Assembly: GCF_001639145.1 (NCBI RefSeq)
Contig: NZ_LROY01000001.1
Span: 188,501-252,500 of the forward strand
Length of the DNA: 64,000 bases
Origin: Microbulbifer sp. Q7
Lineage (GTDB): Bacteria; Pseudomonadota; Gammaproteobacteria; Pseudomonadales; Cellvibrionaceae
Reading direction: 5' to 3'
The notes beneath the pieces were generated by a model. The model worked only from the letters and a program-made list of their open reading frames with translations. It was not told where the DNA came from and made no database searches. This document shows, piece by piece, positions 1 to 64,000 of this stretch. The translations under genes were made by a program, and so were the position numbers. The number at the start of each line of letters is the position of its first letter. Position 1 is the stretch's first letter.

Positions 1-728
1 TCGGCGCGCGCCTGCCGCGCCACTCCGAACTGCAACGGCCGGATCGCTATGGCGACATGAAAACCGTCGCCGCCAATATCGACCGCATCCTCATCGTCAT
101 CGCGCCCTACCCGGAACCCTTTGCCAACGCCATCGACCGCTATCTGGTAGCCGCCGAGGCCACCGGCATTCAGCCACTCCTGTTGCTGAACAAGATCGAC
201 CTGATCGACGACAGCAATCGAGCGCACCTCGACGCACTGCTGGGCCCCTACCCGGCACTGGGCTACCCCGTACTCAAGTTATCCACCAAAACCGGCGAAG
301 GCCTCGATGGGCTGCTGGAAACCCTCGCCCAGGGTACCAGCGTGTTTGTGGGCCAGTCCGGCGTAGGCAAGTCCTCACTCATCAACGGCCTGCTGCCCAG
401 CGCCGACGCCCGCACCGGGGCACTGTCAGAAGCCACCGGCAAAGGCACCCACACCACCACCGCCGCGGAACTGTTTCATCTGCCCAGCGGCGGTGATCTG
501 ATAGACTCCCCCGGTATCCGCGAGTTCGGCATCTGGCACATGAGCGAACAGGAACTGCTCGACGGCTATGTCGAATTCCGCCCGTTTATCGGCCACTGCC
601 GCTTCCGCGACTGCCGGCACCAGGGCGAGCCCGGCTGCGCCATTCTCGAAGCGCAGGCGCGTGGCGACATCAGTCAGCGGCGCATGGAAAGCTTCCTGCA
701 CCTGCGCAACAGCCTGGAAAGCGACTGA
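1..728 (+). CDS. rsgA: Ribosome small subunit-dependent GTPase A (5' end outside window)
   Basis: Circularly permuted GTPase that acts late in 30S subunit maturation. The reading frame is open from the first bases of the window (codons in phase with position 3), so the N-terminal OB-fold is mostly missing. Visible G-motifs come in the permuted order: NKID (G4), then the P-loop GQSGVGKSS (G1), then DSPGI (G3). A C-terminal zinc knuckle follows (CRFRDCRH, then a Cys after EPG). The order G4-G1-G3 plus the Cys/His knuckle is diagnostic of RsgA/YjeQ. It ends at TGA, 42 bases before rhdA on the same strand. Family assignment is firm; only the start is unseen. Confidence 0.96.
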   Translation, partial: GARLPRHSELQRPDRYGDMKTVAANIDRILIVIAPYPEPFANAIDRYLVAAEATGIQPLLLLNKIDLIDDSNRAHLDALLGPYPALGYPVLKLSTKTGEGLDGLLETLAQGTSVFVGQSGVGKSSLINGLLPSADARTGALSEATGKGTHTTTAAELFHLPSGGDLIDSPGIREFGIWHMSEQELLDGYVEFRPFIGHCRFRDCRHQGEPGCAILEAQARGDISQRRMESFLHLRNSLESD

Positions 729-770
729 GCCCGCACGGCCGACCACAAAAGGACCCAGAAGGAACCAACC

Positions 771-1577
771 GTGAGCGATGTACCCCTGATCCTCGAGCCA
801 GAGCAACTGGCCGCACTGCTCGAACACGAAGAAATTCGTGTAGTGGACCTCAGCAGCCCGCAAAACTACCTCGCCGGGCATATCCCTGGCGCCCTCGGCC
901 TGCCCTTTCAGGCCCTGATGGCCGGCACACCGCCAGCACCGGGCAAACTGCCCTCGGTTGAACGCCTGACCGAGGTCATGCGCGCCATTGGCCTCACCCC
1001 CGACACCCACATCGTCGCCTGCGACGACGAAGGCGGCGGCTGGGCCGGGCGCCTGTTATGGACCCTGGAAGTCATCGGTCACCAGAAATACAGCTACCTG
1101 AACGGCGGCATGGTTGCCTGGAAAAATGCCGGCCTGCCGCTCTCCACCGAAGACGTCACCGTCACCCCCAGCGATATCAATATCCAGATCGCCGACCACG
1201 CACCGATGATCGACGCGGAACACATTCAGCAGCGTTTGGCACAGAACGACCTGCAAATCTGGGATGCGCGCTCCCCGGCGGAATACACCGGCGAACGCAT
1301 CGTCGCCATGCGCGGTGGACATATACCGGGCGCGATTAACTGCGAGTGGACACAGTTGATGGATCCACAGCGGGACTTGCGTATTCGCAGTGATGCAAAA
1401 GCGTTTCTCGCAGCGCTTGGCATCAATGGTGAAAAAGACATTGCCACCCACTGCCAGAGCCACCATCGCTCGGCGTTTACCTGGCTGGTGGGGAAATCCC
1501 TGGGGCTGCCCATCGTGGCTTATCCGGGGTCATGGAGTGAATGGGGAAATCTGCCCGATACCCCGATTGAAAACTGA
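771..1577 (+). CDS. rhdA: Thiosulfate sulfurtransferase (rhodanese), two-domain
   Basis: A 268-residue protein with two rhodanese domains: an inactive N-terminal domain (about residues 8-125) and a C-terminal catalytic domain. The active-site loop CQSHHRS lies near residue 228, with Cys as the sulfur acceptor. This loop resembles the CQTHHRS type of Azotobacter RhdA rather than the CGSGVT loop of mercaptopyruvate sulfurtransferases, so thiosulfate is the likelier donor (inference). The start is GTG at 771, preceded by a purine-rich AAGGA. It lies between rsgA and psd on one strand, an order also found in pseudomonads. Cytoplasmic; no signal peptide. Confidence 0.88.
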   Translation: MSDVPLILEPEQLAALLEHEEIRVVDLSSPQNYLAGHIPGALGLPFQALMAGTPPAPGKLPSVERLTEVMRAIGLTPDTHIVACDDEGGGWAGRLLWTLEVIGHQKYSYLNGGMVAWKNAGLPLSTEDVTVTPSDINIQIADHAPMIDAEHIQQRLAQNDLQIWDARSPAEYTGERIVAMRGGHIPGAINCEWTQLMDPQRDLRIRSDAKAFLAALGINGEKDIATHCQSHHRSAFTWLVGKSLGLPIVAYPGSWSEWGNLPDTPIEN

Positions 1578-1580
1578 TTC

Positions 1581-1614
1581 AGGATTTTCACTTTCTCTGA
1601 CGAAGTGAAATCCT
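1581..1614 (+). terminator. Stem-loop after rhdA
   Basis: A 12-bp stem with one bulged T (AGGATTT...AAATCCT) and a loop of about 9 bases starts 3 bases after the rhdA stop. There is no long T-run, so it may be a weak terminator or an mRNA-stabilising hairpin. Confidence 0.45.
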
Positions 1615-1624
1615 TAGATGCGAA

Positions 1625-1735
1625 GGTCGGATGCTGGTTGCGGGTTTTCAGGAGCGTCGCAAACAGGAAGTTTGCGCCGCAGCGCCCAGGGATGGGTTCA
1701 CAGCGGTCCTGAAAACCCGCAACCAGCATCTGACC
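1625..1735 (+). repeat. Palindromic intergenic element A (conserved core, locus-specific arms)
   Basis: Arms at 1625-1653 and 1707-1735 are inverted copies of each other (28 of 29 bases). They enclose a 53-base core containing a small hairpin (CGCAAAC/GTTTGCG) followed by CCCAGGGATGGGTTCAC. The end of the core recurs in three other intergenic elements of this window, whereas the arms are unique to this locus. It lies between rhdA and psd, both on the plus strand. Confidence 0.8.
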
Positions 1736-1772
1736 ACCACAAAAATCCAAACGACGGGACCACAGTACTTAA

Positions 1773-2624
1773 ATGCACCCGAAACTGTTTATCTTTCTGC
1801 AATACATCACCCCGCAACACCTGCTCTCCAGAGCCGCGGGCTGGCTCGCCGAGACCCGCATCGGCGGCATCAAAAATCCATTTACCAAATGGTTTGTGGA
1901 GAAATACAAAGTCGACATGAGCGAGGCACAGGAAGAGGACTACACCGCCTACACCTGCTTCAACGACTTCTTCACCCGTGCACTTAAAGACGGTGCCCGC
2001 CCCATCGTCGAAGGCGAACACACCATCGCCGGCTGTGCCGATGGCGCCATCAGCCAGCTGGGTGAAATTCACAACGGCCGAATTTTCCAGGCCAAAGGCC
2101 AGGACTACAGCTTGCTCGAACTGGTCGGCGGCGACCCCGAAGTGGCCGCGCAGTTTACCGGCGGCAAGTTCGCAACCATCTACCTCTCACCCAAAGACTA
2201 CCACCGCGTCCATATGCCGCTCGACGGTGTCCTGCAGCGCATGGTCTACGTGCCCGGCGAACTCTTCTCGGTCAACACCACCACCTCCGAAAACGTCCCG
2301 CGCCTGTTTGCGCGCAATGAACGCCTCGTGTGCATCTTCGATACTGCCGCCGGCCCCATGGCCATGATCCTCGTCGGCGCCATGATCGTTGCCGCCATCG
2401 AAACCGTGTGGGCCGGACAGGTCGCACCGATCAAACGCCAGATTCGCACCACCCGCTACGACGAGCAAAAACCCATTGCCCTGAAAAAAGGCGAGGAAAT
2501 GGGACGCTTCAAACTTGGCTCCACCGTCGTGCTGTTATTCGGCGCCGACAAAGTCAATTGGCTCGAATCGCTCGCCGCAGAAACACCGGTGAAAATGGGC
2601 GAGCACTTCGGCGATCTGGTTTAA
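1773..2624 (+). CDS. psd: Phosphatidylserine decarboxylase proenzyme
   Basis: Converts phosphatidylserine to phosphatidylethanolamine at the inner membrane. The 283-residue length and the N-terminus ([20 protein letters not shown]) fit the bacterial type I family. The C-terminal LGST motif (in [10 protein letters not shown]) is the self-cleavage site where Ser becomes the pyruvoyl group, giving alpha and beta chains. Conserved DYHRVHMP and the acidic/His residues of the catalytic charge relay are present. No strong Shine-Dalgarno is visible before the ATG. Element A ends 37 bases upstream. Confidence 0.95.
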
Positions 2625-2793
2625 AACCAACGGCCACTCGCAGTGACGGTCGCGCCCCGGTTCTGGACTTTTTGGGGATTGGGGCGCGAATACGCTGATA
2701 CCTGCGACTGGCCAATGCCGGGCGCATCGGCAGGCAGCTGGCTCGAGCCACCTGCACTGCCTGAAGCAGAAAAAGATAGGAAGGGAGTACTAA

Positions 2794-4173
2794 TTAACGG
2801 GCCGGCAGCAAGCGGGCAATAAACGCAGGCAGTCGCTGCTCGAAGAGATACTGATCGCGCACCCGGCCCACATTGATGTGCGGATAACGGCTGGGATCCA
2901 GATCCTGGGTAATCGTAATCAGGCCCACTTCAGCCAGGGTCTTCTTGCCCTTGTCCACGATTGCCCGCTTGCGATCATCGTCAGCCGCCATATCAAACAG
3001 CTTCGGTTTTTCCAAAAGCTGCTTGTTGCGGTCCGTCACCAGCATCACCTTCGGCTTCAGGCGGCGCTGATGGCTCTGCTCCACCACCACCGCAATTTCG
3101 CCGGTGGACAGCTCCACCTGGGTACCGGTGGGGTAAAGACCGATGGACTGGATAAACTCCACCACCAACTGCTCCTGAAACGCGCAGTTGCGCAATTCAT
3201 ACAGCTGGCCCACCGCCTTGGACGGGGGCAGTGGAAATTCGGCGCCGCGCGGATTGGTGGCCTCGTCATAGAAGGTCACAATACCGCACATGCGCGCCAA
3301 CACCGGGATCTGGCCACCGCGCAAGCCGCGCGGATAACCGCTGCCATCGTACTGCTCTTTGTGGCACTGCACGATGTTGAGAACCTGAGGATCAATGTTC
3401 GCGTCCGCCGACAACAGCTTCACGCTGTAATCCACGAACTTGCGATATTCCAGCTCCGCGCGAGGGTCGCGCTTCTCCGCCTTCAACACTGCTTCCGCAA
3501 TATACAGTTTGCCGACATCCTTCAGCAGGGTAGCGATCCCCAGCTGCACCAGCTCCTGACGGCGCAGGCCGATATGACGCCCAAACACCACCGCCCAGAC
3601 ACTGGCGCGTACCGAGTGGCTGTAGGTGTGCTCATCCCGCTCGCGTACCCGCGCCAGCCACGAGAAGGCATCCGGACTGCGCAGCACGCTGTCCACCATC
3701 AGTGTGACGGTCTGATTAACCTGGGCGGTGGGTAGCGGCCGGTCCGACTTTAGCTGGACCATGACCTCGTGCATGCCCTGCACGATGCGGTCGTGCAACT
3801 GGCGTGCTTTGGCAGCTTCTTTGCGAGCAGGTTCGGGAGGCGCGTAGCTGTCGTGCTTGACTTGCACCGGCTTGCAGTTGATGGCGACAGGAATACGGCG
3901 CGGCGTGCCCCTGGCGGGGGACGCATCGGCAGCGGATGCTTCGGCGGCAGCACGGGTAATCTTGCGCAGCTTGACGCCGACATCGCCGACCGTCTTTACC
4001 ACATCGACATAGACGTAGCGGCAATATTTCTGCAGCTGACGGATTTCGTCGAGGTCGCGGATATAGAAGCCCTGCAGGGCGAAGGGCGTACGCGTCCATG
4101 GGCGGTCCAGGCGAGACACAAACATGCCCCGCTGCAGGTCTTCAACGAATACTTTCGCCTGTTGGATTGCCAC
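2794..4173 (-). CDS. DUF3391/HD-GYP protein with degenerate metal site
   Basis: The N-terminal DUF3391 region (about residues 5-65, QQAKVFVEDLQRGMFVSRLD) is followed by an HD-GYP domain (about 165-350). HD-GYP proteins normally hydrolyse cyclic di-GMP. Here the family's HDxGK reads KDVGK, the HHE motif reads CHKE and the later DAL motif reads DEA, while DGSGYPRGL is intact. Several metal ligands are therefore altered and catalysis may be lost; a c-di-GMP-sensing or scaffold role is possible (inference). The start used is GTG at 4173; there is no clear Shine-Dalgarno, so the start is uncertain. A downstream ATG at residue 17 is an alternative. Confidence 0.85.
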   Translation of the reverse strand: MAIQQAKVFVEDLQRGMFVSRLDRPWTRTPFALQGFYIRDLDEIRQLQKYCRYVYVDVVKTVGDVGVKLRKITRAAAEASAADASPARGTPRRIPVAINCKPVQVKHDSYAPPEPARKEAAKARQLHDRIVQGMHEVMVQLKSDRPLPTAQVNQTVTLMVDSVLRSPDAFSWLARVRERDEHTYSHSVRASVWAVVFGRHIGLRRQELVQLGIATLLKDVGKLYIAEAVLKAEKRDPRAELEYRKFVDYSVKLLSADANIDPQVLNIVQCHKEQYDGSGYPRGLRGGQIPVLARMCGIVTFYDEATNPRGAEFPLPPSKAVGQLYELRNCAFQEQLVVEFIQSIGLYPTGTQVELSTGEIAVVVEQSHQRRLKPKVMLVTDRNKQLLEKPKLFDMAADDDRKRAIVDKGKKTLAEVGLITITQDLDPSRYPHINVGRVRDQYLFEQRLPAFIARLLPAR

Positions 4174-4423
4174 TTAATGGTTGCCGCGTAATTTTTGTTA
4201 TGGGTCCTGCCCCACCCGCCGCATCATGGCGTGGCCGGAGCAGAAAAATACCCCATCCTGTCAAATGCAGAAGGGGGCGAATTGTCGCACAAGTCGACTT
4301 GTTAGCAGACAGCGCAAGTGTGATAAATATCACGATTCCTGGCTTCTGCGCCAGTACAAAGGGAACTTTTGGGCAAATTCGGCGCAATATAGGCGCCTAA
4401 TTCCACCAACCCCGGATTCGCGC

Positions 4424-4448
4424 GTGCGCCGCAGGGTTTGCGGCGCAC
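4424..4448 (-). terminator. Strong hairpin after hemE
   Basis: A 10-bp perfect stem (GTGCGCCGCA/TGCGGCGCAC) with a 5-base loop lies 16 bases beyond the hemE stop. No T-run follows on the minus strand, so intrinsic termination is not certain. Confidence 0.45.
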
Positions 4449-4463
4449 CCAAGCGATCGGCCT

Positions 4464-5543
4464 TTACTTGTGGTACTGAGGCGACAGCTCAACAACCGCG
4501 TCGAACATGGCCCCGGCATGGGCCGGATCGACCTTCGGTGTCACCCCGTGGCCCAGGTTGAAGATATGCCCGGTTCCGTGGCCGAACCCAGCCAGGATTG
4601 CTGCCACTTCCTCGCGAATACGCTCAGGGCTCGCCAGCAGGATCGACGGATCCATATTGCCCTGCAATGTCACCCGGTCGCCGACACGCGCGCGCGCCTG
4701 GGCGATATCGGTGGTCCAATCCAGGCCCAGCGCAGTCGCGCCGGTATCCGCCATGGCTTCCAGCCACTGCCCACCACCCTTGGTAAACAGGATGACCGGC
4801 ACCTTGCGGCCGTCGTGCTCTTTAATCAGTCCCTGCACGATACGGGCCATGTAACCCAGAGAGAACTCTTTGTAGGCGGCGTGACTCAGCGCACCGCCCC
4901 AGGTATCAAAAATCTGCACGGCCTGCGCACCGGCACGGATCTGTGCATTCAGGTAGTCGATGACGGAGTCCGCCAGCACGGTCAATAGCTGGTGCATATC
5001 CTGCGGGCGGTTGTAGAGCATTTCCTTGGCGCGGGCGAAATCCCGGCTGGAGCCGCCTTCGATCATGTAGGTGGCGAGGGTCCAGGGACTGCCGGAGAAG
5101 CCGATCAGCGGTACGCGACCATTCAGTTCGCGACGAATGGTGGTGACGGCATCGGTGACATAGCTGAGATCCTTGGCGGTATTCACCACTTCGAGGGCGG
5201 CGATATCGGCGCTGGTGCGCACGGGCTTTTTGAATTTGGGGCCTTCACCTTCCTCAAAATACAGCCCGAGTCCCATGGCGTCGGGGATGGTGAGGATGTC
5301 AGAAAACAAGATGGCGGCATCCAGCGGATAACGCTCCAGCGGCTGCAGGGTCACTTCACAGGCCAGTTCGGTGTTGCGGCACAGGTCCATAAAAGTACCG
5401 GCCTTGGCACGGGTAGCGCGGTACTCGGGCAGGTAGCGGCCGGCCTGGCGCATCATCCACATGGGGGTACGATCGACGGGCTGGCGCAGCAGGGCGCGGA
5501 GGAAACGGTCGTTTTGCAGGGGGGCGAACTGGGTATCAGACAT
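4464..5543 (-). CDS. hemE: Uroporphyrinogen decarboxylase
   Basis: Decarboxylates the four acetate side chains of uroporphyrinogen III to give coproporphyrinogen III in haem synthesis. At 359 residues it has the family's usual length. The signature [16 protein letters not shown] is at about residue 27, the substrate-site [10 protein letters not shown] near residue 75, and FNLGHG near the C-terminus. It is a single gene here, separate from the hemCDXY cluster 32 kb away. The upstream region (5544-5690) holds a G-tract cluster on the opposite strand. Confidence 0.97.
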
Positions 5544-5607
5544 GACTACAACGGCTGGGTAAATGGGCGGCCATTGTACTCTCGAGGTCTCGTTTAGGAC
5601 AGAGACT

Positions 5608-5651
5608 GGGGTGACTCGGGATTTATGTGGGTGATTGGGGGGGTATCGGGG
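5608..5651 (+). promoter_or_regulatory. G-tract cluster (possible G-quadruplex) upstream of hemE
   Basis: Five runs of 3-7 G lie within 44 bases on the plus strand (5608-5611, 5618-5620, 5629-5631, 5637-5643, 5648-5651), with linkers of 4-8 bases. This satisfies the usual four-tract G-quadruplex pattern. It sits 65-108 bases upstream of the hemE start, on the template strand for hemE. Confidence 0.4.
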
Positions 5652-5693
5652 TTTGGTGGTTCGTATTCGGGTGGTCTAGTGGCAGCTTTGCTA

Positions 5694-5787
5694 CCGGGTG
5701 CACCTTTGCGAAACACGCCGTAAACCCATCCCTGGGGGCTCTGCTCCGCCATCCCTGGCGGTGAAGGTTTCGCAAAGGTGCACCCGG
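5694..5787 (-). repeat. Palindromic intergenic element B (core on minus strand)
   Basis: Perfect 21-base inverted arms at 5694-5714 and 5767-5787 flank a 52-base core. Weaker pairing extends outward by about 15 bases (roughly 12 of 15 matching). Read on the minus strand, the core has CCGCCAGGGATGGCGG followed by GAGCCCCCAGGGATGGGTTT, almost the same as element D at 58 kb. The arms share nothing with the other elements. Confidence 0.82.
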
Positions 5788-5878
5788 CATCAAAGCCTTC
5801 GCATCGGACTAAGGTGCAATTTGAAATCACGAAGGAACCCGTCCGTGGCTCAGTTTAAGCGCTGAAGCCAGAATCGAA

Positions 5879-6044
5879 GGTGCTGATACCGATAAAGGTT
5901 TGCCAGACGTTGATTCGCTCCGCTCACCCTGCGGGCGCCTCCGGCGTCCAAAGCTTGCGCTTTGTCCGCGAGAGGGACCTCGCGGAAGAGCCCCCATGGA
6001 TGGGTTCACGGCATGTCTGGCAAACCTGTATCGGTAGCAGCACC
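5879..6044 (+). repeat. Palindromic intergenic element C
   Basis: Thirty-base inverted arms (5879-5908 and 6015-6044; about 28 of 30 paired) flank a 106-base core, twice the usual length. The core ends with GAGCCCCCATGGATGGGTTC as in elements B and D. It also holds a small hairpin, CCGCGAG/CTCGCGG, whose loop contains AGGGA. It lies 38 bases beyond the gltD stop. Confidence 0.8.
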
Positions 6045-6081
6045 GCCACTGAACCCAACTATCGGGGCCACAAAACCAGAA

Positions 6082-7515
<1,434 letters not shown>

Positions 7516-10500
7516 TTATTCGCCGCGCTTGCGTACATCGGACAGCAGTCCGGCGAGGCTGGCAGCTTTTGGCTTCACCAACCAGAATTTGTTGAGGTAA
7601 TCGTCCAGGTTATCCAGCAACTCCTCACCCCAGGCACTGCCGGTCTCCGCGACAAACTCTTCGATCACTTCGCGCAGGTGACTCTGGTATTCCTCCAGAG
7701 ACTCGCTGCTGATGCGGCGCAACTCGATCAACTCGTGGTTGCACTTGTCGAAGAAATCGCGGTCCATGTCCAGCACGTAGGCGAAGCCACCGGTCATGCC
7801 GGCGCCGAAGTTGACCCCGGTTTTACCCAGTACGGCCACCATGCCGCCAGTCATGTATTCACAACAGTGATCACCGGCACCTTCCACTACCGCAAAGGCA
7901 CCGGAGTTGCGCACGCCAAAGCGCTCGCCGGCACAGCCGGAGGCGAACAGCTTGCCACCGGTGGCGCCGTACAGGCAGGTATTGCCAACAATGCTGGTTT
8001 CTTCCGACTTGAAGCTGCTGCCCTCGGGCGGACGGATCACCAGCTTGCCGCCGGCCATGCCTTTACCCACATAGTCATTGGCATCGCCTTCCAGATACAT
8101 TTCCAGACCACCGGCATTCCACACACCAAAGGACTGACCGGCAACACCAGTCAGGCGCAATTTGATCGGTGCATCCACCATCCCCTGGTTGCCGTGACGC
8201 TTGGCAATCTCACCGGACAGGCGCGCACCGATGGAGCGGTCGCAGTTGGTCAGCTTGAAACGGTATTCGCCGCCGGCCAGGTTCTCGATCGCGGGCAGGG
8301 TTTCTTCCACCATGCGCTCGGCCAGCAGGCCCTTGTCCCAAGGCTCGTTCTTGGCCAGCTGGCAGGTCTGTGGCTTGCTGTCGAGCAGTGCATCGGTGTG
8401 CAGCAGCGGCGACAGATCCAGAGTCTTCTGCTTGCTGGTCTTGCCCTCGAGGGTTTCCAGCAGATCCACACGACCCACCAGCTCGTCCATGGTGCGCACG
8501 CCCAGGCTCGCCATCCATTCGCGGGTTTCCTCGGCCACGAACTTGAAGAAGTTCATCGCCATTTCCACGGTGCCAATGTAGTGGTCGTCGCGCAGGTCCT
8601 TGTTCTGGGTGGCGACACCGGTAGCGCAGTTATTCAGGTGGCAGATACGCAGGTATTTACAGCCCAGCGCCACCATGGGCGCCGTGCCGAAGCCAAAACT
8701 CTCCGCACCCAGCATGGCCGCCTTGACCACATCCAGGCCGCTCTTCAGGCCGCCGTCGGTCTGCACGCGTACATTGCCGCGCAGGTCGTTGGCCCGCAGG
8801 GTCTGGTGGGTTTCCGCCAGGCCCAGCTCCCACGGGGAGCCGGCGTAACGAATAGAGGTGATCGGGCTCGCCGCGGTACCGCCGTCGTAGCCGGAGATGG
8901 TGATCAGGTCCGCATAGGCCTTGGCCACACCGGCGGCGATGGTGCCGACGCCGGGGCGAGAAACCAGTTTCACGGAGACCAGCGCATCCGGGTTGACCTG
9001 CTTGAGGTCGTAAATCAGCTGCGCCAGATCCTCAATGGAGTAAATATCGTGGTGCGGCGGCGGTGAAATCAGGGTCACGCCGGGAACCGAATAACGCAGA
9101 CGCGCGATCAGTTCGTTCACCTTGCCACCGGGCAGCTGGCCGCCCTCGCCGGGCTTGGCACCCTGCGCAACCTTGATCTGCAGCACCTCGGCGTTCACCA
9201 GGTAGTGCGGGGTCACGCCGAAACGGCCGGAGGCGATCTGCTTGATCTTGGAAACCTTGTCGGTGCCGAAACGCACCGGGTCCTCACCGCCCTCACCACT
9301 GTTGGAGCGGCCGCCCAGCCGGTTCATGGCCTGGGCCAGCGCCTCGTGCGCTTCCGGCGAAAGTGCGCCAAGGGACATGGCGGCGGAGTCGAAACGGCGC
9401 AGGATATTCTCCACCGGCTCCACTTCGTCCAGCGCAATCGGCTGCACATCTTTTTTCAGGCCCAGCAGGTCGCGCAGTGTGGCAACCGGACGCTGGTTAA
9501 TCAGGGTGGCGTAATCCCGCCAGGCACCGTAATCACCGGTGCGCACCGCCTGCTGCAACGCCGTGACCACATCCGGGTTGAAGGCGTGGTATTCCTGGCC
9601 GTACACAAACTTGTGCAGGCCCCCGGGAGAGACCTGCTTGCGCGGCTTCCACGCCAGCTGCGCGCGCGCGCGCATATCGTCTTCCAGCTCGGCAAAACCG
9701 GCACCCAGCACCCGCGCAGGGGCTTCCGGGAAACACAGGTCAATCACATCCTGGGACAGGCCCACCAGCTCGTACAGCAGCGCACCGCGGTAGGAGGCGA
9801 TGGTGGAAATACCCATCTTCGACAGGATTTTCAGCAATCCCTTGATGATGCCGTTGCGGTAGTTTTTCTGAGCGGTGGCCGCGTCCAGCAACAGCTCACC
9901 GGTTTCGATCAGGTGATTGATGATGCTGTAGGAGAAATACGGGTGCACCGCGGTCGCACCCACACCGATCAGGCAGGCGAGCTGGTGGGAATCCCGCGCG
10001 GTGGCAGTATCCACCACGATATTGGAATCGCAGCGCAGGCCCGCGTGCACCAGGTGGTGATGCACCGCACCGGTGGCCATCAGCGCATCGATAGGCAGCT
10101 TGCCTGAATCGATATCGCGATCCGACAACACCACAATCACCGTGCCATCCTGACGCACGGACTCGGCGACGTCGCTGCACAGTTTTTCGATCGCGCTTTT
10201 CAGGTCCAGCTGCGCCGGATCGTAATTCAGGTCGAACACTTTCGCGGTGAATTCTTCGCGCCCCAGATCCAGCAGCGCGGTGTACTTCATGTGCGACAGT
10301 ACCGGCGATGACAAAATCACCCGGTCGGCGTGCTCGACGGTTTCCTCGAATACGGATTTTTCACGGCCCAGGCAGGTTTCCAGGGACATGACGATGGTTT
10401 CCCGCAGTGGATCGATCGGCGGGTTGGTGACCTGCGCGAACTGCTGGCGGAAATAGTCATACAGGCAGCGGTTGCCCTCCGACAACACCGCCATCGGCGT

Positions 10501-11967
10501 ATCGTCGCCCATGGAGCCCACCGCTTCCTGGCCGGCTTCGGCGAGCGGGCGGATCACCTGGTCGCGCTCCTCCAGCGAGGAGCTGAACAGTTTCTGGTAA
10601 ACCTTGAACTGCTCCATGGAGAAATTGTTGTCCACCGGTGCAGTCACCAGGGTGGAGCGGATACGGCGGGCCTTTTCCTTCAGCCATTTTTTATAGGGAT
10701 GCGCCTTCTTCAGCTCGCCATCCACCTCACCGGTGTGGCGCAGCTCACCCTTCAGGGTATCCACCGACAGAATCTGGCCCGGGCCCAGGCGGCCCTTGGC
10801 AACCACATCCGCCGGGTCGTACTGGTAAGTACCCACTTCCGAGGCAACGGTGATGAAGTCGTCCTTGGTGATCACCCAGCGCGACGGGCGCAGACCGTTG
10901 CGATCCAGGGTACACACCGCGTAGCGGCCATCGGTCAGCACCAGCCCGGCGGGGCCGTCCCAGGGCTCCATGTGCATGGAGTTGTATTCGTAGAAGGCGC
11001 GCAGGTCAGAGTCCATGGTGTCGACGTTCTGCCACGCCGGTGGCACCAGCATGCGGATGGCGCGATGCATATCGATGCCGCCCACGGTGAGCAGCTCCAG
11101 CATATTGTCCAGGCTGGATGAGTCGGAACCCACACGGTTGACCAGCGGCTGAAGCTCGGACAATTCCGGCACCAGCTCGGTAATGAACTTATTGGTACGC
11201 GCCACCGACCAGTTGCGGTTGCCGGTAATGGTGTTGATCTCACCATTATGGGCCAGCATGCGGAACGGCTGGGCAAGGGGCCAGCGCGGCATGGTATTGG
11301 TGGAGAAGCGCTGGTGGAACACGCAGATGGCGGTTTCCAGACGCGGGTCAGCCAGGTCGGGGAAGAAGGCCGGCAGGTCCGCGGGCATCATCAGGCCCTT
11401 GTAGGACAGGACCGAGGTGGAAAGACTGCCAATATAGGTGGCGTCCGTGAGCTGCTGCTCGGCCTTGCGACGGGCGACGAACAGGCGCGCATTAAACTGC
11501 TGCTGCTCCAGTGCCGAATCGGTGTTGTTGATCAGCAGGTGCTCGAAGCGCGGCAGTGATTCCTTGGCGATGGGGCCGAGGCATTCTTCGTTGGTGGGCA
11601 CCACGCGCCACCCGGCCACTTTCAGGCCCTGATCTTCGATAGCGCGCTCGAGAATAGCTCGCGCACTGGCAGCTTCAGCCTCATCCAGTGGCAGCATAAT
11701 GGAGCCGACCGCATACAGGTCGCTCAGTGTCGCACCCAGCTGTTCTTTGGCCACGGCACGCAGGAAGCTATCCGGCTTTTGCAACAGCAGGCCGCAGCCA
11801 TCACCGGTTTTGCCATCGGCGGCAATACCACCGCGGTGAGTCATGCAGGTCAGCGACTCAATCGCCGTCTGCAATAACTTGTGGCTGGTTTGGCCCTTCA
11901 GGTGGGCAATCAGTCCAAAGCCACAGTTATCTTTGAACTCATCCAATCGATACAGACCGCTACCCAT
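7516..11967 (-). CDS. gltB: Glutamate synthase (NADPH) large subunit
   Basis: Makes two glutamates from glutamine and 2-oxoglutarate. The chosen start, ATG at 11967, is preceded by TGAGGA five bases upstream. It gives a short propeptide ([14 protein letters not shown]) ahead of the catalytic N-terminal Cys of CGFGLIA. A longer open frame to 12033 would add 22 residues without family support. Domains in order: class II glutaminase (about 15-400), central domain, FMN-binding synthase domain with the iron-sulfur cysteines ([12 protein letters not shown]), and the C-terminal GXGXG beta-helix. Length is 1,483 residues, normal for the family. It is the first gene of gltBD. Confidence 0.97.
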
Positions 11968-12378
11968 AGAATTCCTCAAAGTGTTATTGCTTCCCCATGG
12001 AACCTGACCGGCCACTGCATCGGCAATGGTCATCAGGGCCCAGCGCCCTCTTTTCGTCGAAGGCGCCCCGTGGGGGCATATTTATCTAGTCTCGAGCCAA
12101 AAGTGCCGCAGATACCACTGAAATTTGTGTACCCCAGTGACAAAAAAAGCCCGCATGAGGGGCTTGTGGTTGCTCGCTGTATACGAGCCTGCGTTTGTTG
12201 TTATTAGCTCATTTTCCCGGCTTTCACCGAGGGGGCGCGCAATCTTACTAGCACCCCCCTGTGATTGCAAGATTCGGCAGTTTTTTTTGCTGTCGACAGG
12301 CCGTTTAACCGACTTATCTTCTTTCGCCTGGCTTTATCGCTAAAGGATCCTCACCTGCGTAGTAAAACTACAAAAACA
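11968..12378. other. gltB upstream / aroB downstream region
   Basis: A 411-base non-coding gap with the gltB promoter region at the left and the intrinsic terminator of the pil-aroKB transcript at 12142-12164. No coding sequence seen. In pseudomonads a SPOR-domain gene often follows aroB; none is present here. Confidence 0.65.
12142..12164 (-). terminator. Intrinsic terminator of the pil-aroK-aroB transcript
   Basis: On the minus strand a stem AAGCCCC/GGGGCTT-type hairpin with a short loop is followed by seven T residues. It lies about 215 bases past the aroB stop, with nothing coding in between. Confidence 0.75.
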
Positions 12379-13464
12379 TCACCGGGCGCCGCAGGCACGC
12401 AATACCTCAACCAGCTGGTCTTTCGGTGTGTCGTCGCTTATCCGGGCATCGCCCAACCCACGCAGCAGGATCAGGCGCAATTTGCCATCCTTCACTTTTT
12501 TATCCACCGACATCGCCGCCAGATAGTCATCGACAGTCATGTCCTCGGGGGATTGTTGCGGGAGAGCCGCCTTCTGTAGCAGCGCACGCAAGCGCGCCAC
12601 GTCGCGCTCACTGATCCAGCCGCGCAGGCGCGACAGCTCCGCCGCCATCACCATACCGGTAGCGACCGCCTCACCATGCAGCCAGTTGCCATAGCCCTGC
12701 ACCGCCTCGATCGCGTGTCCGAAGGTGTGACCAAAATTCAGGATGGCACGGCGCCCGGATTCCCGCTCATCCTCCGCCACCACCGCAGCCTTGTCGGCAC
12801 AGCTGCGCTCGACCGCGTAGGCCAGGGCCTCGGGATCCCGCGCGAGCAGCTTGTCCATGTTCTGCTCCAGCCACTGGAAAAATGCCGGATCGCAGATCAT
12901 CCCATACTTGATGACTTCAGCGATGCCGGCAGAAAGTTCGCGGTCGGGCAAGGTGTTCAGGGTATCGATGTCGATCAGCACCAGCTGCGGCTGATAAAAG
13001 GCACCAATCATGTTTTTGCCCAGCGGGTGATTGACTCCGGTCTTGCCTCCGACCGAGGAATCCACCTGAGACAGCAAGGTCGTGGGCACCTGTACAAAAT
13101 CCACGCCCCGTTGATAGCAGGCCGCGGCGAAGCCACTCATATCGCCGACCACACCACCGCCAAGCGCGACAATGGTTGTGCTGCGATCGTGGCGCTTGTC
13201 CAGCAGGGTATCGAAGATACGGTTGACCGTATCCAGGGTTTTGAAGGCTTCGCCATCGGGGAGCTGCACCACATCCACTTTGGAGAAGCCCTGCAGCGCG
13301 TCGCACAAGGTATCCAGGTACAGCGGGGCGATGGTCTCGTTGGTGACCACCAGTACCTGCTTGCCGCGAATGTATTGTTGGAAATGGGCTGGGTCAGCCA
13401 TCAGCCCGGAACCGATCAGGATCGGGTAGCTGCGTTCGCCCAGGTCAACTTGAAGACTGTGCAT
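12379..13464 (-). CDS. aroB: 3-Dehydroquinate synthase
   Basis: Second step of the shikimate pathway: an NAD- and metal-dependent conversion of DAHP to 3-dehydroquinate. The start at 13464 ([15 protein letters not shown]) has AGGGAG five bases upstream; the six extra residues of the longer frame are not needed. The signature [19 protein letters not shown] is near residue 100, [20 protein letters not shown] follows, and the metal-binding GHTFGHAIE is near residue 250. Length is 361 residues. It follows aroK by 140 bases in the pilMNOPQ-aroKB unit. Confidence 0.97.
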
Positions 13465-13604
13465 TGATACTCCCTTCCACACAGGAACTTAACAGAAACT
13501 CTCTCGGAAAGGCCGCCACTTTAGCACAAGAGTGCTGTCGCCACGGCCGAGGGGGAATGATGGGGCGGGTTAGCGTGCGTGACGATTACCGATGCGCGGA
13601 ACGA

Positions 13605-14129
13605 TCAACCACTCACGGTGGCCAATAGTCGGTCCGACACCAGGGCAGCGGCCTGCTTGGGCGTGCAGTCGTCCGTATCGCAGACAAGATCGGCTACTTC
13701 ACTGTAGAAAGCTTCACGCTGCAGGAGAATCTCCCGCAACTTGCCCTTTGGATCCGCCACCTGAAGCAGGGGCCGATTATTGTTTTTTGCGGTGCGCTCC
13801 ACCAGCTGATCAAGGCTCGCGCGCAGGTACACCACAAAACCGTGCGCCTTGAGCAGCGCGCGGTTTTCCGGCAGCACGACGATACCACCACCCGTGGCGA
13901 TCACCTGGGGCTCACCGGTGCACAGATCTTTCAGCACTTCACTTTCCCGCCGGCGAAACCCATCTTCCCCTTCAACATCAAAAATCCAGGGGATATCGGC
14001 ACCAGTACGGTCTTCAAGCACTTTGTCGGAATCGGCAAAAGGCAACCCGAGTTGGGTTGCCAGCAGCTTGCCGATGGTCGACTTGCCGGCACCCATAGGG
14101 CCGACAAGAAAGATAGGCTGCGTGATCAC
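13605..14129 (-). CDS. aroK: Shikimate kinase
   Basis: Phosphorylates shikimate at the 3-hydroxyl using ATP. At 174 residues it is typical. The Walker A motif GPMGAGKST is at residues 10-18, the shikimate-binding DSDKVLEDRTG near residue 33, and GGGIVV near residue 80 (shikimate site). The lid-region NNRPLLQ follows. Its start codon overlaps the pilQ stop by four bases, so translation is probably coupled to the pilus secretin, an arrangement conserved in many gammaproteobacteria. Confidence 0.97.
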   Translation of the reverse strand: MITQPIFLVGPMGAGKSTIGKLLATQLGLPFADSDKVLEDRTGADIPWIFDVEGEDGFRRRESEVLKDLCTGEPQVIATGGGIVVLPENRALLKAHGFVVYLRASLDQLVERTAKNNNRPLLQVADPKGKLREILLQREAFYSEVADLVCDTDDCTPKQAAALVSDRLLATVSG

Positions 14130-16345
14130 TTGCTGAACGACATGAACTCGTCTTGCATGATGCGCGGCGTGATGAAAATCAGCAGCTCGCGCTTGTCATC
14201 CTGCCTGGTGGTGCGCTTGAACAGATGGCCGAGGAAAGGAATATCCCCGAGGAACGGCACCTTGGTCTCACCTTCCAGGGTTTGCGCCTCGAAGATGCCA
14301 CCCAGCACGATGGTTTCACCATTGGCCACCAGCACCTTGGTCTGCAAGGAGTTGACGTTGATCGCAGGAATCTGGGCACCGGTAATCACGTTGGTGAACA
14401 ACTCACCGACACTGTTCTGGTCGATGTTCAGATTCATGATGATGTTGTCGTCCGGAGTGATCTGCGGAGTCACATTCAGCAACAGAACCGCCTCTTTAAA
14501 GGTCACCGATGCCGCACCGGAGGAGGTGGCTTCCAGGTACGGGATTTCCACACCGGAGCGAATGCTGGCTTCCTGCTTGTCGCCGGTTACCACTTTCGGC
14601 TGGGAAACGATTTCCGCCTTGCCCACATCTTCCAGCGCAGACAGCTCGAGACCCAGCAGGAAATCTTCCTTCAGGATGGCGTAGGCCACACTACCCGCGC
14701 TCTCGGCGAGTCCCAGATCTACCAGCAGGGGATCGTGCAAGGTCTCCGGTGCCGACAGGTCCGGGCCATTGCCGTCGCCATCGGCGATACCCGGCAGCTG
14801 TGAGCCAGATCCGATACCGATCGAGTCGTCACTGATGTTGTGGTCTTCCAGATAGCTCCAGCGCACACCCAGGTTCTTCTCGAAGCCGGTGTTGGCGGTA
14901 ACGATACGCGCTTCGATCATCACCTGGCGGATGGGGATATCGATGGCACTGATCAGGTCGCGGAACTGCGCGATCTTGTCTTCGGTGTCCGTGAGGATAA
15001 TGGTGTTGGTGCGCTCGTCGACAATGGCACTGCCGCGGGCAGACAGGATGCTGCGGCCATCCTGGTCTTCACGGCCACCGGCAAAATTACCCTGACCGAA
15101 GCCACCACCCTGGCCTCCCTGTTCGCCAGCGAACAGGGTGAACAGCTCACGGGCATCCGCGTAGCGAATCTGGATGTACTCGGTGCGCAGTGGCGCCAGC
15201 TCTTCCAGCTGCTTGCGGGTTTCGAGCTCACGGCGCTCGCGCTCGGCAATCTCTGCCGCAGGCGCCACCATGATGACATTGCCTTCCTGACGCTTATCCA
15301 GGCCCTTGGCCTTCAGAATCAGCTCCAGTGCCTGATCCCAGGGCACGCCGTCGAGGCGCAGGGTAATGCGACCCTGCACAGTGTCACTGGCCACCAGGTT
15401 CAGGTCGGTGAAGTCGGCAATCAACTGCAGTACCGAGCGCACTTCAATGTCCTGGAAGTTCAGGGAGAGTTTTTCACCGGTGAACTGGAATTCTTTCTGC
15501 TTTTCACGCACCTGCGCCACCGTCAACGGCTTTACGCTCAGCACGTATTCGGTGTCCGCCTGGTACGCCAAGTAATCGTATTCACCATCGTGGGGATCCA
15601 CGGAGATCACCGTGTTGCGCCCGTCGTAGTCCACGCTGATGCTGCTCACCGGGGTGGCAAAGTCGGTAACGTCCAGGCGCTGACGCAGTTCAGACGGCAG
15701 CTCGGCGCCAAGGAAGGTCAGCACGATTTTGCCGCGGGTACGCTCCACATCGATGTTCACCGCGGGGTCGGTCAGGCTCACGATCACCTTGCCTTCACCA
15801 CCCTCACCGCGGCGGAAGTCCACGTTGTTGATCGCAACATTGCCCGCTGCGCGGAACTGGGAATTTCCACCAATGTTGGTAGTGGTCACCGGTGCAGCGG
15901 CAACAGCCGCGGTGGCCGCAGCATTCGCGCCCACTTCCAGTACCACCTGGTTGCCTACGCGCTCACTGGTGTAAACCGGCAGTTCGTCCAGATTGAGGAT
16001 CAGGCGGGTGCGGTCGTTACTGGAAACAATCACCGCACTGCGCGCGGCACCGATATCCAGTGAGTATTTCTTCTCCGGCAGCACACTCTCTACGCCGGCA
16101 AAGTCCATGACAATGCGGGCTGGCTGCTCGATGGTATAACCAGTGGGCTCCGGGGGCACATCACTGAAGGTCAGACGCAGCTGCAAGCGACTGCCGGGCA
16201 GTTCGGAGAACTGAATATCGTTCAGCTGGCTGGCCAGGGACGGCGTCGCCAACGGCAGTAACAGCAGGCCCAGCAGCGGTGCTTTTGCACGCGACAGTGC
16301 GCTGGCGGCCCGCGCCAGTACTTTGGCGAGTTGCTTGGTGATCAT
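14126..16345 (-). CDS. pilQ: Type IV pilus outer-membrane secretin PilQ
   Basis: Forms the outer-membrane channel through which the pilus passes. A 739-residue precursor with a signal sequence (LLGLLLLPLATPSLAS, about residues 23-38). Two AMIN (peptidoglycan-binding) regions follow at about 40-130 and 150-250. Then come the STN/secretin N-domains (about 285-500, with a Gly-rich linker near 410) and the secretin barrel domain with VPFLGDIPFLGHLFK near the C-terminus. Two bases separate it from pilP, and it overlaps aroK by four. Confidence 0.97.
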   Translation of the reverse strand: MITKQLAKVLARAASALSRAKAPLLGLLLLPLATPSLASQLNDIQFSELPGSRLQLRLTFSDVPPEPTGYTIEQPARIVMDFAGVESVLPEKKYSLDIGAARSAVIVSSNDRTRLILNLDELPVYTSERVGNQVVLEVGANAAATAAVAAAPVTTTNIGGNSQFRAAGNVAINNVDFRRGEGGEGKVIVSLTDPAVNIDVERTRGKIVLTFLGAELPSELRQRLDVTDFATPVSSISVDYDGRNTVISVDPHDGEYDYLAYQADTEYVLSVKPLTVAQVREKQKEFQFTGEKLSLNFQDIEVRSVLQLIADFTDLNLVASDTVQGRITLRLDGVPWDQALELILKAKGLDKRQEGNVIMVAPAAEIAERERRELETRKQLEELAPLRTEYIQIRYADARELFTLFAGEQGGQGGGFGQGNFAGGREDQDGRSILSARGSAIVDERTNTIILTDTEDKIAQFRDLISAIDIPIRQVMIEARIVTANTGFEKNLGVRWSYLEDHNISDDSIGIGSGSQLPGIADGDGNGPDLSAPETLHDPLLVDLGLAESAGSVAYAILKEDFLLGLELSALEDVGKAEIVSQPKVVTGDKQEASIRSGVEIPYLEATSSGAASVTFKEAVLLLNVTPQITPDDNIIMNLNIDQNSVGELFTNVITGAQIPAINVNSLQTKVLVANGETIVLGGIFEAQTLEGETKVPFLGDIPFLGHLFKRTTRQDDKRELLIFITPRIMQDEFMSFSK

Positions 16346-16347
16346 TT

Positions 16348-16875
16348 TTAGTTGTCCTTATCTTCCAAAGTCAGAGCCCGCGGCCGTTCAATCCAGCCGC
16401 CGGTGCCATCCGGCACAATTTCCAGTACATCGAGTTGTGCCGGCGAGGCGTTGACCACACGCCCGTGGTTTTTACCCATGTAATTGCCGATGGTGATGCG
16501 ATGAATCCCCCCATCACCGTCATTCACCAGCGCCCAAAGCTGTCCGCCACGGGACAAGGTACCGACCATGGACAGCGCATCGAACGGATACCGTTCAAGC
16601 AGCTCTTTCTGGCGATCCTGGTCCGGGGCCACATCCAGCTTGCGTCCCACCAGGCGCTGATCAGCCTCCAGTACGGGGCGCACAAACGGGCTGCGCAAGG
16701 CCGCCGCGCTGTACACGTAAGGGCTGTAGGGCGTAAAGGTGGGGATCGGGTCAATCTGGCCCTTGGGCTTGTGCTTTACCGCGGCCATTTTCTGGCGCAG
16801 GTCGCCGTGGCTACCATCCAGGCTACAGCCTCCTAGCGCCAGCAGTGCAACACTCAGAGCGAAGTATTTTTTCAT
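16348..16875 (-). CDS. pilP: Type IV pilus lipoprotein PilP
   Basis: Inner-membrane lipoprotein that links the PilNO complex to the PilQ secretin. The signal peptide ends in a lipobox (LALGGC, Cys17). The following region is Pro-rich and flexible, and the C-terminal half (about 85-165) is the HR/PilP beta domain contacting PilQ. At 175 residues it is typical. It overlaps the pilO stop by four bases, indicating coupled translation. Confidence 0.95.
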   Translation of the reverse strand: MKKYFALSVALLALGGCSLDGSHGDLRQKMAAVKHKPKGQIDPIPTFTPYSPYVYSAAALRSPFVRPVLEADQRLVGRKLDVAPDQDRQKELLERYPFDALSMVGTLSRGGQLWALVNDGDGGIHRITIGNYMGKNHGRVVNASPAQLDVLEIVPDGTGGWIERPRALTLEDKDN

Positions 16876-17492
16876 CCTTCTTCTCCCTGATCCTTATAGC
16901 GATAGGTCTTGGCGTTCACCACCATATTCAGTAGGTGGGAGCCATCCTTGCTGGTCTCGATCGTAAAATCGTGCAAGGTGACAATACGCGGCATACCCGC
17001 GATGCCGCTAATAAACGCACCAAACTCGTGGTAACCACCCTGGACTTCAATGCGGATCGGCAGTTCGACGTAGAACTCACCCACCTGCTCGCCTTCCAGC
17101 GCCACCTTTTGAATGGTGAGACCGCTGCCGCGGCCGAATTCGTCGATATCTTCCAGCAGGCCGGGGACCTCGGTGTCTTTCGGCAGCTGCTTCAGCAGCG
17201 CACCAAAGGTCTGCTCCATCTCTGCCAACTGCTCGCGGTACGCGTCCAGGTTGGCAGCCTCAAAGGACTTGCGCTCAAACTGGGTAAACAGCTCGCGCTC
17301 TTTGTTGGCCGCAAACTCCAGCTGACTGTAGCGATCCTTGATCATGAAGAAGTAACCACCGCCAACCAGCACGGCAGCGATCACTACCAGCAGTGCGATG
17401 CGACCCGCCAGGGGCCACACACCGACACGGGAAAAGTCGATGTCATTGATATCCAGCTCTTGGAGCTGTTTGAGAGTATCTTCAAGCGCCAC
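16872..17492 (-). CDS. pilO: Type IV pilus inner-membrane protein PilO
   Basis: Bitopic protein of 206 residues: a short cytoplasmic segment, one membrane helix (about residues 27-50, LAGRIALLVVIAAVLVGGGY), a periplasmic coiled coil (about 55-105) and a ferredoxin-like periplasmic domain. It partners PilN to form the alignment subcomplex. It overlaps pilP and lies two bases after pilN. Confidence 0.95.
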   Translation of the reverse strand: MALEDTLKQLQELDINDIDFSRVGVWPLAGRIALLVVIAAVLVGGGYFFMIKDRYSQLEFAANKERELFTQFERKSFEAANLDAYREQLAEMEQTFGALLKQLPKDTEVPGLLEDIDEFGRGSGLTIQKVALEGEQVGEFYVELPIRIEVQGGYHEFGAFISGIAGMPRIVTLHDFTIETSKDGSHLLNMVVNAKTYRYKDQGEEG

Positions 17493-17494
17493 GG

Positions 17495-18085
17495 TTACGC
17501 TCCACTGTTGGCGCCGTCAGCGCTCTGATCATCTTCTTCTTTTTTGCGACCACTGACACTGACCGTCATTTCAAAGGCACTCGCTTGCTCACCAAACTCT
17601 GGCTTGGCGGTTACGCCGGTCAGGTTCGGGGACTCGTACCATTCGGACTGGTCCAGGCTGCGCATAAACGAAGACACTCGATTATTGGATTCAGCCACCC
17701 CGGAGATCGTTACCGTTCTGCCGGAGCGCTTGAGGTTCGTCAGCCACAGCCCTTCGGGCGCTGCGCGCACCATATCGTCGAAATAGCGCACCGCCAGTGG
17801 GCGGTTACCTTGCAATTCCTGAATGACGCGCATGCGGTCAATCAGTTCCTGACGCCGCTTCTTGAGATCCTTGATCTCACGCACCTGCTTATTGAGCGCG
17901 GTAATCTCGGTATTCAGCAGCTGGTTGCGCTCGTTCTGGTTCGCAATTTGCGAATCGACGGTCTTCATCCACATGAACACGGAAAAGCCAGCGGCAATCA
18001 CCACCAGCACCGCAACCTGCTGAAACTCTTTCTGCTTCTGCGCCCGGTACTCCTGGCGCCAGGGTAATAAGTTAATCTTTGCCAT
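17495..18085 (-). CDS. pilN: Type IV pilus inner-membrane protein PilN
   Basis: The N-terminus MAKINLLPWRQEYR carries the INLLPWR motif, known to bind cytoplasmic PilM. One membrane helix (about 22-42), a coiled coil with many Lys/Arg/Glu (about 45-95) and a periplasmic ferredoxin-like domain follow. The C-terminal tail is acidic. Length is 196 residues. It starts three bases after the pilM stop. Confidence 0.96.
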   Translation of the reverse strand: MAKINLLPWRQEYRAQKQKEFQQVAVLVVIAAGFSVFMWMKTVDSQIANQNERNQLLNTEITALNKQVREIKDLKKRRQELIDRMRVIQELQGNRPLAVRYFDDMVRAAPEGLWLTNLKRSGRTVTISGVAESNNRVSSFMRSLDQSEWYESPNLTGVTAKPEFGEQASAFEMTVSVSGRKKEEDDQSADGANSGA

Positions 18086-18088
18086 GAC

Positions 18089-19583
<1,495 letters not shown>

Positions 19584-22265
19584 ATGACCGAGAAAGCCCG
19601 CAACCGCCTGATATCCCTGCTGTGGCTGATTCTGGCCGGGGCCGCCGCTGGCGCCATGGCATTTTCCAGCATTTATATCTACCTGAAGCCAGGGCTGCCC
19701 TCGGTGGAGACCTTGCGCGACATTCGCCTGCAGACCCCCCTGCGCATCTACTCCCGGGACATGAAGCTGATCGGTGAGTTCGGTGAAAAGCGCCGCAGCC
19801 CGATTACCATCGAGCAGACCCCCGACATGTTCATCAAGGCCATCCTTGCGGCGGAAGATGACGGCTTCTACTCCCACAACGGGGTATCCATCAAGGGCCT
19901 GATGCGCGCGGCGCGCCAGCTGGTGGCGAGCGGCTCCATCCAGTCCGGCGGCAGTACCGTGACCATGCAGGTGGCGCGTAACTTCTTCCTCAGCCGGGAG
20001 CAGCGCTTCATCCGCAAATTCAACGAAATCCTGCTGTCCCTGCAAATCGAGCAGGAACTCAGTAAGGACGAAATCCTCGCCCTTTACATCAACAAGATCT
20101 TTCTCGGCAATCGGGCTTACGGCTTCCAGGCCGCTGCCCACGTGTATTACGGCCAGGACATCAACGACCTGAACCTGGCCCAGTGGGCCATGATGGCGGG
20201 GCTTCCCAAAGCGCCGTCCACCTACAACCCCATCGCCAACCCCTCCCGCGCCCTGCAGCGCCGCAACTGGATCCTCAAGCGGATGCTGGACCTGGGGTAT
20301 ATCGACCAGAATCAGTATAAAAACTCGATTACCGCCCCGGTCACCGCCCGCTATCACGGCCGCGACCTGGACCTGAGCGCCCCTTATGTGGCTGAAATGG
20401 CCCGCAAGGAGGCCGTGGACCTGTTTGGTGATGCCGCCTATACCGATGGCTACCAGGTGATTACCACCGTCGACAGCAAGCTGCAGGACGCCGCCCGCAA
20501 GGCGCTGCAGCACGGTCTCGAAACCTATGACGGCCGCCACGGCTACCGCGGCCCCGAGCAGCGCCTCGATGCGGAGCTGCTGGCAGATAACGACCAGCTG
20601 GTCGACCTACTCAAGGAAATCCCCATCCTCGGCGGCCTGGAGCCGGCGGTGGTGACCGCGGTCGCACCCCAGAGCCTCAGCGTGCAGCTGCGCGACCGCC
20701 GCGTGGTAGAGATCCCCTGGGAGCACGGCCTTGGCGACATCCGCCCCTACATCTCCGAAAATGCCCGCGGCCCGCGACTGCAATCCGCAGACGAGCTGTT
20801 CGCCCCCGGTGACGTGGTGCGTCTGCGTCGCGTGGTGATCTCGGCGGAAGAGGTCGCCCGCGAACAGCGGGAGGCACAGGCGCAGGCGCAGGAGTCCGTG
20901 GCGGAAACCCTGGAGGAGACTGCGCTCACCGACGATCCCTTCGCCACCCCCGAAGGACTCGAGCAAGCGCGCGAAGAAGAGCTTCCGCAGCCCCGTGAAG
21001 AGTGGCACCTGACCCAGGTTCCCGCCGCGCAGGGCGCCCTGGTTTCCCTGGAGCCGGAAGACGGCGCCATCCGCGCCCTGGTGGGCGGTTACGATTTCCG
21101 CCAGAGTCACTTCAACCGGGTGACCCAGGCAGCACGCCAGCCGGGGTCCAGCTTCAAGCCGTTCATTTACTCGGCGGCGCTGGAGAAAGGCTACACTGCC
21201 GCCAGTATTATCAACGACGCCCCGATCATCTTCGAGCAGACCAACCTGGAAGACGTCTGGCGCCCTGAAAACGATGGCGGCACCTTCCTCGGCCCAACCC
21301 GCCTGCGCAAAGCGCTGTACCTGTCGCGCAACATGGTCTCCATCCGTCTGTTACAGGCGCTGGGCATTGACCGCGCGCTCACCTTTGCCGAGGGCTTCGG
21401 CTTCGAGCGCAGCAAGCTCGCGCGCAACCTCTCCATCGCCCTGGGCAGCTCGGCACTCACACCGCTGGAAATGGTGCGCGGCTATGCCGCATTCGCCAAC
21501 GGTGGCTATCGTGTAGAACCCTACCTGCTCGACCAGGTGCTGGATGTGCATGGCGACACCGTGTACCAGGCATTACCGCTCACTGTGTGCCACGAGTGTC
21601 CGGCGGCCGGCGAGGAACGCATCCCCGAGGCAGAACCGATCGACCTGCTGGCGGTACAACAGGAGGAAGGCGCTGATGAGCCGCTGGAACTGCGCACGCT
21701 GCCGGTAGCACCACTGGATACGGACGAGCAGGCGCGCCCGCGGGCACCGCGTGCCATGTCACCGGAGACCGCCTACATCATGGATTCCATGCTGAAAGAC
21801 GTGATCAAGCGCGGCACCGGGCGCAAGGCGCTGGCCATGAAGCGCGGCGATATCGCCGGCAAGACCGGTACCACCAACGGCCCGCGCGACGCCTGGTTCT
21901 CCGGCTACAGTCCGCATCTGGCCACCAGCACCTGGGTGGGCTTCGATGACAACACCCCCATCGGTCGCAATGAGTACGGTGGTTCCGCCGCGCTGCCAAT
22001 CTGGATCGACTTTATGTCGGCCGCGCTGGACGGCCTGCCCGAGCGGCACCTGGCCCAGCCCGACGATATTGTCACCATGCGCATCAACCCGCGCACCGGC
22101 CTGCGCACGTCCCGCGGCGGTATCTTTGAAATCTTCCGAGCGGACCGGGTGCCCGGGCGGGAAACCTACGGCAACTATCCGTCGATTTATTCCGATGACG
22201 GCCGCGGCACCCCGAGCCGGGACAATGAGCAGGCCCAGGAGTCACTGCCGGAGGAGCTTTTCTAA
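19584..22265 (+). CDS. ponA: Class A penicillin-binding protein 1a
   Basis: Bifunctional peptidoglycan synthase (also called mrcA) of 893 residues. An N-terminal membrane anchor (about 9-34) is followed by a GT51 glycosyltransferase domain with EDDGFYSHNG (about residue 91) and QSGGSTVTMQVARNFFLS. An OB-like insert with Glu/Gln-rich segments (about 330-480) follows. The transpeptidase has SSFK (catalytic Ser near 518), SRN (near 590) and KTGTTN (near 760). ponA divergent from pilM is a conserved gammaproteobacterial arrangement. The structured element just upstream could form its 5' leader. Ends at a bidirectional terminator. Confidence 0.96.
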   Translation: MTEKARNRLISLLWLILAGAAAGAMAFSSIYIYLKPGLPSVETLRDIRLQTPLRIYSRDMKLIGEFGEKRRSPITIEQTPDMFIKAILAAEDDGFYSHNGVSIKGLMRAARQLVASGSIQSGGSTVTMQVARNFFLSREQRFIRKFNEILLSLQIEQELSKDEILALYINKIFLGNRAYGFQAAAHVYYGQDINDLNLAQWAMMAGLPKAPSTYNPIANPSRALQRRNWILKRMLDLGYIDQNQYKNSITAPVTARYHGRDLDLSAPYVAEMARKEAVDLFGDAAYTDGYQVITTVDSKLQDAARKALQHGLETYDGRHGYRGPEQRLDAELLADNDQLVDLLKEIPILGGLEPAVVTAVAPQSLSVQLRDRRVVEIPWEHGLGDIRPYISENARGPRLQSADELFAPGDVVRLRRVVISAEEVAREQREAQAQAQESVAETLEETALTDDPFATPEGLEQAREEELPQPREEWHLTQVPAAQGALVSLEPEDGAIRALVGGYDFRQSHFNRVTQAARQPGSSFKPFIYSAALEKGYTAASIINDAPIIFEQTNLEDVWRPENDGGTFLGPTRLRKALYLSRNMVSIRLLQALGIDRALTFAEGFGFERSKLARNLSIALGSSALTPLEMVRGYAAFANGGYRVEPYLLDQVLDVHGDTVYQALPLTVCHECPAAGEERIPEAEPIDLLAVQQEEGADEPLELRTLPVAPLDTDEQARPRAPRAMSPETAYIMDSMLKDVIKRGTGRKALAMKRGDIAGKTGTTNGPRDAWFSGYSPHLATSTWVGFDDNTPIGRNEYGGSAALPIWIDFMSAALDGLPERHLAQPDDIVTMRINPRTGLRTSRGGIFEIFRADRVPGRETYGNYPSIYSDDGRGTPSRDNEQAQESLPEELF

Positions 22266-22294
22266 CCCCGCCCCCTATTACAGGACGGGACAGA

Positions 22295-22337
22295 CAGACA
22301 CAAAAAAGCCGCTCACTGAGCGGCTTTTTTGTGTCTG
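22295..22337. terminator. Bidirectional intrinsic terminator
   Basis: A perfect 21-bp inverted repeat with a one-base centre (CAGACACAAAAAAGCCGCTC and its complement), carrying A6 on one side and T6 on the other. It serves the convergent genes ponA and the chpC-chpA unit. Confidence 0.93.
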
Positions 22338-22394
22338 TAATCTTGCGACTGGAACGCGGGGTTAAAAACCCTTGCTCCCATCCATCACGTGAAA

Positions 22395-22886
22395 TCAGCG
22401 GCGACTGCGGTAAGCGAGACAGGCTTCCTCTAGCTCTGCCAGATTCGGTATCACCGCTTCTTCGCCGGACAGCGCCACGTGCATCAGTTCACCCATGGCA
22501 CACTCGCCTTCGCGGCCCGCCAGTTCCTCGGGTGTGACCCGCACCAGCCTGGGTGTGCCCTGCAGCACCACCGCGAAAAATGGCAGGTCGCCCTCACTGT
22601 TACCGCTGCTCAGCACCGCGATACGGCAATTACTGCGCAGGACCGGCATCGGGCTGCCCCGCATCACCTCAAAGGAGATCAGCGGCAAGCGCTGTTCCCG
22701 CCAGTGCAGCTCCCCCATATACCAGTCCGGCGCATCAAACGCGGACACCGGGCTCTGCAGGGCAATGATTTCAGACAGGGTCTCCACAGGTACCAGCAGC
22801 TGGCCATCTGCCAGAGGCAGTAACAGGCTGCTGACCTCCTGAGGCACTTCGGTGGTGGCCATGGTACCAACGCCTGTTCCACTCAT
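22395..22886 (-). CDS. chpC: CheW-like chemotaxis protein ChpC
   Basis: A 163-residue CheW-domain protein (about residues 18-155: LLLPLADGQLLVPVETLSEI, then LPLISFE and VVLQGTPRLVRV). ChpC of Pseudomonas is an adaptor of the Pil-Chp pathway that couples receptors to ChpA. The start ATG at 22886 has GGAGAGG seven bases upstream. It follows chpA by 64 bases with no chpB methylesterase between them. Cytoplasmic. Confidence 0.85.
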   Translation of the reverse strand: MSGTGVGTMATTEVPQEVSSLLLPLADGQLLVPVETLSEIIALQSPVSAFDAPDWYMGELHWREQRLPLISFEVMRGSPMPVLRSNCRIAVLSSGNSEGDLPFFAVVLQGTPRLVRVTPEELAGREGECAMGELMHVALSGEEAVIPNLAELEEACLAYRSRR

Positions 22887-22950
22887 GCTCTGACCTCTCC
22901 ACTGCCCACCGGGGCTTCAATACATTCGTTACTCACACAGGTCCGGACCG

Positions 22951-25900
22951 TCACGCATCCACCTCCGCTTCGGTAAAGTCGTGGATGGCACTGAGCAGAA
23001 CCTCTTCCTGATAGGGCTTACCCAGGTAGTGGTTTACACCCAGCGACAGCGCGTGGTCACGGTGTTTTTTACCGGTACGGGAGGTGATCATGATGATCGG
23101 GATATCCCGCAGGCGGCTACTGGAACGGATATTTCGTGCCACCTCAAAGCCGTCCATACGCGGCATCTCGATATCCAGCAGCATCACATCCGGAATCACA
23201 TCCTGCAGCTGGATAATCGCATCCTGACCATCCTTTGCGGTGATGACCCGGAAGCCTTCCCGCTCCAGGAAGCGCGTGGTTACCTTGCGCACGGTTACCG
23301 AGTCATCCACCACCATAACCAGCTTCTGGGTGACCGGCTCCTCGCGGCCACTCACCGCAGGCAGCTTGTCTTGCAACAGCGGGGCCTCGGGGCGCGCCAG
23401 CAGGGCCGAATGCTTCCGCAGCAGCGCATGGGCATCGAGAATCACCACCACGGTACCATCACCGGTCACGGTAGCACCGGACACACCCTGCACACTGGCA
23501 AACTGGGGCCCGAGACTCTTCACCACAATTTCCCGGCTGCCCATGATGGCATCCACCTGCAGGGCCATGGCGGTGTTCTCCGAGCGCACCAGCAATACCG
23601 GCATCTGCATATCTTCCACCGCCAGGCGCGGCTGCGCACTGGATTGCAGCAGGCTGCCGAAGTAGTTCACCTGATAGGGCTCGCCGGCATACTCGAAGCG
23701 GGCTTCTGGCGTGCGGTAGTAGTGCTCAAGCTCGAACGGGCTGAGGCGCACGATACCTTCGATGGTGTTCAGCGGCAGGGCAAACAGGTCGTCACCCACA
23801 CGTACCATCAGGGCGCGGTTCACCGACACGGTAAACGGCAGGCGCACCACGAATTCCGTACCCTTGCCGATCTGCGAACCGATGACGACACTGCCACCGA
23901 TCTGCTTGATCTCGGCAGACACCACATCCATGCCGACGCCGCGCCCGGAAATCTGGGTCACCTTGTCGGCCGTACTGAAGCCTGCCTGCAGAATAAACTG
24001 CATGATTTCGTTGTTGGACAGCTCGGCGTCCGGACGCATCAGGCCGCTCTCGATGGCTTTCTCGCGCACCCGCATCAGGTTAATACCCGCACCATCGTCA
24101 CTGATGGTGAGTACCACCTCACTGCCCTCGCGGGCCAGCGCCACAGAAATACGCCCGCGCTCGGCCTTGCCGGCCTCGCGGCGTTTTTCCGGTGACTCGA
24201 TACCGTGGTCCACCGCGTTGCGCAGCATGTGCTCAAGCGGCGCCACCATACGCTCCAGCATGGAGCGGTCGAGTTCACCCTCGACGTTGGAGAACACCAG
24301 ATCCACCTGCTTGCCGAGCTCTGCACTCACCTGACGCACGATACGGCGCAGGCGCGGCACCAGGCGGGAGAACGGCACCATGCGGCTGCGCATCAGGCCT
24401 TCCTGCAGCTCGGTATTGACTCGCGACTGCTGCAGCAACAGCGTCTCGGTATCCCGCGCCTTGTGGCCCAGGGTCTGCTTCAATTCCAGCAAGTCCGAGG
24501 TGGACTCGAGCAGCGAGCGCGACAGCTGCTGGATGGACGAGTAACGGTCCATTTCCAGCGGGTCGAAATCGCCATCCTGTTCCGCCAGCTGCTCCTGACG
24601 GAACAGGATTTGGGCTTCGGTCTCTTTATCCAGACGTCGCAGCTGCTCGTTCAAGCGCGACAGGGTCGAGTCCATCTCGTCCAGTGCCAGGCCAAACTCA
24701 CCCACCTGCTCTTCAAGACGACCACGGGAGATGGACGTCTCACCGGCGAGGTTGACCAGTTCTTCGAGCAACTCCGAGGCAACCCGGACCATTTCCTGAG
24801 GCTGGTTGCGGGGCTGCCCGCCTTCTCGATCGCCCACATTGGTGGACTTGCGAATAAACGGCAGCACATTACTGGCGGCGGCCGGCGCCTGCGGCTGTAC
24901 CGCCAGGGCTTTTCCGGCAACCTCGGTCTCGGTGGTCGGCACGGCCGGTTCGGCGGCGGGCTCTTCGCTCCCGGACTCGCTCCCGGACTCGCTCGGGGAA
25001 TGGGCAGCAGACGGCAATTCCTCGCCGGACTCCATCCCGTAATCCACCGGGCTCGCATCTTCGGCCACCTGCTCGTCTGCCCAGCGGGTTTCCAGCAGCG
25101 CACAGAAGGGGCCGAGCTCTTCGCCACTCAACCAGGCACGAGTAGTTTCAACACCAGCGGCCAGACGGTCGTAGATACCGTGGGCATCGGCGAAAAATTC
25201 CGGCGACGGCGAACTGCCGCTCTGCATATTCTCAATGACGGTCTCAAACCGGTGCGCGACTTCGCCAAGGCCCATCAGGGCCGCCATCCGCGCACCGCCC
25301 TTGAAGGTGTGCAGTACCCGCTTGAGAGCCTCGGGCGCTTCCCGATCGTCCGGCGACTGCTCCCAGTTCTGGATCAGCTCTTCCAGCTCATCCACCAGAT
25401 CGCCGGCTTCCTCGAGGAACACCTCGACCACATCCGGGTCAATATCGCTCAGCAGCGCGCGCTGTGCGTCGGTGATATCGCCGGCAGAGGCGGCTGCCGC
25501 AAGTTCGGGTTCGGGCTCAGGAGAGACAACGACCGGCTCGGCCATCTCCACAGGGTCCACCGTCTCGACGTGGTCCACCTGGGCGACCGCGTCATCCAGC
25601 CAGCGGGTATCGGCGAGGTCATCCGCATCGGCCTCAACGATCGACTCGACGTCGGCCGCCGGCTCGAGGCTCACCTCGTCCGCAGGGGTTTCTGCGGCGA
25701 TGTCTTCGCCAGACAGCTCGGACTCCAGCCACTCGACCGTGAGCTCGGGCTCAGCGTTTTCCGCTTCAGTCAGGGTGATGCTCGGCGCATCCTCCACATC
25801 ATCCGCAGCGGCCGTTTCCGCCAGCACCAGGTCGTCAAAACTGAAGCTGTGAGCGTCGTCTTCACTTTCTACCGTGGATGCTGCGCTGTCTGTCGCTGCG

Positions 25901-28900
25901 GGTTCAGCCACCGACAAATCTTCGACAAAACTGTAATCGCTGCTGTCGATGCCGTATTCGGACAGGTCGATGTCTTCTTCATCGGCACCGTCGTCGCCCT
26001 GCGCCAGGTAGCGCAGCGCTTCACCCACCGCCTCGCTCACCGGCGGCAGGTCGGTGGAAGCGGCGACCGCGTCCACCAGGTCCAGCAATTCGTTGTGTCC
26101 CTGTTCCAGGGCAGCCCACAGTGCCGGCTCCTCCTCCAGGTGACCGTCGATCACCTGGCGGTAGACCGCCAGCAACAGCTGCGCCAGTTCCTGCAAGGTG
26201 GGCAGCTGCGCCTGGCCGGCAGCCTGTTGCAGGGTATCCAGCTCCTCGGCGACCGGCAGCAGGATCGACTTGTCGCCCGGGTGTGCGCGCCACTGATTGA
26301 GCATTTCGTCCGCGTCCAGCAGCACCTTCATGCCGTCGGCCATGATGACCGCCAGCAACTGTGGGTCGACTGCTTTTGGCTCGTTGGCTTCGCGCTCGCG
26401 GATCAGGTGACCTACGGCACGCTCCTGCAACTCGGCGACACGGGCCAGGAACTGCTCGCTGCGCTCAACATGCAGCGGCTCGGCGTTATAGATCTGGTTA
26501 ATCACCGCCTGCACATAGCGGCGTGCATCGCTGATCAGTTCGAAAATGTCGCTGTCGATAGCCACCTGATAGGTGCGCAGCTCCTTGGCGAAGCGCTCCA
26601 GCGGCGCCATCAACTCGGCGACCTGGGTGACTTCCGCCATGTGCGCGGAACCTTTCAGGGTATGCAGGGCCCGGTGCAGCGGATCGGAGGGAATGCCGTA
26701 TAGCGGCGCGGCGCGTTCCATTTCGTTGAGGAAGTCCGTCACCGTGGCGAGATGAGTCTCCGCCTCCTGGGCAAAGATTTCCCACAGCTGGGCGTTGTCG
26801 TCCGCTTCGCTGGTGTCCTCGAACTGGGGCTCGACGGGCGCACTCTGTGCCGGCGCATCGGCGCTGGCGGATGCCAGTAATTCTTCCGGCACTTCGCCGC
26901 GGGAGAGCTGCTTGGCCCAGCCTTCAAGCTGTGCCGTGCGCGCGGGATCCGGGTCCCCGGTGCGGGTGCGGAAGCCGTCCACCATGGATGGCAGCTTGGC
27001 CACCACCTGCTCGATCAGAAGTACGTGGCCGCGACCGGGTTTGACGGTCTCGTCGATCACCCGGTTCAGCATATTCTCCACGGCCCAGGCGAGCTCACCC
27101 ACTTCCAGCGCTTCCACCATGCGGCCGGAGCCTTTCAGGGTGTGGAAGCCGCGCCGGAATTCCACCAGCGCATCCTGGTTATCAAAGTTTGCCGCCCACT
27201 GCGGGAAGTATTCGCCGATGGTCTCCAGCACTTCGCCCGCTTCTTCCAGGAAAATCTCGACGATTTCATCGTCAATGATGCTGGTATCGTCGTCCTCTTC
27301 CAGCACCGGTGCGGGCTCAGCGGCACTTGCCACGGCATGATCCGGTTCGGTGGACTCCGCCGCGTCATTGTCACTCGCGAACCAGCTCTCTTCGAGCAGC
27401 GACGGCGCGTCGTCCGCCGCTGCCGTTGCGTTGTCCTGCGCGTCGCTGCCCATCAGGGATTCGGACAGGCTGGCCAGCGGATCCTCGCTGACCGGGGCCT
27501 CCGGAGTCACAGCTTCGCTCTGCGCCGGTGCATCGACCTCATCCAGATCCAGGCTGAATTCGAAACTGTCGAGGGCAGCTTGCTCATCGGCTTCGTCGGC
27601 AGCCGGTGCCTGCGGCTCGACGGGCGCTTCGGCAAATGGCTGCGGTGCCTCTTCAATCGCGGCACCTTCGCTGTCGGACACCGCATAGCCCAGGGTGGCT
27701 ACGCTGTCTTCCGCCAGCGCCAGTAGCATATCGGCATCTTCGATGCCGTCGGCACGGCGCTCCAGGTAATACTCGACGCTGGTCACCGCATCGGCGAGGG
27801 TGTCCAGCAACTTCCAGTCCGGCTGATCGCCGGCATTGATCAGACGCTCCGAGATATAACTTTTACACGCACCAACAATCTCCGCGGCGCGCTGGTAACC
27901 CACCATGTCGAGCCCGCCGCAGACTTCCTGCAGGCGCTTCGGCACTTGGGCGAGATGTCCGGCATCCCAATGGCTGGCGATGTATTCGACCACCGCCTCC
28001 TTGACGGTTTCCAGGCCAATGCGCGCTTCCCGCAGCACCTGCCCGGTAGCTTCGCCCATCAACGGTGATTCACTGTCAATGTGCTTGTCGCGTTCGGCGG
28101 CAGCCGCCAGTCCGGAGTCCAGCTGCACCAGCTCGGAGGCAGCCTGCATCAGCAGATCGTCGGGGGCCTGGCTGCGGGATGCGTCACGCAGGTATTCGTA
28201 AATGCTGCGTGCACGGATGCGCTGGTTTTCCAGACCCAGCACACCGAGGGTGTCGGCGATACGCTTGGCGACCACAGCGGTGTCGGCCAGTGGCGGGCGC
28301 TCGCCGTTGGTAATACTGGGGTCCAGTGCCTCACGTACACCCGCCAGCTCTTCGCGCAGCGCGGTGACGGCGGTACCCATGGCCTCCGGCCCCATGGCCA
28401 GAGCGTCTTCGGTATCCGGGCGCGGGGTGCCGGGAACGGCCCGATCGAGGGCATATTTCTGGTACAGGGCCTGGCTGCGCGGCCCGTTCGGACCACACAG
28501 GTAAACGTAAAACAGCAGGTTGCGGATAAGGTCGTGATCCGGGCGCAGGTCGAGCACGCGTGCGCCCTGGCCTTGCAACAGGCGGAATTCCACATCGATG
28601 CGGCGCAGCAGCTGGCGCAGTGCGGGCAATACGTTGACGCGGTGATCGGCGATACCTTCGAGCAGGCCCTGCAATACGTCCCACAGATGCTGACGCTGGC
28701 TGCCGCTGTAGAGCAGCGACATTTTCTCGCTGACCTTGTTCAGGTAGGCCAGGCTTTCGCCGCTGTTTACATCGCGGATCAGGGAAGCGGCGGCAACGTG
28801 GTACATCTTGCGCAGCTTGACCACCAGCTCCTGCAACTTGTCGTTGTTGGAAAGCAGGGGCTGACGCTTGCCAGAGGCGTGCTCCAGTGCGCTGAGGTCC

Positions 28901-29346
28901 GGCGCGAACAGTGCGCCCTCGGTAATCAGGCGCTCACGACGGACCGCACGAAGATCGTTCAGGAGGGGTAGCAACAGTACCGGGTTATCACGGCGTTGGA
29001 AGGCAATTTTTTCCAGATACAGCGGCAGTTCCAGCAGCGCGCGCATGAGGAACTCGCGCGTCTCATCGCTGTTCTCCACCTCGCCGCTGGCCAGCGCCTG
29101 CACCAGCTGCTCCATTTCTTCGGCCAGCATGGCGGCACCGGTCAGCTCTGCCATGTGCAGGCTGCCGTGTACCTGGTGAATCAGTTCAAGACAGTTTTTC
29201 AGCAGGCTGGAAGAGTCACCAGCCGACTCCGCGGCGGAGGAATCCGAGGCAAAGGTTTCCAGGTGCTGGCGCGCCTGGGCCAGCGTCTCGTTGATTTCGC
29301 CTATCAGCCAATCCAGGGCTACAAAATTGGGATTGTCGCGACTCAC
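22951..29346 (-). CDS. chpA: Hybrid chemotaxis histidine kinase ChpA/PilL
   Basis: Very large CheA-type kinase of the pilus chemosensory system (about 2,131 residues). N-terminal Hpt-like region near residue 60 (HQVHGSLHM), then clear Hpt motifs near 736 (HTLKGSGRM), 895 (HTLKGSAHM) and 1345 (HTFKGGARM), separated by acidic Ala/Glu-rich linkers. A dimerisation helix lies near 1520, an HATPase domain with NAVDHG and GRGVGMDVV near 1710-1790, a CheW-like domain near 1850 and a C-terminal receiver (VVDDSVTVRK, about 2009-2128). Start: GTG at 29346 has GAGGA six bases upstream, giving a family-like N-terminus; an ATG at 29409 lacks a Shine-Dalgarno. Confidence 0.93.
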   Translation of the reverse strand: MSRDNPNFVALDWLIGEINETLAQARQHLETFASDSSAAESAGDSSSLLKNCLELIHQVHGSLHMAELTGAAMLAEEMEQLVQALASGEVENSDETREFLMRALLELPLYLEKIAFQRRDNPVLLLPLLNDLRAVRRERLITEGALFAPDLSALEHASGKRQPLLSNNDKLQELVVKLRKMYHVAAASLIRDVNSGESLAYLNKVSEKMSLLYSGSQRQHLWDVLQGLLEGIADHRVNVLPALRQLLRRIDVEFRLLQGQGARVLDLRPDHDLIRNLLFYVYLCGPNGPRSQALYQKYALDRAVPGTPRPDTEDALAMGPEAMGTAVTALREELAGVREALDPSITNGERPPLADTAVVAKRIADTLGVLGLENQRIRARSIYEYLRDASRSQAPDDLLMQAASELVQLDSGLAAAAERDKHIDSESPLMGEATGQVLREARIGLETVKEAVVEYIASHWDAGHLAQVPKRLQEVCGGLDMVGYQRAAEIVGACKSYISERLINAGDQPDWKLLDTLADAVTSVEYYLERRADGIEDADMLLALAEDSVATLGYAVSDSEGAAIEEAPQPFAEAPVEPQAPAADEADEQAALDSFEFSLDLDEVDAPAQSEAVTPEAPVSEDPLASLSESLMGSDAQDNATAAADDAPSLLEESWFASDNDAAESTEPDHAVASAAEPAPVLEEDDDTSIIDDEIVEIFLEEAGEVLETIGEYFPQWAANFDNQDALVEFRRGFHTLKGSGRMVEALEVGELAWAVENMLNRVIDETVKPGRGHVLLIEQVVAKLPSMVDGFRTRTGDPDPARTAQLEGWAKQLSRGEVPEELLASASADAPAQSAPVEPQFEDTSEADDNAQLWEIFAQEAETHLATVTDFLNEMERAAPLYGIPSDPLHRALHTLKGSAHMAEVTQVAELMAPLERFAKELRTYQVAIDSDIFELISDARRYVQAVINQIYNAEPLHVERSEQFLARVAELQERAVGHLIREREANEPKAVDPQLLAVIMADGMKVLLDADEMLNQWRAHPGDKSILLPVAEELDTLQQAAGQAQLPTLQELAQLLLAVYRQVIDGHLEEEPALWAALEQGHNELLDLVDAVAASTDLPPVSEAVGEALRYLAQGDDGADEEDIDLSEYGIDSSDYSFVEDLSVAEPAATDSAASTVESEDDAHSFSFDDLVLAETAAADDVEDAPSITLTEAENAEPELTVEWLESELSGEDIAAETPADEVSLEPAADVESIVEADADDLADTRWLDDAVAQVDHVETVDPVEMAEPVVVSPEPEPELAAAASAGDITDAQRALLSDIDPDVVEVFLEEAGDLVDELEELIQNWEQSPDDREAPEALKRVLHTFKGGARMAALMGLGEVAHRFETVIENMQSGSSPSPEFFADAHGIYDRLAAGVETTRAWLSGEELGPFCALLETRWADEQVAEDASPVDYGMESGEELPSAAHSPSESGSESGSEEPAAEPAVPTTETEVAGKALAVQPQAPAAASNVLPFIRKSTNVGDREGGQPRNQPQEMVRVASELLEELVNLAGETSISRGRLEEQVGEFGLALDEMDSTLSRLNEQLRRLDKETEAQILFRQEQLAEQDGDFDPLEMDRYSSIQQLSRSLLESTSDLLELKQTLGHKARDTETLLLQQSRVNTELQEGLMRSRMVPFSRLVPRLRRIVRQVSAELGKQVDLVFSNVEGELDRSMLERMVAPLEHMLRNAVDHGIESPEKRREAGKAERGRISVALAREGSEVVLTISDDGAGINLMRVREKAIESGLMRPDAELSNNEIMQFILQAGFSTADKVTQISGRGVGMDVVSAEIKQIGGSVVIGSQIGKGTEFVVRLPFTVSVNRALMVRVGDDLFALPLNTIEGIVRLSPFELEHYYRTPEARFEYAGEPYQVNYFGSLLQSSAQPRLAVEDMQMPVLLVRSENTAMALQVDAIMGSREIVVKSLGPQFASVQGVSGATVTGDGTVVVILDAHALLRKHSALLARPEAPLLQDKLPAVSGREEPVTQKLVMVVDDSVTVRKVTTRFLEREGFRVITAKDGQDAIIQLQDVIPDVMLLDIEMPRMDGFEVARNIRSSSRLRDIPIIMITSRTGKKHRDHALSLGVNHYLGKPYQEEVLLSAIHDFTEAEVDA

Positions 29347-29480
29347 GCCAAGTCCTCGGTAATTCAGGTTGCTCGCTGACAGGCGGCGTTCAACCGCGAC
29401 GCCACCCATCTGCTGCTTTACACCGCGGGGCCGCGAGCCCCAGCGGTGTCCGCTTTGTTGTCGTTATCAGTAGGTGCGGA

Positions 29481-31658
29481 TCAGGCCATGGCCCGCTCGT
29501 CGCGCTCGCGTTCGGAGAGCGCTGCGAGGCCGTCTTGCTCGGCGGCAACGCCGTCAGCGGTATCGTCTTCCAGCATCGGGAACTCTTCGGAAAGCTCGGC
29601 CAGATCGCCATCGTACAGATCGCTCTCGCCATCCACATCGTCATTGCTGGGCAGTTTGAAGCCGGCAACGGAATCGCGCAGTGCGGAGGCGGTCTGTGCA
29701 AGGTTACCAATGGACTGTGCCGTCGCCTGGGTACCGGCAGAGGTCTGCGAGGTAATTTCCTGAATCACGTTCATCGTGTTGGAGATGTGACCCGCGGACG
29801 AGGCCTGCTGGCGTGCCGCGTTGGAGATGTTCTGGATCAAGGATGCGAGGTTGGTGGATACCGTTTCGATCTCCTCCAGGGCAACACCCGCGTCCTGGGC
29901 CAGGCGGGCACCGCGCACCACCTCGGTGGTGGTGGATTCCATCGAAACAACCGCTTCGTTGGTGTCCGACTGAATCGCTTTTACCAGGCCTTCAATCTGC
30001 TTGGTTGCTGCCGCGGAACGTTCTGCGAGGCGCTGAACCTCGTCCGCAACCACCGCGAAGCCTCGACCGGCGTCACCGGCCATAGAGGCCTGGATCGCCG
30101 CGTTCAATGCCAGAATGTTGGTCTGGTCGGCAATGTCGTTAATCAGGCTAACGATGTCACCAATCTCCTGGGAAGATTCACCCAGTCGCTTGATTCGCTT
30201 GGAAGTGTCCTGAATCTGCTCGCGGATCGTGTCCATGCCCTTAATGGTGTTCTGTACCACCTTGGCACCGTTACTTGCGATCTGTACCGAGCGTTCTGCT
30301 ACCTGGGCAGATTCGGCGGCGTTGGCAGATACCTGGTCAATGGTCACGGCCATTTCGTTTACGGCCGCGGAAGCCCCGGCAATTTCCTGGGCCTGGTGCT
30401 CAGAGGCCTCGGCCAGGTGCAGGGCGGTCTGCTGGGTTTCCTGAGACAGGGAGGATACTTCCTGTGCAGCGCCGTTGATTCGGGATACCAGTACACGCAG
30501 CTGGTCGATGGTGTAGTTGATAGAGTCGGCAATCGCACCGGTAAAGGCCTCGGTTACCGTTGCCGAGGTGGTCAAGTCACCATCGGCGAGGTCCGCCAGC
30601 TCGTCCAGCAGCTGCATAATCGCCTGCTGGTTACGCTCGTTGGTTTCGGTCTCTTCCTTCAGGGTTCGACGGGTACCGGAGAACGCGGTAACCATCATGC
30701 CGAAGATCAACAGTACGAACACACCGGCGATGATGGCGATGGTCTGGTTGTTCGGCTGGCGCTCACTGGAGAGGCTCACGATGCGGTCATTCAGGGTAGA
30801 CAGCGCTTCCAGCAGCAGCGGGGAGGAGGTGGCAATACCGTCGGCGGCCTGACGCGTGGCAAACAGGGCCGGAGTGGCTTCGAAGATCTCACGTACGGAG
30901 GAGCTCACGAACTCGAACAGCTCGGTAATCTCTTCCAGCGACTCGCGGGCCTCGGTATCGGTCACGCGGGAGATACCCATCACCACGTCACCGCCTTTCA
31001 TGCCCTCAACCACTTTACCGAACAGGCTGGCATCGGTATTGAACTGGTCCGCCGCGGACTCCGCGTCGTCACCACCCTGCAGCATCTTATCGATGTTTCG
31101 CCCGATACGCTCGGCGCGCCATACCTGCAACTGGGCCTGCTCAACCTGGTTGGCCGGCGCGTTGTTGGCCAGCAGAATTTCCACGATGTTGTTGTGCTCT
31201 GCCTGCAGCTCCGGAAGGGAGTCGTTCAGGGTACTGGCCACATCGTTCAGGAAGATGATCGAGTCCTTGTTACCGATAATGGTGTCCGCCTGCTCGCGCA
31301 GCTGACGCCACACCTGGCCGTAATTGGCCAGCTCCTCTTCCAGCGCGCGGCGGCTGCCCGGTTCCATGCCCTGCAGTGTGCTCCAGGTCGCCGCCATCTG
31401 GTTGACGGTGTTTTCAAGGTCGGCAAATGCCTGCTCGTCACCGGCGGTCGCCGCTGGTGCGTAGGACACCAGCTGATAAGAAAGGGCGCGTAACTCGGCC
31501 ACGTCTTCAAGGTATTCCTGGTCCCGGTCAGCGTGGCTCTGCACCAAATAGATGCTGACGATCAGCCCCGCCAGTGTGGCGAGTACCAGTAAACCCATAA
31601 ACAGCGCGGCAGGGTTACTGCGCAACGCGGAAAATGAACTCTGGGAGCCTGTTTTCAT
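29481..31658 (-). CDS. pilJ: Type IV pilus methyl-accepting chemotaxis protein PilJ
   Basis: Membrane receptor of the Pil-Chp system, 725 residues. First membrane helix at about 19-41 ([20 protein letters not shown]), then a periplasmic helical sensor containing PilJ-type repeats. A second helix is near 305-325 ([20 protein letters not shown]), then HAMP and the signalling domain, whose hairpin tip has [18 protein letters not shown] near residue 540. The C-terminus is acidic and has no CheR/CheB tether. The genes for the partner methyltransferase (pilK) and methylesterase (chpB) are not in the cluster, so adaptation may use other enzymes (inference). Confidence 0.95.
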
Positions 31659-31926
31659 AATTTACTCCTGGCGGACCTGTGTGTGCCTCAGGCCAATTCT
31701 TGTTATTACCACTAGTTTGAAGCCCCGTGGCTTCACATCTCTTGCTACCCGACAAACGCGGGCACCCCCTGTGCAACCGGGCAATGCCGGTTGCGATTTG
31801 CTTCAGCGGCGGAAAACCGCTGTTGCAAAGGGTTTAACGCACAGACGGCGCTCCACCTCAGTTGCCACTCCATATTTGCAGTGGCGTGCCCGATTCAACG
31901 GACACCAGAAAGCAGAAAGCCGCGAC

Positions 31927-32469
31927 TCAATGAGCCGCGGCATCTGCAAATTGAAAGTCACTTAATAGCGCCTGCAGATCAAAAACCAGCCAGCGACCCT
32001 GCTGCAACTGGAACTGACCGCTGACCATGGGCGCAAACGGCTCGGTCAGATCGGACGGCGGCATCTTTCCGTATTCGAGCGCCAAGTGCTGCATCCCGTG
32101 CAGCTCGTCGACGATCAAGCCGGCGTAGACCTTATCCCGCTCCAACACCAGCACGCGACGGCGCTGGCGAGGGCTGCTCAGGTGGCCGCCAAAGAAAACG
32201 GCCATATCGAACAGCGGCAACAGTCGGCCGCGCACATTGGCCACACCGCGCACCCAGGGCTGAACCCCCGGTATGAAGGTGTATTGCGGAACTTCCAACA
32301 GTTCCACCACATCCTCCATGGCGGCGACGAAGCGGTGCCCGAGCAGGGAAAAACCGATGCCCGTCCAGTAAGGCTTGACCTCCTGACGGGCAGGCAGCCC
32401 CTGCGCCTGCGCCTTTGCGCGATTGGCGATATCAACCAGCGCGAGATAAGGGGTTAGAGATGAATGCAC
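31927..32469 (-). CDS. pilI: CheW-like adaptor PilI
   Basis: A 180-residue CheW-domain protein (about residues 35-170, with VRGVANVRGRLLPLFDMAVF). It couples PilJ to ChpA. It lies 18 bases after pilH and 268 bases before pilJ. That gap (31659-31926) holds GC hairpins but no gene and presumably a pilJ promoter. Confidence 0.93.
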   Translation of the reverse strand: MHSSLTPYLALVDIANRAKAQAQGLPARQEVKPYWTGIGFSLLGHRFVAAMEDVVELLEVPQYTFIPGVQPWVRGVANVRGRLLPLFDMAVFFGGHLSSPRQRRRVLVLERDKVYAGLIVDELHGMQHLALEYGKMPPSDLTEPFAPMVSGQFQLQQGRWLVFDLQALLSDFQFADAAAH

Positions 32470-32487
32470 GAGGACTCAACGTCGGCC

Positions 32488-32850
32488 TCAGGCCAACACC
32501 TCCTCAATGGTAACCAGCAGTTTGCCTTCATCAACCGGCTTGGTCAGGTAAGCGCGCGCACCCTGGCGCATGCCCCAGACGCGGTCGGTATCCTGATCCT
32601 TGGTGGTCACAATCACTACCGGAATACCACTGGTCTGGTCATTCTTGCTCAGCTGGCGGGTAGCCTGGAAGCCATTCAGGCCCGGCATGACGATATCCAT
32701 CAGGATCACATCGGGACGCTCTTCGCGCGCCACATCAACGCCGTTTTCACCATTGGTGGCGGTCAATACGGCATGGCCATTCTTTTCCAGAATGGTGGTC
32801 AGTTTGTGAGTTTCGGTTGGCGAATCATCGACGATAAGCACTCTGGCCAT
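32488..32850 (-). CDS. pilH: Response regulator PilH
   Basis: Stand-alone CheY-type receiver, 120 residues. Acidic pocket in VLIVDDSPTE (Asp8-Asp9), phosphoacceptor Asp near 52 in VILMDIVMPG, Thr near 85 (VIVTTKD) and Lys near 107 (YLTKPVDEG). In Pseudomonas PilH opposes PilG and limits output of the pilus chemosensory pathway. The region 32851-33085 upstream has no gene. Confidence 0.93.
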   Translation of the reverse strand: MARVLIVDDSPTETHKLTTILEKNGHAVLTATNGENGVDVAREERPDVILMDIVMPGLNGFQATRQLSKNDQTSGIPVVIVTTKDQDTDRVWGMRQGARAYLTKPVDEGKLLVTIEEVLA

Positions 32851-33085
32851 CTTTCTCCCCCGAGATAGTGTTTCCGCGCTGGCATCGGATCCCCGCCAGG
32901 CGAATTGTTGTTGCTAGCGACCGCATTGCACATCAGCGCGTGCGGCCAAACGCTTTGTTATTAAATTTGCTGACTATTGCGCACCCCGGCATTACCACGA
33001 AGGCAGACCGAGAGGGCGCCATGCAAGACGCCCAAGTCTACGCGATTTTTGCCAAAGGTTTCACGCTTTCAGCGAGAACCCCACC

Positions 33086-33481
33086 TCAAGCGGCGTGATG
33101 CGGCTTGGCGTGGGCAGAAATCGCACCCAATAGCTCACTTTTGCTGAATGGCTTGGTGAGATACTGGTCACAGCCCACAACGCGGCCCTTGGCCTTGTCG
33201 AACAGGCCATCTTTACTGGACAACATGACCACCGGCGTACTGCGGAACTCGCTGTTGTTCTTGATCAATGCACAGGTCTGATAGCCGTCGAGACGCGGCA
33301 TCATGATGTCGACAAAAATGATATCCGGACGCGAGTCAGCAATTTTCGCCAGTGCGTCGAAGCCATCGGTGGCGGTAACAACCGCACAACCCGCTTTCTG
33401 CAGCAGCGTTTCCGCGGTGCGACGAATGGTTTTACTGTCGTCAATCACCATCACGGTGAGACTTTCCCAGTTGAGCTCCAT
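33086..33481 (-). CDS. pilG: Response regulator PilG
   Basis: Stand-alone receiver, 131 residues: MVIDDSKTIRRTAETLLQ at the N-terminus, phosphoacceptor Asp near residue 58 in DIIFVDIMMPRLDG, Ser near 87 (VMLSSKDG) and Lys in YLTKPFSK. In Pseudomonas PilG is a positive output of the Pil-Chp system toward pilus extension and cAMP. It is the first gene of the cluster, separated from pilH by 235 bases rather than the usual short gap. Confidence 0.93.
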   Translation of the reverse strand: MELNWESLTVMVIDDSKTIRRTAETLLQKAGCAVVTATDGFDALAKIADSRPDIIFVDIMMPRLDGYQTCALIKNNSEFRSTPVVMLSSKDGLFDKAKGRVVGCDQYLTKPFSKSELLGAISAHAKPHHAA

Positions 33482-33862
33482 AGTGTGTTCCCAAATCCCC
33501 TTTACTTATTTTCGAGCGCCGTTGGATATTGTTGTGTAACCGCGGCGGCGCCCTTATGTGCAACCTCATTACGGGGTCCGATCGTCGCAAACTGTTGACG
33601 CGCGGCCAGCAGACGCAGATCAGGGGCAAACTTGTATCACAGATACCAGAGTGAATCTAGCGACGGCCGAACCGGCAACCGAGGGATGATCAAATTGTGA
33701 GCAAGGCCGCACTTCTGGCGCACACTGCGCCCGACATGCCGGCTTGCACAAGGCGCCGGCTACTCTTACCTTAGCCGGGCTGAAAGGTCGCACCCCGGGC
33801 ACTGATTGCACGCCCCGGACCAGCCGCCACCCTGCCCCACTTTCACTACAATGGATACCGGT
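33482..33862. other. pilG-gshB divergent intergenic region
   Basis: A 381-base stretch between divergently transcribed pilG and gshB. It must hold both promoters; I cannot pick convincing -35/-10 pairs. An open frame reaches upstream of the gshB start to 33806, but it lacks family support and a Shine-Dalgarno. Confidence 0.55.
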
Positions 33863-34819
33863 ATGAGCCACACGCTCGGCGTGGTCATGGACCCCATCGC
33901 CAACATCAACTACAAGAAAGACACCACCCTGGCGCTACTGCTCGCCGCACAGCGTGCCGGCTTTGAATTGCGCTATTTCCTGCAGTCGGACCTGTACCTC
34001 GACGGCAGTACCCCCATGGGCAATGGCTCGCACCTGGAAGTGTTTGAGGATCCGGACAACTGGTTCTCCCTTGGCGAGCGCAAGCCCATGCACCTGGGTG
34101 AGCTGGATGTCCTCTTGATGCGCGTGGACCCGCCGTTCGACAACGAATACGTCTACTCCACTTACATACTGGAGGCCGCCGAGCGCGCCGGCACGCTGGT
34201 GGCCAACAAGCCCCAGTCCCTGCGCGACTGCAACGAAAAGATTTTCGCCACCCATTTCGCCGACTGCTGCCCACCACTGATCGTCAGCCGCGATATGGCC
34301 CAGCTGCGCGCCTTCCACGGGCACCACAAGGACGTCATTTTCAAACCCCTCGACGGCATGGGCGGCACTGGCATCTTCCACGTCAAACCCGACGGGGCCA
34401 ACATGGGGGCCATTCTGGAGACCCTTACCGACAATGGTCAGCGCCAGATCATGGGCCAGCGCTACCTCCCGGAAATCAAGGACGGCGACAAGCGCATCCT
34501 GATGGTGGATGGCGAACCGGTGCCCTATTGCCTCGCGCGTATCCCCGAGGCCGGGGAAACCCGCGGCAATCTCGCCGCTGGCGGACGCGGCGAGGCGCGC
34601 CCGCTGTCTGAGCGGGACCTGTGGATAGCTCGGCAGGTCGGCCCCACCCTCAAGGAAAAAGGCTTGCTGTTTGTTGGCCTGGACGTGATCGGTGATTACC
34701 TGACCGAGGTCAACGTCACCAGCCCCACCTGCGTGCGCGAAATTGACACCGCGTTCGGCACCGACATCGGTGGGTTATTGATGCGCGCGATCACAGACCG
34801 GCTGGCGCAAAAAGGGTAA
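33863..34819 (+). CDS. gshB: Glutathione synthetase
   Basis: ATP-grasp enzyme joining gamma-glutamylcysteine and glycine. The start at 33863 gives MSHTLGVVMDPIANINYKKD, the conserved N-terminus; the upstream in-frame residues are dropped. Family motifs include NKPQSLRDCNEK (about residue 115), FKPLDGMGGTGIF (ATP-grasp loop, about 160) and the C-terminal EVNVTSPT. Length is 318 residues. gshB next to pilG and a TonB3-like gene is the pseudomonad arrangement. Confidence 0.96.
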   Translation: MSHTLGVVMDPIANINYKKDTTLALLLAAQRAGFELRYFLQSDLYLDGSTPMGNGSHLEVFEDPDNWFSLGERKPMHLGELDVLLMRVDPPFDNEYVYSTYILEAAERAGTLVANKPQSLRDCNEKIFATHFADCCPPLIVSRDMAQLRAFHGHHKDVIFKPLDGMGGTGIFHVKPDGANMGAILETLTDNGQRQIMGQRYLPEIKDGDKRILMVDGEPVPYCLARIPEAGETRGNLAAGGRGEARPLSERDLWIARQVGPTLKEKGLLFVGLDVIGDYLTEVNVTSPTCVREIDTAFGTDIGGLLMRAITDRLAQKG

Positions 34820-34925
34820 ACTGTCCGACTCCTGCCGGAGCCCGATGCACGCGGACTGATCCGCGGCTGGCGGCACCGGCGGTTTCACGGCAGAAGTAAC
34901 GGCAAGAAGTAAAGCAATAACCACA

Positions 34926-35879
34926 ATGACCGCAGCAGCCAGCCAACCCCAAGCAGAGGCCACCAGACCGGCCCAACACCCGCGCCCGGCGGCCACCGCG
35001 CCTGCGAGCCAGGGCGACCGCTTTACCTTTGCGCTGTTTCTGGCCTGCGCCCTGCACGCCCTGCTGATTTTCGGCGTCGCGTTTACCGCCCCCGAAGCCA
35101 GAGAGACCCCGCCCACCCTGGAAGTCACCCTGGCCCAACACCGGTCACTGGACGCCCCGGAAGATGCCGATTACCTGGCCCAGCACAACCAGCAGGCCAG
35201 TGGTACCGCGGAAACCCCGCGCGAGCTCTCCACCGACCGGCGCGCAGAAATGGCCGACACCAGCATTCGCCAGGTCAGCCCACTTCCGCAGCAACAGGCA
35301 GCACGCCCGGCCGACCAGTTGCGGCAACTGATCACCACCATCGGCGACAGCCCCCAGCGGGCCCCGGAATTGCCCGCTGAAGACAAGCGTTCGGAAGAAA
35401 AACGGGGCGACGCGCCCTCAGACCTGCCGCCCACCAATCCGGAAATCGCCAGCCTGCAAGCGCGCCTGGACAAGATCCGCCAGACCATTGCGCAACGTCC
35501 GCGGGTGCGCCGCCTGACCTCTGTAGCCACAAAAGCTGCCTCGGATGCGGCCTACCTGCACGATTGGCGGCAGAAAGTGGAGGCCATCGGCAACGACAAC
35601 TTCCCCGAGGAAGCGCTGGCCCGCCAGATTACCGGCGACCTGCGCATGATGGTGCGCCTGCTGCCCACCGGAGCGGTGGAAGATGTGGTGATCCTGGAAT
35701 CCTCCGGCGAGCGCATTCTCGACGATGCCGCCCAGCAGATCGTGCGCCTGGCGGCACCCTTTGCGCCCTTCCCCCCGGAAATCCGCCAGCAGGCCGACCG
35801 GCTCGAAATCATCCGCACCTGGCGGTTCGAAATGACCGGCTTCTCTACCGCTGCCGGAAAGTCACCCAGCCGCGGCTGA
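34926..35879 (+). CDS. TonB family protein, TonB3-like
   Basis: A 317-residue bitopic protein: a cytoplasmic N-terminus (about 1-33, Ala/Pro/Gln-rich), one membrane helix (about 34-56, FALFLACALHALLIFGVAFT), a long low-complexity periplasmic spacer, a helical segment (about 170-225) and a C-terminal TonB domain (about 225-305). The location between gshB and yqgE matches Pseudomonas tonB3, which is required for twitching motility rather than for iron uptake alone. That role is inferred from position. No exbBD nearby. Confidence 0.82.
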   Translation: MTAAASQPQAEATRPAQHPRPAATAPASQGDRFTFALFLACALHALLIFGVAFTAPEARETPPTLEVTLAQHRSLDAPEDADYLAQHNQQASGTAETPRELSTDRRAEMADTSIRQVSPLPQQQAARPADQLRQLITTIGDSPQRAPELPAEDKRSEEKRGDAPSDLPPTNPEIASLQARLDKIRQTIAQRPRVRRLTSVATKAASDAAYLHDWRQKVEAIGNDNFPEEALARQITGDLRMMVRLLPTGAVEDVVILESSGERILDDAAQQIVRLAAPFAPFPPEIRQQADRLEIIRTWRFEMTGFSTAAGKSPSRG

Positions 35880-35965
35880 CCGCGCAGCCGCGTCAAAAAC
35901 GCTAAACTTAACGCTTCCACGCAGCCGCGCGGGAACCCCACAGCCCTGTTAAACGAAAGCGCCCC

Positions 35966-36550
35966 ATGCAGCCATCCAGTATCGACAGCGACCTTACCCA
36001 CAGCAGCCTGCGCGGCCAGTTCCTGATCGCCATGCCCGGCATGCAGGATCCGCGCTTTCACCAGGCGGTGACCTTTGTCTGCGAGCACGGCCCGGAAGGC
36101 ACCATGGGCATCGTTATCAATGAGCCGAGCAAGGTGACCTGGAAAGAAGTATTTGCGCAGTTGTCGCTGGACGACACCAGCCTGCGCAGTGATGAGCCGG
36201 TGCTGATCGGCGGTCCGGTGGCTCAAGAGCAGGGGTTCGTGCTGCACGGTCGCGGCATGCAGTTCGCGTCCACCGCCGACGTCTCCGATGACATCAGCCT
36301 CACCGCATCCAAGGACATCATCGAGTCTCTCGCCTGTGGCCGCGGCCCCGACGACGTGCTGCTGGCCCTCGGCTACGCCGGGTGGGGACCGGGCCAGCTG
36401 GAACAGGAAATTGCCGAGAACGCCTGGCTGACCCTGCCCGCGGAGCCGGAAATCCTCTTTGCCACCCCCTGGGACAAGCGCTGGCAGACTGCCGCCGCCC
36501 GCCATGGCATCGATCTTTCCGGTATGGGCAGCCAGTCCGGCCACGCATAA
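35966..36550 (+). CDS. yqgE: UPF0301/AlgH family protein YqgE
   Basis: A 194-residue cytoplasmic protein of the AlgH/YqgE family, whose biochemical role is unsettled. Conserved features: GQFLIAMPGMQDPRFHQAV at the start, EGTMGIVINEPS, the GGPV motif near residue 85 and LLALGYAGWGPGQLE. It starts 86 bases after the tonB-like gene and is followed three bases later by ruvX, a pairing conserved across proteobacteria. Confidence 0.95.
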   Translation: MQPSSIDSDLTHSSLRGQFLIAMPGMQDPRFHQAVTFVCEHGPEGTMGIVINEPSKVTWKEVFAQLSLDDTSLRSDEPVLIGGPVAQEQGFVLHGRGMQFASTADVSDDISLTASKDIIESLACGRGPDDVLLALGYAGWGPGQLEQEIAENAWLTLPAEPEILFATPWDKRWQTAAARHGIDLSGMGSQSGHA

Positions 36551-36553
36551 GGA

Positions 36554-36988
36554 GTGAGCATGAATAAACCGCGCACCGCCCTGGCCTTCGACTTTGGCAC
36601 CCGCTCCATCGGCCTCGCCTACGGCCAGAGCCTGACCGGCAGTGCCCGCGAACTGGACCCGCTGCCGGCCAAAGACGGCAAGCCCAACTGGGATCAGGTG
36701 CAGCGCATTGTCAAAGAGTGGCAACCGCAGGTACTGCTGGTGGGCCTGCCACTCAACATGGACGGCACAGAAAGCGAATTCGGCGCCCGCGCCCGCAAAT
36801 TCGGCCAGCGCCTGCACGGCCGCCTGGGCCTGCCGGTGGAGTACGCCGATGAGCGCCTCAGCACCCGTGCCGCCAAAGACGAAGCCCGCGAGCGCGGCCA
36901 TCGCGGCAACTTTGCCAACCAGCCGATAGACTCCATCGCCGCGCGGATTTTTCTCGAGGACTGGCTGCGCCAGCAGGGTGCCGGCTAG
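36554..36988 (+). CDS. ruvX: Holliday junction resolvase-like protein RuvX (YqgF)
   Basis: RNase H-fold protein of 144 residues. Catalytic acidic residues lie in AFDFGTRSIGLAYG (Asp10), in DERLST (about residue 97) and near the C-terminus (QPIDSIAA). Proposed roles are pre-16S rRNA 5' processing and junction resolution. AAGGAG lies upstream of the ATG at 36554. Pseudomonads have pyrR and pyrBC next; here hemC follows instead. Confidence 0.95.
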   Translation: MSMNKPRTALAFDFGTRSIGLAYGQSLTGSARELDPLPAKDGKPNWDQVQRIVKEWQPQVLLVGLPLNMDGTESEFGARARKFGQRLHGRLGLPVEYADERLSTRAAKDEARERGHRGNFANQPIDSIAARIFLEDWLRQQGAG

Positions 36989-37051
36989 TCCATTCACGCC
37001 ATCAAACTGTTAGACTTGCGCGCTCATTTCCAACCGACCTGATTGCCGCGC

Positions 37052-38002
37052 ATGTCCGACTCCCCATCTTCCGCCATCACCACCATCCGCATTGCCACCC
37101 GTGAAAGCGCCCTTGCCCTGTGGCAGGCGAATTACGTCAAGCAACAGCTGGAGCTGCACCACCCGGACCTGACCGTGGAACTGTTGCCGCTGACCAGTCG
37201 TGGCGACCAGCTGCTGGACATCCCCCTGAGCAAGGTGGGCGGCAAAGGCCTGTTCGTGAAAGAGCTGGAGAAAGCCATGCTGGAGGGCCGTGCCGATATC
37301 GCCGTGCACTCCATGAAAGACGTACCGATGGAATTCCCGGAGGGGCTGCATTTGCCCGTGATCTGCGAGCGCGAGGACCCGCGCGACGCCTTTGTGAGCA
37401 ATCACTACGCGGCTCTCGAAGCACTGCCCAAAGGTGCCGTGGTCGGCACCTCCAGCCTGCGCCGCCAGTGTCAGGTACTGGCACTGCGCCCGGATCTGGA
37501 AGTGAAATTCCTTCGCGGCAATGTCAACACCCGCCTCGCCAAGCTCGATGCCGGCGACTACGACGCCATTATCCTGGCCGCCGCCGGCCTGCTGCGCCTG
37601 GAAATGCGCGAGCGCATCGCTGCCTTTATCGAGCCCGAAGTACTGCTGCCCGCCGGCGGCCAGGGTGCCGTGGGCATCGAGTCCCGCCGCGACCCGGCAC
37701 TGGAAGCACTACTGGCGCCACTGCACCATGCAGACACCAGCCACCACCTGACCGCCGAGCGCGCCATGGTGCGCCGCCTCAACGGCAGCTGCCAGGTACC
37801 CATCGGCTGCTACGCCATTTTCGACAGCAGCGATCACAGCACCCTGCATGTGCGCGGTCTTGTTGGCAGCCCCGACGGCGCCACCATGCTCAGCGATGAA
37901 GTGCGCGGCAGCACCGCGGACGCCGAAGCCCTCGGCATCCGTCTCGCCGAGCAGCTGCTGGACGCCGGCGCCGACAAAATCCTCGCCGCGATTCAACCCT
38001 GA
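37052..38002 (+). CDS. hemC: Porphobilinogen deaminase (hydroxymethylbilane synthase)
   Basis: Polymerises four porphobilinogens into hydroxymethylbilane. The start is ATG at 37052 ([20 protein letters not shown]); an in-frame TTG nine bases earlier is unlikely. Motifs: [12 protein letters not shown], the substrate-binding [10 protein letters not shown] near residue 130 and LRGNVNTRL. The dipyrromethane cofactor Cys is in [10 protein letters not shown] near 245. Length is 316 residues. First gene of hemC-hemD-hemX-hemY. Confidence 0.97.
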
Positions 38003-38029
38003 ACCGAGCCGGATCAAACCACATACCCC

Positions 38030-38839
38030 ATGCCCAGCGCCCATTCCGCACTCGCCGGCAAACGCATACTGATCACCCGCCCCGCCCACCAAACAGGGGG
38101 CTGGCGGGACCGACTGCAGTCCGAGGGGGCGCTGACCGACTGCATCCCCCTGCTGGAAATCGCGCCGATCGAACAGGGCGCTGACGCCCAGCGGATTAAA
38201 AGCCTGATTCTGGATTTCGACCAGTTCGAACATGCGATTTTCGTGTCCCAGAATGCCGTGCAACACGCCTTCGACTGGCTCGACAACTACTGGCCGCAAC
38301 TGCCCATCGGGCCGCGCTATTACGCCATTGGCGCCGCCACCGCGCGCGCCATTCGCACGCGCGGAGCCAACCCGGAAACCGGCAATACCGAAAGTGGGCT
38401 GGCGAGCACCATGGATTCGGAAGCCCTGCTCGCACTACCCCAGCTGCAACAGCTGCAGGGCCAGCGGGTCATCATTTTTCGCGGGCAGGGCGGTCGCCCC
38501 CTCATCGGCAGCACGCTGGAAAAGCGCGGTGCACGACTGGATTACTGCGAGCTGTACCGGCGTACCCTGCCGGCCAGCGCCACCGAAGAAATGCGCGCCT
38601 ACCGCGCGTTGCCAGATGCCATAACCGTGCACAGCGGCGAAACCCTGGAAAACCTGCACCGGGTCATCGACGCCACCGCACGCACCGACCTGCGCCAGGC
38701 ACTACTGGTCTGCCCGAGCGCGCGCGTTGCACAACAGGCAAGCGCACTCGGCTTTACCCGCGCCTGCGCCGCCGCCAATGCCGGCGATGACGCCATGCTG
38801 GCAGCACTGAAAGAGGCTGTGGCCGCCGGCAATTCCTGA
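38030..38839 (+). CDS. hemD: Uroporphyrinogen-III synthase
   Basis: Cyclises hydroxymethylbilane with inversion of ring D. A 269-residue two-domain protein. Sequence is weakly conserved, as usual for HemD, but LAGKRILITRPAHQTGGW at the start, the FVSQNAVQHAF segment near 68, YAIGAATARA near 105 and VHSGETLENL near 205 fit. It lies 27 bases after hemC and 211 bases before hemX. Confidence 0.94.
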   Translation: MPSAHSALAGKRILITRPAHQTGGWRDRLQSEGALTDCIPLLEIAPIEQGADAQRIKSLILDFDQFEHAIFVSQNAVQHAFDWLDNYWPQLPIGPRYYAIGAATARAIRTRGANPETGNTESGLASTMDSEALLALPQLQQLQGQRVIIFRGQGGRPLIGSTLEKRGARLDYCELYRRTLPASATEEMRAYRALPDAITVHSGETLENLHRVIDATARTDLRQALLVCPSARVAQQASALGFTRACAAANAGDDAMLAALKEAVAAGNS

Positions 38840-38842
38840 TTA

Positions 38843-38914
38843 CACGCCAGAGTCGGTAAAAAATTTCATTTCCGCGCCAGAGTCCGTATAAAGAACCGCA
38901 TCAGTCGCTATAAT
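38843..38914 (+). promoter_or_regulatory. Direct repeat and TATAAT upstream of hemX
   Basis: Two near-identical direct repeats (CGCCAGAGTCGGTAAA and CGCCAGAGTCCGTATAA) begin about 31 bases apart. They are followed by TATAAT at 38909-38914. This may be a promoter with an operator for hemXY; the -35 box is poor. Confidence 0.35.
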
Positions 38915-39050
38915 TTGGCGACAAAATTTCTGTGGTGATCCTTGCGTATCAACCGGTGTCACCGCATCGCGTACTGCAGAACCGGTTCTGCAGCCGCCAA
39001 AGACGCAGGTGCCACGGGCACCCCGGCATCCATTCTGAGCAAGCGAGTCC

Positions 39051-40589
39051 ATGAGCGATAAAAAAGCCCCGCCGCCCACCACTCCGGACAACAGTGGCGA
39101 CAAAAAGGCCAGCGACAAAGGTACGGCCAAAGACGTACCGGTGGTGACCCGCAAAGCCGAACCCCAGAGCAATTTTGCCAAAGCCGCCGGAACTGGCGGC
39201 AAAAGTGGTAGCAAGCCCGGGGGCAAGCCCGCTTCCGGTTCCGCCAAAAAGTCACCTCGCCCCAGCAAAAAGAAGCGCGGCTGGGGCTGGTTCTGGCTGT
39301 TGCTACTGGTTCTGATCGCCATCGCCGTGGCCGCTTGGTACCTGGTGCCCGGCTTACGGGAGCAAGTGGGGCAGCATCTGCAAACGCTGCCGGTGGTCGG
39401 CAAACACTTCTCCACGAGCGCGGGCAATGCAGCCCAGGCAACGCGATCCACAACGACACAGGACGCCGCTCAGAACACCTCCTCCAACCTGGAAAGCAGC
39501 ACGGACACGTCCAGCGCGCGCGAATCTCTGCCGGACACGGGTACCGCCCGCACCGATACAGGGAACACACAGAGTGCCGCGCAAGCGCCGGTGCCGGAGC
39601 AGCCCATGCTGCAACCGGGCGAAGCGCCACTGACACCGCCGTCCAGCACGTCACCGGTCCCGCCGCAGGACCACAGCGCACAACTGATCGGTGAACTGCG
39701 CCAGCAGTTGTCCCAACAGAATCAGCAACTATCGCAGCAGAGCCAGACCATCCAGCAGCTACAGCAGCAACTGGCTGGGCTCCAGCGCAATGTCACCGCG
39801 CAGGGCGCCCGTCTCAGCCAGCTCGGTAACGCCAGCCGCGAGGACTGGAAGCTCGCCGAAGCGGACTACCTGCTGCGCCTCGCCAACCAGCGTCTGATGC
39901 TCGAACAGGACAGCCGCGCCGCGCTGGGCCTGCTGAAAGAAGTCGACACCATTATCCGCCAGGTCGACCTGCCGGACCTTTACGGCGTACGCCAGCAACT
40001 GGCCCGCGACATCACCGCGCTCAAGCTGGTGGAAAACGTAGACCGCGAAGGCCTCTACCTGCGCCTGCGTGCGCTGGAAGAACAGATGGTGAAACTCAAC
40101 ATCCAGCCCCAGTTCGACCTCGCCAAACGGGATGCGGCAGCGGCCCAAGCGCAAGCCGACAACACCGGTGTGGGGGAAGAGCATTTTCGCTCCAGCTGGG
40201 ATAACTTCGTTAACTTTCTCAAGGGCTCGGTACGAATTCGCGACGGTGAAGTAGACCCGGTTCTGCTCTCCCCGCAGAGTGAAACCCGCTTCCGCCAGAG
40301 TCTGCGGCTGAATATGGAGCAGGCGGAACTCGCCGTGCTGCGCGCAGACGACACCGTTTACAAAGATTCGCTCAGCCACGCGCGACAGCTTTTGCTCGAC
40401 TACGGCGTGGAAAATCCGCAACGGGAAGTGATTCTGCGAGAGCTGCAAGAGCTGAGTGCAGAAAAAATTAAAACCGAGCTACCCAACCTCAGCGCCTCGC
40501 AAAGCGCGTTACGCAATTACATCGAGCGCATGCACAAGGTTTCATCCGGCCAAGCGGACGACGGCAACAACGGAGGCGACTCCCAGTGA
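39051..40589 (+). CDS. hemX: HemX-family membrane protein (putative uroporphyrinogen-III C-methyltransferase annotation)
   Basis: A 512-residue protein. The N-terminal cytoplasmic tail is low-complexity (Lys/Gly/Ser/Pro, about 1-80), then comes one membrane helix (about 82-102). A Thr/Ser-rich stretch, a Gln-rich coiled coil (about 215-255) and the conserved HemX helical domain (about 260-490) follow. The family is often annotated as a methyltransferase, but the proteobacterial membrane form lacks the SAM fold and its role is unknown. hemY overlaps its stop by four bases. Confidence 0.9.
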   Translation: MSDKKAPPPTTPDNSGDKKASDKGTAKDVPVVTRKAEPQSNFAKAAGTGGKSGSKPGGKPASGSAKKSPRPSKKKRGWGWFWLLLLVLIAIAVAAWYLVPGLREQVGQHLQTLPVVGKHFSTSAGNAAQATRSTTTQDAAQNTSSNLESSTDTSSARESLPDTGTARTDTGNTQSAAQAPVPEQPMLQPGEAPLTPPSSTSPVPPQDHSAQLIGELRQQLSQQNQQLSQQSQTIQQLQQQLAGLQRNVTAQGARLSQLGNASREDWKLAEADYLLRLANQRLMLEQDSRAALGLLKEVDTIIRQVDLPDLYGVRQQLARDITALKLVENVDREGLYLRLRALEEQMVKLNIQPQFDLAKRDAAAAQAQADNTGVGEEHFRSSWDNFVNFLKGSVRIRDGEVDPVLLSPQSETRFRQSLRLNMEQAELAVLRADDTVYKDSLSHARQLLLDYGVENPQREVILRELQELSAEKIKTELPNLSASQSALRNYIERMHKVSSGQADDGNNGGDSQ

Positions 40590-41839
40590 AACGCTTCCTG
40601 TTCTTTACCCTGGTGCTGCTTCTGGGTGGCGCCCTGCTCGCAGAAGCCATGCGTTCCTACCCGGGTTACCTGTTACTCACGGTGGGCGGCGACGCCGGCA
40701 AACGGATTGAAATGAACCTGTGGGTGGCGATTGGCGGCCTGGCTCTGGGCATGCTCGCCCTGTTTCTCGCCATCTGGCTACTGCGCAGTCTCGCCCGCGC
40801 CATTGAAGGCAGTGTCAGCCGCATCCGCTTTGGGCGCAGCCGCATGGCACGCCGCCGGCTGACCAATGGGCTTGTCGAGTATATGGAAGGCAACTGGGCG
40901 CGCGCCCGCCGCCTGCTGCTAAAAAGTGCCGCGCGCTCGGATGCCCCCATCATCAACTATCTGGCCGCCGCGCGCAGCGCTTTTGAGCTCGGTTACCGGG
41001 ACGAAGCCAACGAGCTGCTGGCCAAGGCCGAAGCCACCGGCGACGATACCCAACTGGCCGTAGCCATCAGCCAGGCCCGCATGCAGCTGCTCGACAAACA
41101 CTACGAGCAGTGCATCGCCAGCCTGCAGCGGGCCATGCACGAAGAGCCCAACCACCCGGCCCTGCTGCAGCTACTGCGTCAGGCTTACTACCACATCGGT
41201 GAATGGCACGGCCTCCGCGAACTGCTGCCGCGACTGGAAAAACACGGCACCATGCCGGAATCCCAGCTTCAGCAATTAGAGCTCGAGGTGTACCAGAACC
41301 TGCTGCGCGAAGCGGCCAATCGTAAAGATCGCGAGAAACTCAAGGGCGTATGGCAGAGCCTTAATGGCCGCTGGCAGCGCAACATCGAGCTGCGCAACCT
41401 TTACGGAGAAACCCTGCACAAGGTGGGGGACGATGTGGAGGCCGAAAAACAACTGCGCTGGATTCTGAACCGGGAATGGCGGGGAGACACCGTGCGCCTG
41501 TACGGTCACCTGACCGGGGCAGACGCGAACCAGCAACTCTCGGTCGCCGATGGTTGGCAAAAGGAGTACGGCGACAACGCCGACCTGCTGACCTGTCTGG
41601 GCCGACTGTGTCTGCGCAATGAAATCTGGGGCAAGGCGCGGCAATATTTCGAGAAGAGCCTGCTACTGCGCGCCGATCCCGTTACCTCTGCGGAGCTGGC
41701 GCGCTTGCTCTTCGCCCTCGGCGAAAAGGAGCAGGCCGCGCGCCTCTACGAGCAGGGCCTGCTGCTAGCCGTTTCCGACCTACCAAAGCTTCCACTGCCG
41801 GATCAGCAAACGGGCATGCTCAGCACCAAAGCGTCCTGA
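40586..41839 (+). CDS. hemY: HemY family TPR membrane protein
   Basis: A 417-residue inner-membrane protein with two N-terminal hydrophobic helices (about 3-25 and 40-65) and a C-terminal cytoplasmic TPR-like helical domain (about 100-400). This is the HemY of gammaproteobacterial hemCDXY clusters, thought to be linked to late haem synthesis. It is unrelated to the protoporphyrinogen oxidase called HemY in Gram-positives. Last gene of the operon; the accessory island begins downstream. Confidence 0.93.
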   Translation: MKRFLFFTLVLLLGGALLAEAMRSYPGYLLLTVGGDAGKRIEMNLWVAIGGLALGMLALFLAIWLLRSLARAIEGSVSRIRFGRSRMARRRLTNGLVEYMEGNWARARRLLLKSAARSDAPIINYLAAARSAFELGYRDEANELLAKAEATGDDTQLAVAISQARMQLLDKHYEQCIASLQRAMHEEPNHPALLQLLRQAYYHIGEWHGLRELLPRLEKHGTMPESQLQQLELEVYQNLLREAANRKDREKLKGVWQSLNGRWQRNIELRNLYGETLHKVGDDVEAEKQLRWILNREWRGDTVRLYGHLTGADANQQLSVADGWQKEYGDNADLLTCLGRLCLRNEIWGKARQYFEKSLLLRADPVTSAELARLLFALGEKEQAARLYEQGLLLAVSDLPKLPLPDQQTGMLSTKAS

Positions 41840-41916
41840 GTAACCCGCCAAGCAACACCACCTCGTCCCGGCGAAGAATGCGATTGGCCCCAATCATCGC
41901 AACACGCCGGGCTTCC

Positions 41917-42090
41917 TTAACCGCGCCCCCCCGGACCGAAGAAGAACCAGGCAATAAAGCCAATGACCGGGAACAGCAGCACAACCAGTACCCACACCAG
42001 TTTCTTCAGGCCACTTGCGGAACTTTGCAAGATCTTGATGATGGCATAGATATCTGCAATCAGAACCAGTAAGCCCAGTACACCTTCCAT
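41917..42090 (-). CDS. Small PLDc_N-domain membrane protein
   Basis: A 57-residue protein. The start at 42090 (MEGVLGLLVLIADIYAIIKI) has AGAGGAG seven bases upstream; the longer frame to 42114 lacks one. Two membrane helices (about 3-22 and 28-50) end in GFIAWFFFGP, the hallmark of the PLDc_N (phospholipase D nuclease N-terminal) family of small membrane proteins. There is no catalytic domain. No attC adjoins it, so I place it outside the cassette array. Confidence 0.8.
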   Translation of the reverse strand: MEGVLGLLVLIADIYAIIKILQSSASGLKKLVWVLVVLLFPVIGFIAWFFFGPGGRG

Positions 42091-42230
42091 AACACTCTCC
42101 TCTTGTATGCCCACAATCGGGAGCTGAGAGTATAGAACGGGCTGAGCGCTAATTACCTTATTGCTACAGAAAACACCGCGTCCTATTCAGAAAATGGGCG
42201 CGGCATTTGCCTTGGAACAAGGCGCGCCAA

Positions 42231-42422
42231 TTACTTAAGTTTCAAAATCCCCACCAGCAGACAGATCGCGCCGCCGACCATGCCTACCCATGCTTCAATG
42301 GGTGTATCGCCACTAAACGCACGCACTACCTGCGAGCTTGCCGAATCATAGACGTCATAACCCCAGAGCCCCAAAGCCACCCCAATAACGATCAGAACGA
42401 TACCAACAATTTTCTTATTCAT
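42231..42422 (-). CDS. DUF3185 family small membrane protein
   Basis: A 63-residue protein with two membrane helices (about 4-22 and 44-60) joined by YDSASSQVVRAFSGDTPIEA, which matches the DUF3185 pattern (a YDSASSQ-like turn). The function of the family is unknown. AGGA lies seven bases before the ATG. It follows the island genes on the same strand, and I see no attC next to it. Confidence 0.78.
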   Translation of the reverse strand: MNKKIVGIVLIVIGVALGLWGYDVYDSASSQVVRAFSGDTPIEAWVGMVGGAICLLVGILKLK

Positions 42423-42470
42423 CTGTTAATCCTGCTTCTTCGCTGCATGGCAGCCGCACAATAGCCTGGG

Positions 42471-42851
42471 CTATGCGCCAAGCTCAACGCGCCATGGTGG
42501 GTTCAATCGATTTTTGCCCGCCCAGTATAATTTAATTTTGTTCCCGGATGGATCGTGCAATACAGCTTCCCGCCAAAGGTACCTTCTATCACTGGGTGGT
42601 TCGTCGAACTTGACCCCTTTAGATTCAAGCTCTTTTACCAATGCATCAAGATCTTCGTGCTCGAAGTAAATAATGCTCCCATTAGAAAATCCTGACCCTG
42701 AAAGGCTAAGAGAGAATGTTGCATTTCCATCCGGGCACTCAAATCGGGCGTAATGATCGGTATCAACAATCTGCAGGAATCCCATTTTGCGATAGAATTC
42801 CGTTGCCGCCTGCATATCAACTACCGGAAGTGTTACCTGATTCAAATCCAT
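42471..42851 (-). CDS. VOC (glyoxalase/bleomycin-resistance) family protein
   Basis: A 126-residue single-domain vicinal-oxygen-chelate protein. The start at 42851 (MDLNQVTLPVVDMQAATEFY) has AGGA seven bases upstream. The beta-alpha-beta modules are evident: AATEFYRKMGF near residue 15, IIYFEHEDLDALVKELESKG near 65 and a C-terminal LHDPSGNKIKLYW carrying a probable metal-ligand Glu/His region. Substrate unknown. Such genes are common integron cargo; no clear attC is left on its downstream side, so it may be an old cassette at the decayed edge of the array. Confidence 0.85.
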   Translation of the reverse strand: MDLNQVTLPVVDMQAATEFYRKMGFLQIVDTDHYARFECPDGNATFSLSLSGSGFSNGSIIYFEHEDLDALVKELESKGVKFDEPPSDRRYLWREAVLHDPSGNKIKLYWAGKNRLNPPWRVELGA

Positions 42852-42907
42852 AAAACTATCCTGAAAATGCATGAACCAAGCCATCAACCTGGAACAGATT
42901 AGACGCC

Positions 42908-43330
42908 CTAGAGTCCTGTTATTGAAAAATGATGGCTTTCAATATTGAATTTTTCCCTCAAGTAAAAGCGATGCGCCTGGAATCTTTGGACCCCAGAGTC
43001 TAGATGCACTTGGCTGCAACCAATTTCTTTCGCGTACTGTTTTATCCAATCAACCAGCAGCGCGCCCGCCCCGGATGACCTGTGACGTTCATCTGCTACG
43101 AGATCATCGATATAGATATGCTTGCCCCAGGCCAATTTCTGGCCGATCACAAAACCCGCTACGCACAAAATGTTCTCGCCCGATATAACATACGCAAGTC
43201 TATAGCCAGCCTCGCGCTGCAACTTGACTTGCACCTTAAGGCTATCCAGATCGTACTGCGGTCTCAGCTGCAAAAGAACCGCGCAAACCTCGTTCAATTC
43301 TTCATCTGACTCTAGCAAATTAACTTTCAT
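42908..43330 (-). CDS. GNAT family N-acetyltransferase
   Basis: A 140-residue GNAT fold protein. The acetyl-CoA-binding motif A lies in ADERHRSSGAGALLVDWI (about residues 79-96), preceded by the IYIDDLV strand; the C-terminal YLREKFNIESHHF resembles motif B. The ATG at 43330 is preferred to a GTG at 43354. Substrate unknown. GNATs are frequent in cassette arrays. It lies immediately left of the most degenerate attC-like site. Confidence 0.85.
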   Translation of the reverse strand: MKVNLLESDEELNEVCAVLLQLRPQYDLDSLKVQVKLQREAGYRLAYVISGENILCVAGFVIGQKLAWGKHIYIDDLVADERHRSSGAGALLVDWIKQYAKEIGCSQVHLDSGVQRFQAHRFYLREKFNIESHHFSITGL

Positions 43331-43342
43331 AGTTCCGATTTC

Positions 43343-43458
43343 GTAAAACGGCACTCAGGGGCGGCTTACTTTGGATGTACGATTGCGCGAAAATGGGAGC
43401 GAAACGACTGCGCAATTAAGTGACAAAGTAAGCCGTCGCTTTGCAGCATATTATTATG
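43343..43458 (-). repeat. attC-like site 1 (degenerate)
   Basis: The interior (GGGGCGGCTTAC, GCGCGAAAATGGGAGCG, paired with GTAAGCCGTCGC) matches attC sites 5-7. The ends are mutated: GTAAAAC at the left and TTATTATGG at the right in place of the TAAC/GTTA cores. It is the recombination site belonging to the RcsF-like cassette and overlaps that gene's stop codon. Probably inactive. Confidence 0.65.
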
Positions 43459-43828
43459 GCCCACTCTGTCGCTGAGGCACGGAGTATGCAACACCCCTGC
43501 ACTCCATATACTGATTGCACATTCCCGCAACAGCTTTGCCACACGCCTCAACTACGACGCCGTTACCCCCTAAACTGTGCGCCCTTACTTTTAGATCGTT
43601 TACCAAAGCACGTTTGCTCGGCTTTGGTTGATCTATACGCTCCTGGCAATATGATGCCTCAACAAAACCCAATGTAACCGCATCATACTTAGAAATTTCG
43701 GTGGGTGAATACTCCTCTACAGCCAAAGTTTTCACCCTATTTTTTGCATATGGACCAAAGTTTGTATTGAATGTCATGCCGCCACATGCAGTTACGAGCG
43801 CTGCGAAAATTACTATAAATATCTTCAT
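43454..43828 (-). CDS. RcsF-like outer-membrane lipoprotein (cassette gene)
   Basis: A 124-residue lipoprotein with the lipobox LVTAC (Cys15). The C-terminal half carries four cysteines spaced like those of E. coli RcsF (SYCQ, then EAC, GMC and MEC), which form two disulfides there. A conserved-looking core ALVNDLKVRAHSLGGNGVVV precedes the last three. RcsF senses envelope stress and signals to the Rcs phosphorelay; I see no rcs genes here, so the partner is unknown. Its 3' end lies in attC-like site 1. Confidence 0.82.
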   Translation of the reverse strand: MKIFIVIFAALVTACGGMTFNTNFGPYAKNRVKTLAVEEYSPTEISKYDAVTLGFVEASYCQERIDQPKPSKRALVNDLKVRAHSLGGNGVVVEACGKAVAGMCNQYMECRGVAYSVPQRQSGP

Positions 43829-43839
43829 TCTCAGGTCCT

Positions 43840-43959
43840 ACCTTACGCCCAGCGCAGGCGCAGCCGGCGCGGAGCGCATTTTGTGTTAATGTTTGAGCGC
43901 CAGCGAGTAACACAAAAGGTGCGTAGCGTCGGCTGTCGCCTTGCCGCTGCTTGTAATGA
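43840..43959 (-). repeat. attC-like site 2
   Basis: About 120 bases, nearly identical to sites 4 and 8 (GCGCAGGCGCAGCC, TTTTGTGTTAATGTTTGAGC, GAGTAACACAAAA). The terminal cores are altered (CCTTACG and TTGTAATG instead of TAACG and TTGTTA), so recombination may be impaired. It belongs to the Ada-like cassette. Confidence 0.8.
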
Positions 43960-43973
43960 ATTTTGCCCACCAC

Positions 43974-44249
43974 TTACGCCAAGGGCTCAGGATGCTCCTG
44001 GCTATCCTTCCATTTTTTGTACTCAGACTTCAGACAACGGCCGCAGGGTCGATACCCGGCTGCAATTGCGACAGATTCGCTAGCAAAGAAAACTCTGTGC
44101 TTTTCATAAATATTATTACCAAGCGCATTGTTGGCAGCCGTACAATTAAGCGTACCGTATATTTTTTCTCGAGAATTTCCGCCTAGCTGGCCTTTTTCAG
44201 TACTTTCATATATTTCGCCATCAGAATTCAATAGCTTATACAGCTTCAT
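43974..44249 (-). CDS. Ada-type zinc-binding domain protein (cassette gene)
   Basis: A 91-residue protein. The start at 44249 (MKLYKLLNSDGEIYESTEKG) has AAGGA upstream; the longer frame to 44387 would read through an attC. The region from GGNSREKIYGTLNCTAANN to RVFFASESVAIAAGYRPCGRCLKSEYKKW is the N-terminal domain of Ada, whose Cys residues bind zinc and in Ada accept methyl groups from DNA phosphotriesters. Three Cys are visible (NCTA, PCGRC). There is no methyltransferase or AraC domain, so the function is open. Confidence 0.8.
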   Translation of the reverse strand: MKLYKLLNSDGEIYESTEKGQLGGNSREKIYGTLNCTAANNALGNNIYEKHRVFFASESVAIAAGYRPCGRCLKSEYKKWKDSQEHPEPLA

Positions 44250-44263
44250 GCTTTTTCCTTGAT

Positions 44264-44407
44264 CCATAACGCCCGCAGCAGAGGCGACCAATGCTATGCA
44301 CATTTTGTGCGAAACTGGGAGCGTAGCGACCAGCACAAAAGTGTGCATAGCGTTGGGCGTCCCGCGTAGTGCCGAAGGCCCGGACAAACGGCTCGACTTT
44401 GTTAATT
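44264..44407 (-). repeat. attC site 3
   Basis: A 144-base site with intact-looking ends: CCATAAC at 44264-44270 and GTTAATT at 44401-44407. The interior has nested complementary segments (ATGCACATTTTGTGCGAAA and GCACAAAAGTGTGCAT). It belongs to the small membrane protein cassette at 44411-44743. Confidence 0.83.
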
Positions 44408-44410
44408 GAC

Positions 44411-44743
44411 TTACCTATGAAGAAAGCCGGCAAAGAATACGGTAGCGGTTAGAGCAAGAATTCCTGCTAGGACACCAAGAAAAAAACCTAGCATTCCACT
44501 TTTTTCTCTGTAGCGCCATAGTGCGGCAAAGAATACACCAATCCAAAATGGTGTCGATATAGCTGATTCAGGACGAATCTGCTCTCCATTAATTGAAGGT
44601 ATAAGGACACCAGAGAAAGTCACAAGTGCGAGCAGACCAAATACCTGATACCAAATCTTTTTCTTCGGCTTATTCGAAACTGAGTCACTTTGGATTTCTT
44701 TATCAGTTAATTCTGATTTTGGTGCCTTGTAAATTTCATTCAT
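44411..44743 (-). CDS. Small membrane protein, function unknown (cassette gene)
   Basis: A 110-residue protein. The start at 44743 has GGGGAG five bases upstream; the longer frame enters attC 4. The N-terminal cytoplasmic stretch begins MNEIYKAPKSEL, a YxAPxSEL-type opening seen in many small bacterial membrane proteins. Helices lie at about 38-54, 66-80 and 86-107. No enzymatic motif. The stop lies four bases right of the attC 3 core, a typical cassette layout. Confidence 0.75.
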   Translation of the reverse strand: MNEIYKAPKSELTDKEIQSDSVSNKPKKKIWYQVFGLLALVTFSGVLIPSINGEQIRPESAISTPFWIGVFFAALWRYREKSGMLGFFLGVLAGILALTATVFFAGFLHR

Positions 44744-44753
44744 TTCTGCTCCC

Positions 44754-44874
44754 CATTTAACGCCCAGCGCAGGCGCAGCCAGCGCGGAGCGCATTTTGTG
44801 TTAATGTTTGAGCGCCAGCGAGTAACACAAAAGGTGCGTAGCGTTGGCTGTCGCTCTGCCGCTGTTTGTTATGC
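44754..44874 (-). repeat. attC site 4
   Basis: A 121-base site with good ends: ATTTAAC at 44754-44760 and GTTATGC at 44868-44874. On the minus strand it reads GCATAAC ... GGGCGTTA, with VCR-like polarity. It is nearly identical to sites 2 and 8. The stop codon of the next gene to the right lies in its core. Confidence 0.88.
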
Positions 44875-45330
44875 ATTGTTCTGTGCTATGTGGTATTCAA
44901 GTATTTCAACGAGAGAATCTAGATTTACTGTACTAGTAGATATATACACTTTTCCATGTTTCCCGCCGCTGGCAACGACAGCCTCAATACCGTTACTACT
45001 AAAATACGACAGCTCTTTAATACAATTTAGCGGGATTGTATTTTTAAAAAACCAGTAGTTTCTACCTGAAATACATTCGTCAGTAATTGTAACGGAAGCC
45101 AATTTGAAGGATGCCGATACAACAAACGCGAAAAATAATGAAAAAACTGAAATCCCTAAGTACATAAGAGGAAGTTGTAGAAGGCTCACATGCCGAAATG
45201 TCTCTTCTACATCCATTCCTGTCTTGAAATAACGAACAATTAGTGCGAGCGTGACAGCCACCGAAATTGCTAGCGTCATGAACCTCGCAAGCTTTTTCCA
45301 TAACGCTTTCCAATTTACTGAATACTTCAT
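44869..45330 (-). CDS. Membrane protein with PH-like C-terminal domain, function unknown (cassette gene)
   Basis: A 153-residue protein. The start at 45330 (MKYSVNWKALWKKLARFM) has AGAGGGAG just upstream; an ATG at 45348 is the alternative. Two membrane helices lie at about 17-34 and 50-72. The C-terminal half (about 80-150) has short strands including VTITDECISGRNYWFFKNTI and KVYISTSTVNLDSLVEIL, reminiscent of bacterial PH-like domains (weak inference). The stop codon is inside the attC 4 core. Confidence 0.72.
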   Translation of the reverse strand: MKYSVNWKALWKKLARFMTLAISVAVTLALIVRYFKTGMDVEETFRHVSLLQLPLMYLGISVFSLFFAFVVSASFKLASVTITDECISGRNYWFFKNTIPLNCIKELSYFSSNGIEAVVASGGKHGKVYISTSTVNLDSLVEILEYHIAQNNA

Positions 45331-45342
45331 CGACTCCCTCTG

Positions 45343-45465
45343 ATGCATACGCCGCGCTCAGCCGCAGCTTACTTTATGCGCATTTTGCGCGAAAATGGGA
45401 GCGACAGCGACCGCGCAAAATGTGCATAAAGTAAGCTGTCGGTCTGCAGCGCCTTGTATGGTCTA
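45343..45465 (-). repeat. attC site 5, interrupted by the IS110 element
   Basis: Interior typical of the second attC type (CAGCTTACTTTATGCGC, GCGAAAATGGGAGCG, GCATAAAGTAAGCTG). The left core is CATACGCC. The right end reads GCGCCTTGTATGG, just before the IS. A second, better core (GCTTGTTATAC, ending about 46635) lies on the other side of the IS, suggesting that one attC was split. Confidence 0.72.
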
Positions 45466-45473
45466 ATTCCCCC

Positions 45474-45627
45474 GAATTCGGTAAGTTGAAGCCCGTAACA
45501 TCTCTCACCATGTTACCGGCTACCTAGCTCGATGCACGCCAGATCTCTAAAGATCGTCAACAAGCCTGAGCGGGTGGCCGACCCGATTTACAAACTCGAA
45601 CAGTCGAATGGGCTTCAAGCCCGAATT
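45474..45627 (+). ncRNA. Candidate bridge/seek RNA of the IS110 element
   Basis: A bipartite closing stem brackets the region: AATTCGG (from 45475) with CCGAATT (to 45627), then TTGAAGCCC (45486-45494) with GGGCTTCAA (45610-45618). Inside, GTAACA/TGTTAC forms a hairpin at 45495-45516, and further loops follow. Position directly upstream of an IS110-group transposase and size of about 155 nt fit known bridge RNAs. The segment AACAAGC at 45559-45565 is complementary to the conserved attC end GCTTGTT. Confidence 0.65.
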
Positions 45628-45630
45628 TAG

Positions 45631-46596
<966 letters not shown>

Positions 46597-46637
46597 TTAT
46601 TTTCTTGGGGTTGCAACCACAGTCGCTTGTTATACGC

Positions 46638-47000
46638 TTAACCACAATAAAAGACGTCCTGCAGTTTCATGGACTTATCAAAGTTAACGTATACGCAGCC
46701 ATCCATGATGTCGCCATCAAGTAACGCTGATTTTCGTAGCTGAAGAAAACTGTAACTTCTGAATCTTACCGATACCCCACTGTCACTTTCTATTATTTTG
46801 AATGGATAGTAACCGAAAGGGACTTCGGATGATTTACCTAGCTCGGCGTATGCTTTATTTAGAATAGCTCGATCATCTTCAGACCAATTTATTGCCCCGT
46901 ACTTCGGCTCAGCAAGAGCCAGATCTTTGACCGCAAAGAATCCAACCCCGAGTGATCCACATAGTAATAAAGCTAAAATTATGATTATTGCGTTTTTCAT
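46638..47000 (-). CDS. Secreted or membrane-anchored protein, function unknown (cassette gene)
   Basis: A 120-residue protein. The start at 47000 (MKNAIIIILALLLCGSLGVG) follows an attC; the longer frame to 47096 reads through that site and is rejected. A hydrophobic N-terminal helix (about 3-24) is either a signal anchor or an uncleaved signal peptide. The rest (SEDDRAILNKAYAELGKS; SVRFRSYSFLQL; LLDGDIMDGCVYVNF) resembles no family I know. Two Cys near the C-terminus could pair. The stop lies two bases from the GTTATAC core beside the IS. Confidence 0.7.
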   Translation of the reverse strand: MKNAIIIILALLLCGSLGVGFFAVKDLALAEPKYGAINWSEDDRAILNKAYAELGKSSEVPFGYYPFKIIESDSGVSVRFRSYSFLQLRKSALLDGDIMDGCVYVNFDKSMKLQDVFYCG

Positions 47001-47012
47001 ACTCGATTGTGC

Positions 47013-47157
47013 GTATAACGCCCACAGCAGGGGCGGCTTACCTTGTGCGCCTTTTGCGCGAAAATGGGAGCGTAGCGACCCGCGCAAAAGGCGCACAAGA
47101 TAAGACGTCCCGCGGAGACCCGAAGGGCCGTAGCTTTACTGCCTGTGTTTGTTAGAT
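47013..47157 (-). repeat. attC site 6
   Basis: A 145-base site with ends GTATAAC (47013-47019) and GTTAGAT (47151-47157). It is of the second interior type (GGGGCGGCTTACCTTGTGCG, GCGCGAAAATGGGAGCG, CGCACAAGATAAGACGTCCC). The last residues of the coiled-coil protein to its right are encoded inside it. Confidence 0.88.
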
Positions 47158-47621
47158 TTTGTTTGCACCAGGCCTGGGGCTCCTCCCGATACTACTTTCG
47201 TTTTAATTTTCCTAATTCCGGACAATCTATTTACCAGCTCATCTTCCAGGTAAGATATTCTATTTATTACCTGAGTAGAATTTTTGCAATCGTTATTTTT
47301 GAGGCACTCTCTTAACAATTGAATTGCCTTCTCAATCTTAGGCTTTGAACTGTTACGAGAGACGTATTTATTTTTTAAATATTTTTCTGCAGGATGCTCA
47401 GGCTCTCGCCAAATCTTGTTAAGCTCTCTCTTTAGGGGCTTCAACTCCCCTCTCAAATTAGCCTTTTCGCTTTTCAAAGAATGAATTTCATTCTCAAGCT
47501 CTTCCTTGCGAATACTAGAAAGCCTTTTTGACCTTGATAAAAATGATTTTTTCCCATTAATTTCTTTTGATAAAATTTTTAGCCGCTCTTGGATAGCCTT
47601 AATTTCAGTTTCGATGCTCAT
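47136..47621 (-). CDS. Coiled-coil protein, function unknown (cassette gene)
   Basis: A 161-residue Lys/Glu-rich protein, predicted to be almost wholly helical. Coiled coils lie at about residues 2-72 (heptads in IQERLKILSKEI and LENEIHSLKSEKANLRGEL) and 95-140. No signal peptide, membrane helix or catalytic motif. The last five or so residues (NKHRQ) and the stop come from attC 6, so its C-terminus was set by the recombination site. AT-rich codons contrast with the core genes. Confidence 0.75.
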   Translation of the reverse strand: MSIETEIKAIQERLKILSKEINGKKSFLSRSKRLSSIRKEELENEIHSLKSEKANLRGELKPLKRELNKIWREPEHPAEKYLKNKYVSRNSSKPKIEKAIQLLRECLKNNDCKNSTQVINRISYLEDELVNRLSGIRKIKTKVVSGGAPGLVQTKSNKHRQ

Positions 47622-47626
47622 ACTAA

Positions 47627-47770
47627 ATCTAACGCCGCCGGCAGGGGCAGCTTACCTTGTGCGCGTTTTGCGCGAAAATGGGAGCGCAGCGACCCGCGCA
47701 AAACGTGCACAAGGTAAGCTGTCCCGCGGAGGGCCGCAGGCCCGGAGCGAATTGCCCGGCCTTGTTAATG
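47627..47770 (-). repeat. attC site 7
   Basis: A 144-base site with ends ATCTAAC (47627-47633) and GTTAATG (47764-47770), of the second interior type, close to site 6 (GCAGCTTACCTTGTGCGCG paired with GCACAAGGTAAGCTG). Confidence 0.88.
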
Positions 47771-48082
47771 TTTGATGACCTGAAAGTGATTTAACACTGA
47801 CAAGGCTACCAAACTCAACGCCCTCGAATTACCAACATACTGCGAGCGGCACGATTGGCTGTACCACGCCACGCTTTCCCTGGAGCGGCTTACACGCCCA
47901 AAAGGAAAACCCCACTCTCTTTCTTCCGCCGCCAGTGAAAACCTTAACGAAGGGAAACCACTGGAGGCTTTCTATATCAACCGTAAATCCCTGCTAGCGA
48001 TACCACTTTTACAACGCTAGAGGTCGCCGAATCGCTCATCAAGCACACCGAAATTTTTAGGCGGCGGCATGATGGACCTGAA
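47771..48082 (-). other. Cassette without an obvious gene
   Basis: A 312-base unit between attC 7 and attC 8. No start-to-stop frame of useful length is seen on the minus strand, where all other cassette genes lie. On the plus strand a frame of 76 codons is open from 47790 to the TAG at 48018-48020, but it lacks ATG or GTG starts. It may be a regulatory or RNA cassette, or a decayed one. Confidence 0.6.
47790..48020 (+). pseudogene. Possible gene remnant in the ORF-less cassette
   Basis: A 76-codon open frame on the strand opposite to the other cassettes. Its composition looks protein-like (KATKLNALELPTYCERHDWL ... LEAFYINRKSLLAIPLLQR). It begins right after an in-frame TGA and has no usual start codon. 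I recognise no family. It could be the truncated tail of a gene inserted in reverse, or chance. Confidence 0.3.
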
Positions 48083-48201
48083 CATTAACGCCCAGCGCAG
48101 GCGCAGCCAGCGCGGAGTATTTTTTGTGTTAATGTTTGAGCGCAGCGAGTAACACAAAAAATGCGTAGCGTTGGCTGTCGCTCTGCCGCTGCTTGTTAGG
48201 C
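48083..48201 (-). repeat. attC site 8
   Basis: A 119-base site with ends CATTAAC (48083-48089) and GTTAGGC (48195-48201), of the first interior type (as sites 2 and 4). It belongs to the CBM9-like cassette, the first of the array. Confidence 0.88.
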
Positions 48202-48240
48202 TGCGGACTCCGCAGGACCCACTTAAGTTACTTAGATATA

Positions 48241-48864
48241 CTATTCAGAGAAAGAAAACTGTGCCCAACTAGTTGGGTCCGTAGATACCGCATTCTTCGG
48301 ATATAAGAACTCAGCCCGCTCACCTTCTTGGTAAATAGCGCTTATACCGAACATCATATTCCAAATATTGCCAGGAAATTTATTACGCGAGACTTGAACC
48401 TGCCTGTGCGTTCCTTTGGCCCATATGGGACCTTTTCGGTTTTCCGGCTCCTCAAGCCCAGAAAATGGCACCCAGAATCCAGCATAATTTTTAAGATCCC
48501 ATTTTCCAGAAACTCTCTCCCACCCATTTTCCGTGAGTACTTTTTCACCCATTTGAGCTGAGAGGTGAAATTTGTGAAGACGGTTAGTTTCTGGATTTTC
48601 TATGTACAGATCTAAGACTGTGATGTCTTCTTCTTTAGCTCTAGCGCATATATAGAAATAATTGTCATCTTTCATTAGATAGATAGCAACTTGCGCTGGC
48701 AATTCCAATTTTGTTGCCACATCCCATTCATCATTCCCGCAACGGCCATCTAGTAGCGCCGACTTACCTGTTGAGTTGATGGAAATTGCCGCAGAAGCAT
48801 TGGAGGAAATATAGAAAAAAATAAGTACAGCACCTAGAGAAAGTAGTTTCGAAATTTTATTCAT
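48241..48864 (-). CDS. Secreted CBM9/DOMON-like protein (first cassette gene)
   Basis: A 207-residue precursor with a signal peptide (about 1-25, LLSLGAVLIFFYISSNASA). The mature part begins INSTGKSALLDGRCGNDEWD, the typical opening of the family 9 carbohydrate-binding-like (DOMON) fold, where a conserved Asp/Trp/Glu follows LDG. Strands VAIYLMKDDNYFYICARAKE and VLDLYIENPE fit. Ligand unknown; sugar binding is plausible but unproven. It lies at the attI-proximal end of the array, the position expected of the latest acquisition. Confidence 0.68.
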   Translation of the reverse strand: MNKISKLLSLGAVLIFFYISSNASAAISINSTGKSALLDGRCGNDEWDVATKLELPAQVAIYLMKDDNYFYICARAKEEDITVLDLYIENPETNRLHKFHLSAQMGEKVLTENGWERVSGKWDLKNYAGFWVPFSGLEEPENRKGPIWAKGTHRQVQVSRNKFPGNIWNMMFGISAIYQEGERAEFLYPKNAVSTDPTSWAQFSFSE

Positions 48865-48891
48865 ATTAATCCTCGCAGATACGGTTTCTAA

Positions 48892-48899
48892 GCCTAACA
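48892..48899 (-). other. Right boundary core site of the cassette array (attI-like)
   Basis: GCCTAAC on the plus strand, that is GTTAGGC on the minus strand, upstream of the first cassette gene. It matches the attC 8 core. No attC palindrome is attached, as expected of an attI-type junction. Confidence 0.5.
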
Positions 48900-48917
48900 G
48901 TTTTATTCAAAAGCCCC

Positions 48918-49023
48918 AGATATAGACATTATGTCTACATCTGGGCATGACATGTCTATATGTGACCATAATGGCTAAATATAGCCATTTCTCATGGCCG
49001 GCTATATGTCTACATCTAGGCAT
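48918..49023. promoter_or_regulatory. Palindrome and direct-repeat cluster beside the array
   Basis: Contains a 25-base imperfect palindrome (48918-48942), GACATGTC (48949-48956) and an inverted repeat ATGGCTA/TAGCCAT (48971-48988). A 19-base direct repeat TATGTCTACATCTRGGCAT at 48930-48948 and 49005-49023 differs at one base; its second copy overlaps the end of the adjoining gene. Repeated ATGTCTA/TAGACAT units suggest a protein-binding region or attI-like site. Confidence 0.45.
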
Positions 49024-49388
49024 TGGTCAATCAGGCCTTCGACGATTCTGTGACCCATGTTTCTATGCTCTGCCATGCTGCGCTTTACTACCCAGGCTTT
49101 GGCGACTCTGCTCCAGCGACCACCGATTTTCCGGGCTTCGGCGCGTAAATCGACTTCGTCGTAGGAGATCTTCAGTGCCACCCATTCACTTTTGTGCGGC
49201 ATGACCTGAGGTCTCGTATTTTTATGCCGATAGGCTTCTCTTTGTGCGACGATAATTTCTACGGTGGTGTAGACGGTGTTTTTGCACGGGGATCGTCGGT
49301 ATCGAACGGCGCATAGTTGATCGCCGTATTTATCGTGATAGCGCTTGCTGCCATCATCGCCCGGCCGGATTGTTTTTATAATTTCCAT
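49002..49388 (-). CDS. Conserved hypothetical protein
   Basis: A 128-residue cytoplasmic protein. The start at 49388 (MEIIKTIRPGDDGSKRYHDK) has a perfect AAGGAGG six bases upstream; the frame to 49439 would overlap ubiD and is rejected. Basic and strand-rich (LCAVRYRRSPCKNTVYTTVE), then WVALKISYDEVDLRAEARKI and a tail with RWSRVAKAWVVKR. I have the impression of a widespread uncharacterised family but cannot name it. It sits between ubiD and the cassette array on the same strand, and its C-terminal codons contain one copy of a 19-base repeat. Confidence 0.75.
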   Translation of the reverse strand: MEIIKTIRPGDDGSKRYHDKYGDQLCAVRYRRSPCKNTVYTTVEIIVAQREAYRHKNTRPQVMPHKSEWVALKISYDEVDLRAEARKIGGRWSRVAKAWVVKRSMAEHRNMGHRIVEGLIDQCLDVDI

Positions 49389-49417
49389 TTGCCCTCCTTG
49401 GCATTTGCAAATGCTTC

Positions 49418-50881
49418 CTACAGACCCAGCTCGTCCCACATGTCATCGATTTTTTGTGTGACTTCGGGATCTTTTACGATTGGTCGCCCCCACTCCCGGG
49501 TGGTTTCGCCTTCCCATTTATTGGTCGCGTCGAAACCGATCTTCGAGCCCAGCCCTGATACCGGTGAGGCGAAGTCGAGATAATCGATCGGGGTGTTCTC
49601 GACCATTACCGTGTCGCGGGCGGGGTCCATTCTGGTGGTCATGGCCCAGATGACGTCGTTCCAGTCCCGCGCGTTGACGTCATCATCGGTGACGATCACA
49701 AACTTGGTGTACATGAATTGGCGCAGAAAAGACCAGACGCCCATCATGACCCGCTTGGCATGTCCCGGGTACTGCTTCTTCATGGTGACCACGGCGAGGC
49801 GGTAGGAACAGCCTTCTGGCGGCAGGTAGAAATCGACAATTTCCGGAAATTGCTTGCGCAATATGGGTACGAAGACTTCATTCAGGGCCTCACCCAATAC
49901 CGCCGGCTCATCCGGTGGGCGGCCGGTGTAGGTGCTGTGGTAAATGGGGTCTTTGCGGTGGGTGATTTTTTCCACAGTGAATACGGGAAAGCTATCTATC
50001 TCGTTGTAATAGCCGGTGTGGTCGCCGTAGGGTCCCTCGTCGGCCATGTCGTCCGGGTAGATATAGCCTTCCAGTACGTACTCGGCACTGGCGGGAACCT
50101 GCAGGTTGCTGAGCCGGGCTTCTGCCACTTCTGTTTTCCCGCCCCGCAGTAGGCCCGCAAAGGCGTATTCGGAAAGGGTATCCGGCACCGGGGTGACCGC
50201 ACCGAGAATAGTGGCCGGGTCGGCACCAAGAGCGACAGCAACCGGGAAGGGCTCGCCGGGGAATTGCTGTTGCCATTCACGGAAGTCCAGCGCACCGCCC
50301 CGGTGGGATAGCCAGCGCATGATCAGGCGGTTTTGCCCGATCAACTGCATGCGGTAGATACCGAGGTTCTGACGCTTCTTCTCCGGCCCCCGGGTAATCA
50401 CCAGGGGCCAGGTGACGAGGGGCGCGGCATCACCGGGCCAACAGGTCTGAATGGGGAGCTTGGTCAGGTCAACGTCGCCGGCGTTGATTTCAAACTGCTG
50501 GCAGTCGGCCTTGCTGATGACCTTGGGGCCCATGTTCATTACTTGCTTGAAGATGGGTAGCTTGTCCCAGGCATCACGGAGACCCTCAGGGGGCTGTGGC
50601 TCCTTCAGGAAGGCGAGCAACTCACCTACCTCGCGTAGCTCGCTGACGGACTCCCGCCCCATGCCCAGGGCGACACGCTCGGGGGTTCCAAACAGGTTGG
50701 CGAGTACGGGGGTGTCATATCCGGTGGGGTTTTCAAACAACAGTGCTGGGCCACCGGCGCGTAGCACGCGGTCGGCAATTTCTGTCATTTCCAGGTAGGG
50801 ACTGACGGGATGTTTTATGCGTTTGAGGAGGCCGCGCTTTTCCAATAGCTGGATGAAGTCGCGCAGGTCTTTGTATTTCAT
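49418..50881 (-). CDS. ubiD: 4-Hydroxy-3-polyprenylbenzoate decarboxylase
   Basis: Prenylated-FMN-dependent decarboxylase of ubiquinone synthesis, 487 residues. The N-terminus [20 protein letters not shown] is canonical. Metal and prFMN site residues are in the LGIYRMQ and [12 protein letters not shown] segments (about 175-200) and the catalytic Glu-Arg-Glu region ([11 protein letters not shown] near 285). It lies near rho-trxA as in Pseudomonas. The UbiX flavin prenyltransferase is not in the window. Confidence 0.97.
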
Positions 50882-50995
50882 GTTTTACCGGTCGACGAGG
50901 ATTTCAACGGCCAGTGTAAAACAGTCAGAACAAAATGGGGAACATACACCGTACCGGCAGGTTCGGTGGTCAAACGGAGGGGAGTTTTTGAACAA

Positions 50996-51020
50996 CCCGC
51001 AGCATGCAACATGCTGCGGG
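50996..51020 (-). terminator. Hairpin after the RRM gene
   Basis: A perfect 11-bp stem CCCGCAGCATG/CATGCTGCGGG with a 3-base loop, about 30 bases past the stop. On the minus strand GTTGTTC follows rather than a clean T-run. Confidence 0.6.
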
Positions 51021-51050
51021 CTGCCGAACTTCTAGGCGGTAAAGCGTGCC

Positions 51051-51320
51051 TTAGAAGCGGGGACGACGCGGACGGTCTTCGCGCGGCTTGGCTTCGTTAA
51101 CACGGATGTTACGGCCAGACAGCGGCTGATCATTCATTTCTTCGATTGCCTTACGCGCTTCGTCGTCGTTCGGCATTTCTACGAAACCAAAACCTTTAGA
51201 ACGGCCAGTTTCCCGGTCAGTGATTACAGTAGCCCGGGAGATTTCACCGAACGCACCGAAAGCTTCGTGCAGTTCGTCAGAGGTTACGCCGTAGGCCAGA
51301 TTTCCGATATAGATATTCAC
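51051..51320 (-). CDS. RNA-binding protein with a single RRM domain
   Basis: An 89-residue protein that is one RNA recognition motif: RNP2 IYIGNL (residues 3-8) and RNP1 KGFGFVEM (about 42-49), followed by a basic Arg/Pro tail (KPREDRPRRPRF). Bacterial proteins of this type are often cold-induced and bind single-stranded RNA. It is transcribed in the same direction as rho but separated from it by 296 bases with a terminator, so it is probably its own unit. Confidence 0.95.
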   Translation of the reverse strand: MNIYIGNLAYGVTSDELHEAFGAFGEISRATVITDRETGRSKGFGFVEMPNDDEARKAIEEMNDQPLSGRNIRVNEAKPREDRPRRPRF

Positions 51321-51572
51321 AAAAAAGTCTCACTAGAGTCAGTGGGCTGTCGAGCAATTCACAAATGGTAACCAGCTCCACCGAGTTATCCATTTGCGAT
51401 TGGTCCAGAGTCGCTCGACTTCCCAGCCGGGCGAGACCAATTCGGGCAGTGCTGAAATACTGTTCAACACATCAATGTTGGCCTTTATATGCCTAACGCA
51501 ATGCCTTTTCAACTGAATTCGGCGTAATTTCACGCCTGTTTCATCGCATTGCAAAAATTCTCCACAAGATGC

Positions 51573-51604
51573 AAAAAAGGCCTGCCGATTGCGCAAGCCT
51601 TTAT
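51573..51604 (-). terminator. Intrinsic terminator of rho
   Basis: On the minus strand a stem AAAGGC ... GCCTTT with a long GC-containing loop ends in six T residues. It starts 12 bases after the rho stop. Confidence 0.75.
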
Positions 51605-51616
51605 TGTGAAGAGGAA

Positions 51617-52876
51617 TTATTTCCGTTTCATGGACAGGAAGAATTCGTCGTTGCTCTTGAAGTCCTTCAGCTTGTCGATCAGGAATTCAGTGGCGGCCAA
51701 ATCTTCCATATCGTGCAACAGCTTGCGCAGGATCCAGACCCGTTGCAGCTCGCCTTCAGGCATCAGCAGCTCTTCGCGGCGGGTGCCGGAGCGGCGCACG
51801 TTGATGGCCGGATAAACCCGCTTTTCGGCGATTTTACGGTCCAGTTGCAGCTCCATGTTACCGGTGCCCTTGAACTCTTCGAAGATCACTTCGTCCATCT
51901 TGGAGCCGGTATCCACCAGGGCAGTGGCGATAATGGAGAGGCTGCCGCCTTCTTCGATGTTTCGCGCCGCACCAAAGAATCGCTTCGGGCGCTCCAGGGC
52001 GTGTGCATCCACACCACCGGTCAGTACCTTACCGGAGCTCGGCACGGTGGTGTTGTAGGCGCGCGCCAGTCGGGTGATGGAATCCAGCAGGATAACCACG
52101 TCTTTCTTGTGCTCTACCAGCCGCTTGGCCTTCTCGATCACCATCTCGGCGACCTGAACGTGGCGGGCGGGCGGCTCATCGAAGGTGGAGGCGACCACTT
52201 CGCCGCGCACAGAGCGCTGCATCTCGGTTACTTCTTCCGGGCGCTCGTCGATCAGCAGAACGATCAGGTGGCACTCCGGGCTGTTGCGGGTGATGGCCTG
52301 GGCCATGTTCTGCAACATGATGGTTTTACCCGCTTTGGGCGGCGCAACAATCAGGCCACGCTGGCCTTTGCCGATGGGCGCGATCAGATCGATGATACGG
52401 CCGATCAGGTCCTCGGAAGAGCCGTTTCCGCACTCGAGGCCGAGGCGCTCATTCGGGAACAGCGGAGTGAGGTTTTCAAACAGGATCTTGTTGCGTGCAT
52501 TTTCCGGCTTGTCGAAGTTGATCTCGCTGACCTTCAGCAGTGCGAAGTAGCGCTCGCCTTCTTTGGGGGGACGGATCTTGCCGGAAATGGAGTCGCCGGT
52601 GCGGAGATTGAAGCGGCGGATCTGACTGGGGGAAACATAGATATCATCGGGGCCTGCGAGGTAGGAGGAGTCGGCAGACCGCAAAAAGCCAAACCCATCC
52701 TGAAGAATTTCCAACACCCCCTCGCCGTATATGTCTTCACCGCTTTTGGCGTGGCGCTTGAGGATATTGAAAATGATGTCCTGCTTGCGCGAGCGGGCGA
52801 CGTTTTCGAGCCCCATGCCTTTGGCAATTTCAATCAGCTCTTCAATGGGTTTGGTTTTTAATTCAGAAAGGTTCAT
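51617..52876 (-). CDS. rho: Transcription termination factor Rho
   Basis: Hexameric RNA-dependent ATPase, 419 residues. N-terminal helix bundle ([20 protein letters not shown]), cold-shock-like RNA-binding domain (about 50-125, with DGFGFLRS), Walker A GPPKAGKT-like sequence (APPKAGKT near residue 180), Walker B (VILLDSITR near 260) and the Q-loop/R-loop region with [12 protein letters not shown] near 335. Normal length. Divergent from nothing; trxA lies upstream on the same strand across a 444-base gap. Confidence 0.98.
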
Positions 52877-53320
52877 ACCAATTGCTTTATTTAGGTTTCT
52901 TCTGTCAGATGGCGCGGACGCACCGGAAGTGTTTGCGGGGGGATTTGAAAGTTCGATGTTGATAATGCCTGTATCGACCGGCCGACGGATTCGCTTTCCG
53001 CGCGCTACTCACTTGAACACTACCCTGGACACCACCGAAACACGGGTTACCACTCGCAAATGGCACAATTGGCTTGGCAAAGGCGCCAGAGGGAAGATCG
53101 TTCAACTTGAGGAGTTTGCGCCGGAGAGGCTGTGACGACAGCGGGGTTGGCGACTTGGCTCAGGTCTGTACTGAACAGTTACTTTGATTACTAGGGAGTA
53201 TAACGGCAGTTCGGCATCCTGCAAGGTCTATTTCTCGGGCTCTGGCGCCGCGACCGGGCAGTTGCTGGAAATGACACGGGGCGCAACTGACCTCGGCCAG
53301 TTGCGCCCCGTACAGCCGGA
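52877..53320. other. rho leader region / trxA downstream region
   Basis: A 444-base gap between the rho start and the trxA stop. The right end holds a strong hairpin serving trxA (53277-53310). The rest should contain the rho promoter and a long leader; rho is commonly autoregulated through its leader. No gene seen. Confidence 0.6.
53277..53310 (-). terminator. Hairpin terminator of trxA
   Basis: A perfect 13-bp GC-rich stem (CGGGGCGCAACTG/CAGTTGCGCCCCG) with an 8-base loop, 10 bases past the trxA stop. Only a weak T-rich tail follows. Confidence 0.65.
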
Positions 53321-53647
53321 TCAGATCTGGCTGTCGATGAACTCGGTCAGCTGGGCGCGGGACAGCGCACCCACTTTAGTACCCTCGACATTGCCGCCCT
53401 TGAACAGCAACAGAGTGGGGATACCGCGCACGTTGTACTTGGCTGCCGCTTCTTTGTTGGCATCCACGTCCACTTTAACGATTTTCAGCTTGTCGCCGTA
53501 GTGGCCAGACAGGTCTTCCAGTACCGGAGCGATCATCTTGCAGGGACCACACCATTGGGCCCAGAAGTCCACCAGTACCGGGCCTTCGGCCTTGAGTACT
53601 TCGGCTTCAAATTCTGCGTCGGTGACGTTGACGATGTTCGCGCTCAT
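53321..53647 (-). CDS. trxA: Thioredoxin 1
   Basis: A 108-residue thioredoxin. The start at 53647 ([20 protein letters not shown]) has AGGAAAG upstream; the 36 extra residues of the longer frame are rejected. Active site WCGPCK is at about residues 32-37, the cis-Pro is in RGIPTLLLF near 76, and buried Asp26 is in VLVDFWA. Cytoplasmic disulfide reductant. The trxA-rho neighbourhood is conserved in gammaproteobacteria. Confidence 0.97.
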
Positions 53648-53843
53648 AGTGCTTTCCTGTAGTTCTGTTTCTTCAGGCCCCGCTGGCCCGCCGGCAGACA
53701 TAATAAGTACCGCCTGCAAGCCCCGCAAGGCAAATGGTCCCGCCACTGTTGCCATTTTGCCGCAACAGTTGGCATTTGCCCCAGATATATGGGCCGCGGC
53801 ACGGTTTTCAAGTGGCGGTCTTCACCCCTACCGTGACGGAAGC

Positions 53844-55091
53844 TCAGTCAGAGGGCAAAAAACGCTGCAGGACCTCGTCCACATAGTCGTAACCAAACCC
53901 GCTGGCCGCGATACGCGGGCCCAGGGGCTCCACCAGCTGCATGGCCTCCAGTTTCGCCCATTCCCCCGCCAGGGTGGACAGGGGCAGGCCGGTATAGGCC
54001 GCAAAAGACTCTGCCGGTACCCCCCTTTCCAGCCGCAAGGTATTCATGAGGAATTCCAGTGGGCGCTCAGCAATGGCAACGTCTGTCACTTTGGCCTGAG
54101 GGAAGTCGCCACCCCCTTCGCCCAGCGCGCAGCCCAGTGCCAGGTAGTCCCTGGGGGCGCGGGTACGCTGGGTGCGAATGATCCGGCCACTGTCGGGCAA
54201 AGTGAATTTGCCATGGGCGCCGGCACCGATGCCTATATAGTCGGCAAACGACCAGTAGTTGAGGTTGTGGCGGGACGCCAGGCCGCTGCGCGCATAGGCA
54301 GACACCTCGTAGCGACCATAGCCCTCCCCTGCCAGATAGGCCCGACCCGCCTGTTGAATCTCGGCGATCTGCTCGGAACCCGGGGTCACCGGTGGCGCTG
54401 AATAGAAGGCGGTATTCGGCTCGATGGTGAGCTGGTACCAGGAGATATGCTCGGCGCCCAGCGCCACCGCCTGTTTCAAGTCCCGCAGTGCATCCACCTC
54501 ACCCTGTCCGGGCAGGCCGTGCATCAGGTCGATGTTGATGTTGTCGAAACCCGCCGCCCGCGCCTGTGTCGCCGCCGTGTGCGCCTCGGCGCCGGAGTGG
54601 ATGCGCCCCAGATTCTGCAGCTGTAACGGGTCGAAGCTCTGCACACCAATCGACAGGCGATTGACACCGGCACTGTGATAGCCAGCAAACTTTGCCTGCT
54701 CAAAGGTACCGGGATTGGCCTCCAGGGTGATTTCGATATCCGGCACAAACCCCACGAGGGATTCCGCCAGGTTTAGAATGCGCTCGATGGCCAGCGGCGA
54801 AAACAGGCTGGGGGTACCGCCACCGAAGAAGATAGAGCCCAGCTTGCGCCCCTGAATCCAGCCGAGCTGACTGCGCAGGTCCCGCTCCAGCTGGTCCACA
54901 TATTCGGCCTCTGGCAGCTGGCTAGCTGCCGGTTCGCTATCGGCCCCATGCCGAATGGAGACATGCTCCCCGGATCCGGCAGGGACCTGATGGGAGTTGA
55001 AATCGCAATAGGGGCATTTGCGCACACACCAGGGTATGTGCACATACAGACTCAACGGGGGTAGCACCAATGGCTGGGTATCGGGGTTCAA
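53844..55091 (-). CDS. hemW: Radical SAM haem chaperone HemW
   Basis: A 415-residue radical SAM protein (oxygen-independent coproporphyrinogen oxidase-like). The cluster motif CVRKCPYCDF is near residue 22 (CxxxCxxC), FFGGGTPSLF near 88 and the HemW C-terminal domain follows. The extra Cys typical of true HemN is absent, so haem chaperone is the better call. Compared with relatives there is an insert after FNSHQVPAGSG (about residues 37-60). It is 10 bases downstream of rdgB and probably cotranscribed. Confidence 0.95.
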   Translation of the reverse strand: MNPDTQPLVLPPLSLYVHIPWCVRKCPYCDFNSHQVPAGSGEHVSIRHGADSEPAASQLPEAEYVDQLERDLRSQLGWIQGRKLGSIFFGGGTPSLFSPLAIERILNLAESLVGFVPDIEITLEANPGTFEQAKFAGYHSAGVNRLSIGVQSFDPLQLQNLGRIHSGAEAHTAATQARAAGFDNINIDLMHGLPGQGEVDALRDLKQAVALGAEHISWYQLTIEPNTAFYSAPPVTPGSEQIAEIQQAGRAYLAGEGYGRYEVSAYARSGLASRHNLNYWSFADYIGIGAGAHGKFTLPDSGRIIRTQRTRAPRDYLALGCALGEGGGDFPQAKVTDVAIAERPLEFLMNTLRLERGVPAESFAAYTGLPLSTLAGEWAKLEAMQLVEPLGPRIAASGFGYDYVDEVLQRFLPSD

Positions 55092-55101
55092 TGTGGTGGA
55101 C

Positions 55102-55746
55102 TCAGATCAGCTTCTTGCCGGTGGCGGCGTCGCGGAACCGTTCGGGCACCACCATTTCCTCGTGCCACAGCTGCTCGAATTTTTTCACAGCCTGGGCGCG
55201 ATGGCTCAAGCGATTTTTTACCTCACGGGGCAGTTGCGCGGAGGTGAGCTTTTCCGAAGGCACATAAAACAGGGGGTCGTAACCGAAGCCCTGATCGCCC
55301 GCGGGCCGGGTGAGAATCTGGCCGGGCCAGTGCGCGGTGCACACCAGGGGCACCGGATCATCGGGGGTACGTACGAACGCGAGTGCACAGTGAAAGGCCG
55401 CGGTGCGCTTTTCCGCGGGTACCCCCTCCAGCGCTTCTACCAGTTTGCGGTTGTTGTCCTCGTCACTGGCGCCGTCACCGGCGTAACGCGCCGAATAAAT
55501 ACCGGGGGCGCCATCGAGCGCATCCACCGCGAGCCCCGAATCGTCCGCCAGCGCCGGAAGCCCGCTGGCACGACTGGCATGGCGCGCCTTGATCAGGGCG
55601 TTTTCAATAAAGCTGAGGCCGGTTTCCTCCGCTTCCTGCTGGAGAAAATCCGACTGCGGCAACACCGCAATCTGCCAGCCGGCAAACAGCTGTGAAAACT
55701 CTTTCAGCTTGCCTGCGTTGCCGCTGGCGAGAACAATTTTTTCCAT
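55102..55746 (-). CDS. rdgB: XTP/dITP pyrophosphatase (RdgB/HAM1)
   Basis: House-cleaning nucleotide pyrophosphatase of 214 residues. The start at 55746 gives MEKIVLASGNAGKLKEFSQL, the canonical opening with the nucleotide-binding SGNAGK. The longer frame to 55989 overlaps the DUF4426 gene and is rejected. Motifs: LADDSGLAVDALDGAPG near residue 67 and GFGYDPLFY near 150. It precedes hemW in an order conserved in Pseudomonas. Confidence 0.96.
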   Translation of the reverse strand: MEKIVLASGNAGKLKEFSQLFAGWQIAVLPQSDFLQQEAEETGLSFIENALIKARHASRASGLPALADDSGLAVDALDGAPGIYSARYAGDGASDEDNNRKLVEALEGVPAEKRTAAFHCALAFVRTPDDPVPLVCTAHWPGQILTRPAGDQGFGYDPLFYVPSEKLTSAQLPREVKNRLSHRAQAVKKFEQLWHEEMVVPERFRDAATGKKLI

Positions 55747-55794
55747 ACCCAAACCTAAGAAAGTCGCGAGGAAGTTCCGGGAAAACTCTGTCAC

Positions 55795-55830
55795 CAAAAC
55801 AAAAACAGCGGGCTCAGTCAGGCCCGCTGC
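55795..55830 (-). terminator. Intrinsic terminator of the DUF4426 gene
   Basis: On the minus strand an 8-bp stem (CAGCGGGC/GCCCGCTG) with a loop of 8 bases is followed by TTTTTGTTTTTGG. It lies 24 bases past the stop codon. Confidence 0.8.
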
Positions 55831-55852
55831 AATCTTTAAACCGCTTGCACAA

Positions 55853-56302
55853 TCACTTTTTGTGCAATTGCCGACGGAAGGTGAGCTGCTGGGTACTGCC
55901 ATCGGGCAGCACCAGGTCGATATTGAAGGTGAGATTTTCCTCATTTTCAAACCGGAACGGCGCCAGATAATAGACGGCCTTGTTGTCACGCACCTCGCGG
56001 AACTCCAGTGTCCGGGACTGCTGGATCAGGTTGGTGGCATTACCGGAGACACCGGCACTCATGCCCTGGGTGTCCTCCTTCTTTCTCACCGAGATATTCA
56101 CGAACGCACGATCCGGCGCACGCACCAGGTTGTACTGGCGGGCGATGTCGGGGGAAATAAATTCGCTGTTGAATACCGAATAACTAACGTGGTAATCGCC
56201 AAATGTTTTGTGATTTTCAATGACCTTCGCACCCTGGGCAGCGGCAGCCGCCGCCCACAGCAACAGGGCCATGGAGAGAAATCCAGTAAACAGACGTTTC
56301 AC
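55853..56302 (-). CDS. DUF4426 domain periplasmic protein
   Basis: A 149-residue exported protein of unknown function. The start used is GTG at 56302, which has AAGGAGG exactly five bases upstream and gives a proper signal peptide (KRLFTGFLSMALLLWAAAAAAQG). An ATG at 56323 with a GGAGG-like sequence is the alternative. The mature part starts KVIENHKTFGDYHVSYSVFN and ends in beta strands (LVLPDGSTQQLTF). It sits between metW and rdgB, as in Pseudomonas. Confidence 0.85.
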   Translation of the reverse strand: MKRLFTGFLSMALLLWAAAAAAQGAKVIENHKTFGDYHVSYSVFNSEFISPDIARQYNLVRAPDRAFVNISVRKKEDTQGMSAGVSGNATNLIQQSRTLEFREVRDNKAVYYLAPFRFENEENLTFNIDLVLPDGSTQQLTFRRQLHKK

Positions 56303-56377
56303 AGCGTCCTCCTTACTTATCATGAAACCACCCCCTCCGTTTGAGGCGGCGCGTTTAACAACCATCTTCTTCTAATA

Positions 56378-56971
56378 TTAGCGAGTTAGATGGTAAATCG
56401 CCGTTTCTCCGAAAAGATTCGGCAAAAAATCCTTCAAAACCCCGGAAACCGGGGACTCTGAGACTACCTGCCGGTGCAAAATTTGCCAGTGATGTTCGCG
56501 GCAGAGCACCTCAAAGTCTTTAAAAGTACAAAAGTGAATATTTGGCGTGTCGTACCATTCGTAGGGTAATAAGTCGGATACCGGCATACGCCCGGAAACC
56601 GCCAGATGCCAGCGCGCTTTCCACTGACCAAAGTTGGGAAAAGTAATGATGCACTCGCGCCCCACGCGCAGCATTTCTTCCACCACCAGATGTGGAAAGC
56701 GCAGGGTCTGGAGGGCCTGGGTCATTACCACCGTGTCGAAACTCTGGTCGGCGAAATTCTTCAGCCCATTGTCCAGGTTCTGCTCGACCACATTAACACC
56801 GCGCTCGATGCACTTCTGAATCTGCTCCGGGTCAATTTCCAGGCCGTAGCCGTCCACCTGCTTCTCTTTATCCAGCCGATCCAGCAGCGCGCCGTCACCA
56901 CAGCCGAGGTCGAGTACCCGCGTGGCGGGTGCGATCCAGTTGTGAATGATATCCAGGTCCTGGCGCATCAT
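56378..56971 (-). CDS. metW: Methionine biosynthesis protein MetW
   Basis: A 197-residue class I SAM-dependent methyltransferase-fold protein: motif [16 protein letters not shown] near residue 20, an acidic residue after GLEID, and a C-terminal [11 protein letters not shown]. MetW acts with MetX in homoserine acylation; its own reaction is not established. Its start codon overlaps the metX stop by four bases, indicating coupled translation. Confidence 0.95.
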
Positions 56972-58191
56972 GCCGTCACCTCACTGGGCCCGGTGGTGTC
57001 CTGCTCGCGCGCGACATTATTCATATAGGCCGCAAATAAATTTTCGTAGCGTGTATTGGGCAACAGGAAGGCGTCGTGCCCCATGGGCGACTCCACTTCG
57101 GCGTAGGTAACCGGGATATTGGCGTGCATGAGCGCATCGGCAATTTCCCGCGAGCGCTCGGGAGCGAAACGCCAGTCGGAGGTAAATGACACCAGCAGAA
57201 ATTTACAGCGTGCGTGGGAAAAAGCTTTGACCGGGTCGTCGTCGTATTCGCGGGCCAGGTCAAAGTAATCCAGTGCACGGGTCATCAGGATATAGGTATT
57301 GGGGTCGAAGCTGCTCGAAAAGGTATCTCCCTGATAGCGCAGGTAGCTCTGCACCTGGAACTCCACCAGTTCCTCCACCCCCTGCTGGAAAGTGCCGGAG
57401 CGCAGCTCGCGGCCAAATTTCTTGCCCAGCCCATCGTCCGACAGGTACGTGATGTGTCCGATCATGCGCGCCACGGCGAGGCCATCGCGGGGCAATGTAT
57501 TCGCCTCCAGATAACGACCGTCGCGGAAGTCCGGATCAGAGGTAATGGCCTGTCGGGCCGTTTCGTTAAACGCGATATTCTGCGCAGATAATTTCATCGC
57601 CGACGCGATCACCACGCAGTGGCGCAGACGCTCCGGGTACTCCAGTGCCCAGCGCATCGCCTGCATGCCACCAAGACTGCCACCCACCACCGCGGCCCAC
57701 TGTTGAATGCCGAGATGGTCGGCCAGCTGCGCCTGGCTGTGTACCCAGTCCCGCGCGCGCAGCGGCGGAAAATCGGGGCCCCAGGGCTTGCCTGTTTGCG
57801 GGTTGATGGAGGTAGGGCCAGTGGAGCCGTGGCAACCGCCAAGGTTGTTCAGCGCCACCACAAAAAACTTGTTGGTATCGATCGGCTTGCCGGGGCCGAT
57901 ATAGTGATCCCACCAGCCCGGGCGCTTGTCGTTTTCGCTGTGATAGCCGGCGGCGTGGTGATGTCCGGAAAGTGCGTGGCAGATGAGCACGCCGTTGCTT
58001 TTGTCGGCGTTCAGGGTGCCGTAGGTTTCGTACACCAGGGTGTATTCGTCAAGCACACGTCCGCAGGCCAGCTTGAAAGGCCCGGAAAAGGTGTGGCTTT
58101 GCGGCTCGACAATGCCGACGGAGTTGGCTGGCAATCCTGCCGGCTTTCCTGATTGGGACGTTTGCGCTTCCGTGGTCAAAATCTTTCGCAT
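56968..58191 (-). CDS. metX: Homoserine O-acyltransferase MetX
   Basis: Alpha/beta-hydrolase-fold acyltransferase of about 407 residues. [12 protein letters not shown] carries the nucleophilic Ser near residue 165; the catalytic Asp is near 330 ([13 protein letters not shown]) and the His near 363 (MGHDAFLL). Sequence alone does not settle acetyl-CoA versus succinyl-CoA; homologues paired with MetW in gammaproteobacteria are often succinyltransferases. The start at 58191 lacks a clear Shine-Dalgarno, and the frame continues to 58248, so the start is uncertain. Confidence 0.93.
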
Positions 58192-58290
58192 GTAGTTATT
58201 GGGCGGGGCGCCAAGTTTACGAAAGCTGGGGGCGGGAGTACACCGCACTGACCCTCTTTACCCTGACACGGTTTAATGCGCAGGCTTGGA

Positions 58291-58388
58291 CAGCGGGGAT
58301 CGCCTTGCGGGACCTTCACCGCCAAGGATGGCGGTGCAGAGCCCCCAGGGATGGGTGCACGGCGTGTCCCGTAAGGCGATCCCCGCTG
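58291..58388 (+). repeat. Palindromic intergenic element D
   Basis: Arms 58291-58313 and 58366-58388 are inverted copies (22 of 23). The 52-base core (58314-58365) has CCGCCAAGGATGGCGG, then GAGCCCCCAGGGATGGG, nearly identical to the core of element B. It lies between the 3' end of the dynamin-like gene and the metX start, both on the minus strand. Confidence 0.82.
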
Positions 58389-58416
58389 GCCATGCCGCCA
58401 CCACACTCGCCAGTTA

Positions 58417-60384
58417 CTAGGTCGTCGCGGGAGCCTTAAGTGGCGTGACATTATTCGCAACTGGCGCCGGCGGGATCGGCTGGGGTGCTGCCTGGGTCTG
58501 CTTGAGCAGATCTTCCAGGGCGCCGAGTGCACTGTGGTTGCGCACCAGCTCTTCCTCCAGGGCGCGCAGGTCGGTGCGCTTGTTCTGGGTTTTCTGCTTC
58601 AGCTCCGTAAGCTTGATCAAATGCCGGTTCAGCAGGTGCTTCTGGTACTGCACATGCTGCTTGAGCGGCTCAAGCACACCATCCAGCCAGCCATCCACCG
58701 AAGAAATCATCTGGCTGTACATGCGGCCTACTTCGTTGGCCAGGGTGGCCACAAAGCGCTCGGTGAGGCGGTTGCGACGGGCCAGCAGCAGCTGCGGTGA
58801 GCGGCGCAATTGCGCCGCCTGGCGATGCAGCCCGCGCAATGCCGCGCGGAAACCGGCGATATCGAAGTGCTGCTCGGCAGAAATGATATTGCTCAGGGTC
58901 GAGCGGTCGTAGATGGCATCTACCAGACGATTAGCCTGGTCAACCTCCCGTTCGAGATTGGACAGCTGGTGCTCCACGCCCCCCATGAACCCATCGATCG
59001 CGCGCGCGAGCCCCAGTGGAGACCAGCGCTCATTCAGTGCGCGGCGGGTTTCTTCGATCAATTGCTGCAGCTGCTGGCTGGAAACCGGCGCCAGCAAAGA
59101 CGCGCGCTGACGGGCGAGCATGCGCTGGCTCGACTTCAGCGTCAGTAGCTCCTGGTGGCAGAATTTGTGCTGCTGCTTGGCGGTGGCATGCAACTGCTTC
59201 AGTTCTTCGATCTGCTCCGGGCTGGTGGCACCCTGCCGCTTCAGGTGATCCAGGGTCGCGCGGCCACTGTTGAGGCGGCGCTTCAGCAGATCGCGGGTAT
59301 CCGCCATCAGGGTCAGGGCCTGATGCAGCGAACGGTGATTGGCCACCTTGTCGCGGTGCTCCATCAGTCGCTGTACCAGTAACCTTTCAAAATCGCCAAA
59401 GCAGCTCTGCTGCAACAGCACCGGGTCGCGCTCCGCGCGCGCCAGCAGGGCTTTTTTCGCCGACACGCCGACGACGTTTTCCTGCGGCAGATCCAGCAAC
59501 TTGCTGACTTCCGCGCGCATCTTGCGCAGCATCTGATCGGCGTCTTCGTCGGGATCGTCCCACAGCACGTCGATTTTGTTCAGCAGCGCCATCACCGCGG
59601 TACCGCGGTGCTCTTTCAAGGGCACCAGGTGGGTTTCCCACATATTCAGATCGGTACCGCTGACGCCGGCATCTGCCGAGAGCAGGAAGGCCACGGCCTG
59701 GGCGCTGGGCAGCGTCGACAGTGTCAGTTCGGGCTCGTTACCCAGGGCATTCAATCCGGGGGTATCGATAATGCGCAGCCCCTGGGCCAGCAGCGGGTGC
59801 GGCAGGGAAATCAATGCGTAGCGCCAGGCGGGGATCTGAACCAGATTGCCATTGCCGTCCAGGTGGCGGCGGTCAAATCCGTATCGGGCGGCCTCTTCCG
59901 GGGTCACCGCCTTGCTGGAGGCCACCTTCATCAGGGCGTTGCGGGTGGCTTCGGCGTCTTCCGGGTCGAAATCAAAATTGACCCACTTCTGCGGGATACG
60001 GCGGAAGCTTTCCAGGCTGGTATTGGTAGCGAGGGTCTCGATGGGCAGCAGGCGCACCGAAGCGTGCTCGCTGCCATCACTGAAGATCTCGGTGGGGCAC
60101 ATGGTGGTGCGCCCGGGGCGCGACGGCAGCAGGCGCTTGCCGTAGGTGTGTGACAGCAGCGCGTTGATCAGCTCGGTCTTGCCGCGGGAAAACTCCCCCA
60201 CCAACGCCACCGTAAACTGGTCCTCCACCAACAACTGGCGCGCCTGCTGCACCACCTGGCGCGCGCCGGCAGAATTGGGGAAATGCACTTCAAGCCAGTC
60301 GTTAAAACAGGTTAGCTGGCCATCAAGCCCCTTTTTCCAACGGTCGTAGTCGGCAATATGCTGGCGCAAGGTCACATCTTCCAT
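58417..60384 (-). CDS. Dynamin-family GTPase
   Basis: A 655-residue bacterial dynamin-like protein. G1 is GEFSRGKTELINALL near residue 65, G2 a Thr in the GRTTMCPTEIF switch near 95, G3 DTPGLNALG near 205 and G4 NKIDVLW near 265. Long helical stalk and middle regions follow (about 345-625), with coiled-coil segments near 365-425 and 590-625. No strong membrane helix; membrane binding may be peripheral. The C-terminus is Pro/Ala-rich. Role unknown; relatives are linked to membrane stress and fission. Its position upstream of metX may be lineage-specific. Confidence 0.88.
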   Translation of the reverse strand: MEDVTLRQHIADYDRWKKGLDGQLTCFNDWLEVHFPNSAGARQVVQQARQLLVEDQFTVALVGEFSRGKTELINALLSHTYGKRLLPSRPGRTTMCPTEIFSDGSEHASVRLLPIETLATNTSLESFRRIPQKWVNFDFDPEDAEATRNALMKVASSKAVTPEEAARYGFDRRHLDGNGNLVQIPAWRYALISLPHPLLAQGLRIIDTPGLNALGNEPELTLSTLPSAQAVAFLLSADAGVSGTDLNMWETHLVPLKEHRGTAVMALLNKIDVLWDDPDEDADQMLRKMRAEVSKLLDLPQENVVGVSAKKALLARAERDPVLLQQSCFGDFERLLVQRLMEHRDKVANHRSLHQALTLMADTRDLLKRRLNSGRATLDHLKRQGATSPEQIEELKQLHATAKQQHKFCHQELLTLKSSQRMLARQRASLLAPVSSQQLQQLIEETRRALNERWSPLGLARAIDGFMGGVEHQLSNLEREVDQANRLVDAIYDRSTLSNIISAEQHFDIAGFRAALRGLHRQAAQLRRSPQLLLARRNRLTERFVATLANEVGRMYSQMISSVDGWLDGVLEPLKQHVQYQKHLLNRHLIKLTELKQKTQNKRTDLRALEEELVRNHSALGALEDLLKQTQAAPQPIPPAPVANNVTPLKAPATT

Positions 60385-60709
60385 GTTTTAGTGTTCTTAT
60401 CGGTTACTACTAGAGAGTTACTGCTTACAGATTGGCTGCCATTCTCCAGTAACCCGGCGCGAAGTTAAACCCCGCGCCCCGGTTTTCGCGAACTGGATAA
60501 AGCCGCAATCGAGAAATGAGAAAAGGAACAACAGGCGCTGACAGGTTAGTCAACTAAATAGGTGGCAGAGGGCCGCTTGAAAACGTAGCGAGCGGGTGGC
60601 TGGTGGTGGGCGCCAGCGCACAGCAAGCGGAATGTACACGCAGTACATGAGCATTGCGCGCACTGCCGACCGCCGCCAGGCGCACGCGCAGTAGTTTTCG
60701 GGCGCCCCG
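60385..60709. other. Intergenic region upstream of the dynamin gene
   Basis: A 325-base gap between the dynamin start and the yggT stop. The left part should hold the dynamin-gene promoter. Open frames at 60546-61013 are shadows of yggT extending past its stop. I see no further structure. Confidence 0.5.
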
Positions 60710-61315
60710 TTAGAAGGGGATGTGCCAGAACAGGTTGTACACCAACTGCGGCATATGCGCACTCTGCGCAAACCCCACCAGCAGCTTGTCTGCCACGGTG
60801 AGCAAAATAAACACAAAGATCGGACTGATATCGATCACCCCCAGCGGCGGGATGATCTTGCGCACCGGCGCGTACACCGGCTCCAGCACCTGGCGCAGCA
60901 ACATCAGTGCGGGATGGGAGCTCTGCGGCGCAACCCAGCTGACCACGATGGAAATCAGCATGCCCACAAACAGGATGGCAATCAGCGTCATCAGCACCCC
61001 AAGCAGGGACCACAGCAGAGCGCTCAAGGGGTTCAGCAGGCCGGCGCCCGCGAGAAAGCCTGCTCCAATAATCATCACCCAGCCCACCAGCAGGGCGAGT
61101 AGCAGGGAGGCCATATCGATGCCGAACAGGCCGGGCACGATCTTGCGCAGGGGCCGTAGGAACGGGTTGGTGACCTTGACGATGCCCTGGGAAATCGGGT
61201 TGTAAAAATCCGCCCGGCCCACCTGCAGCATAAAGCGCAGCAGCACCGCAAACAGAAACAGAATACCGATAGTGGCGAGAAGAAAAACGCCGATACTACT
61301 GAAGGTGTTGACCAT
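60710..61315 (-). CDS. yggT: YggT family integral membrane protein
   Basis: A 201-residue protein with two tandem YGGT repeats, each having a pair of membrane helices. Repeat one is at about 1-90 (VTNPFLRPLRKIVPGLFGID), repeat two at about 105-200 (VLEPVYAPVRKIIPPLGVID). The PxRKIxPxxGxxD motif between the helices is present twice. The family is tied to osmotic tolerance and membrane integrity, with unknown mechanism. It follows proC by 163 bases. Confidence 0.95.
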   Translation of the reverse strand: MVNTFSSIGVFLLATIGILFLFAVLLRFMLQVGRADFYNPISQGIVKVTNPFLRPLRKIVPGLFGIDMASLLLALLVGWVMIIGAGFLAGAGLLNPLSALLWSLLGVLMTLIAILFVGMLISIVVSWVAPQSSHPALMLLRQVLEPVYAPVRKIIPPLGVIDISPIFVFILLTVADKLLVGFAQSAHMPQLVYNLFWHIPF

Positions 61316-61442
61316 TTAAAGTCCTTATTAGCAGGCTGTTGACAACAGCTGATAATCGGGGCCACGGAGGGCCCGACCGCAAATCAGGCACCCTGTGCCT
61401 GGTTTGTCGTGGAGGGTTTGCGGACACGCGCCGCAAAACCGG

Positions 61443-61471
61443 GTTGAAAAGGCCAGAACGGCCTTTTCAAC
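61443..61471 (-). terminator. Hairpin after proC
   Basis: A perfect 12-bp stem GTTGAAAAGGCC/GGCCTTTTCAAC with a 5-base loop, seven bases beyond the proC stop. The downstream arm contains TTTT. Confidence 0.65.
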
Positions 61472-61478
61472 ATTAAAA

Positions 61479-62306
61479 TTAGTGATCGAGTTCACGAGCC
61501 ATTTCTGCGGCGCGCGCTGCGCAATCGCGCATCGCCTGTTCCACCAGCTCCGGCAGGCCGCCCTCTTGGAAGCGCTTTACCGCCCGCTCGGTGGTGCCAT
61601 TCGGCGACATGACATTGCGCTTTAACTGCGCCACATCCACATCCGCGACCACCGCAAGTTTCGCCGCGCCCAGTGCGGTTTGCAAGGTGAGTCGCTCGGC
61701 ATCCGCGCGATCCATGCCCGCCTTCTCTGCGGCGTCGATCATGGACTCCATAAACTGAAAGTAGTACGCCGGCCCGGAACCGGATACCGCGATCACCTGA
61801 TCGATACCGGATTCCTGCTCTACCCACAGGGCAATACCCACTGCGTCGGCCATCTGGGTGGCAACGGACTTCTGCTCATCGGTCACCCCGTCGCCCGCAT
61901 AGAGGCCGGTCACCCCGGTGCCAACCAGTGCCGGGGTATTGGGCATTGCGCGAATAATCGGCACTCCGGCGCCCAGCCAGCGCTGGTAGGCCGCCAGCGG
62001 GATCCCCGCGGCAAGCGTAATCACCAGCGGTTTGCGAGCGCTCACTTTTTCAGCGATCGACTCACACAATTCTTTCATCACTTGCGGCTTTACGGACAGC
62101 ACCACCACATCGGCATGCTCGATCGCCGCCAGGTTATCGGTGCTGCCGTGCACGCCGGTGCGGTCACAGAAGGCTTTCAGCTTTTCTTTGTCGCGGCCGG
62201 TGGCGACGATCTTGTCCGCCGGGTAGCCGCTGGCCACCATGCCACCAATCACGGCACCCGCCATATTGCCGGCGCCGCCGATAAAGACCATTTTTTGATC
62301 AGACAT
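61479..62306 (-). CDS. proC: Pyrroline-5-carboxylate reductase
   Basis: Last step of proline synthesis, NADPH-dependent. The start at 62306 (MSDQKMVFIGGAGNMAGAVI) has GGAGG five bases upstream; the 68 extra residues of the longer frame overlap yggS and are rejected. Rossmann motif GGAGNMAGAVIGG at residues 10-22, and the C-terminal dimer region with MSPNGTTERAVK. Length is 275 residues. It lies 16 bases after yggS. Confidence 0.97.
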   Translation of the reverse strand: MSDQKMVFIGGAGNMAGAVIGGMVASGYPADKIVATGRDKEKLKAFCDRTGVHGSTDNLAAIEHADVVVLSVKPQVMKELCESIAEKVSARKPLVITLAAGIPLAAYQRWLGAGVPIIRAMPNTPALVGTGVTGLYAGDGVTDEQKSVATQMADAVGIALWVEQESGIDQVIAVSGSGPAYYFQFMESMIDAAEKAGMDRADAERLTLQTALGAAKLAVVADVDVAQLKRNVMSPNGTTERAVKRFQEGGLPELVEQAMRDCAARAAEMARELDH

Positions 62307-62322
62307 TTCAACCTCCACCAAA

Positions 62323-63018
62323 CTATTTACGCGCGCCGAAAATATCGGTCCCGATCCGAACAATCGTAGATCCACTGAAGATCGCAGCCTCCATGTCACC
62401 AGACATGCCCATCGACAGGGTATCCAGCGGCTGATCCGGCAACTGCGCCTTGAGATCTTCCAGCAGACGAGCCAGCCGTATAAACGGGGTGCGCTGGTCC
62501 TCCGCCACACCGCGCGGTGCCGGAATCGCCATCAACCCGCGCAGTGCGAGGTTCGGCAGCGCCGCTACGGACGCCGCCAGCTCAGGCAGCTTCTCCACGC
62601 TGACGCCGGATTTGCTGTCTTCATCATCAATGTTTACCTGCAGGCACACGTTCAGCAGCGGCATCCCCGCGGGGCGCTGCTCCGACAGGCGCCGTGCAAT
62701 TTTTAGCCGCTCCACCGTGTGCATCCAGTCAAAGTGCGCCGCCACCTCGCGAGTCTTGTTCGACTGCAGGGGGCCGATGAAGTGCCAGACGATGTCGCAA
62801 TCCGCCAGTTCCGCCTGCTTGTCCAGCGCCTCCTGCAGGTAATTCTCACCAAAATGGCGCTGACCCGCGGCATAAGCGACGCGCAGGTCCTCTGCCGGGC
62901 GGGTTTTTGACACCGCCAGCAGGGTGACCGCGTCGGCCTGCCGGTCACAACTGCGACAGGCTGTGACAATCCGCTCAGCGACAGAATTGAGGTTTTCGGG
63001 GATAGACCCTTTGCGCAT
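62323..63018 (-). CDS. yggS: YggS family PLP homeostasis protein
   Basis: A 231-residue PLP-binding TIM-barrel protein without known catalysis, related to the N-terminal domain of alanine racemase. The PLP Lys is in LLAVSKTRPAEDLR near residue 36, then RHFGENYLQEALDK, and WHFIGPLQSNK near 78. The C-terminal LSMGMSGDMEAAI phosphate-binding loop is present. Divergent from pilT, whose start is 86 bases away, and cotranscribed with proC. Confidence 0.96.
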   Translation of the reverse strand: MRKGSIPENLNSVAERIVTACRSCDRQADAVTLLAVSKTRPAEDLRVAYAAGQRHFGENYLQEALDKQAELADCDIVWHFIGPLQSNKTREVAAHFDWMHTVERLKIARRLSEQRPAGMPLLNVCLQVNIDDEDSKSGVSVEKLPELAASVAALPNLALRGLMAIPAPRGVAEDQRTPFIRLARLLEDLKAQLPDQPLDTLSMGMSGDMEAAIFSGSTIVRIGTDIFGARK

Positions 63019-63103
63019 ATACTGGGACCCAACTTTTGCTTGGCGGGCATTCTATGCGCTCATTGCCGCCGCGTCATATACGAGAAGAATAAAGGTTAGC
63101 AGT

Positions 63104-64000
63104 ATGGACATTACAGAACTCCTCGCCTTCAGCGCCAAACAGAACGCCTCGGACCTGCACCTCTCCGCCGGCCTCCCACCGATGATCCGGGTGGATGGCG
63201 ACGTACGCCGCATCAACCTGCCGCCGATGGAGCACAAACAGGTACACGGGCTGATCTACGAGATCATGAACGACAAGCAGCGCAAGGACTACGAAGAGTT
63301 CCTCGAGACCGACTTCTCCTTCGAAGTGCCCGGCGTGGCCCGCTTCCGTGTCAACGCGTTCAACCACAACCGCGGCGCCGGCGCCGTATTCCGGACCATT
63401 CCCTCCAAGGTGCTGACCATGGAAGACCTGGGGATGGGCCAGGTGTTCAAGCAGATCTCCGATACTCCTCGCGGCCTGGTACTGGTCACCGGCCCCACCG
63501 GTTCCGGTAAGTCCACCAGCCTCGCCGCGATGATCGACTACATCAACGACAACAAGTACGAGCACATCCTCACCGTCGAAGACCCGATCGAATTCGTGCA
63601 CGAATCCAAGAAGTGTCTGGTCAACCAACGGGAAGTCCACCGCGACACCCACGGCTTCTCCGAGGCCCTGCGCTCCGCGCTGCGTGAAGACCCGGACATC
63701 ATCCTCGTGGGTGAGATGCGTGACCTCGAAACCATCCGCCTGGCGCTGACCGCCGCGGAAACCGGCCACCTGGTATTCGGCACCCTGCACACCACCTCCG
63801 CCGCCAAGACCATCGACCGTGTTGTCGACGTCTTCCCCGCGGAGGAGAAATCCATGGTGCGCTCCATGCTGTCGGAATCCTTGCAGGCGGTCATCTCCCA
63901 GACCCTGCTCAAGCGCAACGGCGGCGGCCGTGTCGCCGCCCACGAAATCATGCGCGGCACCCCGGCAATCCGTAACCTGATCCGGGAAGACAAAATCGCG
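63104..64000 (+). CDS. pilT: Type IV pilus retraction ATPase PilT (3' end outside window)
   Basis: The frame is open from ATG at 63104 to the end of the window (299 codons seen; family length about 345). N-terminus MDITELLAFSAKQNASDLHL. Walker A GPTGSGKSTS is near residue 130, the Asp box follows, Walker B is LVGEMRDLETIRLAL near 200 and the His box HLVFGTLHTTSAAKTIDR. The distal C-terminal domain is cut off. PilT drives pilus retraction and twitching. It starts divergently from yggS-proC as in Pseudomonas. Confidence 0.97.
   Translation, partial: MDITELLAFSAKQNASDLHLSAGLPPMIRVDGDVRRINLPPMEHKQVHGLIYEIMNDKQRKDYEEFLETDFSFEVPGVARFRVNAFNHNRGAGAVFRTIPSKVLTMEDLGMGQVFKQISDTPRGLVLVTGPTGSGKSTSLAAMIDYINDNKYEHILTVEDPIEFVHESKKCLVNQREVHRDTHGFSEALRSALREDPDIILVGEMRDLETIRLALTAAETGHLVFGTLHTTSAAKTIDRVVDVFPAEEKSMVRSMLSESLQAVISQTLLKRNGGGRVAAHEIMRGTPAIRNLIREDKIA

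Follow-up and report, generated by a model that had tools for sequence, protein, structure and literature searches.

The cassette array in the window, a stretch of 64,000 nt analysed in Microbulbifer sp. Q7 (GCF_001639145.1, contig NZ_LROY01000001.1, positions 188,501-252,500 of the forward strand), is probably a satellite array of a dispersed chromosomal integron, one integrase serving several dedicated attI platforms in trans. An IntI encoded beside its own attI and array would insert cassettes also at scattered attI-type sites, which lie shortly downstream of core genes, and a separate array would grow at each of them. The window array would have grown at the site behind ubiD and a small gene designated X, with the crossover between positions 48898 and 48897.

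Organisation of the window array

The features are listed below in the reading direction of the array.

49418-50881, minus strand: ubiD, the core gene before X and the site (NF008175, 943 bits, cut-off 788)
49002-49388, minus strand: gene X, 128 aa, lying between ubiD and the start of the array; nothing above cut-off in Pfam or NCBIfam
48909-49001, minus strand: palindromic leader between X and the core (folding against shuffles)
48892-48908, minus strand: attI-type core GAATAAAACTG^TTAGGC, likely crossover 48898/48897
48241-48864, minus strand: cassette 1 gene, 207 aa, no Pfam match
48085-48201, minus strand: attC of cassette 1 (inverted repeat, fold, pairing alignment)
47770-48084, minus strand: cassette 2 body, no minus-strand ORF of at least 50 aa (ORF list)
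47629-47760, minus strand: attC of cassette 2 (inverted repeat, fold)
47136-47621, minus strand: cassette 3 gene, 161 aa, weak coiled-coil-like matches only
47015-47146, minus strand: attC of cassette 3 (inverted repeat, fold)
46638-47000, minus strand: cassette 4 gene, 120 aa, no Pfam match
46624-46635, minus strand: R'' piece of the cassette 4 attC, severed by the IS element (sequence, IS copy alignment)
45646-46596, plus strand: IS110-family transposase gene inside the cassette 4 attC (NF033542, 200 bits, cut-off 140; Pfam)
45346-45462, minus strand: remainder of the cassette 4 attC (inverted repeat, fold, IS copy alignment)
44869-45348, minus strand: cassette 5 gene, 159 aa, unknown (ORF, Pfam search)
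44757-44874, minus strand: attC of cassette 5 (inverted repeat, fold, pairing alignment)
44411-44740, minus strand: cassette 6 gene, 109 aa, unknown (ORF, Pfam search)
44266-44397, minus strand: attC of cassette 6 (inverted repeat, fold)
43974-44249, minus strand: cassette 7 gene, 91 aa, Ada-type metal-binding domain (PF02805, 27.8 bits, cut-off 23)
43842-43959, minus strand: attC of cassette 7 (inverted repeat, fold, pairing alignment)
43454-43828, minus strand: cassette 8 gene, 124 aa, weak RcsF/DUF4156 matches below cut-off
43343-43459, minus strand: attC of cassette 8, array end (inverted repeat, fold)
42911-43330: GNAT gene beyond the array end

Eight imperfect inverted repeats of 117-132 nt on the minus strand, between 43343 and 48201, were identified as attC sites. 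The initial annotation had described eight attC-like palindromes with the box and end polarity of VCR-type sites; they fill exactly the interval assigned to them, and the R''-type boxes and G^TT ends are present as described. As single strands they out-fold almost every dinucleotide-shuffled control (z -2.4 to -8.3, with 0-4 of 200 shuffles doing as well), and an alignment of 12 sites, five of the eight in the window and seven of the main array, contains 32 pairs, 18 of which are preserved although both partners changed in one or more sequences. Conserved fold, compensatory changes and R boxes or box pairs thus identify these hairpins as attC. The attC model used below was built from the eight window sites, so that its matches to them arise by construction. 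An Rfam search returned miRNA and lncRNA matches only, all below gathering scores. The AT-rich character ascribed to the cassette genes against GC-rich core genes was likewise confirmed (37-46% G+C in seven cassette genes, 57-63% in ubiD, rho and hemY). With eight attC sites, where a CALIN requires at least two, and the IntI on another contig rather than nearby, the array qualifies as a CALIN by its composition. A complete integron was ruled out at this locus, as intI is not adjacent to attI there. The initial annotation therefore stands as regards an attC cassette array, but it had missed the attI-type start at 48892-48908, X, the leader and the IS110 element inside an attC.

This IS110 element splits the attC of cassette 4, the site at 45346 being the rest of the same attC. 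Four copies occur in this genome at one and the same attC point, and IS110 copies whose transposases are 99.7% identical are present in four arrays. A fixed insertion point within attC, found in all four copies, is one criterion of the IS1111-attC group of insertion sequences, beside subterminal inverted repeats and phylogenetic placement, and in this point the element resembles that group.

The integrase and the dispersed attI-type sites

The array had been described as lacking an integrase, which holds for the 64-kb window, where no IntI-like match was found, but not for the genome. A genome-wide search for intI and further attC sites of the same type, as had been proposed, found both. Profile search located a full-length IntI gene on another contig (C2:386809-387750), the only one in the genome above the curated cut-off of TIGR02249 (420.8 bits against 265). 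The protein aligns to Vibrio IntI4 (2a3v) over residues 14-326 with readable HxxR, H and Y motifs, so that both score and catalytic residues place it among the integron integrases. This intI has its own attI and cassette array alongside, and the same attC type recurs in three more arrays besides this one and that of the window.

The head of each remote array is an attI-type core, TGAATAAAACTG^TTA, that closely follows the 3' end of a core gene, namely ubiD (window), parE, sucD or fumarase; the sixth core of the genome (the intI attI plus five remote sites) lies behind a hipA-like gene. All five clusters here with at least two attC sites have the core at their head. In two relatives, G021 and G018, 4/4 such clusters each are headed by an intI attI or a remote site; among these heads are one variant core and one attI that belongs to a second integrase lineage. 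Where only a single attC was matched, a core stood at the head in 3/4 cases in G021, 2/4 in G018 and 0/1 in this genome.

Across the genus, the core pattern was present in 35 of 48 genomes (154 occurrences summed, against six for the reversed pattern) and absent in 13. Among 66 sites that were retrieved (all six of this genome and 60 from 13 relatives), the same upstream genes recur: ubiD-X, fumarase and the hipA-like gene in seven genomes each, parE and sucD in five each and acnB in two. A matching cassette box pair was found at 50 of the 57 remote sites, where 1.3 were expected, and the test failed at the other seven. At 15 of the 52 remote sites of relatives, as at the hipA site here, the attC model gave no match at E <= 1e-6 within about 1.5 kb.

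The remote sites have at least 12 core bases in common with attI, together with longer leaders. At sucD in G021, the site and the intI attI agree across about 240 nt, after which the two diverge. The leaders at ubiD, parE and hipA are unlike the intI attI except near the core, the same-genome excess being not significant (0.058). The extra sites may have arisen as attI copies, an origin with good support in the case of one pair from a relative. The core at ubiD is not always matched to a resident integrase: G037 has such cores, though the integrases detected in it all belong to other lineages, and an IntI-b-like core occurs in G021 without a matching integrase. From sequence similarity and crossover boundaries, we infer that IntI acts in trans at the remote sites.

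Cassette turnover and alternative origins

The host genome is close to that of M. salipaludis (G029). At each of the five remote sites, the two agree in 57-60 of the 60 bases that end with CTG, against 8-24 of 60 after TTA, the content changing abruptly at G^TT; the cassettes beyond the conserved junction are unrelated at every one of them. Since none of the five holds the same contents in these two closely related species, the sites were used recently. The reading as an integron-type cassette array is borne out here, since one and the same position carries different cassettes in different species and the genes are not conserved in fixed order. Within the genome, the intI array has cassettes in common with the fumarase array (601 nt at 98.7% and 529 nt at 94.3%) and with the sucD array (636 nt at 95.0%). 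The window array shares with other arrays only the ORF-less cassette 2, which matches the first cassette of the intI array at 74.7% over 471 nt, attC included. Such shared cassettes may alternatively have been acquired twice from outside.

Loss of intI is the usual view of CALINs, which are commonly taken as leftovers or accidents. Here it would mean that every remote array formerly had its own intI, and several genomes of the genus do contain two or three integrase matches, some truncated or interrupted by stop codons. We nevertheless regard decay as unlikely: an IntI-like match lies within 2.5 kb upstream at 9/9 intI sites but at 0/57 remote sites, where a core gene occupies the place that intI would take and, in the cases in which it was identified, ends 85-577 bp before the site (up to 516 bp with X between). 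The recent use indicated by the differing contents also speaks against it, and in appearance the remote arrays are unlike decayed integrons.

Insertion of cassettes by IntI into chance attG-type chromosomal targets seems very unlikely, even though off-target insertion by a remote IntI is one of the CALIN origins listed in the relevant passage of PMC8618304 and attG insertion is experimentally known (as cited in a passage of PMC12901181). The shared core and leaders, about 240 nt long in one pair, contrast with the attG of that passage, said to diverge from classical sites, and the site positions recur across species. As a class for the remote heads, the attG insertion site was rejected: it has "little similarity to attI", whereas core and leader are shared here. 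The IS110 copies in four arrays would suit a rearrangement, in which IS110 or attC x attC recombination had relocated parts of the main array. The four aligned copies, however, sit within attC sites and not at array heads, and random moves would not yield arrays of constant polarity that lead away from a core site downstream of a core gene, making this origin highly improbable.

Gene X and the palindromic leader

Pfam and NCBIfam searches with X gave nothing above cut-off. DUF5710 was rejected (16.7 bits against a Pfam gathering cut-off of 26.5); a match to it at E <= 0.1 occurred in four of 30 X members. The leader (stretch 48895-49004) folds better than 200/200 shuffles (z -5.3), and a similar palindromic leader lies behind other X genes. 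None of 24 stretches (23 genomes) with ubiD but without intact X had an array, an attC or a box pair. X homologues in other families of the order also lie mostly upstream of IntI-less cassettes. In Microbulbifer the neighbouring core gene is ubiD for the most part; another family has gltX with tRNA-Ala and tRNA-Glu in this place, and in a sister genus the location is near parE.

X may bind the leader and control integration into, or expression of, the array. It is conceivable, and we propose it only tentatively, that X, palindromic leader and attI-type core form a stand-alone integrase-less platform that moved between core-gene tails and uses any host IntI, X being its dedicated leader-binding protein that governs cassette integration or expression. 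If so, integrons would be separable into an integrase module and a platform module, with X as a candidate protein linked to the latter and not to the integrase.

Relation to known systems

If the proposed service of several attI platforms by one integrase is true, CALINs would in part be live arrays at dedicated extra attI sites, and one integrase would maintain several stores of cassettes, set in different parts of the chromosome. The orthologous docking sites in many species, with variable cassettes, make integration in trans directly testable.

attG sites, at which IntI inserts cassettes in trans away from the integron, were reportedly described by Loot et al. in 2024 (a study cited in PMC12901181 and PMC11023631). 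Insertion in trans away from the integron, here suggested by sequence, would be common to both; but attG is said to diverge from attI, and the present sites are attI-like and conserved. CALINs are about as common as complete integrons (2961 against 2760, in a passage of PMC9024848). Like them, the window array is an attC array without a nearby intI, with IntI elsewhere in the genome; it differs in its conserved attI-type head, fixed spot behind a core gene, linked X and recent turnover. The passages on CALIN origins considered here name off-target insertion, intI loss and rearrangement, and not dedicated extra attI sites; according to passages of the tool literature, attI outside class 1 integrons goes undetected by the tool. 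CALINs of Xanthomonas similarly recur at the same loci across species, but the relevant passage of PMC12444791 reads them as ancestral activity and reports no attI-type heads. With sedentary chromosomal integrons of the Vibrio type, the present system has in common host-type attC sites, mostly unknown small genes and an intI, attI and array at the main locus; here, by contrast, there are several attI-type sites and arrays per integrase.

A cassette array behind ubiD

The attC (cassette recombination site) array that the initial annotation had placed at 43343-48898 on the minus strand proved to be real: almost no shuffled sequences fold as well as its eight sites, and compensatory pairs were found, with 18 of 32 pairs kept through two-sided change in an alignment of five window and seven main-array attC sites. 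Seven of the eight cassettes carry one small gene each; in the remaining one no minus-strand ORF reaches 50 aa. The G+C content of the cassette genes is 37-46%, versus 57-63% in the core genes tested. The cargo consists, as proposed, mostly of unknown small proteins; one of the seven, which has an Ada-type metal-binding domain, scored above a Pfam cut-off. The fourth attC is split by an IS110-family element, and three further arrays of this genome carry copies at the same attC point; its NCBIfam name is RNA-guided transposase family.

45646-46596, element in the window's array
L032:9901-10851, L065:12826-13773 and L066:16658-17605, copies in three other arrays
L066:18823-19668 and L067:285-1193, two further IS110-type transposases of the fumarase array (81% and 43% identical)

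The 3.95-Mb genome, two contigs (C1 and C2) including the window, holds the intI and additional attC sites for which a wider search had been proposed. One integron integrase (IntI) scored over the curated cut-off, and its alignment with Vibrio IntI4 spans nearly the full length. A model of the window's sites found four clusters and one single site elsewhere; these counts are lower bounds, because scoring covered 150 of 617 first-look candidates.

C2:386809-387750, intI
C2:388-403 kb, attC cluster beside intI
C2:259-267 kb, C2:469-482 kb and C1:1159-1162 kb, attC clusters
C2:1216 kb, single attC match

One core sequence heads all five clusters

In each of the five clusters the array starts at TGAATAAAACTG^TTA. 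One head is the attI of intI; the other four are remote sites, i.e. attI-type cores without intI beside them, preceded by a co-directional gene: ubiD then X (a 128-aa gene) in the window, parE, sucD (succinate-CoA ligase alpha) and class I fumarase. A sixth core, behind a hipA-like gene, passed the box test (a cassette start box with its reverse complement downstream), and the attC model gave no strong match there. In two relatives, G021 and G018 (150 of 498 and 150 of 618 candidates scored), all clusters (4/4 in each; two with variant cores) are headed by an intI attI or by a remote site, as are 3/4 and 2/4 single matches, respectively.

Across 48 genus genomes, the pattern GAATAAA(N)CTGTTA occurs 154 times in total in 35 and is absent from 13, compared to 6 occurrences of the reversed pattern. 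We fetched 66 sites (the genome's six, all pattern matches of 12 relatives and one of six in G040), of which 9 adjoin intI and 57 are remote. No IntI-like match was present in the 2.5 kb upstream of any of the 57, whereas 9/9 intI sites have one. The genes before remote sites recur: ubiD-X, fumarase and hipA-like in seven genomes each, parE and sucD in five each and aconitase B in two, the remaining upstream genes being seen once or without identification. Several of these genes, in this genome and in relatives, encode enzymes of the tricarboxylic acid cycle (fumarase, sucD, aconitases). The box test was passed by 50/57 remote sites (1.3 expected; reverse complement within 1.5 kb) and 8/9 intI sites, and the attC model placed a site at E <= 1e-6 within ~1.5 kb of 37/52 remote sites in relatives and 4/5 in this genome.

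Content turns over at fixed sites

Comparison with G029, the nearest relative (treated as M. salipaludis), showed the ubiD site to be kept and the sequence after it to be unlike, the interval being one the initial annotation had singled out. Equal bases among the last 60 to CTG and among the 60 after TTA (chance, about 15) number 57 and 20 at ubiD, 59 and 24 at parE, 60 and 8 at hipA, 60 and 18 at fumarase, and 60 and 21 at sucD; local alignments stop 3 to 13 bases beyond the G. Identity up to CTG and its loss after TTA therefore indicate, from these alignments, that content has changed at every remote site, and where expected, since divergence of the two species.

One complete cassette is common to the intI and fumarase arrays (98.7% identity), as is another stretch of 529 nt (94.3%); 636 nt including the same ORF recur in the intI and sucD arrays at 95.0%. 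The neighbours of these shared segments differ between arrays. The window's array has only its ORF-less cassette in common with another, at 74.7%. It is possible that common cassettes were captured independently from outside. We consider it most likely that IntI from its one locus inserts excised cassettes at any of these sites in trans, new cassettes being predicted to join the local array at its head.

Leaders and gene X

The leaders (stretches before the core) of the fumarase and sucD sites are similar to the intI attI, and in G021 the sucD site matches the intI attI over ~240 nt, then diverges abruptly. Among 38 leaders of this type, likeness was 0.624 for different loci of one genome, 0.586 for the same locus in different genomes and 0.475 for other pairs; 0.624 was reached in 0/2000 label shuffles, relatedness being ignored. 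The remote sites probably arose as attI-region copies without intI, with one clear case, and would since have stayed in place. Most ubiD, parE and hipA leaders contain quasi-palindromes, and their resemblance to the intI attI is confined to the vicinity of the core; for leaders of this type the excess of likeness within a genome is not significant (0.058). A 19-nt direct repeat (TATGTCTACATCTGGGCAT) is present in two nearly identical copies at 48930-49023, in the leader of the window's array.

Two further integrase lineages in the genus (L172-L181), ~42-47% identical to the genome's IntI, have their own, differing attI cores. The ubiD core equals that of the second integrase over 17 bases in G046 and is similar to that of a resident integrase in G001; in G037 and G021 the two do not fit.

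X matches occur in 26/48 genus genomes (two with fragments or broken copies only), adjoining ubiD in 21/24 genus loci; named records with X are Microbulbifer, the closest being M. salipaludis. X lies without ubiD in the fetched flank in L059 (G041:C32), L046 (G017) and L057 (G013), and in G041 a decayed X is additionally present behind ubiD, which would fit a move of X. At ubiD without intact X (23 further genomes, 24 stretches), we found no attC at E <= 0.001 and no box pair (0/24, 1.7 expected); two such loci retain a decayed X and one or two, by eye, leader-like remnants.

Outside the genus, X occurs in 16/293 genomes searched, following gltX in one family and close to parE in a sister genus. 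Among loci scanned for tRNA, four have tRNA-Ala and tRNA-Glu between gltX and an X that follows directly (L199, L202, L203, L204), a location like the targets of integrating elements. IntI exceeded the cut-off in 13 of these 16 genomes. The box test was passed by 32/41 X loci overall (2.1 expected), 23/25 in the genus and 9/16 outside it. Among the seven misses outside, three loci run into a contig end, in three X is broken or truncated, and one belongs to a genome lacking any IntI match; a stop in X is also seen at two of the nine loci that passed. The X stretches contain no IntI-like match (0/32, 449 kb; control intI loci, 20/20). The motif YAKATMTR, chosen by eye, occurs 68 times in 41 X leaders, versus 2.3 expected from mononucleotide shuffles. 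The structure model of X has two small domains, for neither of which the fold search identified a fold. Judged by its linkage, X is a putative leader-binding protein, this being its most likely role.

Relation to known systems

Within the portions available of openly licensed literature, we found no description of a single integrase serving multiple attI sites and no paper combining Microbulbifer, integron and attC. Sites of the attG type are described as divergent from classical sites (PMC12901181).
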